A stretch of 39,248 nucleotides of DNA from positions 1-39,248 of the forward strand of contig CAKZLM010000055.1 in NCBI GenBank assembly GCA_937126915.1. Direction: 5' to 3'. The notes beneath the pieces are model-generated. The model worked only from the letters and a program-made list of their open reading frames with translations. It did no database searches and was not told where the DNA came from. How positions within the stretch are numbered: the first letter of the stretch is position 1; the number at the start of each line of letters is the position of its first letter. The stretch comes from an uncultured Alphaproteobacteria bacterium. Its GTDB lineage: Bacteria > Pseudomonadota > Alphaproteobacteria > Sphingomonadales > SMXR01. This document shows, piece by piece, positions 1-39,248 of the stretch. The position numbers were made by a program, and so were the translations under genes.

Positions 1-168
1 TGCGGGGGTATCATCCACTGTGTGGTGCTTGTCTTCGGCAAATGACCGAATGTCTAGCGTTTCAAACGACCAGAGATTTTTCTCTAACCCTCTTCCCGCT
101 AACGAGACCCCAAGGGGACCCGGGAACATTTCTGGATAAAGAGTCAACAGCTGGGCATGGAATGTCAT
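1..168 (-). CDS. trmD: TrmD, tRNA (guanine-37-N1)-methyltransferase, N-terminal fragment
   Basis: This is the first 56 codons of TrmD, cut by the left edge of the window. TrmD places the 1-methyl group on G37 of tRNAs reading CNN codons, using SAM, and so prevents +1 frameshifting. The start [20 protein letters not shown] and the following VSLAGRGLE match the conserved N-terminal strand and loop of SPOUT-class TrmD proteins. The ATG overlaps the rimM stop by 4 nt (ATGA), so the two are probably translationally coupled. The order rpsP-rimM-trmD is the standard bacterial operon, which supports the call. The knot and catalytic C-terminal half lie outside the window, so completeness cannot be judged. 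Confidence 0.93.
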
Positions 169-752
169 GCCGTTTGCGCCTCTTGAGCACTTTTCTGTGG
201 ATCGACGATCACCTCGCCTTCCAACCAGTCATCCAATAAAATAACCATTTGTTTGTCATCTAAGCTAATGTGTGGGACCACATCACGGTTAAACGGCACC
301 ATAGCCGTTTGGCCAATGCCTTTACGTGGTTTATGCAAGGTCACTTCAACAACGCCACCGGCGCCATAATCATGCATGCATTTAACCACGCCAATTTCTT
401 CATCCACACCATTGACCACTGTCAAACCTTCAAGATCAACGAAATAAAATTCGTCTTCCTCTGCAGCTGGCAATTGGTCACGTAGAGCAAAGATTTTGGT
501 GCCCTTCATGGCCTCAGCTTTGTCACGGTTGGTGACACCATCAACACGGGCACTAACACCCTGTTTGATTTGCTTTAAAACCTTAAAGTTAATTGGCGTT
601 TCACCTTCATCAGAATAAAAAGCATCAAAATAATCAAGAGCGTCTTGATTATCGACAAAAAGCTTTAAGCGCACATCACCACGCACCCCATGGGCGCCGA
701 TGATAACCGCGACACAAAGCCATTTGTTAGATGTTTTATCTGTTTCAGACAT
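165..752 (-). CDS. rimM: RimM, 16S rRNA processing / 30S maturation factor
   Basis: RimM binds ribosomal protein S19 and helps mature the 30S head. The protein has 195 residues, slightly longer than typical (about 170-180). Residues 14-32 carry the family start [17 protein letters not shown], followed by the RimM N-terminal barrel. Around residues 100-110 is [11 protein letters not shown], which opens the C-terminal PRC-barrel; DLEGL is a RimM hallmark. The last 25 or so residues are a polar tail. It starts at an ATG 40 nt downstream of the rpsP stop and ends with a TGA overlapping the trmD start. The position between rpsP and trmD is the standard operon place. Nothing looks broken. Confidence 0.96.
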
Positions 753-792
753 GATTTAACCCATCAATCTTTCACAACAAACGAAAGCGTTA

Positions 793-1212
793 TTACTCAG
801 CAGTTGCTTCTTCAGCTGGCGCTTCTTCTGCAGCAGCAGCTTCAGCAGCGGCCTCAGCAGCAGCTTCTTTAGCCGCTTCGATTTTCGCTTTTTTCTCTTC
901 AAGCATCTCTAGAGTGTGCTTCGAAGGCTTACCTTTGTTCGGGTTGCTGCGCTCTTTCTTAGCCAACATACCTTCAGCTTCAAGGAAGCGAGATACACGG
1001 TCAGTTGGTTTTGCACCAACACCTAACCAGTATTCAACACGCTCTTTTACCAATTGAACGCGATCGTCGCTATCTTTTGGAAGCATTGGGTTATAAGAAC
1101 CCACTTTTTCGATATAACGACCGTCACGAGGGGCGCGAGTGTCCGCCACAACAATACGGTAGTAAGGACGCTTTTTAGCACCACCACGGGCCAATCTAAT
1201 TGCAGTTGCCAT
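793..1212 (-). CDS. rpsP: 30S ribosomal protein S16 with Ala/Glu-rich C-terminal extension
   Basis: S16 is a small-subunit protein needed for 30S assembly. The start [20 protein letters not shown] is the S16 signature. The core is complete by about residue 85. The total of 139 residues is much longer than the usual 80-90, because of a Lys-rich segment followed by a low-complexity Ala/Glu tail (about residues 108-139, for example [17 protein letters not shown]). Such tails are known in some alphaproteobacterial S16 proteins; the role here is unknown. The AGGA Shine-Dalgarno core lies 8 nt before the ATG. The start codon sits in a short perfect inverted repeat (1207-1219), described under findings. 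It lies 72 nt downstream of ffh and 40 nt before rimM, consistent with one operon. Confidence 0.97.
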
Positions 1213-1246
1213 TATGGCATTCCTTTCTTTTCATTTACAAAGTCAC

Positions 1247-1262
1247 CCAACCATGCGGTTGG
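1247..1262 (-). other. Hairpin in the ffh-rpsP spacer
   Basis: Within the 72-nt spacer between ffh and rpsP there is a perfect 6-bp inverted repeat, CCAACC-GCAT-GGTTGG read on the minus strand. It is not followed by a T-run, so it does not look like an intrinsic terminator. It could be an mRNA processing or stability element within the operon transcript, or chance. Confidence 0.4.
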
Positions 1263-1284
1263 TAAAGTTCACATCATCCCAACA

Positions 1285-2724
1285 TTATTTTTTGGGAAGA
1301 AATTTATCCATGCCCGGCGGCATACCGCCACCAAGCAGGCCGCCAAGACCACCGGCGCCGCCCATTCCGGGCATACCACCGGGCATCTTACCGCCCATTT
1401 TATTCATTCGTTTCATTGCCGTAACCATTTGCTTACGCATTTTAAGCAGCTTGTTAATTTCGGCCACATCGGTGCCAGAACCAGCAGCAATGCGCTTCTT
1501 GCGCGATGCATTTAACAATTGTGGTTTGGCGCGTTCTTTTTTGGTCATCGACAAGATGATCGCCTCTTGGCGATTAAATAAACTTTCATCCATGCCAGCA
1601 GCGTTTAACTGCTTTTGCATTTTACCAATGCCCGGCAACAGCGATAAAACGCCCTTCATGCCGCCCATTTTTTTCATTTGGCGCAGCTGCATCAACATGT
1701 CATCCATGTCTAATTCAGCTTTTTGTAGTTTTTGCGCTAATTTTTTGGCTTCGTCTTCCTCAATGGTTTCAACGGCTTTTTCCACCAAAGACACCACATC
1801 GCCCATACCTAAAATACGGCCAGCAATACGTTTGGCGTGGAAGTCTTCCAAGCCATCCATTTTCTCGCCCGTACCAATAAGGCGGATCGGTTTACCCGTA
1901 ACCGCACGCATAGAAAGGGCTGCACCGCCGCGGCCATCACCATCCATACGGGTCAAGACAGAACCTGTGATGCCAACCTTTTCGTCAAAGCTTTTGGCAA
2001 CATTAACCGCATCTTGACCGGTTAAACTATCTGCCACCAATAGGGTTTCAACAGGGTTGGTGGCGGCCTTAACAGCCATCACCTCTTGCATCAGGCCTTC
2101 GTCAATGTGCAAACGACCAGCGGTATCAAGGATAACCACATCCATACCTTGCAGGCGACCCGCTTGAACCGCACGGTTGGCAATATCAAGGGGCATTTGT
2201 CCGGCAATGATCGGCAAGGTGGCAACGCCAATTTGCTCACCCAAAACTTTAAGCTGTTCTTGTGCCGCGGGGCGGGTAACGTCCAAAGACGCCATTAAGA
2301 CCTTTTTCTTTTTCTTCTCGGTCAGGCGTTTGGCAATTTTGGCAGAGGTGGTTGTTTTACCAGAACCCTGTAAACCCACCATCATCAAAACCGCAGGCGC
2401 AGCACCTACAACATCAAAGCCTTCATCGCCTTGCTGGTCAGCGCCTTCTTCATCAGCTTTACCGCCCAACATTTCGATCAAGCCGTCATGAACGATCTTA
2501 ACCACTTGTTGACCAGGGCTAACTGACTTCAAAACATCTTGACCAACGGCCTTTTCTTTAATGCTGTTGATAAAATCTTTTGCAACGGGCAAAGCAACGT
2601 CAGCTTCAAGCAAAGCGATGCGAACTTCACGCATGGCAGCAGACACGTCCTTTTCTGATAAAACGCCTTTACCGCGTAATTTATCAAGAACACCGCCTAA
2701 TCGATCGCTTAAACTATCAAACAT
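1285..2724 (-). CDS. ffh: Ffh, signal recognition particle GTPase (SRP54)
   Basis: Ffh binds 4.5S RNA and hydrophobic signal sequences and hands ribosomes to FtsY at the membrane. The 479-residue length is normal. I chose the ATG at 2724 (MFDSLSDRLGGV), which has a GGAAAGG-type Shine-Dalgarno just upstream; the reading frame stays open 8 codons further. Domains in order are a helical N domain (about 1-85), a G domain with P-loop GLQGSGKTTTSAK near residue 116, DTAGR near 198 and TRMDGDGRGG near 257, then a Met-rich M domain (about 300-450) with repeated MKKMGGM-like stretches and a Gly/Met-rich tail. The partner receptor gene ftsY is also in this window, at 21554-22486. It appears to head the ffh-rpsP-rimM-trmD operon. 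Confidence 0.97.
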   Translation of the reverse strand: MFDSLSDRLGGVLDKLRGKGVLSEKDVSAAMREVRIALLEADVALPVAKDFINSIKEKAVGQDVLKSVSPGQQVVKIVHDGLIEMLGGKADEEGADQQGDEGFDVVGAAPAVLMMVGLQGSGKTTTSAKIAKRLTEKKKKKVLMASLDVTRPAAQEQLKVLGEQIGVATLPIIAGQMPLDIANRAVQAGRLQGMDVVILDTAGRLHIDEGLMQEVMAVKAATNPVETLLVADSLTGQDAVNVAKSFDEKVGITGSVLTRMDGDGRGGAALSMRAVTGKPIRLIGTGEKMDGLEDFHAKRIAGRILGMGDVVSLVEKAVETIEEDEAKKLAQKLQKAELDMDDMLMQLRQMKKMGGMKGVLSLLPGIGKMQKQLNAAGMDESLFNRQEAIILSMTKKERAKPQLLNASRKKRIAAGSGTDVAEINKLLKMRKQMVTAMKRMNKMGGKMPGGMPGMGGAGGLGGLLGGGMPPGMDKFLPKK

Positions 2725-2785
2725 AAAATGCTTTCCTTTCCGTTTCACTTCTCACTGAAAGACCCATATTGAAAGCGCGTTTTAC

Positions 2786-2826
2786 AAAAAAAAATCGCAC
2801 CAGTGTGCGAAACTCGCTGACTGGTG
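2786..2826 (-). terminator. Terminator-like hairpin upstream of ffh (possible attenuator)
   Basis: Read on the minus strand, TCGCAC-ACTG-GTGCGA (2810-2795) is followed directly by nine T residues (2794-2786), the layout of a rho-independent terminator. An overlapping second stem, CACCAGT (2826-2820) with ACTGGTG (2804-2798), encloses a GCGA/TCGC mini-stem and shares bases 2798-2800 with the first, so the two folds exclude each other. It lies about 60 nt before the ffh start. It either ends a short upstream transcript or attenuates ffh. Confidence 0.6.
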
Positions 2827-2876
2827 GACACCCTTGGGCGCTTATATAAATGTCTCTTCCTGTGGGAAGTGGGTTC

Positions 2877-2905
2877 CAACTACACGATCAGAGCGCATGA
2901 GTCAA
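2877..2905 (-). promoter_or_regulatory. Possible sigma-70 promoter for the ffh leader
   Basis: Minus strand TTGACT (2905-2900), 17-nt spacer, TAGTTG (2882-2877). The -35 is good and the -10 is weak. A second AT-rich -10-like element (ATATAAG) lies about 40 nt closer to ffh. Initiation at either site would transcribe through the hairpin and T-run at 2786-2826. Confidence 0.3.
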
Positions 2906-3144
2906 CGACAAAACACGCCAAAAAGTGCGGAAAATGTCGTTTTTCTACCCCGTGCACCAAACAGATTTTCTGCAAAAAGAATAAAAAAACGCTTTCCTTT
3001 GCTCAAATATCCCATATCCCGATCTGATCATAAGATGAAAATCAATTCTGTAAACTCAACTTGACGCTACGGAATATTGGGGTGAATCGGCAAACCTTTT
3101 AGACAAACCCTAATGCAACAAAACCCTATATAAACCTTGGGGTT

Positions 3145-3158
3145 TTGACATAAATCAA
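3145..3158 (+). promoter_or_regulatory. FNR/Anr-like binding site
   Basis: TTGAC-ATAA-ATCAA is a near-perfect match (9 of 10 defined bases) to the FNR/Anr/FixK-type consensus TTGAT-N4-ATCAA. It lies about 235 nt before the TonB-receptor start and about 100 nt before the proposed promoter, too far upstream for a classical class II activator site. It may control the receptor, or be chance. No FNR-family regulator gene is in this window. Confidence 0.4.
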
Positions 3159-3253
3159 TCGCCCTAAAAACTCAAAAGTTCAAATTTGACCTAAATTGAG
3201 GCTTTTATACCACATTTGCAAAACAAAACGGCACATTAAATCCGCTTTCCCCC

Positions 3254-3282
3254 TTGACCCGCATTGAGTTTTCTATTGAAAT
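3254..3282 (+). promoter_or_regulatory. Possible promoter of the TonB-dependent receptor gene
   Basis: TTGACC (3254-3259), 17-nt spacer, TGAAAT (3277-3282). The -35 is good and the -10 only partial. It would give a leader of about 90 nt before the chosen ATG at 3380. Other AT-rich combinations exist in the region, so this is a suggestion only. Confidence 0.3.
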
Positions 3283-3379
3283 ATTCGGTGAGGTGCTTTC
3301 TTGCATACCTATTATTGTGCGTTAGTTGTGTATCAGGGGAGCAACGATATTGGTTTATCAATCCAAATTGGGGAAAATA

Positions 3380-6100
3380 ATGTTAAATAAGAAAACCTTA
3401 TTGCTCAACACAGCTATTGCGACCAGCTTACTGCTGCCTGTTGGGACAAGCTTTGCTCAAAGCTCTGACGAGGGCGTTGAGGAAATTGTGGTGACTGGTT
3501 CTTTGATTCGTCGCCCAAGCCAATCTGAACAAGCGTCTCCTATTGCCGTTGTTGGCAGTGAAGATTTCAACAATATCGGTGCGAAAAACGTTGCTGATAT
3601 GGTTCAAACGCTAACTTTTAACAGTGGCTCAGAAAACAATGCTGATGCCTTCACTCAAAACTCCACAACGGGAACGTCAAACTTCAACCTGCGTGGTTTG
3701 GGTGTGGCTTCAACCTTGGTTTTATTAAACGGTCGCCGTCAAGTTGTGTCTGCCGCTTCTACTAACAAAGGTTTGAACTTTGTTGACACCAGCTCTTTGG
3801 TGCCAACCATTGCCATTGACCGTATTGAAATTGTGAAAGATGGCGCTGCAGCAACATATGGTTCTGACGCTGTAGCTGGTGTGGTAAACTTCATCACCAA
3901 TGACCAATTTGAAGGTTTTAAAGCAAGCGCTGATCATCAGTTTAACATGAGCCAAGGTAGCCAGTCTGACACCTTGATTCAAGGTATGTTCGGTATGAAC
4001 ACCGACCGCGCCCACTTTATGGCCGCGGTGTCTTACTATGACCGTACCTCTCTGACCACTGAAGAGAAACGCTTCAGCCGTGTTGAAGACGATAGTTCAT
4101 CCATCGGTAGCCCGGGTGCCTACTTCACACAGTTTTTACCTGCCAACCCAGCCTTGGGTTTACCAGGTAACGTGATTAACCTTGGCGCTGCTGTGCCGAT
4201 CATTGATCCAACTGGCTGTGAAAGCGCTGGTGGTAACCCGTTGGCGTTAGGTGCTCCAATTAACACCGGTGTTGGTGTTACCTTCACACCGGGCCTATGT
4301 CGTTATGATTTTGGTGATCACTATGTACACGTTCCGGATGAGCGTCGTATCCAAGCTTATTCGAAAGTGAACTATGAAATCAGCGATGACACTGACTTCA
4401 CGTTTGAATTTAGCATGGCAGATAACGATGTTCAGCGTCGTAACTCGCCAACCTTCCCTTACTTGCGCCTGCCAATCGTTCCTGACTACCACCCAGACAA
4501 CCCCTTTGGCATTCCAGTGGCCTATTTTGGTCGCGCCATGGGTAATGGGTTTGAACCGGGTGAGCGTGGTAACAACTATTTCACCAGCAACACCATGCGT
4601 TTTGCTGCTGGCATTGATACCGAGTTGTCTGACACATGGTATGCTAGCGTAAACGCTGTTCATGCCTACAATAATTACACTATCCGCACACCAGATACGG
4701 TGGTTGATCGTTTCCAAGATGCAATTCTTGGCTTTGGTGGTTTGAACTGTAACAAACTTGCTGGTCAACCGGGTCAAAATGGTTGTGAGTTCTTTAACCC
4801 ATTTTCCACTGGCGTACCTGGTGGTTCAAACGCGAACTCGCCAGAGCTACTTGACTGGTTGGTGCAAGATCAATTCCAAGACATCCATTCTGAATTAACC
4901 TCTATTGATGCGGTTGTTTCTGGTGAGCTTGGTGATCTAGGTGCGGGTCCCATTGGCATTGCCTTTGGCTTCCACACGCGCAATGAAAAATACAGTAACG
5001 ACTATGACATCATCTCAAACCAAGATGGTTTTGGCTTCCTTCAAGGTAACGCTGACTATGGCGACAGCCGTGATGCCACCGCCATTTTTGCTGAGATCTT
5101 AATGCCTGTTACTGATAAACTAGAAGCAACTTATGCTGCTCGTTATGAGACCTACAGTGATGGATTGGGTAGCACATTCGATCCGAAAGTGGCTCTGCGT
5201 TATAAAATGCGTGATAACTTAACTTTCCGTGGTTCAGTTTCAACGTCTTATCGTGCAGCCTCCATCTTCCAGTCATATGGTGGCTCTACCTCTTTGAACC
5301 AGGTATTAGACCCTGTGAACCAAACTCAAGTATTTGCTGCTGTTCGTAGTAAACTACCTGAAAATGGCGCACGTGACTTGAAGCCAGAGACATCCGTTGC
5401 CTACAACTTTGGTGCTTCTTGGCAGCCTGGTAACTTCGACATTAACGTTGATTACTATATTTATGACTTCCAAGATGTCATCACCCTGTTGAATTATCAG
5501 TCAGTGGTAAACTCTGACCCACAAAACACGGATAATATTATTCGTGCTGGTGACCCATTAAACGGTCCTATTGTGATGGTGTTGACAGACTTTGTGAATG
5601 CCTCACAAATTAAGACCAGCGGTTTTGATGTTGAAGTGGCTTATAACTATGAAGTGGCTGGTGGCTTGATCCGTCCAAGCTTCCAAGCAACTTACACCAC
5701 GCAATATGATATCACCGATCCAATCGATGGTGAGTTTGATGGCCTAGGTAGCCGTAACTTCACCACTTTGGGTAATCCAATGCCAAAACTTCGCTATAAT
5801 GTTGGCTTGAACGCTGTTTATGACACGCTTTCATTCAATGCGTATGTGCGTCACATTGGTGATATGGAAGATGACCAAAACCCAGGTCGTGAAATTGATT
5901 CAATGACAACTGTTGACTTCCAAGCAACTTGGAACTTGTCTTCAATGTTTGATCTTGATCAAGGTCTTGGCCTAACAGTTGGTATGATCAACGCTCTTAA
6001 CGAAAACCCACCGCAAGTTTATACAAACGCGGGTTACGAATCTAAGGTTCATGACCCACGCGGTTCTATGGCTTACGTTAAGTTGTTGGTTGACTTTTAA
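3380..6100 (+). CDS. TonB-dependent outer-membrane receptor
   Basis: This is a 906-residue outer-membrane active-transport receptor. The ATG at 3380 is chosen because it gives a clean signal peptide (residues 1-26, LLLPVGTSFA then Q). A TonB-box-like EEIVVTGSLIRR follows (about 34-45), then a plug domain (about 50-165) with FNLRGLG, LVLLNGRR and the typical DRIEIVKDGAAATYGSDAVAGV. The rest is a 22-strand-type beta-barrel ending in phenylalanine (YVKLLVDF), as expected for the BAM signal. Two Cys pairs, in a region near residues 275-315 and in another near 456-470, could form disulphides in extracellular loops. No cognate periplasmic protein, TonB or regulator is adjacent, so the substrate is unknown. 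Receptors of this subtype in marine alphaproteobacteria often take up organic substrates rather than siderophores, but that is inference. A terminator follows at once. Confidence 0.95.
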   Translation: MLNKKTLLLNTAIATSLLLPVGTSFAQSSDEGVEEIVVTGSLIRRPSQSEQASPIAVVGSEDFNNIGAKNVADMVQTLTFNSGSENNADAFTQNSTTGTSNFNLRGLGVASTLVLLNGRRQVVSAASTNKGLNFVDTSSLVPTIAIDRIEIVKDGAAATYGSDAVAGVVNFITNDQFEGFKASADHQFNMSQGSQSDTLIQGMFGMNTDRAHFMAAVSYYDRTSLTTEEKRFSRVEDDSSSIGSPGAYFTQFLPANPALGLPGNVINLGAAVPIIDPTGCESAGGNPLALGAPINTGVGVTFTPGLCRYDFGDHYVHVPDERRIQAYSKVNYEISDDTDFTFEFSMADNDVQRRNSPTFPYLRLPIVPDYHPDNPFGIPVAYFGRAMGNGFEPGERGNNYFTSNTMRFAAGIDTELSDTWYASVNAVHAYNNYTIRTPDTVVDRFQDAILGFGGLNCNKLAGQPGQNGCEFFNPFSTGVPGGSNANSPELLDWLVQDQFQDIHSELTSIDAVVSGELGDLGAGPIGIAFGFHTRNEKYSNDYDIISNQDGFGFLQGNADYGDSRDATAIFAEILMPVTDKLEATYAARYETYSDGLGSTFDPKVALRYKMRDNLTFRGSVSTSYRAASIFQSYGGSTSLNQVLDPVNQTQVFAAVRSKLPENGARDLKPETSVAYNFGASWQPGNFDINVDYYIYDFQDVITLLNYQSVVNSDPQNTDNIIRAGDPLNGPIVMVLTDFVNASQIKTSGFDVEVAYNYEVAGGLIRPSFQATYTTQYDITDPIDGEFDGLGSRNFTTLGNPMPKLRYNVGLNAVYDTLSFNAYVRHIGDMEDDQNPGREIDSMTTVDFQATWNLSSMFDLDQGLGLTVGMINALNENPPQVYTNAGYESKVHDPRGSMAYVKLLVDF

Positions 6101-6127
6101 GTCTTAAACAAAACAAGCTATTGAAGA

Positions 6128-6157
6128 AAGGCGGTGCTTCGGCATCGCCTTTTTTTG
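6128..6157 (+). terminator. Rho-independent terminator of the TonB receptor gene
   Basis: The stem AAGGCGGTGC / GCATCGCCTT (one G-T pair) closes a TTCG tetraloop and runs into a T-tract (6150-6156). It begins 28 nt after the receptor stop codon. UUCG loops on G-C-rich stems are especially stable. Confidence 0.9.
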
Positions 6158-6159
6158 TT

Positions 6160-6225
6160 GCCTCCGTATCCTCCCTTTGGTCGTCACATGAGGCGCGCTC
6201 AAGGCTGACGCGGTTTTCACCGCGA
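6160..6225 (+). repeat. Mosaic interspersed repeat, copy A
   Basis: It aligns over about 65 nt with copy D at 8840-8907: shared GTCGTCA-CATGA, GGCTGACGCGG and a TTTC-loop hairpin. The hairpin is CGCGGT-TTTC-ACCGCG (6209-6224). In copy D the equivalent is CGGGGT-TTTC-ACCCCG, so the third base pair differs by a compensatory change. Confidence 0.55.
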
Positions 6226-6252
6226 TCATAGAACTCGCTTTACCGAATTGCG

Positions 6253-6390
6253 AAAGCAATTCCGAGCCTTCAGCGCGTTTTATCGCGTAGGCGAAAGCCG
6301 TAGCGGGAAACAAAACGAATAAAAGGGAAAGCAATTCCGAGCCATCAGCGTGTTTCATTGGAGGACCAAAGGGACGATCAGGAAACAAAC
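6253..6390 (-). repeat. Mosaic interspersed repeat, copy B, with internal duplication
   Basis: Two direct 31-nt units (6253-6283 approximately and 6328-6358) share AAAGCAATTCCGAGCC and a TCAGCG-GTTT core with a few differences. Read on the minus strand both translate without stops as (I/M)K(R/H)A(D/E)GSELLS. The outer end CAGGAAACAAAC (6379-6390) is the reverse complement of GTTTGTTTCCTG, which occurs in copies C and D. Small GAAA-loop hairpins (for example GAATTGC-GAAA-GCAATTC near 6246-6263) are embedded. Confidence 0.6.
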
Positions 6391-6474
6391 AAATCTTGTC
6401 GGTGGCTATGGTTCGTTGTTATAGTGCCACCTACTAAAACCTTCAAGCTAACCGACTGCTTTATAAGGATTTTC

Positions 6475-7635
6475 ATGATGGCGACTAACAGCGGACCCCT
6501 TACCGGAATAACTGTTCTTGATTTAACACGGGTGTTAGCAGGGCCTTATTGCACCATGATGCTGGCGGACTTGGGCGCACGGGTTATCAAAATTGAGCGC
6601 CCTGATGGCGGTGATGATGCGCGCTCGTTCGGCCCCTTCATTGATAAAAACGGCGTTAAAAAGTCGGCCTATTTCATGTCGTTAAATCGCGGTAAGGAAA
6701 GCATTGCCCTTAATCTGAAAGCACCAGAAGACCGGGCCATCTTTGAGGATTTGTTGAGCAAAGCCGATGTCTTGGTGGAAAATTATCGCCCCGGCGTGAT
6801 GCAAAAATTAGGCTATGGCTATGAAGCCCTCTCTAAAAGCCACCCACGCCTCATTTATGCCGCCGTTTCAGGTTTTGGGCACACGGGGCCTTTTGCGCAA
6901 AAACCCGCCTATGACATGGTGGTTCAGGCCATGGGCGGCATTATGTCGGTTACAGGCCATCCGGGGGGTGAGCCAACACGGGTGGGCAGCAGCATTGGCG
7001 ATATCACCGCAGGCATGTTTACCGCCACAGGCATCACCAGCGCCCTTTATGAACGGGAACGCACCGGCAAGGGCCAAAAAATTGACGTTGGTATGATGGA
7101 TGGCCAAGTAGCTATTTTGGAAAACGCCATTGCGCGCTATCAGGCAACGGGCGAAAGCCCCGGCCCATTGGGCGCTCGCCACCCCAGCATCACGCCGTTC
7201 AGTGCTTTTAGAACCCAAGATGGACATATGGTGATCGCCGCAGGCAACAACGCCTTATTTGAAGAACTGTGCGCGGCATTATCGCTGCCTCAGCTACCCA
7301 ATGATCCGCGTTTTAAGGATAATGATGCCCGCACCCAAAATTGGGATGATCTTTTAGGATTAATGGAACAACAACTAACCACCAAACCCACCGCCCACTG
7401 GCTAGACGCCCTAGAAGCCGTTGGCGTGCCGTGCGGCCCCATCCATAATGTTGAAGAGGCCCTCACCCACCCGCAAACACAAGCCCGCAACATGGTGGTT
7501 CAGGCAGAAGATAAAGACGTCGGAACCCTCGGCATGGCAGGCAACCCCATCAAACTAAGCAACCACCCCGACCCCAACACCCGAACCCCCGCCCCCGACC
7601 TAGATGCTGATCGAGATAGGATATTGGGGGAGTAG
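6475..7635 (+). CDS. CoA-transferase family III (CaiB/BaiF/Frc-like)
   Basis: Class III CoA-transferases move CoA between carboxylic acids through an aspartyl-CoA intermediate in the cytoplasm. The protein has 386 residues, normal for the family. I start at the ATG-ATG pair at 6475/6478, 5-8 nt after AAGGA; the upstream open frame runs through the repeat and looks non-coding. Family features are the opening LTGITVLDLTRVLAGPYC, the ADLGARVIKIERP CoA-binding region, VENYRPGVM, PAYDMVVQAMGG, and IGDITAG with the likely nucleophile Asp176 (equivalent to Asp169 of formyl-CoA transferase). The C-terminal third holds GVPCGPIHNVEEA, also conserved. The substrate cannot be told; racemase-like and dicarboxylate-CoA relatives share these motifs. 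It stands alone on this strand and converges on the gene at 7651. Confidence 0.93.
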   Translation: MMATNSGPLTGITVLDLTRVLAGPYCTMMLADLGARVIKIERPDGGDDARSFGPFIDKNGVKKSAYFMSLNRGKESIALNLKAPEDRAIFEDLLSKADVLVENYRPGVMQKLGYGYEALSKSHPRLIYAAVSGFGHTGPFAQKPAYDMVVQAMGGIMSVTGHPGGEPTRVGSSIGDITAGMFTATGITSALYERERTGKGQKIDVGMMDGQVAILENAIARYQATGESPGPLGARHPSITPFSAFRTQDGHMVIAAGNNALFEELCAALSLPQLPNDPRFKDNDARTQNWDDLLGLMEQQLTTKPTAHWLDALEAVGVPCGPIHNVEEALTHPQTQARNMVVQAEDKDVGTLGMAGNPIKLSNHPDPNTRTPAPDLDADRDRILGE

Positions 7636-7650
7636 CTATAACTATTGGCA

Positions 7651-8505
7651 TTATATTAATCTTTTATTGGCTTGTATTCTTTGCATTACTCTGTCCCTTA
7701 AATTAGGAATATCCATTATTCTTATACTAAGAAACTCATCGACTTCACTATTAGCGAAGGCTGTTACAACCTCATCCATAGTAATAAAATCAGGCCAAAT
7801 TGTTTTTTGTTCTCTCACAAAGCTAAACAAACGCATAGTTAAGGTATAAATCTTCGCTAAGTTATACAAGCGATCAATCATATTCAGACTTAATGTAAAA
7901 TGCCCATTTTCGCTTGTAAGATCACGAAAGTCATTTTTCAATCGTGACCTAACTATTTGCAAGCTTTGCATTAGCTCTGATAAAGTCATCACCTCTTTAT
8001 CCGCAGAAACAGACAACGCAGACAAAATCAAATCCCTATCTAGATCTGGAAAGTTTGGAGGTTCTATAGGAAACTGCCTGCCACTTAGTATCCCATGTGA
8101 CCTTTCACCATTACTTTCCTTTTGATCACAAAAACACCAAGCTAGAAAACTCCATTGTATGGAATGAATACAATAATCATTAATCTTTGATAGTTCATCA
8201 GGTAATAAAGCAGCATAAGCTCTAAACTTTAATTTCTGCTTTCTAATTTCTTCTTTTTTATAGAACCATAAACTTGCAATGGCAGTGAAAAACGCCATTA
8301 TAGCAGCATTATAACCCTGCCAGTCTCTCCAAACAGATTGAACCTCTTCCCAGTGCTTAGATAGACTCATGCTTGAGTCATATACCTCATAAAAAGGAAT
8401 AATTAACATAGACAAGAAATATAACGCCAAAAAGAAAACAATAGCGTTTTTACTTAAAACAGTCTCAAAGACCTTATCAATAATGTTTTTACCATTTTTA
8501 TCCAT
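7651..8505 (-). CDS. Hypothetical two-helix membrane protein, AT-rich
   Basis: I do not recognise this 284-residue protein. It has two predicted membrane helices (about residues 20-40, FFLALYFLSMLII, and about 63-85, NAAIMAFFTAIASLWFY), then a positively charged KKEEIRKQKLKFRA stretch and a long soluble, partly helical cytoplasmic part (about 90-284). The layout of a short N-terminal hairpin, then a helix ending in a Lys/Arg-rich linker before an R-A-LP-LS motif, resembles orphan membrane proteins scattered in alphaproteobacteria; this is an impression, not a family assignment. The gene is clearly richer in A+T than its neighbours and is flanked by mosaic repeat copies, both consistent with acquired DNA. 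It faces the CoA-transferase with a 15-nt gap and shows no operon partner. Confidence 0.75.
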   Translation of the reverse strand: MDKNGKNIIDKVFETVLSKNAIVFFLALYFLSMLIIPFYEVYDSSMSLSKHWEEVQSVWRDWQGYNAAIMAFFTAIASLWFYKKEEIRKQKLKFRAYAALLPDELSKINDYCIHSIQWSFLAWCFCDQKESNGERSHGILSGRQFPIEPPNFPDLDRDLILSALSVSADKEVMTLSELMQSLQIVRSRLKNDFRDLTSENGHFTLSLNMIDRLYNLAKIYTLTMRLFSFVREQKTIWPDFITMDEVVTAFANSEVDEFLSIRIMDIPNLRDRVMQRIQANKRLI

Positions 8506-8619
8506 GTAATTATATTAGGCATCAAAATACAATTTTTACAAGCATTAACTTTATTTTTACATTTATTTAGTTTGTAACTATACAGAACATTAAAAAGTCC
8601 AACGTTTCCATCAGTGCCT

Positions 8620-8740
8620 ATTAAATCTGATTTTTTATCTTGTTATCCGGTTAGGTTTTCATCTTTTGGTTTGTTTCCTGAAAAGTTTTCACTTTTCTAT
8701 TAAACGCTCTGACGGCTCAGAAATGCTTACGCATTACGGT
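8620..8740 (+). repeat. Mosaic interspersed repeat, copy C
   Basis: A 29-nt block GGTTTTCATCTTTTGGTTTG followed by TTTCCTGAA (8654-8682) is repeated exactly in copy D (8824-8852), and similarity extends upstream to about 8620. Downstream, ATTAAACGCTCTGACGGCTC reads as IKRSDGSEMLT, matching the (I/M)K(R/H)(A/S)(D/E)GSE(L/M)L core of copy B at the protein level while differing at several bases. Confidence 0.6.
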
Positions 8741-8761
8741 ACAGCGGAGCTAGACCCACAG

Positions 8762-8793
8762 AAAAAAGGCACCGACGGTGAGGTCGGTGCCTT
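8762..8793 (-). terminator. Rho-independent terminator of acnA
   Basis: An 11-bp perfect stem, AAGGCACCGAC / GTCGGTGCCTT (8766-8776 and 8783-8793), has a 6-nt loop and six T residues on the minus strand (8767-8762). It lies about 140 nt past the acnA stop, with a repeat copy in between. The A/T flanks may let it work in both directions. Confidence 0.85.
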
Positions 8794-8908
8794 AAATTTG
8801 ATTTTTATCTTGTTCCCCGCTTCGGTTTTCATCTTTTGGTTTGTTTCCTGAACTCGCTTTCGCTCGTCAATGAAACACGCCGCAGGCTGGCGGGGTTTTC
8901 ACCCCGCG
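8791..8908 (+). repeat. Mosaic interspersed repeat, copy D
   Basis: The left half duplicates copy C (exact at 8824-8852). The right half (8850-8907) aligns with copy A and ends in the hairpin GCGGGGT-TTTC-ACCCCGC (8890-8907). An AATGAAACACGC block matches the unit of copy B read on the other strand. The element abuts the acnA 3' end. Confidence 0.6.
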
Positions 8909-8929
8909 AGAGATTTGAGCTTTGTCAGC

Positions 8930-11611
8930 CTACTCGCTGGCTAGCTTTCTTAACACATAGTGCAAGATGCCGCCGTTGCGGTAGTATTCCACCTCGTTGG
9001 CGGTGTCGATGCGGCAAAGAACAGTGATGTCTTTGCTGCTGCCGTCAGCGTAGGTGATTTTAACATTCACATCTTGCTGTGCTGTGATGTCACCTTCAAT
9101 ACCAGTGATATCAAAAGTTTCAGTACCAACAAGACCAAGGCTTTCGCGATTGTCGCCGTCTTTAAATTGCAATGGCAACACGCCCATACCAACAAGGTTA
9201 GAACGGTGAATACGCTCAAAGCTTTCAACCAACACGGCCTTAACGCCAAGAAGGTTGGTGCCTTTTGCGGCCCAGTCACGGCTTGAGCCGGTACCATATT
9301 CTTTACCGCCCACAACAACCAACGGCATACCCGCTGCTTGGTAGCGCATAGAAGCATCATAAATGCTGGTCACATCGCCTGATGGGTAATGGGTTGTCCA
9401 ACCACCCTCAGTGCCTGGAGCCATAAGGTTACGAAGACGAACGTTCGCAAACGTGCCGCGCATCATCACTTCATGGTTACCACGACGAGAACCGTATGAG
9501 TTAAAGTCTTTCACTTCAACGCCGCGCTCTGCCAAATATTTGCCTGCAGGGCTGTCTGGCTTAATAGCGCCAGCCGGCGAAATGTGGTCAGTGGTGATAC
9601 TGTCACCCAAAAGGGCCAACAATTTAGCGCCTTTAATGTCATGAATTTCACCAGCACCAGCCGCCATACCTTGGAAATAAGGTGGGTGCTGAATGTAGGT
9701 TGATTTTTCATTCCACGCAAAGGTTTGACCCTCGGTCACAGAAATAGCTTGCCACTCAGGCGTGCCAGCAAACACATCGCTATAACGCTCAACAAACATG
9801 TCGCGGGTTAGCGATTGTGCAATGGCATCAGCCACTTCTTTGTTAGATGGCCATAGGTCTTTTAGATAAACATCATTACCGTCTTTGTCTTGCGCCAAAG
9901 GTTGGGTGGTGATGTCAATTTTCAAAGAACCGGCAATGGCATAAGCCACCACAAGAGGAGGAGACGCAAGATAGCTTGCTTTCAAGTCTTGTGATACGCG
10001 ACCTTCAAAGTTACGGTTACCAGAAAGAACGCTGGCACAAACCATCTCGTTATCATTGATGGTTTTAGAAATAGGTGCTGCCAACGGGCCAGAGTTACCA
10101 ATACATGTGGTACAACCATAACCAACCAAGTTGAAGCCAAGGGCATCCAAATGCTCAGTCAAGCCAGCTTTATCCAAATAATCGGTCACAACCTGTGAAC
10201 CAGGGGCCAAAGATGTTTTAACCCAAGGCTTGGTTGAAATGCCCATTTCGTTGGCTTTTTTAGCCACCAAACCAGCTGCCATCAACACGCCTGGGTTAGA
10301 GGTGTTGGTGCAAGAGGTAATCGCCGCAATACACACATCACCGTGGTTTAGGCTATAATCAGCGCCTTCAACCGCATAATCGGTGGTGTCGTTTTCTTTG
10401 CCCGCTTTTGCCAAAACATCGTTAAAGGCGCTGGCGGCGTTTGATAAGTCAACACGGTCTTGCGGACGGCTAGGACCTGCCAAAGAAGGAACAATGGTTG
10501 AAATGTCTAGTTCCAACGTATCAGTGAAAATTGGATCTGGGCTATTGCTGTCACGCCACATGCCTTGTTCTTTGGCATAAGCTTCAACCAAGGCGATGGT
10601 ATCAGCGTCACGGCCAGAGAACTCAAGATAATCAAGAGTTTGTTGTGACACAGGGAAGAAACCACAGGTCGCACCATATTCAGGCGCCATGTTGGCGATG
10701 GTGGCTTGGTCTGCAAGGGTTAGTTGGTCTAAGCCTGGGCCATAAAATTCAACAAATTTACCAACCACGCCTTTTTCACGCAGCATTTCAACCACTTTCA
10801 ACACAAGGTCAGTGGCGGTGATGCCTTCGTTTAGCTTGCCAGTCAGTTTGAAACCCACAACTTCAGGGATCAACATTGATACAGGCTGGCCAAGCATGGC
10901 TGCTTCTGCCTCAATACCACCAACACCCCAACCAAGAACGGCCAAACCGTTAATCATGGTGGTGTGGCTGTCGGTGCCCACACATGTGTCAGGATAAGCA
11001 ACGGTGGCATCGCCCACTTTGCTGGTCCAAACGGTTTTTGCCAAATATTCAAGGTTTACTTGGTGACAAATACCTGTGCCAGGAGGAACCGCTGAGAAAT
11101 CTTCAAAGCTGTTTTGACCCCATTTAAGGAACTCATAACGCTCGGCGTTGCGTTCCATCTCAAGCTCAACATTTTCTTTAAATGCCGTGGCGTTACCAAA
11201 TTTATCAACCATAACAGAGTGGTCAATCACAAGGTCACACTGTGCCAATGGGTTGATTTTCTTAGGGTCACCGCCCATAGAAGCCATCGCATCACGCATT
11301 GCTGCCAAGTCAACAACTGCCGGAACGCCAGTGAAATCTTGCATCAGAACACGTGCTGGGCGGTATTGAATTTCGTGGTTTTGGCGTTGTTCTTTTTGCC
11401 AATCTGCCAACGCCTGAATGTCCGCTGTGGTAACGGTTACACCATCTTCGTGGCGCAACAAGTTCTCAAGCAATACCTTTAAGGTATAAGGCAAGCGAGA
11501 AACGTCACCAATGTTCGCTTCAGCGGCTTTTAAGCTATAATAATCGTATGATTTATCACCAACCGCAAGGCTGCGACGGGTTTTAAGGGTATCATGTCCA
11601 ACGGATGCCAC
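8930..11611 (-). CDS. acnA: Aconitate hydratase A (AcnA/IRP1 type)
   Basis: Aconitase isomerises citrate to isocitrate in the TCA cycle using a 4Fe-4S cluster. The 893-residue length equals the AcnA family norm. Cluster ligands are Cys434 (SCTNTSNP) and Cys500/Cys503 ([10 protein letters not shown]), matching positions 435/501/504 of E. coli Acn[14 protein letters not shown], the swivel-domain [14 protein letters not shown] and [13 protein letters not shown] are also present. Translation starts at GTG (11611), 7 nt after AAGGAGA; no better ATG exists. It is divergent from ccmA across about 390 nt, an arrangement common in alphaproteobacteria. A terminator lies at 8762-8793. No sequence damage is seen. 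Confidence 0.98.
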
Positions 11612-12002
11612 TTTGGGGTCTCCTTTCGGGATGTGTATTTTAATAAAGTACTCATTGCCCTGTTTCCATGCGGGAGACGCAGCTTTTGACCTTCAGGCCA
11701 ATCTTTGGCTCAACCGCGGGCAAATTGAAAAAATAGTGATGACTTAATGCACAAAAACGTAACGATTCACAAGCCCAAAATCACGCAATTTTGCTGTTTT
11801 TATCAAAAACATAAGCCGTCAGAGATCAATTCTGAAATAATATTTCATAAATCTAGGCACAAGGCATCGACATAGCACAAAGCTATGTATTAATTCTGAG
11901 ATGGTTCTTTCTTTGGGGCGTGAAGATCGAAAACAAAGAAAAACCGACATGGCAGCCTAATAGTCGTTGGCATTTGGGTGCAATTTCGTTAAAGTGCCTA
12001 GC
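11612..12002. other. acnA-ccmA divergent intergenic region
   Basis: This 391-base region must carry both promoters, but neither is unambiguous. One minus-strand candidate for acnA is TTGTGA followed by an AT-rich -10 around 11740-11775. A 7-bp inverted repeat, ACATAGC-ACAAA-GCTATGT (11870-11888), lies about 115 nt before ccmA and may be an operator or a small hairpin. No gene was found; the reading frame of ccmA is open from a TTG at 11967. Confidence 0.5.
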
Positions 12003-12716
12003 ATGACTGAGCAACAAGCATTTGAACATCTTAGCTTTTATGGCGATGACCTTACCTGCGAGCGCGGAGGGCGCGTGGTCTTTTCTGATTTAAGTTTTGC
12101 GCTTTCATCAGGACAGGCGCTGTTACTTCGCGGTCCAAATGGCAGTGGTAAATCTAGCTTGTTACGCTTGCTTGCGGGTTTTTTGGCACCAACAAGGGGG
12201 GGCTTTGGCTACAAACATGGCCCTGATAAGGAAGCCATTTCGCTGGGGTACAGGCTTGGTGATTTCACCACCCTAATTCATTATGTAGGCCACCAAACTG
12301 CCTTGAAACCTGTGTTTACCGCCCGTGAAACCTTAACCCAAGCGGCCGCCTTATTTGGTCATGATCACCAGTTGGTGGATGATGCCCTAAATGCACTAAA
12401 TTTGGGCGCTTTGGCAGATTTATCGGTCAGATATTTCTCTGAGGGCCAGCAGCGCCGCCTTGCCTTGGCGCGTTTAATCGCCAGCCCTCGCCCAATATGG
12501 CTATTGGATGAACCCACCAACGGACTAGATGCTGATAGCGCCGAGTTGCTGACCAACCTTATGAAGCAACATTTGACAAACGGGGGCATGATCATCGCCG
12601 CCACCCATCTTGAAATGGATATTGATGCTAACACCCTAAATTTAAAAGATTTCTTACCAAGACAGAATTTTAATTCTGATACTCGCTTTGATTGGTCGAT
12701 GGAGGAAAGTGCATAA
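12003..12716 (+). CDS. ccmA: CcmA, ATPase of the haem-handling ABC transporter
   Basis: CcmA powers release of holo-CcmE from the CcmC-haem-CcmE complex in System I cytochrome c maturation, together with CcmB. The 237 residues contain the P-loop GPNGSGKSS (about 44-52), the signature SEGQQRRLALARL (about 146-158), Walker B LLDEPTNGLD (about 167) and the H-loop ATH. I chose the ATG at 12003 (MTEQQAFEHL) rather than the in-frame TTG 36 nt upstream; a strong ribosome site is lacking at either. Its TAA overlaps the ccmB ATG by one base. It is the first gene of a complete ccmABCDEFGHI cluster. Confidence 0.95.
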   Translation: MTEQQAFEHLSFYGDDLTCERGGRVVFSDLSFALSSGQALLLRGPNGSGKSSLLRLLAGFLAPTRGGFGYKHGPDKEAISLGYRLGDFTTLIHYVGHQTALKPVFTARETLTQAAALFGHDHQLVDDALNALNLGALADLSVRYFSEGQQRRLALARLIASPRPIWLLDEPTNGLDADSAELLTNLMKQHLTNGGMIIAATHLEMDIDANTLNLKDFLPRQNFNSDTRFDWSMEESA

Positions 12717-13384
12717 TGTCTCGTTCCTTTTTTGCCCTTTTAAAACGCGATTTGCAGTTGGGTTGGCGACAAGGCAACACCAGCGTGATGGTGGTGGCGT
12801 TTTTTATTATGGCGATTAGCCTATTTCCTTTCGGCGTTGGCCCAGAAATGACGGTGCTTGGGCGAATCAGTGCGGGTGTTTTATGGGTTGCCTTGTTATT
12901 TTCAGCCATGTTGTCGCTGGATCGTTTATTTCAAGCAGACTTTGAAGATGGCAGCTTAGAGCAATTAACACTCTCCCCCACACCCCTTAGCGCCATCGTT
13001 TTTGCCAAATGCGTGGCCCATTGGATCAACACCGCCCTGCCCTTGATCATCGCCACACCGATTATGTCGGTGCTGTTAAACTTACCCTCAAACGCCTTAC
13101 CCACCATGATCATCGCCATGTTAATCGGCAGTCCCGCGCTTAGCTTTATTGGGGCGGTGGGTGCTGGCTTAACGGTTGCAATCCGCCGTGGTGGGGTTTT
13201 GGTTAGCCTGTTGGTGTTGCCGCTTTATATTCCCAGCCTTATATTTGGAGTTTCAGCGGTTGATGGGGCTATCAATAATATTGCCTCAGGCCCCAGTTTA
13301 TTAATTCTTGCCGCGATTAGTTTATTCTCAATGGTCATAGGCCCTTTAGCCGCCACCGCGGCGATAAGATTAGCCCTAGAATAG
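12716..13384 (+). CDS. ccmB: CcmB, membrane subunit of the haem-handling ABC transporter
   Basis: CcmB is the integral membrane partner of CcmA and CcmC. The 222-residue protein has about six hydrophobic helices, and the start FFALLKRDLQLGWRQG is typical. The central FEDGSLEQLTLSP and the IGPLAATAAIRLALE end match the family. The ATG at 12716 overlaps the ccmA stop (TAATG) and has GGAGG about 10 nt upstream inside ccmA. A further in-frame ATG upstream would overlap ccmA more and is not needed. A 119-nt gap to ccmC follows, the only sizeable spacer in the cluster. Confidence 0.95.
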   Translation: MSRSFFALLKRDLQLGWRQGNTSVMVVAFFIMAISLFPFGVGPEMTVLGRISAGVLWVALLFSAMLSLDRLFQADFEDGSLEQLTLSPTPLSAIVFAKCVAHWINTALPLIIATPIMSVLLNLPSNALPTMIIAMLIGSPALSFIGAVGAGLTVAIRRGGVLVSLLVLPLYIPSLIFGVSAVDGAINNIASGPSLLILAAISLFSMVIGPLAATAAIRLALE

Positions 13385-13503
13385 GGCCTTGAAGACATCA
13401 TACTGCATCAATGACGATAATTTGATCTAAAAGTGACAGCATGCCGCATTAAATAGTACCGAATTCACTTGTTTTAACCCAATCAAAAGGCTAAATAAAA
13501 GCC

Positions 13504-14226
13504 ATGCATAAATACGCAAATCCACATCGTTTTATGAAATTAGCCGACCGAATTCTCCCTTGGAGCTTTGGGTTGATGCTTGTGGGCTTTGTGTGGGGTT
13601 TGTATCTGATCTTTTTTGAAAATTATGTTGATTATCAACAGCGCGAAACCGTCAATATTATGTATCTCCACGTACCCAGCGCATGGATGTGTATGTCGGC
13701 CTATGCCTTGATGGCTGTTGCCAGTGCGGTTAGCCTTATTTGGCGCCACCCACTGGCTGATCTAACGGCAAAAGCAACAGCGCCCATCGGCATGGCTTTT
13801 ACCGCCCTTGCCTTGATCACGGGTTCTCTTTGGGGCAAGCCAATGTGGGGTACATGGTGGGAATGGGATGGTCGCATGACCTCAGTTTTGGTACTGTTTT
13901 TCCTCTATATGGGCTATATTGCGCTATGGCAGGCCATTGATAATTTTGACAAAGCTGCCAAAGCAGCGTCGATTCTGGCTTTGGTTGGGGTGATCAACCT
14001 ACCCATAATCAAATTTTCGGTTGAATGGTGGAATACCTTGCATCAACCCGCCAGCTTTATGCGATCAGGGGGAATGGCAGTTGATTGGGGCTTAATGGGC
14101 CCAATGGTGGCAATGTTGGTGGCCTTTAATGCTTATTATGTCACCGTCTTATTGTGGCGCATGAAGGCTGAATTAATGGAACGCCGCCTACAAGCCATAA
14201 GCATGGGTATGGCCGCTGGTCGATAG
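13504..14226 (+). CDS. ccmC: CcmC, haem lyase/handling protein
   Basis: CcmC presents haem to CcmE at the periplasmic face of the inner membrane. The 240-residue protein has six predicted helices and the family tryptophan-rich WWD motif, seen as GTWWEWDGRMTSVLVLFF (about 118-135). Flanking periplasmic histidines are at LHVPSAWMCM (about 59) and TLHQPAS (about 180). The gene starts at an ATG with an upstream AAAGG-type site. The 119-nt spacer before it has no clear terminator, so it is probably still cotranscribed with ccmAB. ccmD follows 21 nt later. Confidence 0.96.
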   Translation: MHKYANPHRFMKLADRILPWSFGLMLVGFVWGLYLIFFENYVDYQQRETVNIMYLHVPSAWMCMSAYALMAVASAVSLIWRHPLADLTAKATAPIGMAFTALALITGSLWGKPMWGTWWEWDGRMTSVLVLFFLYMGYIALWQAIDNFDKAAKAASILALVGVINLPIIKFSVEWWNTLHQPASFMRSGGMAVDWGLMGPMVAMLVAFNAYYVTVLLWRMKAELMERRLQAISMGMAAGR

Positions 14227-14247
14227 GGTTTAATATCTTGGGAAAGC

Positions 14248-14460
14248 ATGATGTTTGAAAGCAAATATGCCTTTTATATTTTAACCGCCTTTGGTGCCAC
14301 TTTTGTGGTGCTTTTGCTGTTGGCACTGCAAAGTCGTTTGCGCCTTAAATCATTGGACAAACAACATCAGGCGCTGAAAAACCAGCGCGGTAACCGTCAG
14401 TCAGCCAGCTTTCCACCTGCCCAACAAAATGCAGGCGATAACGGGGAGACAACATCATGA
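14248..14460 (+). CDS. ccmD: CcmD, small haem exporter-associated protein
   Basis: CcmD is a short single-helix membrane protein needed to release holo-CcmE from the CcmABC complex. The 70-residue product (69 from the second ATG at 14251) has the CcmD pattern: an aromatic N-terminus SKYAFYILTAFG, one helix (about 10-28), then a basic cytoplasmic SRLRLKSLDKQ segment. A longer polar tail follows than in most CcmD proteins. Its position between ccmC and ccmE is decisive for the call. The stop overlaps the ccmE start by 4 nt (ATGA). Confidence 0.88.
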   Translation: MMFESKYAFYILTAFGATFVVLLLLALQSRLRLKSLDKQHQALKNQRGNRQSASFPPAQQNAGDNGETTS

Positions 14461-15161
14461 ATGCAACGTCGCCTCAACCCCGTGGCTTAAAGCCTAAACG
14501 CCAACGCTTGTACTTAGTTCTAGGAGCGCTAACCCTCTTAGCGCTGGCAACAACCCTCATCTTAAGTGCCCTAGAAGATAACATTTCTTTCTTCTATGAC
14601 CCCAGCGACATTGCCAGTGGCAAGGTTCAAACAGGCCAGCGTTTTCGTATTGGTGGCTTGGTGGTTAATGGCAGCATCACCCGCTCTGAAGGCAGTATGA
14701 GTGTTAATTTTGTAGTCACCGATCAGGCTTATTCAACGCCCGTTGTCTACACCGGCATTTTACCTGATCTTTTTAAGGAGGGGCAAGGCGTTGTGGCTGA
14801 GGGCCGCCTTGGTGAAGACGGTGTTTTTATCGCTGAAACCGTCCTTGCTAAGCACGATGAAAATTACATGTCACCCGAGGTGGCTGAAAGCCTAAAGGAA
14901 AAAGGCCTTTGGCAACATACCGAAGGTGGCACCATGACCACCACCTTAAAAAAGCCTGATGGCACCACCCCGGATAGTACCGACCCCGATGGTACCGAGA
15001 ATGATACCACCAATGCCAATCAAGGTATCGACAATATTGATGATCGCACTATTAATGACGGTACGATTGATGGCGGCATAATTGACCACTCTTACATTGA
15101 TGGCGACATAATTGATGAAGACTATATTGATGGCGACAAGATTAATGGTGGCACGCGCTGA
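14457..15161 (+). CDS. ccmE: CcmE, periplasmic haem chaperone, with unusual repetitive acidic tail
   Basis: CcmE binds haem covalently and passes it to CcmF/CcmH. One N-terminal membrane anchor (about 19-40) precedes the OB-fold. The haem-binding His133 lies in AKHDENYMSPEV, with Tyr137 of the HxxxY motif. A normal CcmE ends soon after; this 234-residue protein carries about 70 further residues. The tail first has a Thr/Asp-rich linker and then about three decapeptides (IDGGIIDHSY, IDGDIIDEDY, IDGDKINGGT) encoded by a 30-nt tandem repeat. The tail would sit in the periplasm. It overlaps ccmD by 4 nt and ccmF by 1 nt, so it is a functional operon member. The core call is certain; the tail's role is unknown. 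Confidence 0.96.
   Translation: MNATSPQPRGLKPKRQRLYLVLGALTLLALATTLILSALEDNISFFYDPSDIASGKVQTGQRFRIGGLVVNGSITRSEGSMSVNFVVTDQAYSTPVVYTGILPDLFKEGQGVVAEGRLGEDGVFIAETVLAKHDENYMSPEVAESLKEKGLWQHTEGGTMTTTLKKPDGTTPDSTDPDGTENDTTNANQGIDNIDDRTINDGTIDGGIIDHSYIDGDIIDEDYIDGDKINGGTR
15066..15155 (+). repeat. 30-nt tandem repeat inside the 3' end of ccmE
   Basis: The sequence ATTGATGGCG recurs at 15066, 15096 and 15126, an exact 30-nt period. Three units of decreasing similarity encode the IDGxxIDxxY decapeptides of the CcmE tail. Copy number may vary between strains, because the period keeps the frame. Confidence 0.85.
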
Positions 15162-17185
15162 TGGTTGCTGAATTAGGACATTATTCTCTTATCCTTGCGC
15201 TTTTGATGGCTATTTTAACCGCCACCTTGCCGCTGTATGGTGCGGCCCGCGGTGATGGCCGTTTGATGTCGCTAGCCGGGCCTTTGAGCTATGGCTTATT
15301 TAGCTTTGCGGTCATTTCCTTTGGCGCTCTAACCTATGCTTATTGGGTGTCAGACTTTTCGATTTTAAATGTCGCCTTAAATTCTCATACTCAAAAACCG
15401 TGGCTATATAAAATCACTGGTGTGTGGGGTAATCATGAGGGATCCCTGCTGTTTTGGCTATTGATTCTTTCCCTTTTCGGTGCCTTGGTTGCATGGCGCG
15501 GCAAAAGCCTTACGTTGCGCTTTAAAGCGCGAGTTTTATCAGTACAAGCCATGGTCTCCATTGGCTTTTTACTTTTTATGCTATTAACCTCAAATCCCTT
15601 TTTACGCGCTGACCCAGCCCCCTTTGAGGGCAATGGTCTTAATCCCCTATTGCAGGACCCCGGTTTAGCCTTTCACCCACCGTTTTTATATTTGGGATAT
15701 GTAGGTTTTTCCATTTGTTTCAGCTTTGCCATCGCCGCCCTCATAGAAGGTGATGTCAGCCCGGTTTGGGCGCGCTGGGTACGACCTTGGACCCTACTAG
15801 CCTGGTCCTTCCTAACCATCGGTATCGCCTTGGGGTCATGGTGGGCCTATTACGAACTAGGCTGGGGTGGCTGGTGGTTTTGGGACCCCACTGAAAATGC
15901 CAGCTTTATGCCATGGCTGGCGGGCAGCGCGCTGCTTCATTCGGTTATTGTGGTTGAAAAGCGCGAAACTCTTAAAAGCTGGACTGTGCTTTTAGCCATC
16001 CTCACCTTCTCTATGTCTTTGCTTGGCACTTTTTTGGTGCGTTCTGGCGTTGTTACATCGGTGCATGCTTTTGCCAGTGATCCGGAACGGGGTGTCTTTA
16101 TTTTAGCTTTCCTTGCTCTCGTTATTGGCGGATCGCTAACGCTGTATGCCTTTAGGGCTGATAAATTAACCGCTGGCGGACACTTTAAAACCATCAGCCG
16201 TGAAGGCATGCTGGTCTTTAACAATCTCTTTATGGTCACCGCCTTGGCAACCGTGCTGTTCGGCACCCTTTACCCGATGTTTGTTGATGCTTTTTTGGGT
16301 GAGAAAATAACCGTTGGACCGCCGTATTTTGAGGCAACCTTTATCCCGCTTATGGTTCCTGTACTTATTGGCATGGCACTGGCACCCTTTATGCCATGGA
16401 AACGTGCCGATGCGATGCGCCTGGGTCAAAATATAAGAACTATTATTCTTATTGTGCCTATCTCGCTTGCTATTTATTTTATTTTGATCGGTGATTATAC
16501 CCCGCTATCGCTTATGGGCTTTTGCCTGGCTGGTTTTTTAGCGCTTTCTGTTTTCAAAGAATTGGCTGATCGCACCCAACTGCTGAAAGGTGATTTTCAA
16601 AAAAGCTGGAAGCGTCTGAAAGGCTTACCACGCGCACATTGGGGCATGATGATGGGGCACTTTGGCGTTGCGCTTATAACGTTGGCAATTACTGCTTCTG
16701 AAACCTACACCACTGAAAAACTCATCGTTATCAAACCCGGTGACAGCGTTGAGGTTTCTGATTATGTGTTTGAATTTGCCGGTTCCCGCCCTATTGCAGG
16801 GCCTAATTACACCGCCATTGAGGGCGGCTTTCGCGTCACCAAAGATGGCCAATTTATCACCACCCTATTACCGCAAGAACGCACCTATTGGTCACCATTT
16901 ATGCAAACCACCGAGGCTGGTATTCATTCCCTGATTAGCGGCGACCTTTACGCTGTATTAGGTGAGCCCGATGGTCAAAGCGGCTGGCAAGCGCGGCTCT
17001 ATTTTAAGCCCTTAATAAGTTGGATGTGGTGGGGTGCCTTTATTATGATGTTGGGTGGCTTTGTCAGTATGACTGATGGTCGCTTGCGGGTGGCATTGAG
17101 CAAAAAATCACAAAAATCGACCTTTGATGGTGGCTCTGATAGTGCACACGATAAATCATCCACCTTTGTGGAAGTTAAATCATGA
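15161..17185 (+). CDS. ccmF: CcmF, cytochrome c haem lyase
   Basis: CcmF, with CcmH and CcmI, attaches haem to apocytochrome c CXXCH motifs. It has 674 residues, near the usual 630-670, and about 15 membrane helices. Signatures include WGNHEGSLLFWL (about 88-99), the WWD motif GWGGWWFWDPTENASFMPWL (about 231-250) and the long C-terminal periplasmic region with AIEGGFRVTKDG. The ATG overlaps the ccmE stop by one base. It ends in an ATGA overlap with ccmG. No disruption was found. Confidence 0.97.
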   Translation: MVAELGHYSLILALLMAILTATLPLYGAARGDGRLMSLAGPLSYGLFSFAVISFGALTYAYWVSDFSILNVALNSHTQKPWLYKITGVWGNHEGSLLFWLLILSLFGALVAWRGKSLTLRFKARVLSVQAMVSIGFLLFMLLTSNPFLRADPAPFEGNGLNPLLQDPGLAFHPPFLYLGYVGFSICFSFAIAALIEGDVSPVWARWVRPWTLLAWSFLTIGIALGSWWAYYELGWGGWWFWDPTENASFMPWLAGSALLHSVIVVEKRETLKSWTVLLAILTFSMSLLGTFLVRSGVVTSVHAFASDPERGVFILAFLALVIGGSLTLYAFRADKLTAGGHFKTISREGMLVFNNLFMVTALATVLFGTLYPMFVDAFLGEKITVGPPYFEATFIPLMVPVLIGMALAPFMPWKRADAMRLGQNIRTIILIVPISLAIYFILIGDYTPLSLMGFCLAGFLALSVFKELADRTQLLKGDFQKSWKRLKGLPRAHWGMMMGHFGVALITLAITASETYTTEKLIVIKPGDSVEVSDYVFEFAGSRPIAGPNYTAIEGGFRVTKDGQFITTLLPQERTYWSPFMQTTEAGIHSLISGDLYAVLGEPDGQSGWQARLYFKPLISWMWWGAFIMMLGGFVSMTDGRLRVALSKKSQKSTFDGGSDSAHDKSSTFVEVKS

Positions 17186-17733
17186 TGCGCTTTCTTCCTC
17201 TTATTGTGTTTTCTCTTATTGCCACTGGATTGGGGATTGGCTTAACCTTGAAGCCAACAATCATTCCATCAGCCATGGTTGGTAAGCCACTACCACAATT
17301 TTCAGTCGCGCTTTTAAAGGATGGGGTCAGTGATGACGATAACAACCTCACCCACCGTGATTTTGCTGACGGCAAAACCCGTCTGCTGAATGTTTTTGCA
17401 AGTTGGTGTCAGCCTTGCCGCATTGAGCACCCCTTGCTGATGCAATTGGCTGCTGACGGTCATTTAATTGTGGGCATTGCCAGTAAAGACGACCCCACTG
17501 ACAGCCAAAAATTCCTTGATCAATTAGGGGACCCTTATAAAAATGTCGGTTTAGACCTTGATGGGCGGCTTGGAATTGCCATTGGTACGTCCGGCGTGCC
17601 CGAAACCTTTATCATTGATGGCAATGGCATGATTACCTATCAACACATTGGTTATATTGACACCTTAACCTTTAAACAAGAAATTTTGCCCCGCCTTGAA
17701 GCCGCTAAACACGCAACAGGGGGGCAAGAATGA
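17182..17733 (+). CDS. ccmG: CcmG/DsbE, thiol:disulphide oxidoreductase
   Basis: CcmG is a membrane-anchored thioredoxin-like protein that reduces apocytochrome c or CcmH in the periplasm. Of 183 residues, 1-25 form the membrane anchor. The active site ASWCQPCRIEHP has Cys76 and Cys79. The acidic-pocket part of the fold and the cis-proline loop GVPETFIIDG (about 138) follow. The start overlaps the ccmF stop by 4 nt (ATGA) and the stop overlaps ccmH by 4 nt, so translation is coupled on both sides. Other membrane-anchored thioredoxins look similar, but the operon position settles the call. Confidence 0.95.
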   Translation: MMRFLPLIVFSLIATGLGIGLTLKPTIIPSAMVGKPLPQFSVALLKDGVSDDDNNLTHRDFADGKTRLLNVFASWCQPCRIEHPLLMQLAADGHLIVGIASKDDPTDSQKFLDQLGDPYKNVGLDLDGRLGIAIGTSGVPETFIIDGNGMITYQHIGYIDTLTFKQEILPRLEAAKHATGGQE

Positions 17734-18290
17734 TGACTTACACCTATGTGAACAGCTCTTTATCCAGTAAAACTGCTGTCTTCTCAGTTATCGGTGCCTT
17801 GTTGTTGTTTTTTGTGGCCCTGACCCTGCTAGTGCCGCAATCGGTCAATGCGCAGGGCCTTAAGGTTTTAGAAGAAAAACCTCTACCCGATGCTGAAATG
17901 GAACAGCGGGCTCGCACCTATATGAAGGGCATACGCTGTTTGGTGTGTCAAAATCAAGCGATTGAAGAATCAGATGCTGATATGGCGCGCGATTTACGTA
18001 TTCTCATCCGTGAGCGTTTTGCCAATGGTGAAACTGAAGCGCAAATTAGCGCCTATTTGGTGGAGCGTTATGGCGATTGGATCCTCATGAACCCACCGCT
18101 TTCTAGTAAAACATGGTTGCTTTGGTCTGCACCTTTCTTGATCTTTCTCTTGGCCCTAACCATTGTTTGGCTGAGACGAAAAGAGACGAAAGCTTTGGTA
18201 GCGAAGGGGCAAAACATGCCCCAAACACAGCTTAGTGCCGAGGAGAAAAAGCGCTTAACAGACATTTTAAATCAAGGAGATAATACATGA
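17730..18290 (+). CDS. ccmH: CcmH, apocytochrome c thiol reductase (CcmL type)
   Basis: CcmH keeps or delivers apocytochrome cysteines in reduced form beside CcmF. The 186-residue protein has an N-terminal hydrophobic signal/anchor (about 15-40), the motif IRCLVCQNQAIEES with Cys70 and Cys73 (consensus LRCxxCQNQ), the three-helix bundle, and a C-terminal membrane helix (about 128-148) followed by RRKE. This is the single-domain form; the TPR part is encoded separately as CcmI. It overlaps ccmG and ccmI by 4 nt each. Confidence 0.96.
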   Translation: MMTYTYVNSSLSSKTAVFSVIGALLLFFVALTLLVPQSVNAQGLKVLEEKPLPDAEMEQRARTYMKGIRCLVCQNQAIEESDADMARDLRILIRERFANGETEAQISAYLVERYGDWILMNPPLSSKTWLLWSAPFLIFLLALTIVWLRRKETKALVAKGQNMPQTQLSAEEKKRLTDILNQGDNT

Positions 18291-19459
18291 TTTGGCTTAT
18301 CCTTCTTGGTTTAACCGTCTTTGCTTTGGCGTGGGTTATTGTTCCTACACTTTCGTACAAGAATAATAGTTCTGATGCGCAGGCCAATGCCCGACAATTG
18401 TATCATGATCAAATCACCGCCCTTGAAACTGATGTCAAGGAAGGGCTGATTGACCCTGAAGAAGCACAAAGTGCACGACTTGAAATTCAACGCCGACTTC
18501 TTCGTATCAGCGCTCAAACCAGCAACACATCAGCAGCCCATAAACAATCTAAACTTAGTTTAACAAGCTTATTAGTCGTTTGTATGCTTGGTATTGCGGC
18601 CGCCTTTGGGTTTTACTGGTCAATTGGAAAACCCGGTTTAGAAGGCATGCGGCCAGAAGCCACAATGGCCGCCAAAGAACTGCAAAATAATGCTGATTTA
18701 TCCACTCAGTTAAAGCAATTAACCAGCCACTTGGACAGCAACCCTAATGACAAAGAGGGGTGGCGGCTGATGGCGTCAATTACGGCGCAAACTGGTCAAT
18801 TCCAAGACGCCGCAAATGCTTACGGTCAATTAGCACGGCTGGAAAGTGAAAATGCCGATTGGTGGATCTTGCAGGCGGAAAGCCTTATTCGTCTTGCCCG
18901 TGGTCAAGTAACCCCTGCGGCGCGCTATAGCCTGCAAACAGGCTTAATGCAGAACCCTGAACACCCCGCTGGACGCTTTTATTTGGGTCAGGCGCTGGCG
19001 CAAGATAATAACCATCAAGGTGCCCTAGAGGTATGGCAAGGGCTAAAAGATGTTAGCAAGCCCAACGCGCCATGGATGCGAGCTTTAAATGCCCGCATGG
19101 CACAATCGCGCGAGATACTGGGAATTGAAACGCCGCAAGAGGCAGCACCAGACCTGGGCGATAGTAATTCTGATGCTGCTTCTGGAGATAACAGCTCCAA
19201 TACACCTAATACCAATGGCGCACCCGTTCAATTTAGCGAAGAACAGCTAACCATGATCCGTGGCATGGTCTCTGGCCTCGATCAACGATTACAAACAGAA
19301 GGGGGCAGCCTAGAAGAATGGTTAAGACTAGCCCAATCATACATGGTCTTGGACGATCGCGCCGGTGCGGTTCGTGCTTTGGAGGGGGCTTTACCACTGG
19401 CAGATGAAAATTTAGCAGCGGAAATTCGCGCCCAGATCACAAAATTGAAAACCCCTTAA
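18287..19459 (+). CDS. ccmI: CcmI/CycH, apocytochrome c chaperone with TPR domain
   Basis: CcmI binds the C-terminus of apocytochromes c and holds them for CcmF/H. It has 390 residues. A first membrane helix (about 1-20), a cytoplasmic helical loop rich in charged residues (DQITALETDVKEGLIDPEEA), and a second helix (about 93-113) come first, followed by a periplasmic TPR region (about 140-260). A Ser/Asn/Asp-rich linker (about 285-305) leads to a last TPR-like segment (LRLAQSYMVLDDRAGAVRAL). It closes the ccm operon. No terminator hairpin was seen after the stop; a new promoter begins 8 nt later. Confidence 0.93.
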   Translation: MIWLILLGLTVFALAWVIVPTLSYKNNSSDAQANARQLYHDQITALETDVKEGLIDPEEAQSARLEIQRRLLRISAQTSNTSAAHKQSKLSLTSLLVVCMLGIAAAFGFYWSIGKPGLEGMRPEATMAAKELQNNADLSTQLKQLTSHLDSNPNDKEGWRLMASITAQTGQFQDAANAYGQLARLESENADWWILQAESLIRLARGQVTPAARYSLQTGLMQNPEHPAGRFYLGQALAQDNNHQGALEVWQGLKDVSKPNAPWMRALNARMAQSREILGIETPQEAAPDLGDSNSDAASGDNSSNTPNTNGAPVQFSEEQLTMIRGMVSGLDQRLQTEGGSLEEWLRLAQSYMVLDDRAGAVRALEGALPLADENLAAEIRAQITKLKTP

Positions 19460-19466
19460 AAATAAT

Positions 19467-19495
19467 TTGGAAAATATGCCCAAAGTCGGTATAAT
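19467..19495 (+). promoter_or_regulatory. Strong sigma-70-type promoter
   Basis: TTGGAA (19467-19472), exactly 17 nt, then a perfect TATAAT (19490-19495). Transcription would begin near 19502 and give a 5' leader of about 170 nt before the orphan gene at 19671. The leader is AT-rich, with no strong hairpin that I could find. Confidence 0.65.
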
Positions 19496-19670
19496 TTTAT
19501 CTATCGTTAATAAAATAATAACAATTTAACGGTAAAACAAATGTCAGGGGTATTCCCACCAAAATAAACAAATAAAAGACAGACTTTAAGACGGACAGAC
19601 GCAATATCGAGCCTGAAGAAATCTGGTTTGCAAGCATCAGAACGTTTTAAATAATAGGACAAGTGACGTT

Positions 19671-20021
19671 ATGGACATTAAGTCTGGTAGTAACTCACTG
19701 ATTCAGGCCCAGAATGTTGGTAAGAACAAGCCAGCCAAAAATGCCATCAGTGAGCAAATTAGCAAGAACCGAACCGCTGATATGGAAGCACGCAACGCCG
19801 CCTTAAACGGCAAAATGCAAGCCACCAAAGCAGGGTCAATTCTCAAACAACCCCAGCAAAAGATTGAAAAGTCTTCAAGCCAGCAAGAATTACAAGCTGC
19901 CCTTGAACGCGCCCGCAATAAAGACGTTAGCCTTTTCGATCGTGAAGCACCAGGTGTTGGAAGAGGCGGTAGCAAACCTGCTTTCAAAAAGTTAGGGCAA
20001 ATCCTCGATATTCGTATCTAA
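19671..20021 (+). CDS. Small orphan protein, polar and probably cytoplasmic
   Basis: I do not recognise this 116-residue protein. It is basic and polar with no signal peptide or membrane helix. The N-terminal half is Asn/Lys/Gln-rich (SLIQAQNVGKNKPAKNAISE), the middle is likely helical (QELQAALERARNKDVSLFD), and the end is Gly-rich then hydrophobic (GVGRGGSKPAFKKLGQILDI). A short hydrophobic carboxy end after a disordered body often marks a docking peptide; this is inference. It has a near-consensus promoter at 19467 and AGGAC about 10 nt before the ATG, which supports it as a real gene. It stands alone between ccmI and a Nudix gene. Confidence 0.75.
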   Translation: MDIKSGSNSLIQAQNVGKNKPAKNAISEQISKNRTADMEARNAALNGKMQATKAGSILKQPQQKIEKSSSQQELQAALERARNKDVSLFDREAPGVGRGGSKPAFKKLGQILDIRI

Positions 20022-20323
20022 TAAACCTAACCCTTTTGAAAAGCCGCGTTTCACCCTCCACTCTCGTCAAAAATAGTTTTTTGACGGCTAAAGTCGCGCA
20101 AAATCCTTCAATAAAAGAACATTTATTCTGATTCTCATAATGACCGCATAACTGGCTGTTTTCATTATATTTTTAAAGGTTATCCACACGTATATTTTAT
20201 GAACCACAATGCCGTCGTGGTTTTTGCCCCAATATGCACCTATGACGCCTTTTGTTTTCCTCTCGACAGCCACGGTCTTTCTTGGTTAGATTGTTTGGCA
20301 AGGAAAGGGAGGTTTTTAGCGCC
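20022..20323. other. Intergenic region before the Nudix gene
   Basis: This 302-base region has a long AT-rich palindrome (20065-20086) shortly after the orphan gene, and otherwise no recognised element. No gene was called; the Nudix frame is open from a TTG at 20252 but translation more likely starts at 20324. Confidence 0.45.
20065..20086. repeat. Palindrome CGTCAAAAA-TAGT-TTTTTGACG
   Basis: The 9-bp arms are perfect with a 4-nt centre. It lies 44 nt after the orphan gene stop. The arms are AT-rich apart from CGTC ends, so it is a weak terminator in either direction or a protein binding site. Confidence 0.6.
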
Positions 20324-20899
20324 ATGAGCGACGCTGATTATAATAATTTTGACAAGTTTGAAAAAAAGATCCCCACAGGTGATGATCGCGAACGATTAGT
20401 TTGTGGCGACTGTGGCTTCATTCACTATCAAAATCCCAAAATTGTTGTAGGACTGGTGCCGCGCTTTGGGGACAAAATTTTGCTATGCCGCCGCGCTATT
20501 AACCCACGTAAAGGCTTTTGGACCATTCCCGCTGGTTTTATGGAAAATGGCGAAACCACCGGCGATGGGGCGCTGCGTGAAGCATGGGAAGAAGCAGGCA
20601 TCAAACCCCAACTGGGCAGCTTATTAGCGGTTTACAGCATTACCCGCATTTCGCAGGTTCATATTTTTTATAAAGCAACACTGGATAGCGATACCGTCTC
20701 CCCCGGCCCCGAAAGCCTTGAGGTCAAGCTATTTAACTGGGAAGATATTCCGTGGAATGATTTAGCCTTCCCAACCGTACATTGGGTCTTAAACCATGCG
20801 CGCCAAACATGGGATGAACCAACCCCCGCCCCCTTTACCGAAGCCCCAAAAGACTGGGACTTTCATAGATGGTACGGCGACCCACCACCCTCGAAATGA
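20324..20899 (+). CDS. Nudix hydrolase with N-terminal zinc-ribbon-like motif
   Basis: Nudix enzymes cleave nucleoside diphosphates linked to another moiety. The protein has 191 residues from the ATG at 20324, which follows GGGAGG by 11 nt. [13 protein letters not shown] motif (about 27-38) resembles the zinc-ribbon half seen before Nudix domains of the NudC/ADP-ribose pyrophosphatase sort. The Nudix box [20 protein letters not shown] followed by AGI (about 71-93) is complete (G-x5-E-x7-REUxEExGU). The C-terminal end ([13 protein letters not shown]) is family-specific to my eye but not assigned. The substrate is unknown. It converges on yciB with only a 3-nt gap. Confidence 0.92.
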
Positions 20900-20902
20900 T
20901 GA

Positions 20903-21532
20903 TCAGTCTTTTACTTTTTCTGAACTTTCACCCTCAGTACTACCTTCAGGGATTTGATATTTCATCAAAACTGGGGTTTGGGCCATGGCAAAAATGAAGG
21001 TGATGATGGTAAAGCCAAAGGCTTTAAAGCTGACCCATGTATCGGTGGAAAAGGAACGCCAGACAAATTCGTTAATAAGCGCCATCGCAAGGAAGAAAAC
21101 AATCCAATTGCGATTCATTATTTGCCATCCGCGTTCATGCATCGGTGGAAAAGCAGCCCCCATCACGGTTTTTAGCAATATTTTACCGCGTAACTGCCCC
21201 ACCAAAAGAATGATCGCAAACATGGCATTAATGATGGTGGGCTTAATTTTGATAAAGCGTTCATCATCCAAATAAAGCGTTAAACCACCAAAAACCGCAA
21301 CTAACACCGCCGTAACCCACAGCATAACAGGGATATGGCCGTGCAATCGCCAAGATAAAAACATCACCACAGGCATCAGAGCCATAAAAATGGCCGTAGC
21401 AGTCATGATACCAAATTGGCTGTTGGCAATGAAAAACACCACCAAGGGACCAAGATCAAGACCCAATTTTACCCAAGGGTTTGGATTAGGATTTGGATTT
21501 GGATTATCTTTTGCTGCTGATTGCTCGCTCAT
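20903..21532 (-). CDS. yciB: YciB/IspZ-family inner-membrane septation protein
   Basis: YciB (septation protein A) is an inner-membrane protein linked to cell envelope integrity and division. The 209-residue protein from the ATG at 21532 has five or six helices and the family motifs GLDLGPLVVFFIAN (about 24-37), FIKIKPTIINAMFA (about 93-106) and NRNWIVFFLAMALINEFVW (about 140-158). It differs at the N-terminus: an (NP)5 run encoded by a degenerate hexanucleotide repeat. The C-terminal tail is acidic. It follows ftsY by 21 nt on the same strand, the usual alphaproteobacterial order. Confidence 0.93.
   Translation of the reverse strand: MSEQSAAKDNPNPNPNPNPWVKLGLDLGPLVVFFIANSQFGIMTATAIFMALMPVVMFLSWRLHGHIPVMLWVTAVLVAVFGGLTLYLDDERFIKIKPTIINAMFAIILLVGQLRGKILLKTVMGAAFPPMHERGWQIMNRNWIVFFLAMALINEFVWRSFSTDTWVSFKAFGFTIITFIFAMAQTPVLMKYQIPEGSTEGESSEKVKD
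21479..21506 (-). repeat. Hexanucleotide repeat encoding (Asn-Pro)5 in yciB
   Basis: On the minus strand AATCCA/AATCCT-type hexamers repeat in tandem and encode Asn-Pro pairs ahead of the first membrane helix of YciB. Hexamer gain or loss would keep the frame. Confidence 0.8.
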
Positions 21533-21553
21533 CAAATTCTTTCTTTTATCATT

Positions 21554-22486
21554 TTAATCGTCGCTAAGGCCGGCCAGTGACTTGGCAAATTCATTGGGGT
21601 CAAAGGGCTGCAAGTCATCAATACCCTCACCCACACCAATGGCATGAATGGGCAATTGGAACTTTTCAGCACAAGCCACCAATACGCCACCACGGGCGCT
21701 GCCGTCTAATTTGGTCATGATTAAACCACTGACGTCTGCGGCATCCAAAAACACTTCGCACTGGTTAACCGCGTTTTGTCCGGTGGTCGCATCCAATACC
21801 AGCAAGGTGTTATGCGGCGCGGTTTCATCTTTCTTTTTGATGATACGCACAACCTTTTTCAATTCTTCCATCAGCTCTGCTTTGTTTTGCAGGCGACCAG
21901 CGGTATCAATCATCAAAATATCAATATTTTCATTTTGGGCGCGCTCAATAGCCTCAAACGCAACTGAGGCTGCATCACCGCCCTCACGGCCAGCCACAAC
22001 AGGCACATCACTGCGCTCGCCCCAAACCACCAATTGCTGAATGGCAGCCGCACGGAAGGTGTCACCCGCCGCCAACATCACGCGTTTGCCTTGGGCCTTA
22101 AACTTTTTGGCCAGCTTGCCAATGGTGGTGGTTTTGCCGGTGCCATTAACACCCACCATCAATATAATATGGGGTTTATGACCACTTTCAATGTTCAAAG
22201 GTTCGGCAACGGGGGTCAGGATTTTAGACACCTCCTCAGCCAGCACTTGACGAACTTCATCGGCTTCAATTTCTTTATCATATTTATTTTTAGCAAGGGT
22301 TTCGGTAACACGGGCCGCAGTTTTTAACCCCAAATCTGCCGAGATCAGGAGATCTTCCAATTCTTCCAGCGTGTCATCATCCAGCTTGCGCTTATTGAAA
22401 ATATCACTAATGCCGCCTGAAATGGCGTCTTTTGATTTTTTGAGGCCCTCTTTCAGGCGCTGAAACCAGCTTTTATTCTCAGCCAT
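21554..22486 (-). CDS. ftsY: FtsY, SRP receptor GTPase
   Basis: FtsY receives ribosome-SRP complexes at the membrane. The 310-residue form has only a short, basic amphipathic start (NKSWFQRLKEGLKKSKDAI) instead of the long acidic A domain of E. coli; such short FtsY is normal in alphaproteobacteria. The NG domain is complete: GVNGTGKTTTIGKLAKK (about 112-128), DTFRAAAIQQL, DTAGRLQNK (about 190), TKLDGSARGG (about 255) and GVGEGIDDLQPFD near the end. The ATG at 22486 overlaps the mtaB 3' end by 8 nt, so the genes are probably coupled. Its SRP partner ffh is about 19 kb away. Confidence 0.97.
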   Translation of the reverse strand: MAENKSWFQRLKEGLKKSKDAISGGISDIFNKRKLDDDTLEELEDLLISADLGLKTAARVTETLAKNKYDKEIEADEVRQVLAEEVSKILTPVAEPLNIESGHKPHIILMVGVNGTGKTTTIGKLAKKFKAQGKRVMLAAGDTFRAAAIQQLVVWGERSDVPVVAGREGGDAASVAFEAIERAQNENIDILMIDTAGRLQNKAELMEELKKVVRIIKKKDETAPHNTLLVLDATTGQNAVNQCEVFLDAADVSGLIMTKLDGSARGGVLVACAEKFQLPIHAIGVGEGIDDLQPFDPNEFAKSLAGLSDD

Positions 22487-23786
22487 CAACCAAAGTTCCT
22501 TCTAGGGCTTTATCACCATTATGATTTAGCGTCATTGCATAAATTTGCCCTGCTTGTAACGCACCATCAGGCATATCAGCAATGGAAATTTTTACGGGCG
22601 CAAATTCTTCCGTATGGCCGGTGGCAAATCCTTTTTTGCCAACCCGCTCAATCAAAACATTGGCGGTGCTGCCTGATAGCGTTTGAAACAACGCCTCAAC
22701 CGCTTCTTCGCCTTTAGCTCTTAAGCGGGCAGCACGCTCTTTGCGCACATCTTTGGTAACCTTAGGCATACGGGCAGCGGGGGTTCCCTCGCGTTCAGAA
22801 TAGGGGAAAACATGAAGCCAAGTTAGACCGCATTCATCCACCAAATTAAGCGACTGCTGGAACATTTCCTCAGTTTCCGTCGGAAAGCCCGTAATAATAT
22901 CTGCCCCAAAGGTGACATTGGGGCGAATGCGGCGCACCATTTGGCAAAACCGAATGGCGTCTTCACGGCTGTGGCGGCGCTTCATTCGCTTTAAGATCAT
23001 ATTGTCGCCCGCTTGCAAACTGAGATGCAAATGCGGCATCAGGCGAGGTTCATGTAAAATAACATCAACCAAATCTTTGTCTTGCTCAATCTCGATGGAA
23101 TCAATCGATGAAATACGCAAACGCGCCAACTCTGGCACCGCTTTTAAGACCGATTTAATCATTGACCCCAAACTTGGCTTGCCAGGAAGGTCTGGCCCGT
23201 ACGAGGTAATATCAACCCCCGTTAGCACAACCTCACGGTAGCCGTTTTCAACCAGCTTTTTCACCTGTGTCACAACCTCACCTGCAGGAACAGATCGGCT
23301 GTTACCACGGCCATAAGGAATGATGCAAAAAGTGCAGCGGTGATCACAGCCATTTTGAACCTGAACAAAGGCACGGGCGCGGCCTTCAAGGCCGTCAATC
23401 ATATGGCCTGCCGTTTCTTTAACCGACATAATGTCGTTCACCATCACCCGCTCATGATTATTTTTAGCAAGGTCAGTCCAGCTTTCACCTTGTAATTTTT
23501 CATCATTACCCAGCACCACGTCAATTTCATCCATGGCTTCAAATTCTGCTGGATTAATTTGCGCGGCACAGCCGGTTACAATGATATGGGCCTCAGGATT
23601 ATCGCGTTTGGCACGGCGAATGGCTTGACGCGCTTGACGGGTTGCTTCAGCAGTCACGGCACAGGTGTTAAAGATAATGCTGTTGTTTAAGCCAGCCTCT
23701 TCGGCGTGCGTGCGCATAACTTCAGACTCAAAACTATTGAGCCTGCAGCCAAAGGTCACTAATTCTGGCTTATGATCTTTCACCAT
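22479..23786 (-). CDS. mtaB: MtaB, tRNA ct6A37/t6A37 methylthiotransferase (radical SAM)
   Basis: MtaB adds a methylthio group to t6A37 of ANN-decoding tRNAs. The 435-residue protein has the three domains of methylthiotransferases. The N-terminal UPF0004 domain carries Cys14 (FGCRLNSFES), a Cys near 42 (FNTCAVT) and one near 73 (VTGCAAQ) for the second cluster. The radical SAM core has CDHRCTFC (Cys147, 151, 154), then a C-terminal TRAM-like part. FGCRLN and NTCAVT point to the MtaB branch rather than MiaB or RimO. It lies 13 nt after dapF and overlaps ftsY by 8 nt, a conserved alphaproteobacterial cluster. Confidence 0.95.
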   Translation of the reverse strand: MVKDHKPELVTFGCRLNSFESEVMRTHAEEAGLNNSIIFNTCAVTAEATRQARQAIRRAKRDNPEAHIIVTGCAAQINPAEFEAMDEIDVVLGNDEKLQGESWTDLAKNNHERVMVNDIMSVKETAGHMIDGLEGRARAFVQVQNGCDHRCTFCIIPYGRGNSRSVPAGEVVTQVKKLVENGYREVVLTGVDITSYGPDLPGKPSLGSMIKSVLKAVPELARLRISSIDSIEIEQDKDLVDVILHEPRLMPHLHLSLQAGDNMILKRMKRRHSREDAIRFCQMVRRIRPNVTFGADIITGFPTETEEMFQQSLNLVDECGLTWLHVFPYSEREGTPAARMPKVTKDVRKERAARLRAKGEEAVEALFQTLSGSTANVLIERVGKKGFATGHTEEFAPVKISIADMPDGALQAGQIYAMTLNHNGDKALEGTLVDG

Positions 23787-23799
23787 TTATCAGATCTTT

Positions 23800-24669
23800 C
23801 TAAGCTTCTACATAGGGTTTAGCAAGGCTAGCCGAATCTAGATTCATGACGCCTTCTGCTATTAATACCGCAGGACCGGTTAAGAAAACCTCACCATTTG
23901 CGCAATATTTGATAAATAAATCACCACCTGCCATCGATACTTTAACATCCCGTGCTAATAAGTCTTTGTTATACCCCGCAACAACCGCCGCACAAGCCCC
24001 AGAACCGCAGGCTAATGTCTCACCAGAGCCACGTTCCCACACCCTTAAATTAATGTGGTTGTCACTTATTTTTTGTGCAAACCCCACATTAACACCTTGG
24101 GCAAAGTGCGGGTCCTTTTCAATCGACGCGCCAATTTTGGCAATATCAAGGCCCGCAAAATCATTGTTAAAATATACCAGATGCGGATTACCCATACTGA
24201 GGGCAAATCCCTCTATATTGGGCAGTTGATCCATCACGATGGCTGATAAGTCCTGCTCCATGGAGAGGCCAACGGCACGGCCCTCAAAATTTGGGCGGCC
24301 CATGTTAACCTCATAGCCTTTAGCGGTCACTTTACAGCTTAAAACCCCTGATATTGTCTCAATTTTACAACTACTTCGTTTGCTGCGATCGGTGATAATT
24401 TTTGCCACACAACGGGTCGCATTACCACAGGCCCCTGCAAGGCTGCCATCTGCATTAAAAATATGCATAAAAACATCAGCTTTTTTTGATGGCGATAATA
24501 AAATTACCTGATCAGCCCCTAAACCAAATTTTCGATGTGCGATACTTTCAAACTGCTGGCGCGAAAATGCCACGCCCGGTTCAATCTCATCATCCTCAAT
24601 GATGACAAAATCATTACCTGCGCCGTGCATTTTGCGAAAAGGCAATTTATCAAAGTTCTTTTTCAACAT
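23800..24669 (-). CDS. dapF: DapF, diaminopimelate epimerase
   Basis: DapF converts LL- to meso-diaminopimelate for lysine and peptidoglycan synthesis. From the ATG at 24669 (MLKKNFDKLPFRKMHGAGND) it has 289 residues, slightly above the usual 275. The catalytic thiols are both visible: Cys81 in GACGNATRC and Cys221 in ACGSGACAAV. FRKMHGAGNDF is the standard start region. An upstream TTG (24699) would add ten residues, and a GTG directly precedes the chosen ATG; neither has a better ribosome site. The gene lies 61 nt downstream of the DASS transporter and 13 nt before mtaB. Confidence 0.96.
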   Translation of the reverse strand: MLKKNFDKLPFRKMHGAGNDFVIIEDDEIEPGVAFSRQQFESIAHRKFGLGADQVILLSPSKKADVFMHIFNADGSLAGACGNATRCVAKIITDRSKRSSCKIETISGVLSCKVTAKGYEVNMGRPNFEGRAVGLSMEQDLSAIVMDQLPNIEGFALSMGNPHLVYFNNDFAGLDIAKIGASIEKDPHFAQGVNVGFAQKISDNHINLRVWERGSGETLACGSGACAAVVAGYNKDLLARDVKVSMAGGDLFIKYCANGEVFLTGPAVLIAEGVMNLDSASLAKPYVEA

Positions 24670-24730
24670 CACGGCCTTATATGGCCTCTTTTGGGCCAAA
24701 GTCCAGTCTTTTCAACGCCTCTAAGACAAT

Positions 24731-26200
24731 TTATGCAAACACAATTGGCACTAACATATAACACAGACATGTAATCAAGAAAATCGCGATGAGGTTAAGT
24801 TTAAAACCAGCGCCGACCATATCAGGAATAGAGACTTGCCCACCAGAGAAAATCACTGCGTTAGGGGCTGTGGCAACAGGTAGCATAAAGGCACAGCTGG
24901 CCGCCATGGCAGCAGGGCCCGCCAGTAAAATGGGGTCCAAATTGCCCTTGGTCGCAATCGCCCCCAACACAGGTAAAAGCGCCGCCGTGGTGGCTGTATT
25001 GCTGGTTAGCTCGGTTAAGAAAATAATCAGAGCCACCATCGCTAACATCAAAATGAACAGATGGAACGTTGTCAAGACAACAAGGCTATCACCCAAATAA
25101 GCTGCTAATCCACTTGATGACACCGCCGATGCCAATGACAAACCGCCACCAAATAACAGAATAACGCCCCATGGAATTTTCACTGCCCAATCCCAATTAA
25201 GCAAAAACTCGCGACCATTTTCCTTCACACCAGATGGCGTGAAAAACATCGCAACCGCACCAAAAATGGCGATAGACGAATCGTTCAATCCCGATAAAAA
25301 CGGCACATTATCCAACAAAGGACGGAAAACCCAAAGCCCCGCCACAAACAAAAACATCAAGGCTGTGCGTTTTTCTGGCACACTGATCGGCCCCATGTCA
25401 GCCAATTCTTGTTGAATAATCTCGCCACCAAGACTGTTGTTTACAGGCATTTCTTTATAAACAACTTTGGTCAGCAGCAACCAGCATGATGGGATCAACA
25501 CGGCCACCACAGGAACACCTAACCCCATCCATTGGGCAAATCCAATTTCAACCCCTAAATTCTCGCTCAAATAGGCCACCAACAGGGCGTTCGGCGGGGT
25601 GCCAACCACTGTGCCAAGCCCCCCGATGCTGGCCGAATAAGCAATCGCTAACAAAAGACCAATGGTGAATGGGTTACGTATTTTCCCATCAGGGGACAAG
25701 CTTTCTGCCACCGACATGGCAATGGGCACCATCATTAAAGTGGTGGCGGTGTTGCTAACCCACATTGATAAAAGCGCTGTTGCAATCATAAAGCCCAAAA
25801 TAAGGGCCTCTGGCTTCGAGCCGAATTTGGCTAAAATCATTAAGGCAATGCGACGATGCAAATGCCAGCGCTGCATGGCCATGGCGATAATAAAGCCACC
25901 CATCAGCAAATAAATCACTGGACTTGAATAAGGCGTTGTAGCTTCACGCGCCGTTGTAATGCCAGCGAGGGGAAGAAAAATCACCGGAATGAGCGATGTG
26001 GCCGGAACAGGAATGGCTTCCGTGGCCCACCAACAGGCCATCCACAGTGCCATCGACACCACCCGCCAAGCTTCAATGCTTAAACCATCAGGCACTGGCA
26101 AGAGATAAATCAATATCCCAACAATCGGGCCTAAGGCCAAGCCAATATTTTGATAGGTTTCACGTCCTGGTCGGTGCTTTGCAATGGCATGCACTGGCAT
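24731..26200 (-). CDS. DASS/SLC13-family carboxylate:sodium symporter
   Basis: The family imports C4-dicarboxylates, citrate or sulphate with sodium. It has 489 residues and about 11-12 membrane helices. Both signature SNT motifs are seen: WVSNTATTLMMVPI in the first half and LTSNTATTAALLPV in the second, each in a re-entrant helix hairpin. GTVVGTPPNALLVAYL and GWDWATEAIP-like WWATEAIPVPATSL also fit. The start has GGGGGAAAG upstream. A palindrome about 110 nt upstream may be an operator. A TCA-cycle carboxylate is a sensible guess for the substrate, but not shown. Confidence 0.93.
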   Translation of the reverse strand: MPVHAIAKHRPGRETYQNIGLALGPIVGILIYLLPVPDGLSIEAWRVVSMALWMACWWATEAIPVPATSLIPVIFLPLAGITTAREATTPYSSPVIYLLMGGFIIAMAMQRWHLHRRIALMILAKFGSKPEALILGFMIATALLSMWVSNTATTLMMVPIAMSVAESLSPDGKIRNPFTIGLLLAIAYSASIGGLGTVVGTPPNALLVAYLSENLGVEIGFAQWMGLGVPVVAVLIPSCWLLLTKVVYKEMPVNNSLGGEIIQQELADMGPISVPEKRTALMFLFVAGLWVFRPLLDNVPFLSGLNDSSIAIFGAVAMFFTPSGVKENGREFLLNWDWAVKIPWGVILLFGGGLSLASAVSSSGLAAYLGDSLVVLTTFHLFILMLAMVALIIFLTELTSNTATTAALLPVLGAIATKGNLDPILLAGPAAMAASCAFMLPVATAPNAVIFSGGQVSIPDMVGAGFKLNLIAIFLITCLCYMLVPIVFA

Positions 26201-26307
26201 GTCAACTTTCCCCCAAATTACAAATTATCTTTTCCCTTGTCAGACCTTAATAAGGGGGGGCCACTTTAGCAAGTGGCAAGATTAGAAACTGCCTAAAAGA
26301 TTGAAAA

Positions 26308-26320
26308 AAGGTGACACCTT
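26308..26320. promoter_or_regulatory. Palindrome AAGGTGACACCTT
   Basis: A 6-bp perfect inverted repeat around a single central base, about 110 nt upstream of the DASS transporter and just beyond the terminator of the preceding minus-strand pair. Size and symmetry suit a dimeric repressor site, but no cognate regulator is present in the window. Confidence 0.35.
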
Positions 26321-26328
26321 ATGTCGGG

Positions 26329-26357
26329 AAAAAAGGGACGGTCTTACAAACAGACCG
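26329..26357 (-). terminator. Rho-independent terminator of the propeller/FliL-like pair
   Basis: On the minus strand CGGTCT-GTTTGTA-AGACCG (26357-26339) is followed by TCCCTTTTTT. It begins 9 nt after the stop codon at 26366, so it ends the two-gene transcript and insulates the DASS gene. Confidence 0.8.
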
Positions 26358-26365
26358 GATCGCGC

Positions 26366-26812
26366 TTATAAACTACCGCGCTGCACAACAGCGGCATCAA
26401 TGAAGATCTCAGCTTTATCTTTACCCACCACTTTGTCTAAAGATCGCTGCATAAAAACATCCAACAATTTGATGTTAACGGGTTCATCGGCCCGAAATCG
26501 AAGCCGCGCCAGACGGGTGACATCAGTATAAAGGGTGGCAATAATTTTAGGCACCATCGCATTAACATCGCCATAATTGCCATCGTCAGCCATGCCAATA
26601 TGATAGCGAATGATCAATATCCCCTCATTCACCTGCCCACGATAAAGATTGATCAATAAAGGATCCATCTCAATATCGCTTTCTTGCTCAACCGCTTCTT
26701 GATTTTCTTCTTCTTGTGCAAACGCTTTGTGATCAGGCACCATCAGCGATAAGACCAGCACCAATAGTGACCATTTAAAAGTATTTGTAAGATTGTTTAA
26801 GCAAAAACCCAT
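26366..26812 (-). CDS. Secreted FliL-like protein (tentative)
   Basis: This 148-residue protein has a signal peptide (SLLVLVLSLMVPDHKAFA, then Q, about residue 32) and an acidic start (EEENQEAVEQESD). It then has a domain of about 100 residues: MDPLLINLYRG, a strand pair, MVPKIIATLYTDVTRL, VNIKLLDVFMQRSLDKVVGK and the end AEIFIDAAVVQRG. The order of a DP-NL strand, then a P-x-I helix, a long helix and a final strand ending V-V-Q recalls FliL of the flagellar basal body. The match is by pattern only. FliL normally has a membrane anchor, whereas this looks cleaved and periplasmic. The ATG overlaps the stop of the upstream 1000-residue gene by one base, implying coupling and a shared job. Confidence 0.6.
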   Translation of the reverse strand: MGFCLNNLTNTFKWSLLVLVLSLMVPDHKAFAQEEENQEAVEQESDIEMDPLLINLYRGQVNEGILIIRYHIGMADDGNYGDVNAMVPKIIATLYTDVTRLARLRFRADEPVNIKLLDVFMQRSLDKVVGKDKAEIFIDAAVVQRGSL

Positions 26813-29800
26813 TAGACAATAAATCCAGAGTTTGATGAGAAGTTTAACGATTGAACCCGCAACAAGGCATCTTGGAATTCTGCCGTGCGTTGCGCCAAAT
26901 AAGCTGGCGGCGGACCAAAATTATTGCTTTTTTGAGACAATTGCAAATCAACCACGCTAAAAGTCAAAGAACGGAAAGCACGCTCAATTGTGCCCATTGC
27001 ATCGCCTAATTTATTGAAAACATATTTAGCCGTGGTTTTGTCACCTAGGTTAAAGCCTGGATCAATGCCCAAAGCAAACAAACCACCTAAATCATTTTCA
27101 TCCAACTTACCATCGGCCATTTTATTGGAGGTGAATAATTTTTCGCTTGAAATTAAACGGGTTGGCTCCAGCCCTAAACCAGCAAGCGCATCTTGTCCTT
27201 CTTTACCAGCAAAAAACTCAATCTCACTACCGTTTTTGGCTTTGATTTGAAGCTGCGGATTAGAAGTTTTTGACAATACCTCTGCCTCAATACCACGGAA
27301 AGACAGCGTGTTTAGCTTACGCGCCAACGTGCTGTAGGTGTCACCTTCATTAATGGTGATTTTGCGCTTCGCACCGCCATCGACAGAAACATAGAAAAAG
27401 TCGCCATCATTGACAGATGTTTGGTTCACAATATCCCGAACCTGATCTTGGTGGACATCACCGCTTGGTAAGCCCAAGGCCCCCAAAACAGATGACCCTT
27501 TATCGGTAAAAGCAAGGCTGGTGGCTTTGGTTTCGCCAAAGGCTTGACCATATTGTTCGACATAACCAAGGGTGCCTGTTGTGCCATCAATTTTGGCAGC
27601 AAAGGCATCAATGTTGCCTTGGCGTTCGTTGGTGCCAATGGCACTGCGGGTTTCACCTGCCACATAAACATTACCATTAGTGGCAACCACATCGGCAATT
27701 TTATCGGTGCTGTCACCGCCAATGAAGGTTGTGAAATCAGCCGTAAGGCTGGCACCATTATCGGTAAAACCTGTAACATACCCATCTTGACCACCGCCAT
27801 GAGCATTGGTCACTGACGCTGCGCCACCGGTGTAAGAGGCATTATCAGTGGTGCCTGCAATATAAACTTTTGAGCCATCAACCGCCAAGCCCGCCAATCC
27901 ATCGGCGTTCATGGCGCCTAAAGAATGAGAATAAACCTCGGTACTTAAGTCGGTGGCATCGATTTTTTTCAAATAACCAATACCATCTTCATAGGTGGTC
28001 ATCATCAGATCACCATCACTAGCAAAGGCAATGTCACGAATGGCTTCAGATCCAGCACCGCCAAAGACGGTTGAATTTACTAAGGTACCAGTTGAGCCAT
28101 CCACCTTTAACAATAAGTTATCCGATGAACCACCACCATATCCTGAGGTCGAAGAAATAGACCCGCTGGCGCTACCACCAATAATAATATCATCGTTCAC
28201 ATCAATGGCCACAGAAACGCCCGAGGTAGCAGAGAAACTATCCAATTGATAACGAAACTTTTCTGTGCCTTGACTGTCAAACTTAGCCACAAAGGCATCT
28301 GTCGTACCTTTAATATTATCAGTACCACTAAGGTCACTGGTGGTTTTACCTGTAACGATTACATTGTCGTTGCTATCAAGAGCAATATCAAAGCCTTCAG
28401 CACTGCTATCAGCGCCAAGAAGGCGGCTGAACATCACATTACCATTGCTATCAACTTTGGTTAGGAACACATCGCCACTGGTGGAATCGTTTAATTGGCT
28501 ACCCATTGACCCTTCGGCGGTCCCCACAATATAGCTGTAACCTTGGCTATCCACCACCACCGCATTAGGGGTGGTTTTTGCCAAAACCGGATCGTCAAAA
28601 CCGTCAGATGTGTTTGAGGTGTCTTTACTGTTGAAGGTTTCTTCTTCAGTTGTGGTGTCTTCTTCATCATCTTCCACCACCGTTGTGCCTGTTAAGCTCT
28701 CAAATTTTGCCAGGGCGCTGGTTTCTTCTTCCTCACTCCCTGCCGCGGCTTCTTTGATGCGTGACGAATCATCATCAACACTGCGAACCAAAACTTCATC
28801 GGTGGTAGAGCGGGTTGGGTCAACGCTTTCAACATCGTTAAAACGTGTTAAAAGGCCCGTTTCAGGATCGTCTTCGTTAAATGTACTGCGGGTCGAACTA
28901 ATTACCAAAGACGGATCACTGGTGGTGGCAGAAAAGTTTACTTGCTCGGTCGATGAGCCATCAATTTGGATAAAATAATCATTATTATCATCACGACCGA
29001 CAGAAAAATTGGTCACATATTTGGGCACTTGTGTGCCACTACCATCGTCAACGGTAACAGCGTCAATTTCTTGGTTAATAAGATCAACCAACTTATTGAT
29101 GGAAATATCACCGGTGATTTTTGACATATCAATCAACACATCATCAAAATCACCGCTTAAATTTTTGGTTAGACGCACCGTGAATGTATCGCTGGCCGAA
29201 ACACCGGCCATCGGGTCATCAGCACTACCCTTTTGCGAAACATCCCCTAGGTAAGTGTATGAATTATCACCCAAGCGAGCGGTGGTTTTAATGTCATCAT
29301 TTTTTTCATTTAATACCAATGACAATTTCTCAGTTTCCGCGGTGGGAAGATAATTAATCACTTCCTGAATACCGCCTAAAAACTGGGTGTTTAAACGCGC
29401 AAGAGAGGATTCAGGTGTGGTTTTTTGCGATCCATATTCCGCAATGGTTTTTAAGGCATCAAGAGCCTTATAGAGCGTAAACAATGTTTTCGCGTCTTTG
29501 CTTTCACCAGCAAGGCGTACATCTGGATCACGTTCATTGATGAATTTTGATAATTTACGAACCTCACCAATTCTAGAATTTAGTGAGCGCTCTGACGCCA
29601 ACAACCCCTCTTGGGTTTTCCAAGGTGGGATTACATCAATAGGACCAAGGCCTAGCAGTTTTTCTTGTGCCGCAAACGTGCCCGCACCCAAGTTTGAAGT
29701 CGATGCCGTTTGGCTTAAAACTTTCGCGTTTAGGGCAGCACCAATTAAGCTGGTATCCATCTGGATCAGCTGAAAGGTTCTTTGTTGCTGTTGTCCGCCT

Positions 29801-29814
29801 ACCGGAAAAAACAT
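26812..29814 (-). CDS. Large propeller protein with flagellar-axial-like flanks
   Basis: The protein has 1000 residues and no signal peptide. The ATG at 29814 has GAGGG upstream; an in-frame ATG at 29760 is the alternative. In order: a helical N-terminus (about 1-180); a segment with DTFTVRLTKNLSG and DISINKLVDLINQEI (about 205-330); an acidic Thr/Glu-rich linker (about 350-420); an SBBP-like propeller (about 425-780) with recurring blades such as GDVFLTKVDSNGNVMFSRLL and YIVGTAEG; a segment with DGDFFYVSVDGGAKRKITI and GDTYSTLARKLNTL (about 800-880); and a helical C-terminus. Strand-rich segments followed by a D(T/S)L-type helix resemble FliD or flagellin domains, and lack of a signal peptide fits type III flagellar export. 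Caulobacter FlaEY-type proteins are a possible comparison, unverified. No other flagellar genes are nearby. Confidence 0.65.
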   Translation of the reverse strand: MFFPVGGQQQQRTFQLIQMDTSLIGAALNAKVLSQTASTSNLGAGTFAAQEKLLGLGPIDVIPPWKTQEGLLASERSLNSRIGEVRKLSKFINERDPDVRLAGESKDAKTLFTLYKALDALKTIAEYGSQKTTPESSLARLNTQFLGGIQEVINYLPTAETEKLSLVLNEKNDDIKTTARLGDNSYTYLGDVSQKGSADDPMAGVSASDTFTVRLTKNLSGDFDDVLIDMSKITGDISINKLVDLINQEIDAVTVDDGSGTQVPKYVTNFSVGRDDNNDYFIQIDGSSTEQVNFSATTSDPSLVISSTRSTFNEDDPETGLLTRFNDVESVDPTRSTTDEVLVRSVDDDSSRIKEAAAGSEEEETSALAKFESLTGTTVVEDDEEDTTTEEETFNSKDTSNTSDGFDDPVLAKTTPNAVVVDSQGYSYIVGTAEGSMGSQLNDSTSGDVFLTKVDSNGNVMFSRLLGADSSAEGFDIALDSNDNVIVTGKTTSDLSGTDNIKGTTDAFVAKFDSQGTEKFRYQLDSFSATSGVSVAIDVNDDIIIGGSASGSISSTSGYGGGSSDNLLLKVDGSTGTLVNSTVFGGAGSEAIRDIAFASDGDLMMTTYEDGIGYLKKIDATDLSTEVYSHSLGAMNADGLAGLAVDGSKVYIAGTTDNASYTGGAASVTNAHGGGQDGYVTGFTDNGASLTADFTTFIGGDSTDKIADVVATNGNVYVAGETRSAIGTNERQGNIDAFAAKIDGTTGTLGYVEQYGQAFGETKATSLAFTDKGSSVLGALGLPSGDVHQDQVRDIVNQTSVNDGDFFYVSVDGGAKRKITINEGDTYSTLARKLNTLSFRGIEAEVLSKTSNPQLQIKAKNGSEIEFFAGKEGQDALAGLGLEPTRLISSEKLFTSNKMADGKLDENDLGGLFALGIDPGFNLGDKTTAKYVFNKLGDAMGTIERAFRSLTFSVVDLQLSQKSNNFGPPPAYLAQRTAEFQDALLRVQSLNFSSNSGFIV

Positions 29815-29987
29815 GCGCTACCCTCAAACAAGGTGTTAATTGCCGCATCAGATCGGCAAAATTTACCTACTTAAAGGCAAAACTTACCTATCTCGCACAA
29901 AAGTCCAATCTCACCCTTAAACTAGATTCGCTTGATTCTCCAAAGGCTTCACCCTAACATGATCATCAATAAGCTGAACCAATTAGC

Positions 29988-30016
29988 TTGCACGCAAGAC
30001 TGTTAATAATTATATA
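29988..30016 (+). promoter_or_regulatory. Promoter of the yggT-DUF167-folD operon
   Basis: TTGCAC (29988-29993), 17-nt spacer, TATATA (30011-30016). The start would be near 30023, leaving a leader of about 30 nt before yggT. Confidence 0.5.
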
Positions 30017-30054
30017 GCAATAAAAGTGCCAAAAACCATAAGGGTGACCATGTT

Positions 30055-30345
30055 ATGAATGCTATTTTTTTCTTGATTGACCAAATACTTGGCTTTTATT
30101 TGTTCATCGTTTTTATCTGGGTTATTTTCAGTTGGCTGGCTACCTTTGGTGTGATCCCCACTCACAGCCCTGCGATCATAGCGATCCTTAATTTTTTACA
30201 CCGTATGACCGAGCCGGTTTTGGGCCGCATACGCCAATTTTTGCCACCCATTGGCGGTATGGATTTATCACCGTTAGTGCTAATTTTTGGTTTGCATTTC
30301 CTGCGTGTTTTAATTCTGCAAGATATTGCCCCAATGTTTCGCTAA
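30055..30345 (+). CDS. YggT-family inner-membrane protein
   Basis: This 96-residue integral membrane protein has two hydrophobic segments (about 8-30 and 70-92) separated by a short amphipathic region. The family hallmark is intact: LHRMTEPVLGRIRQFLPPIG followed by GMDLSPLVLI. YggT proteins are conserved beside DUF167 genes; proposed roles in osmotic tolerance or membrane protein positioning are not settled. It starts at an ATG after AAGGGTGACC and is followed 6 nt later by the DUF167 gene, so they form an operon with folD. Confidence 0.92.
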   Translation: MNAIFFLIDQILGFYLFIVFIWVIFSWLATFGVIPTHSPAIIAILNFLHRMTEPVLGRIRQFLPPIGGMDLSPLVLIFGLHFLRVLILQDIAPMFR

Positions 30346-30351
30346 TGCGGC

Positions 30352-30690
30352 ATGACCGATCCATTTGAGAAGATTTTCAGCCAAACCAAGCGCGGAATCA
30401 TTTTGCATGTAAAAGCAACACCAAAAGCAGATCGTGATGCTGTTGGCAAGATAGTCGAAACCGCTGATCAGCAAATGGCTTTGTCGGTTAAAACCAAAGC
30501 CATTGCTGATAAAGGCAAAGCCAACAAGGCGATCATTGCACTTCTTGCAAAGCACTTATGCCTAAAAAAGGCACAAATTAGCCTTGTATCTGGCAGCACT
30601 TCACGGCATAAATCATTTTTATTGTCAGGCGAAGATGTGACCCTTGACGGCCTCATCAACAGCCTCAACCCTAAATCAACATCAGGGTAA
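30352..30690 (+). CDS. DUF167 (YggU-type) small protein
   Basis: The 112-residue protein has the DUF167 alpha/beta fold signs: ILHVKATPKADRDAVG at the start, then KTKAIADKGKANKAIIALLA and SLVSGSTSRHKSFLL. The GKANKA helix and the G-x-x-SRxK loop are the family's most conserved parts. The biochemical function of the family is not known. It sits 6 nt after yggT, as in many proteobacteria, and 15 nt before folD. Confidence 0.93.
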   Translation: MTDPFEKIFSQTKRGIILHVKATPKADRDAVGKIVETADQQMALSVKTKAIADKGKANKAIIALLAKHLCLKKAQISLVSGSTSRHKSFLLSGEDVTLDGLINSLNPKSTSG

Positions 30691-30705
30691 TGAAGGGATA
30701 AAAGC

Positions 30706-31596
30706 ATGAGCGCGCATATTATTGACGGAAAAGCCTTTGCTGAAAAAGTACGCCATCAAGTGGCCGCTGATGTCACACTGTTAAAAAACAATCACAATAT
30801 TATACCAGGTTTAGCGGTTGTTCTTGTGGGCGAGGACCCTGCCAGCCAAGTGTATGTGCGCAACAAACACAAACAAACGCTGGAGGCGGGCATGAAGTCG
30901 TTTGTACACACTTTCTCCGCTGAAACCGACCAAACAACCCTGCTGGCCTTAGTTGATCAATTGAATAATGATCCGGCGGTTCATGGCATTTTGGTGCAAT
31001 TGCCGTTACCCAATCAAATTGATGAAAATGCGGTGATCAATGCCATTGCCCCTGAAAAAGATGTTGATGGCTTTCATGTCATCAATTCAGGATTGCTGGC
31101 TACCGGTGGTGAGGGCATGGTGCCTTGTACCCCGCTTGGCTGTTTGTTGATGTTGAAAGATCATTTTAATGGCAATTTAAGTGGCAAAAATGCCGTGGTT
31201 ATTGGCCGCTCAAACATTGTTGGTAAGCCAATGGCGCAATTGCTGCTAAATGAAAGCTGCACCGTTACCATCACCCACTCACGCACCGCCGATTTGCCCG
31301 CAGAAGTGCGCCGTGCTGACATTGTGGTTGCTGCCGTGGGTCGCCCTGAAATGGTTCAGGGTGATTGGTTAAAAGAGGGCGCTGTGGTTATTGATGTTGG
31401 GATCAACCGCATCCCCGCACCTGAACGTGGCGAGGGCAAGTTTCGCCTTGTGGGTGATGTTAATTTCGACGAAGCCAGCAAAACAGCCTCTGCCATTACC
31501 CCTGTTCCCGGTGGCGTTGGACCTATGACCATTGCCTGTCTTTTGCGTAACACCGTAACAGCAGCTTGTCGCCAAGCGGGCATCACATTGTCATAA
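30706..31596 (+). CDS. folD: FolD, methylene-THF dehydrogenase / methenyl-THF cyclohydrolase
   Basis: FolD interconverts 5,10-methylene-THF and 10-formyl-THF in the cytoplasm with NADP. It has 296 residues, a normal length. Seen are the substrate-site [17 protein letters not shown] with the catalytic Lys, ILVQLPLP (about 99-106), [11 protein letters not shown], the NADP-binding [16 protein letters not shown], and the C-terminal [15 protein letters not shown]. An AAGGGAT site precedes the ATG. It is third in the yggT operon. In function it links to the downstream gcvT, which feeds methylene-THF, though the two are separately controlled. Confidence 0.97.
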
Positions 31597-31679
31597 ATCA
31601 TTGATTGCAATGTTGTTTTTTATCTGTTTAGGTAAGACAAAACTAGCCTTTTAAAAAACCACTAAGTGGAGCCTATGCG

Positions 31680-32330
31680 ATGTTAGAAGTTTTTATTCCA
31701 GCGTTCGTGACGCTATTTGTCGTCATTGACCCACCTGGCATTGTGCCCATGTTTGCGGCCTTGACCAGCCACGACACCATGGAACAACGCCGCAAAACGG
31801 CAACCAAAGCAGTTATCATTGCCACTATCATTTTAACCATCTTCGCCCTTACAGGTGAGTCTTTTCTCAATGCCTTAGGGGTTAGTATTGATGCTTTCCG
31901 CGCTGCTGGTGGTATTTTACTATTTATTTTGGCGTTAGAAATGATTTTCGAAAAACGCACCAAACGTCGTGAAAAGCGCACCGATCAATTGTTGGCTGAT
32001 GAAGAAGAACACGAGGCCCATGGCGAAGAAAGCGATGATATTTCTGTTTTTCCACTGGGCATTCCTATGATCGCTGGGCCTGCTTCCATTGCCACAATGA
32101 TGCTGCAAATGTCGGCCAATCAAGATGATATGCTGGCACAAGCCACAGTTATGGGCGCCTTACTGGTAAACATGTTGTTGGCGTGGATCATTTTGGTTGT
32201 AGCGACCAAATTTCTGCATAAAATTAATGATAGCTTTATGAAGGCCTTAACCCGTATTTTGGGCATTATTCTGGCCGCCATGGCAATGCAATTAATCGTC
32301 GATGGCGTTATGGGGGTTGTGCTTGCCTAA
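31680..32330 (+). CDS. MarC-family (UPF0056/NAAT) membrane protein
   Basis: The 216-residue protein has six predicted helices and the family opening FVTLFVVIDPPGIVPMFAAL, with FRAAGGILLFILALEMIF in the middle and PLGIPMIAGPASIATMML in the second half. The cytoplasmic loop between helices 3 and 4 is unusually charged (KRTKRREKRTDQLL and then DEEEHEAHGEES). The family name MarC is historical and does not imply drug resistance; transport of small metabolites is suspected. It stands alone with an 83-nt spacer after folD and converges on the AEC permease with an 11-nt gap. Confidence 0.92.
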   Translation: MLEVFIPAFVTLFVVIDPPGIVPMFAALTSHDTMEQRRKTATKAVIIATIILTIFALTGESFLNALGVSIDAFRAAGGILLFILALEMIFEKRTKRREKRTDQLLADEEEHEAHGEESDDISVFPLGIPMIAGPASIATMMLQMSANQDDMLAQATVMGALLVNMLLAWIILVVATKFLHKINDSFMKALTRILGIILAAMAMQLIVDGVMGVVLA

Positions 32331-32341
32331 GCCTTGTGGGT

Positions 32342-33271
32342 TTAGCGCAACCATTCCACAATAAAGCTTAAACTGATCATCGATAAGCCTGTTGATATCA
32401 ACACCACACTGGCGGCTCGTCTGGGTGCCAGACCATAATTTTCAGCCATTGAATAGGCCACCGATCCCGTTGGCATAGAGGCAAAAATGGTTGCAACCGT
32501 GACCCATAGCGTGGGCAGGTTAAAGACATAAACACCAAAGACGTAAACCGATAAGGGTAAAATCGCCAATTTGACAGCTGATAAGAAAAAGGCTGGAACC
32601 AAATCACCCTGTAGGCGCACTCTTGCCAAAGCGGCCCCAGCTGCAAACAAGCCGCATGGCGCAGCGGCATCTGCAGGCATGGCTAAAAAACGATCAATAA
32701 CCGAGGGGATTTGCCAACCCATAATCGATACTGTCATACCAGCCAGCAATGCTAATATAAGCGGGCTTTGTAAAACGCTTTTGAAAGATTGGAATAAAAC
32801 CACCAAGGCGCTGTTCTCTGATTGCTGATCACGCACCACCAAAAAGGTTGTTAACGGCACCAAAGTCATCGAATGGAAAGACAAAATCAGTAACAGGATA
32901 TGCAAGCCTTCTTCCCCAAAAGCGCTTAAAATCACCGGAATACCAATGAACCCACCATTACTGAAAACCGCGGTTAGGGTCAGCATGGCATTTTCAGCGC
33001 CCTTAATCTTAAAACCCCACAATAAGATCAAAATTGTTAAAAGATAAACCGCATACAAGGCGACATAATACCCAAACAGCGATATCACCTCGCCATCGTC
33101 AGGCACCCCTTTTCCAGCCAGCGATTTAAACATCAACGCAGGGATGGCCACATACCAAACAAAGCGCATGAGAGCACGCGCTGCATCAGGCGGGAAAAAT
33201 CGTGTCCAACCAAGGCAATAGCCCAAAAACATCATCGCAAAAACTGGCGCAATAATTTCTAATGCTGACAT
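32342..33271 (-). CDS. AEC (auxin efflux carrier)-family permease
   Basis: The 309-residue protein has ten predicted helices in two halves. The N-terminus LEIIAPVFAMMFLGYCLGW and GGFIGIPVILSAFG, plus FASMPTGSVAYSMAENYG near the end, are typical AEC patterns. Bacterial relatives carry malonate, malate or other organic acids; the substrate here is unknown. No adjacent metabolic gene or regulator gives a clue. About 100 nt separates it from the EF-hand lipoprotein on the same strand. Confidence 0.9.
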   Translation of the reverse strand: MSALEIIAPVFAMMFLGYCLGWTRFFPPDAARALMRFVWYVAIPALMFKSLAGKGVPDDGEVISLFGYYVALYAVYLLTILILLWGFKIKGAENAMLTLTAVFSNGGFIGIPVILSAFGEEGLHILLLILSFHSMTLVPLTTFLVVRDQQSENSALVVLFQSFKSVLQSPLILALLAGMTVSIMGWQIPSVIDRFLAMPADAAAPCGLFAAGAALARVRLQGDLVPAFFLSAVKLAILPLSVYVFGVYVFNLPTLWVTVATIFASMPTGSVAYSMAENYGLAPRRAASVVLISTGLSMISLSFIVEWLR

Positions 33272-33373
33272 ATATCACCCCTTATATCACCCCTTAAAAA
33301 ACTCTCTCAATCTCAACATTATACCTTCACTTCATTTGTTGGCTTTTTCAGCAACAACCCTTGTTATTTTGTA

Positions 33374-33880
33374 TTACGGCATTTGACGGCGCACTTGGCG
33401 AACGCGTCTAAATTGCGGGGATGAACTGGTAATTTCGTCAATAATGGATTGTTTTAACTCCTCAGGACTAACAACACAATCACGATTATAATCGCGGTAT
33501 TCCAGTCGGTTAACGGGCACCTTATCCAATTCAGCCTTTTCAATGATTTTATTGTCATTGTTATCGACCAAATCAAACTCAAACAACTGATAGCGTTTTT
33601 CCCTAAAGGCTACATCGCTATATTCCAACGGGCTCAAAACACCATCTCGGTTGACATCAGCGCGCTGAAAAAGCTGGTCTTTATAAAGATCATCATCACC
33701 ACAGGTAATACGGCCATCACGGTTATTGTCTAATTCTGCTAATAATCGATTGGTTTGATTATCAATCCTAGCAATACCCTCAGGCGTTTGCCAATAAGCT
33801 GTTCTTTTATTGGCGCAAGCTGTTAAGCCCAACGTTGCCATTAAAATAAAGACAAAAGGTTTTTTTGATGTTTGCCCCAT
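33374..33880 (-). CDS. Lipoprotein with four EF-hand calcium-binding loops
   Basis: The 168-residue protein has a lipobox (ATLGLTAC, Cys21) after a short hydrophobic signal, so it is a periplasmic lipoprotein. Four EF-hand loops can be read: DNNRDGRITCGD, DVNRDGVLSPLE, DNNDNKIIEKAE and DYNRDCVVSPEE. Loops 1, 2 and 4 have the D-x-N-x-D start; loop 3 is less perfect, with Lys in place of the conserved Gly, and loop 4 has Cys there. Two cysteines, one in loop 1 and one in loop 4, could form a disulphide in the periplasm. A basic tail (RRVRQVRRQMP) ends it. The partner and role are unknown. Shine-Dalgarno GAGGGGG precedes the ATG. Confidence 0.88.
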   Translation of the reverse strand: MGQTSKKPFVFILMATLGLTACANKRTAYWQTPEGIARIDNQTNRLLAELDNNRDGRITCGDDDLYKDQLFQRADVNRDGVLSPLEYSDVAFREKRYQLFEFDLVDNNDNKIIEKAELDKVPVNRLEYRDYNRDCVVSPEELKQSIIDEITSSSPQFRRVRQVRRQMP

Positions 33881-34022
33881 AAAGCCCCCTCATTGACGAT
33901 CCACACACAGCATGACCAATGATCAGTAAATGGTCAAACATGAATAGTGAAAAGACCAAAATTATTTTCAAGAATTTTAATTCTTTAAAATAGGCACCGT
34001 CAAATTTCAGACAGGATTTCCT

Positions 34023-34117
34023 TATCTTATAGGGTATCTTGAAGTAAATGTGCACTATCTTATAGGGTGTTTTGAGGTAAAGGTGCGCTCATTTAGACAA
34101 GGAGCGCTCATTTAGAC
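34023..34117. repeat. Nested tandem repeats between the EF-hand gene and rnhA
   Basis: Two 33-nt units (34023-34055 and 34056-34088) share TATCTTATAGGGT and differ at five positions. They run directly into a second repeat, GCGCTCATTTAGAC at 34085-34098 and 34104-34117 (19-nt period). The block ends about 25 nt before the rnhA stop. Confidence 0.85.
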
Positions 34118-34143
34118 TTAGTCAGCCATAGAATGCCGCGTCA

Positions 34144-34596
34144 TTAATCATGGTCGGGCTTATATTCAGACATGCCCATGTTGGCTAATTGGTCGGCGCG
34201 CTCGTTTTCTGGATGACCGGCATGGCCCTTAACCCATTGCCAATCAACGGTGTGATGGTGAATAGCTTCCTCTAAAGCTTGCCAAAGATCCGCATTTTTT
34301 ACGGGTTTTTTATTGGCCGTTTTCCAGCCATTTTTCTTCCACCCATGGATCCATTTTGTGATCCCATCGCGCACATAGGTACTGTCCGTGGATAAAACCA
34401 CGTCCGACTTGCGTTTTAGGGCCCGCAACCCTTCAATGGCGGCGATCAATTCCATGCGGTTATTGGTTGTTTCAAAAGCGCCGCCAGTGATTTCTTTTTC
34501 ATGCTCGCCATAAATCAGCAGTGCACCCCAGCCACCGGGGCCAGGATTGCCCGAACAGGCGCCATCAGTATAAATATAAACTTTTTGATCCGTCAT
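34144..34596 (-). CDS. rnhA: Ribonuclease HI
   Basis: RNase HI removes RNA from RNA-DNA hybrids. The 150 residues carry the four catalytic acids in their usual places: Asp in [16 protein letters not shown], Glu in [11 protein letters not shown], Asp in [10 protein letters not shown], and Asp in ENERADQLA. The basic handle [20 protein letters not shown] is present. It lies 16 nt after ispH on the same strand, a common alphaproteobacterial pairing. Confidence 0.97.
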
Positions 34597-34612
34597 AAAA
34601 CCAACAACGCCC

Positions 34613-35554
34613 CTATTCCGCTAGAACTTTAGGGATTTTAAAGGTAATATCTTCATCGGCCACGCTAACCAATTCAACCTGAATATCAAATCGGGTTTTT
34701 AAGGCATCGATCACTTCATTCACCAACACCTCTGGTGCGCTGGCACCTGCAGTAATGCCCACAGTTTTGGCATCACCGATCCAATCCCAATCAATATCAC
34801 TGGCACGCTGGATAAGAACAGCAGGTGTTCCCTCGCGGTTTGACACTTCCGCTAAACGCATCGAATTGGATGAATTGGGCGCGCCAATAACAAGCGTACG
34901 ATCGCATGTACCCGCCATTGCCTTCACTGCGGTTTGGCGGTTTGTCGTGGCATAGCAAATATCTTCCTTTTTCGGATCAGACACTTGCGGATATTTAGCT
35001 TTAAGGGCCGCGATCACATCTTTAGTATCATCCAATGAAAGGGTTGTTTGGGTGGTATAGGCCAAAGGCATATCGGGCGGAAAGTTTAACGCTTCGACAT
35101 CAGCGACATCTTCGATTAAAGTCATCGCCCCTTCTGGCAACTGCCCCATGGTGCCAATCACCTCAGGGTGACCCTTATGACCAATCATCAAAATATGATG
35201 CTCATTTTTGAAATAACGTTCTGCCTCGCGGTGAACTTTTGATACCAACGGACATGTTGCATCCACATACAACATTTTACGCGCCTCAGCGGCCTCTGGC
35301 ACTGACTTAGGCACGCCGTGGGCCGAAAATATAACCGGAACATCATTAGGCACTTCATCCAATTCTTCCACAAAGATGGCGCCTTTAGCCTCTAATCCCT
35401 CAACCACATATCGGTTATGCACAATTTCATGGCGAACATAAACTGGCGCACCAAATTTTTCGATGGCTCGCTCAACAATTTTAATGGCACGCTCAACGCC
35501 AGCGCAAAAACCACGTGGGTTAGCCAATTTTACGGTCAGTGAAGGCAAGGTCAT
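34613..35554 (-). CDS. ispH: IspH/LytB, HMBPP reductase
   Basis: IspH makes IPP and DMAPP in the last step of the MEP isoprenoid pathway, using a 4Fe-4S cluster. The 313-residue protein has the cluster Cys17 in [11 protein letters not shown], a Cys in [12 protein letters not shown] (about 100) and one in [10 protein letters not shown] (about 200). [22 protein letters not shown], and [10 protein letters not shown] near the C-terminus are also family motifs. It precedes rnhA by 16 nt. No break was seen. Confidence 0.97.
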
Positions 35555-35639
35555 GTAACGATCGATCCTCTATGTTGTTTCCCTCAGCTTTTAACCAATT
35601 CTTTTGCCAGCGACAATAAAAACATCATCCAAGGGTTTA

Positions 35640-36752
35640 TTATCCTTGATTTACCTTTGACATGTCACCATCCACCCATTTCAACACACGCGGGTTCATC
35701 ACACGTTTAAACAGTGGTGGGATAATCGCCATGGTAAACACCAAGGGATAACCACTGGGCAAGGTTGGTACATCTTGAAAGTCACGCAATATTTGATAGC
35801 GCCTTGCCGGGTTGGAGTGATGGTCAGAATGGCGCTGTAAATGAAAAAGTACCAAATTTGACATTAGATAGTTAGAGTTCCAGCTGTGATGAGGTTGACA
35901 GTTTTCATACTTTCCATTGGCCTTTTTTTGGCGCAATAGACCGTAATGTTCGGTATAATTGGCCAATGATAATAAAAACCACGCATACATCATTTGGATC
36001 AACAAAAATGGAATTGCTTTTAAACCAAAAAAAGCGATTAACATCCCATAAAACAACCCTGTCATCAGCGTGGTTTGGACCATCTCATTTTTAAGACTAA
36101 AGACCGGTAATCCGCGTTTTTTTAGGCGTGATGCCTCCAATTGCCAACAACGCGCCACACCACCAAACCATTCGCGCATGATAAAGGCATAAAGGCTTTC
36201 ATTATAGCGCGCACTGGCACAGTCTTCTGGCGTTGCCACATGATAATGATGACCTTTGTTATGTTCGACATAAAAATGACCATAACCTGACAGGGACAGA
36301 GCTATTTTTGCAAACCAACGTTCAAGCGATGACTTTTTATGGCCCAATTCATGGCCAGTATTAATCGCCAACCCATTAGCCCAACCAACCGATAAGGCCA
36401 GCGCTAAAGAAATAAACCCATCGGGTTTAGTTTGATCCCAATAAACCATGATCAAAAGCATGGTTACCATATGAATTGGCACCGCAATTAAAGGCAGCAT
36501 CTTGTAATAAATATCGTTTTGATGGCGTTGGGCATAGATTTCTGGGGGATTATCACGATCAACGCCGACCAAGTGATCAATGATCGGAAAAAAGAAATGA
36601 AACATAATCAACGGCAACCAATAAAACAGCGACCAACCCGTTTGTTCGGCCAAATAAATCCCCAATATCGGCAAAGCAATATAAAGGGGTGATAAAAGCC
36701 ATAAGTATTTTTTGCTGTCTTTATAGCTATCTGGACCTGCATCACTATCCAT
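35640..36752 (-). CDS. alkB: AlkB-type membrane alkane 1-monooxygenase
   Basis: AlkB hydroxylates medium-chain alkanes at the terminal carbon, using a di-iron centre and electrons from rubredoxin. The 370 residues show six helices and all His boxes: HELGHK (about 136), EHNKGHHYHVATPEDCAS (about 170), NYTEHYGLL (about 270) and LQRHSDHHSNP (about 310), plus SWNSNYLMSNL. NYTEHYG and LQRHSDHH separate AlkB from the related XylM/desaturases. The ATG at 36752 has GGGGGAAG upstream; the frame stays open another 20 codons. No rubredoxin domain is fused, and none is nearby. It is divergent from the CDGSH gene with 83 nt between starts. Confidence 0.94.
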   Translation of the reverse strand: MDSDAGPDSYKDSKKYLWLLSPLYIALPILGIYLAEQTGWSLFYWLPLIMFHFFFPIIDHLVGVDRDNPPEIYAQRHQNDIYYKMLPLIAVPIHMVTMLLIMVYWDQTKPDGFISLALALSVGWANGLAINTGHELGHKKSSLERWFAKIALSLSGYGHFYVEHNKGHHYHVATPEDCASARYNESLYAFIMREWFGGVARCWQLEASRLKKRGLPVFSLKNEMVQTTLMTGLFYGMLIAFFGLKAIPFLLIQMMYAWFLLSLANYTEHYGLLRQKKANGKYENCQPHHSWNSNYLMSNLVLFHLQRHSDHHSNPARRYQILRDFQDVPTLPSGYPLVFTMAIIPPLFKRVMNPRVLKWVDGDMSKVNQG

Positions 36753-36835
36753 CTTTGCTTCCCCCAATATGTGATGGTTGCCACACCATAACAATTCACA
36801 TAAACTGATCATATGCCCAATTAGGAGACAAAGTC

Positions 36836-37078
36836 ATGGAAAAACCGACAATCGCCCAAACCAGCCCTTATTTCGTTGATGTTGTTGAGGGGAAAACCTA
36901 TTGGTGGTGCGCCTGTGGCAAGTCAAAAAAGCAACCCTTTTGCGATGGCAACCATTCTGGCAGCGACTTTAGCCCAGTAGAGTTTAAAGCAGACGCCTCA
37001 AAAACCGTATATTTTTGCGGTTGTAAACATAGTAAAAAAGGTGCCTTGTGCGATGGCAGCCATAATCGATTGCCCTAA
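36836..37078 (+). CDS. Dual CDGSH iron-sulphur protein
   Basis: This 80-residue protein contains two 3-Cys/1-His cluster motifs: CACGKSKKQPFCDGNH (about 25-40) and CGCKHSKKGALCDGSH (about 61-76), each able to bind a labile 2Fe-2S cluster. Bacterial double-CDGSH proteins are small redox or cluster-transfer proteins of mostly unknown partners. AGGAGA lies just before the ATG. The gene is divergent from alkB, sharing an 83-nt spacer, so they may share control; a role as redox partner is only speculation. Confidence 0.95.
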   Translation: MEKPTIAQTSPYFVDVVEGKTYWWCACGKSKKQPFCDGNHSGSDFSPVEFKADASKTVYFCGCKHSKKGALCDGSHNRLP

Positions 37079-37190
37079 CCAAGTGATATGTAATGGCTTT
37101 GCCATAATAACGCCATTCTATGAAAACTATCATAAAGGGCTTGCTAAGTAGGGATAACACCTTTATCTGTGCCTAAGAACCAATAACAAC

Positions 37191-37733
37191 ATGAAAAGAC
37201 CGACAAAGACTATGACAAAAACACGCTGGATTTCTGCATCTTTCCTATTGGGCGCTAGCCTTATTTTAACGGCTTGTAACCAAAACCCGTTATTGATTAC
37301 CCGCAGTAATTGCCCAGCTGTGGCGGTTATGGCGCATACAGGCACCATTACCATGTTCAAAGGCGACAGTCGCAATCAAAGCGACGTGATGTGGACCGCC
37401 AACATCTCAAATCTTGAGCGTAATTGCGAACAAGACGAAACCTTGGTTGGCACCACCAATTTTGTTATCTCGGTTCAAAAAGGTCCTGCCTTTGAAGGCA
37501 CTGAAGTAACTGTGCCATATTTTGCGGCCCTTCTGCGTGATAATCACTTAATCACAGCGAAACAAGTTTATGAAACAACGGTTCGATTCGCGCCAAATTC
37601 CGATAATGCGGCGGTGATGGAAACCATTGAACAGAGCTTTACAGACATTGATATTGCGCGCCATTATAACTACGAACTGCTTGTAGGCTTTCAATTAACT
37701 GCCAATCAAGTTGCTTTTAATATGTTACGCTAA
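37191..37733 (+). CDS. Conserved-looking lipoprotein of unknown function
   Basis: The 180-residue product has a lipobox (SLILTACNQ, Cys at about residue 29) behind a basic N-terminus, hence a periplasmic lipoprotein. The mature part is about 150 residues with beta-strand character (SNCPAVAVMAHTGTITMF, TLVGTTNFVISVQKG, TEVTVPYFAALLR). The RSNCPAV start with further Cys (LERNCEQD) suggests a disulphide. I do not recognise a family. Two starts fit, 37191 and 37212, and neither has a strong ribosome site. It stands alone, 112 nt after the CDGSH gene and before the gcvT promoter. Confidence 0.82.
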   Translation: MKRPTKTMTKTRWISASFLLGASLILTACNQNPLLITRSNCPAVAVMAHTGTITMFKGDSRNQSDVMWTANISNLERNCEQDETLVGTTNFVISVQKGPAFEGTEVTVPYFAALLRDNHLITAKQVYETTVRFAPNSDNAAVMETIEQSFTDIDIARHYNYELLVGFQLTANQVAFNMLR

Positions 37734-37752
37734 AAAAAGCCCTTCCTTTTGC

Positions 37753-37781
37753 TTGACAGATAACCCTTTCTCACTGATAAA
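37753..37781 (+). promoter_or_regulatory. Promoter of the gcvT leader
   Basis: Perfect TTGACA (37753-37758), 17 nt, then GATAAA (37776-37781). Transcription would start near 37788, in front of the riboswitch. Confidence 0.7.
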
Positions 37782-37852
37782 AGGCCTCGCATTCAGGTGA
37801 ATGCAAAACCCTGCTTTTTATTGGTGCTTTCATTGATGAAAAGTGATCTTTC

Positions 37853-38037
37853 TACGGGAGAGATTGTTCAGCCAAAATTGAACAACACCGAAGGAGCAAC
37901 CGCCCCGGAAACTCTCAGGTAAAAGGACCGTGGAAATAGGGTGCTCTGGAAAGTAGGCAGCAGCCTCACCGACGGGGTAAACCCGGCAAATAAACTTTTG
38001 CTGTGGTCAAATCTCTCAGGTTCCGCGACAGAGGGGG
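37853..38037 (+). promoter_or_regulatory. Tandem glycine riboswitch (two aptamers)
   Basis: Two gcvT-type aptamers follow each other. The first (about 37853-37936) starts ACGGGAGAG, contains ACACCGAAGGAGCAA and ends ACTCTCAGGTAAAAGGACCG. The second (about 37941-38037) starts GCTCTGGAAAG, contains TCACCGACGGGGTAAACCC and ends TCTCTCAGGTTCCGCGACAG. The GGAGAG/CTCTCAGG pairing ends and the CCGA-GGGG cores are the family signature. Glycine binding switches on glycine cleavage genes. It is followed by gcvT, as expected. Confidence 0.95.
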
Positions 38038-38086
38038 CATTTCATACGTAACCGCGTGTGAATAATTGTAACGAGCGGAACCAATT

Positions 38087-39220
38087 ATGACAGAACAAGA
38101 TTTACAAAAAACAGCCCTACATGCCCTTCACGTTGAGTTAGGTGGCAAAATGGTGCCTTTTGCTGGCTATGATATGCCAGTGCAATATCCCATGGGCGTT
38201 TTGAAAGAACACCTTCACACCCGCGAAAAAGCCGGCCTTTTTGACGTATCACATATGGGCCAAGCTTATCTTCACGGCCTTGGCGATGAAGATGTTGCCA
38301 AATTGATGGAAACGTTAACACCCGGCAACCTTACGGGCCTTAAGCCCGGTGGCATGCGCTACACCCTTCTTTTGAACGATCAAGGCGGCATCATTGATGA
38401 TTTGATGGTGACCCGTGCTTTGGGTTTTGAGAACAGCCTTTATGTGGTTGTGAATGCGGCCTGCAAAGACAATGACTTTGCCCACATTGAAAAAGCCCTT
38501 GAAGGCAAAGCTAAATTGGAACGCTTGGAAGATCGCGCCCTTATTGCCTTACAAGGCCCAACGGCGGCTAAAAGCTTTGAAGCCATCACCCCAGACGTAG
38601 CTGAGATGGGCTTTATGACCGCACAACCTTTAACCGTTGATGGCATTGACCTTATCATCAGTCGCTGTGGTTATACCGGTGAAGATGGCTATGAAATTTC
38701 TGTTCCTAATGATCATGCCGATGCCTTTGCCCGCAAATTATTGGCGCTGGATGATGTTGAACCCATTGGCCTAGGCGCACGCGATAGCTTACGCCTTGAA
38801 GTTGGTTTGTGCCTCTATGGCAGCGACATTGACACCACAACCACCCCTGTTGAAGGCAATTTGAACTTTGCCCTTGGTAAAGCACGGCGTGAAGCACGTG
38901 ATTTTCCCGGTGCCGATATCATCATGGAACAATTTGACAATGGTCCAGCAAAATTGCGCGTTGGTATTTTACCTGAAGGCCGCGCCCCTGCCCGTGCCCA
39001 CACTGAAATTGTTGACGAAGACGGCAACGTCATTGGTGAAGTAACATCAGGCGGTTTTGGTCCTACCTATGGCGGCCCTGTTGCTATGGGTTATGTGGAT
39101 GCTAAATTTGCCGCTGATGACACCAAGGTTGGACTATTGGTTCGTGGTAAAACCATGCCTGCAAAAGTGGCCCCTATGCCTTTTGTTGAGCAACGCTATT
39201 ACCGCAAACCTAAAGCTTAA
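38087..39220 (+). CDS. gcvT: GcvT, aminomethyltransferase of the glycine cleavage system
   Basis: GcvT (T-protein) moves the aminomethyl carbon of glycine to THF, releasing ammonia and methylene-THF. The 377 residues have the family start LHVELGGKMVPFAGYDMPVQ and LFDVSHMGQ, GGIIDDLMVTR, RCGYTGEDGYEIS, and the C-terminal ARAHTEI and TSGGFGPTYGGPVAMGYV. The length is normal. A tandem glycine riboswitch lies directly upstream, which confirms the pathway. gcvH and gcvP are presumably to the right of the window; the last 28 bases hold no start that I can assign. Confidence 0.97.
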   Translation: MTEQDLQKTALHALHVELGGKMVPFAGYDMPVQYPMGVLKEHLHTREKAGLFDVSHMGQAYLHGLGDEDVAKLMETLTPGNLTGLKPGGMRYTLLLNDQGGIIDDLMVTRALGFENSLYVVVNAACKDNDFAHIEKALEGKAKLERLEDRALIALQGPTAAKSFEAITPDVAEMGFMTAQPLTVDGIDLIISRCGYTGEDGYEISVPNDHADAFARKLLALDDVEPIGLGARDSLRLEVGLCLYGSDIDTTTTPVEGNLNFALGKARREARDFPGADIIMEQFDNGPAKLRVGILPEGRAPARAHTEIVDEDGNVIGEVTSGGFGPTYGGPVAMGYVDAKFAADDTKVGLLVRGKTMPAKVAPMPFVEQRYYRKPKA

Positions 39221-39248
39221 AATTCTGAGCACTATTAACTGACTTACA

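Follow-up and report, generated by a model that had tools for sequence, protein, structure and literature searches.

A beta-propeller protein with a FliD-like module as a candidate flagellar filament cap in part of the alphaproteobacteria

Introduction

Which protein could do the work of FliD at the tip of the flagellar filament in bacteria that lack it? In the available excerpts of the cited papers, the Rhizobiaceae (PMC6913195) and Phaeobacter (PMC12363192) are flagellated and reported to be without FliD, and Rhodothalassium salexigens is reported to have flagella and no homologues of FliD, FliS or FliT (PMC11762602). The question is raised by a pair of genes in an uncultured alphaproteobacterium of the Sphingomonadales, found in a 39,248-nucleotide stretch of contig CAKZLM010000055.1 (hereafter the window) and encoding a large propeller protein and a small FliL-like protein; R. 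salexigens carries the large gene as well (L094). A literature search joining flagellar filament, beta-propeller and FliD found no paper. A preliminary description of the window had proposed that the pair is associated with the flagellum, and this is supported by the flagellated state of the genome, by co-occurrence with flagellin and by flagellar neighbours in relatives.

Organization and genomic context of the gene pair

The features of the locus are listed in Table 1. The two genes overlap by a single base (26812) within TAATG, as previously described, and their translation is possibly coupled. The terminator that they were said to share corresponds to a terminator-like hairpin just 3' of the small gene; terminator-like sites in the region (5 versus 3.9, sd 2.0, in shuffles) were not above shuffles, so that only the position of this hairpin is telling.

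Table 1 Features of the gene pair and its upstream region
Feature	Position	Strand	Basis or remarks
Large ORF	26812-29814	minus	1000 aa propeller protein; no cysteine; no signal peptide seen
N-terminal flank, residues 58-345	28780-29643	minus	helices about 68-158, then beta domain (model)
Beta-propeller, about residues 410-770, SBBP repeats	27505-28587	minus	sequence and structure matches
IN-type module, residues 805-884, FliD-aligned part	27163-27402	minus	hhalign, PDB profile, Flagellin_IN
C-terminal helices, residues 926-990	26845-27039	minus	secondary structure of model
Small ORF	26366-26812	minus	148 aa; FliL fold; probably secreted
Probable cleavable signal peptide, residues 1-32, ending AFA	26717-26812	minus	read from sequence
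FliL/SPFH-like domain, residues 43-144	26381-26686	minus	VIA versus 6ahp
TAATG stop/start overlap	26810-26814	minus	sequence
Intrinsic-terminator-like hairpin, CGGTCT-N7-AGACCG then T-run	26357-26339	minus	just after small gene
Palindrome GGYAA-N3-TTRCC, exact	29855-29867	.	motif match
Second GGYAA-N3-TTRCC, exact	29876-29888	.	motif match

The genome is flagellated, with seven flagellin matches over the cut-off and one below it, and with a canonical FliL that adjoins FliM and is separate from the small protein; no FliD_N match was found in it. The placement of the pair away from flagellar genes holds within the order, in which none of 21 loci (that of the window and those of 20 relatives, each of 10.8-39 kb) matched a reference set of 17 proteins from flagellar clusters (BLAST at 1e-6). 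Class-wide, 7 of 20 loci had flagellar genes inside the stretch read, as did L140, L115 and L102. The relatives of the large protein in Sphingobium and Oceanicaulis have flagellar genes nearby.

Architecture and cysteine content of the large protein

The beta-propeller of the large protein is borne out by SBBP repeats in Pfam, by a sequence match to CylK (~23% identity) and by structural alignment with CylK (VIA Z 42 over 352-363 residues). Structural alignments of the propeller extend into the stretch from about residue 298, and the matches listed by Foldseek and VIA for the complete model are mostly propellers. Both flanks had been likened to FliD or flagellin-type domains, which proved right for the C-terminal one: its IN-type module was aligned with FliD (hhalign E 5.2e-7, probability 92%), FliD was the sole PDB match of the C-terminal profile (E 6.4e-5 and 2.2e-4), and 12 of 29 members matched Flagellin_IN at E<=1 (the best at 2.3e-5), with the window copy under the family cut-off (15.4 versus 22.7 bits). 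The helices that follow in the model are possibly a D0/D1-type end. The N-terminal flank had no convincing match. Its profile gave no confident relative in PDB (best E 0.36), its kinship with FliD was rejected after a profile alignment with a probability of 5%, and FliD_N (PF02465) was absent among the Pfam matches of the protein at E<=1.

Cysteine depletion is a hallmark of flagellar axial proteins; a literature search for this link found nothing. We aligned 50 sequences (41 in alignment A6; L103 was left out of alignments A3 and A4), among which six were exact duplicates arising where a contig is represented by both a named and an unnamed copy, and counts are therefore given for 44 distinct homologues. 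Only 2 cysteines occurred in 40,686 residues counted after the conserved start, or 10 in 41,497 with starts as called. This scarcity resembles that of FliD (none in 6,327 residues) and flagellin; background ORFs contained 7.9 cysteines per 1000 residues, and two clusters of presumed TonB receptors 4.4 and 5.2. The large protein thus combines several wider traits of axial proteins, being poor in cysteine, preceded by a flagellar-type promoter motif and, as had been noted, devoid of any signal peptide seen in its sequence.

A promoter palindrome common to the large gene and flagellin genes

The two exact palindromes upstream of the large gene are those listed for the window. With one mismatch allowed, 22 sites (1.06 expected) were present in 37 upstream regions of the large gene, an enrichment that is partly circular because the motif was spotted by eye there. 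The independent test is provided by 20 upstream regions of flagellin genes, which contained 27 sites versus 0.88 expected; they come from ten relatives, all in family f4 and including two that are very similar, with the flagellin start assumed near base 600, and were taken after sites had been seen in the flagellar loci of the own genome. Control regions had 12 sites in 230. In the own genome, exact palindromes near flagellar genes fall inside coding sequence; ahead of a flagellin (L225:6566) and in the interval from FlgI to FliX (L224:11028) there are only sites with one mismatch, and locus L226 has none. The small gene had no palindrome of its own in 17 of 18 upstream regions, the other (L036) having a single one-mismatch site. 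The motif presumably resembles the ftr site of FlbD, for whose consensus a literature search found no paper. A sigma-54 promoter was also considered. Its best match was less frequent than 1 in 20 shuffles at just two of the 37 loci, L031 and L036, and this reading was rejected since both of these matches lie past the start codon.

Co-occurrence with flagellin and mutual exclusion with FliD

We found that the large gene tracks flagellin. In 60 genomes (the own genome included), 42 of the 44 bearers had flagellin, and the 53 flagellin-bearing genomes were divided into 42 with the large protein and 11 with FliD, none having both or neither; it should be noted that this exclusion rests on few events, because all FliD genomes of this sample belong to one family (f5). 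Class-wide, among 289 genomes, 24 carried the large protein (23 with flagellin) and 65 FliD, again with no overlap. On the other hand, 95 of 182 flagellin-bearing genomes had neither protein (among them G246 and G339, which have borderline matches), so that absence of FliD does not require the large protein. Like the own genome, that of Caulobacter vibrioides, used as a control, has flagellin but gave no match to FliD_N.

Occurrence of the pair in genomes without flagella, which the preliminary description had named as evidence against its proposal, was found in two cases: G044 and G050 carry the large gene without detected flagellin, and in G050 both genes have in-frame stops. Of five flagellin-less genomes of families f1 and f5, four lack the large gene and the fifth, G005, has a 76-residue propeller match, a fragment not counted as a bearer. 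In the class-wide genome G080 the match lies in a 191-aa frame, and no flagellin match was found. One-stop flags were raised on three to four class-wide bearers (G110, G125, G222 and G289); in G110 (L220) and G222 (L219) the large ORF is intact to the C-terminus. A single-sequence scan of named genomes found no relative, whereas an alignment-based scan did, and with a wider C-terminal profile the family stayed at 24 clear bearers and the two borderline genomes.

The small FliL-fold protein

The likeness of the small protein to FliL is right by fold, with a VIA Z of 11.2 to 6ahp (rmsd 2.9, 99 residues) and FliL structures as the best Foldseek rows (6ahq, E 3.3e-4). In Pfam at E<=1, the window copy matched no family, and FliL matched 5 of 19 members (best 1.9e-4). 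The cleavable signal peptide suggested for it is probable, as a hydrophobic core is followed by an AxA-type site between AFA and Q when read by eye. In 43 of 44 genomes the protein accompanies the large one, also where the two genes are unlinked; 19 of these 43 had contributed rows to its profile, and the independent test is therefore 24 of 25 other bearers. Weak matches (E above 1e-20, in 170-residue FliL-like frames, including G003 and G019) were not counted, and the small proteins of L034, L036 and L048 were first assigned by position rather than BLAST. It is perhaps a lineage-specific periplasmic partner of the large protein that might aid the motor or the export channel.

Possible roles of the large protein

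On the basis of these results, the large protein is well supported as an axial flagellar protein, and we give about an even chance to its being a type-III-exported filament cap that stands in for FliD. Synthesized with no signal peptide, it would leave the cell by way of the type III export channel of the flagellum and assemble onto the exterior of the flagellum, where it would sit at the growing tip and take over the work of FliD where FliD is absent. Its helical ends may attach to the filament, while a plate beneath which flagellin folds may be formed by the propeller together with the IN-type module. The fuller proposal, in which a propeller-bearing cap outside the FliD family replaces FliD in part of the alphaproteobacteria together with a lineage-specific soluble FliL-fold partner, is tentative, its chance falling somewhat below even.

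An axial protein placed elsewhere, at the hook-filament junction, as filament decoration or for surface adhesion, would be exported likewise and is the foremost alternative, if a rather unlikely one. It draws on the same evidence for axial export (IN-type module, promoter motif and cysteine depletion). The module is not specific to FliD: among 22 weakly matched class-wide genomes, 7 matches fell on FliD frames and the others on ORFs that by our reading encode FlgK, FlgE and an autotransporter, which include junction and hook proteins. Propellers commonly bind ligands, and the 95 flagellin-bearing genomes mentioned above do without either protein. However, the own genome encodes a protein that matches flagellin N and C and is presumably FlgL, so that no junction gap is evident there, and such a placement alone does not account for the exclusion with FliD.

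An improbable alternative is a cytoplasmic regulator of flagellin expression. A published account describes Caulobacter FlaE and FlaY as modulating the expression of flagellin and chemotaxis genes and reports that a FlaQ mutant of Sphingomonas S2M10 expressed more fliC and less flgI (PMC8921679). FlaEY, which the preliminary description had named and which is linked to the large protein through annotation in that paper, and FlaQ are its putative named relatives. Against such a function, domain searches found no regulator domain in the large protein, which has a propeller, an IN-type module and almost no cysteine, and a cap mutant could alter flagellin expression indirectly. Finally, it is very improbable that the protein is a secreted adhesin or surface protein with no flagellar function that simply happens to occur in motile bacteria, for although propellers are common in surface proteins and the 21 order loci have no flagellar-set match, this would sit poorly with the lack of a visible signal peptide, the promoter motif common with flagellin genes, the flagellar neighbours elsewhere and the absence of an entire large gene from the five flagellin-less genomes of f1 and f5.

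The large protein is a specific and conserved candidate for the cap in part of the alphaproteobacteria without FliD; if it is one, proteins filed as regulators (FlaEY) would be recast as structural.

Comparison with known systems

The large protein has an IN-type module and a near or complete lack of cysteine in common with FliD (HAP2), and in the genomes sampled the two never occur together. Unlike FliD, it is without FliD_N and has a propeller in mid-protein, with the IN-type module after it, near the C-terminus; its homologues span about 880-1105 residues, and most FliD frames 474 to about 1100. CylK and other SBBP-repeat proteins are similar in propeller fold and sequence and differ in flanks and context. 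FlaEY and FlaQ, as far as the excerpts of their description go, are also flagellar genes of alphaproteobacteria tied to flagellin expression, described as regulators and not as structural. The small protein has the fold of FliL (PF03748) and differs from it in that a signal peptide, probably cleavable, takes the place of the membrane anchor, that its gene lies outside the flagellar operon and that the window copy has no Pfam match.

Gene pair and its genomic context

The large gene, which encodes a propeller protein, and the small gene behind it are listed in the table together with the loci compared. Across the upstream gap of the large gene, YggT, a DUF167 protein and FolD are encoded in the opposite direction (gene names by eye). 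Large TonB-dependent-receptor-like ORFs adjoin the pair downstream in several relatives (L033, L035, L049), and five genomes (G025, G034, G044, G047, G059) contain a second copy of the large gene, or pieces of one. The Emcibacteraceae homologues are longer and more divergent.

Table. Coordinates of the gene pair and contents of compared loci (L numbers)
Feature	Position	Strand	Remark
Large gene, 1000-aa ORF	26812-29814	minus	ORF ends in TAATG
Small gene, 148-aa ORF	26366-26812	minus	starts inside TAATG at end of large ORF
Terminator-like hairpin after small gene	26357-26339	minus	with T-run
L140	NZ_CP081002.1, 429632-456193		FliF, FliG, FliN, FliQ, MotB around homologue
L201, L211, L217, L218			homologue adjoins FlgN-like gene, FlgJ, FlgI
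L215			homologue close to FlgI, FliX, FliG, FliF, FliN
L220			homologue adjoins flagellin
L203			flagellin 14 kb from homologue
L115 (Oceanicaulis)			three flagellins
L102 (Minwuiaceae)			three flagellins
Emcibacteraceae homologues	L103:6807-9854; L091:9992-13057		
FliL-like protein, N-terminal membrane stretch	L237:4886-5410; L238:5315-5821; L239:5117-5632; L240:5763-6284		

A BLAST search with 17 reference proteins from flagellar clusters gave no match in any of the 21 order loci (the window and 20 relatives from its order) and matches in seven of 20 class-wide alphaproteobacterial loci, two of the 20 being shorter than 11 kb. These references were confirmed with Pfam, except FlgN-like (no Pfam match) and DksA (by eye). 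L115, L102 and L140 gave matches too; L140 comes from a Sphingobium plasmid of 1.25 Mb, conjugative by type, whose host may or may not share the window's order. In another alphaproteobacterial group (L105, L107, L109, L111, L112, L117), sugar-nucleotide and heptose-type genes recognized by eye adjoin the homologue, perhaps for glycosylation.

Distribution of the large protein, flagellin and FliD

In a first sample of 60 genomes, including the window's own (GCA_937126915.1), the large protein was found in 44 (45 if a fragment match in G005 is counted), flagellin in 53 and FliD in 11, all of family f5. Among the 53 flagellin genomes, 42 had only the large protein and 11 only FliD; none had both or neither. 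The large protein was absent from four flagellin-less genomes (G003, G006, G007, G049), a fifth being G005 with its fragment only, and was present without detected flagellin in G044 and G050. Both genes of the pair in G050 (C12) contain in-frame stops, as if decaying after flagella loss.

The second sample, 289 class-wide genomes with the own genome included, contained 24 clear bearers and 65 genomes with FliD (two below the cut-off), without overlap; a wider profile recovered the same 24. Flagellin was present in 23 bearers, the exception being G080, whose match lies in a 191-aa frame. Of 182 flagellin genomes, 23 had the large protein, 64 FliD, none both and 95 neither (Fisher p 2.8e-5 for exclusion, kinship ignored). 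The bearers of this sample belong to 15 families and its FliD genomes to 44, with no family in both sets. FliD is reported missing in Rhizobiaceae (PMC6913195) and Phaeobacter (PMC12363192).

Architecture and cysteine content of the large protein

SBBP propeller repeats were the only Pfam match of the large protein. Its AlphaFold2 model (mean pLDDT 76, built on 21 homologues) runs from helices through a beta domain, a disordered linker, the propeller and a second beta domain to C-terminal helices, and the propeller aligns structurally with CylK (Z 42, 352-363 residues). At E<=1, a C-terminal flank profile of 29 sequences matched only two distinct PDB sequences (6.4e-5 and 2.2e-4), both flagellar hook-associated protein 2, that is, FliD. 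Compared with a second profile, built from 11 FliD sequences of alphaproteobacteria, the flank aligned at E 5.2e-7 (probability 92%, 79 columns), and 12 of its 29 members matched the Flagellin_IN model at E<=1. Weak matches of the profile occurred in 22 genomes of the class-wide scan, in seven of them within the FliD reading frame (G017, G099, G105, G159, G176, G231, G241); among the few others inspected were ORFs read as FlgK (L170), FlgE (L167) and an autotransporter (L168). Given this spread, the C-terminal module is chiefly flagellar and not specific to FliD.

Proteins exported via the flagellar channel are expected to be depleted in cysteine. In 44 distinct homologues of the large protein, the 41,497 residues obtained with starts as called include 10 cysteines, of which two lie beyond the conserved start (40,686 residues). 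FliD sequences had none in 6,327 residues, and six of seven own-genome flagellins were cysteine-free (the seventh had two in a 298-residue frame). Background ORFs had 7.9 per 1000 residues (161 ORFs), and two clusters taken as Sec-exported TonB receptors 5.2 and 4.4.

Promoter palindrome

Two exact GGYAA-N3-TTRCC palindromes, resembling the FlbD ftr site, lie upstream of the large gene, with no further exact one in the window list; a sigma-54 site was sought there and none was found. With one mismatch allowed, 22 sites (1.06 expected) were counted for 37 homologues in start regions of 240 bp, distributed over 12 loci (9/21 order loci and 3/16 others). Flagellin upstream regions had 27 sites (0.88 expected) in 13 of 20 regions, which came from ten relatives of one family, and control regions 12 sites in 230. 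Own-genome support near flagellar genes is weaker: palindromes with one mismatch precede a single flagellin gene and also lie between FlgI and FliX, all exact copies fall within coding sequence, and none was found in L226.

The small FliL-fold protein

The model of the small protein (pLDDT 85) matched FliL structures best (6ahq, Foldseek E 3.3e-4; 6ahp, Z 11.2, rmsd 2.9, 99 residues), and 5 of 19 members had a FliL Pfam match at E<=1. In 19 of the 21 loci a homologue comes after the large gene; BLAST identified 16 of these, the window among them, and the other three were recognized from position and pattern. Among the 60 genomes, 43 of 44 bearers and no non-bearer had it at E<=2.4e-23, the sole exception being G019, whose contig ends within the large gene; of the 25 bearers that gave no row to the profile, 24 have it. 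Seven f6 genomes keep it unlinked, either on a different contig or at a distance of 50 kb or more (G012, G018, G024, G029, G033, G037, G040). In the compared loci beyond these 21 it was not found, the only match being a FliL (E 0.002).

The FliL-like protein of L237-L240 outscores the canonical FliL of the window's genome against the small-protein profile. Its neighbours are read as ThiL plus a proton pyrophosphatase (the latter in three of four loci), with NusB or riboflavin genes nearby; the protein is possibly a non-flagellar FliL-fold protein.

Possible role of the large protein

We consider it likely that the large protein is an axial flagellar protein. It is also a candidate filament cap in FliD's place, for which we see at best an even chance because 95 flagellin genomes have neither protein, the strongest constraint on this reading. 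FliD_N was looked for in the large protein and not found, so it is not a FliD member; it may work like FliD. By annotation, FlaEY and FlaQ probably belong to the same family. If so, the gene is already known by name, and interpreting it as a structural protein would be novel within the literature searched.
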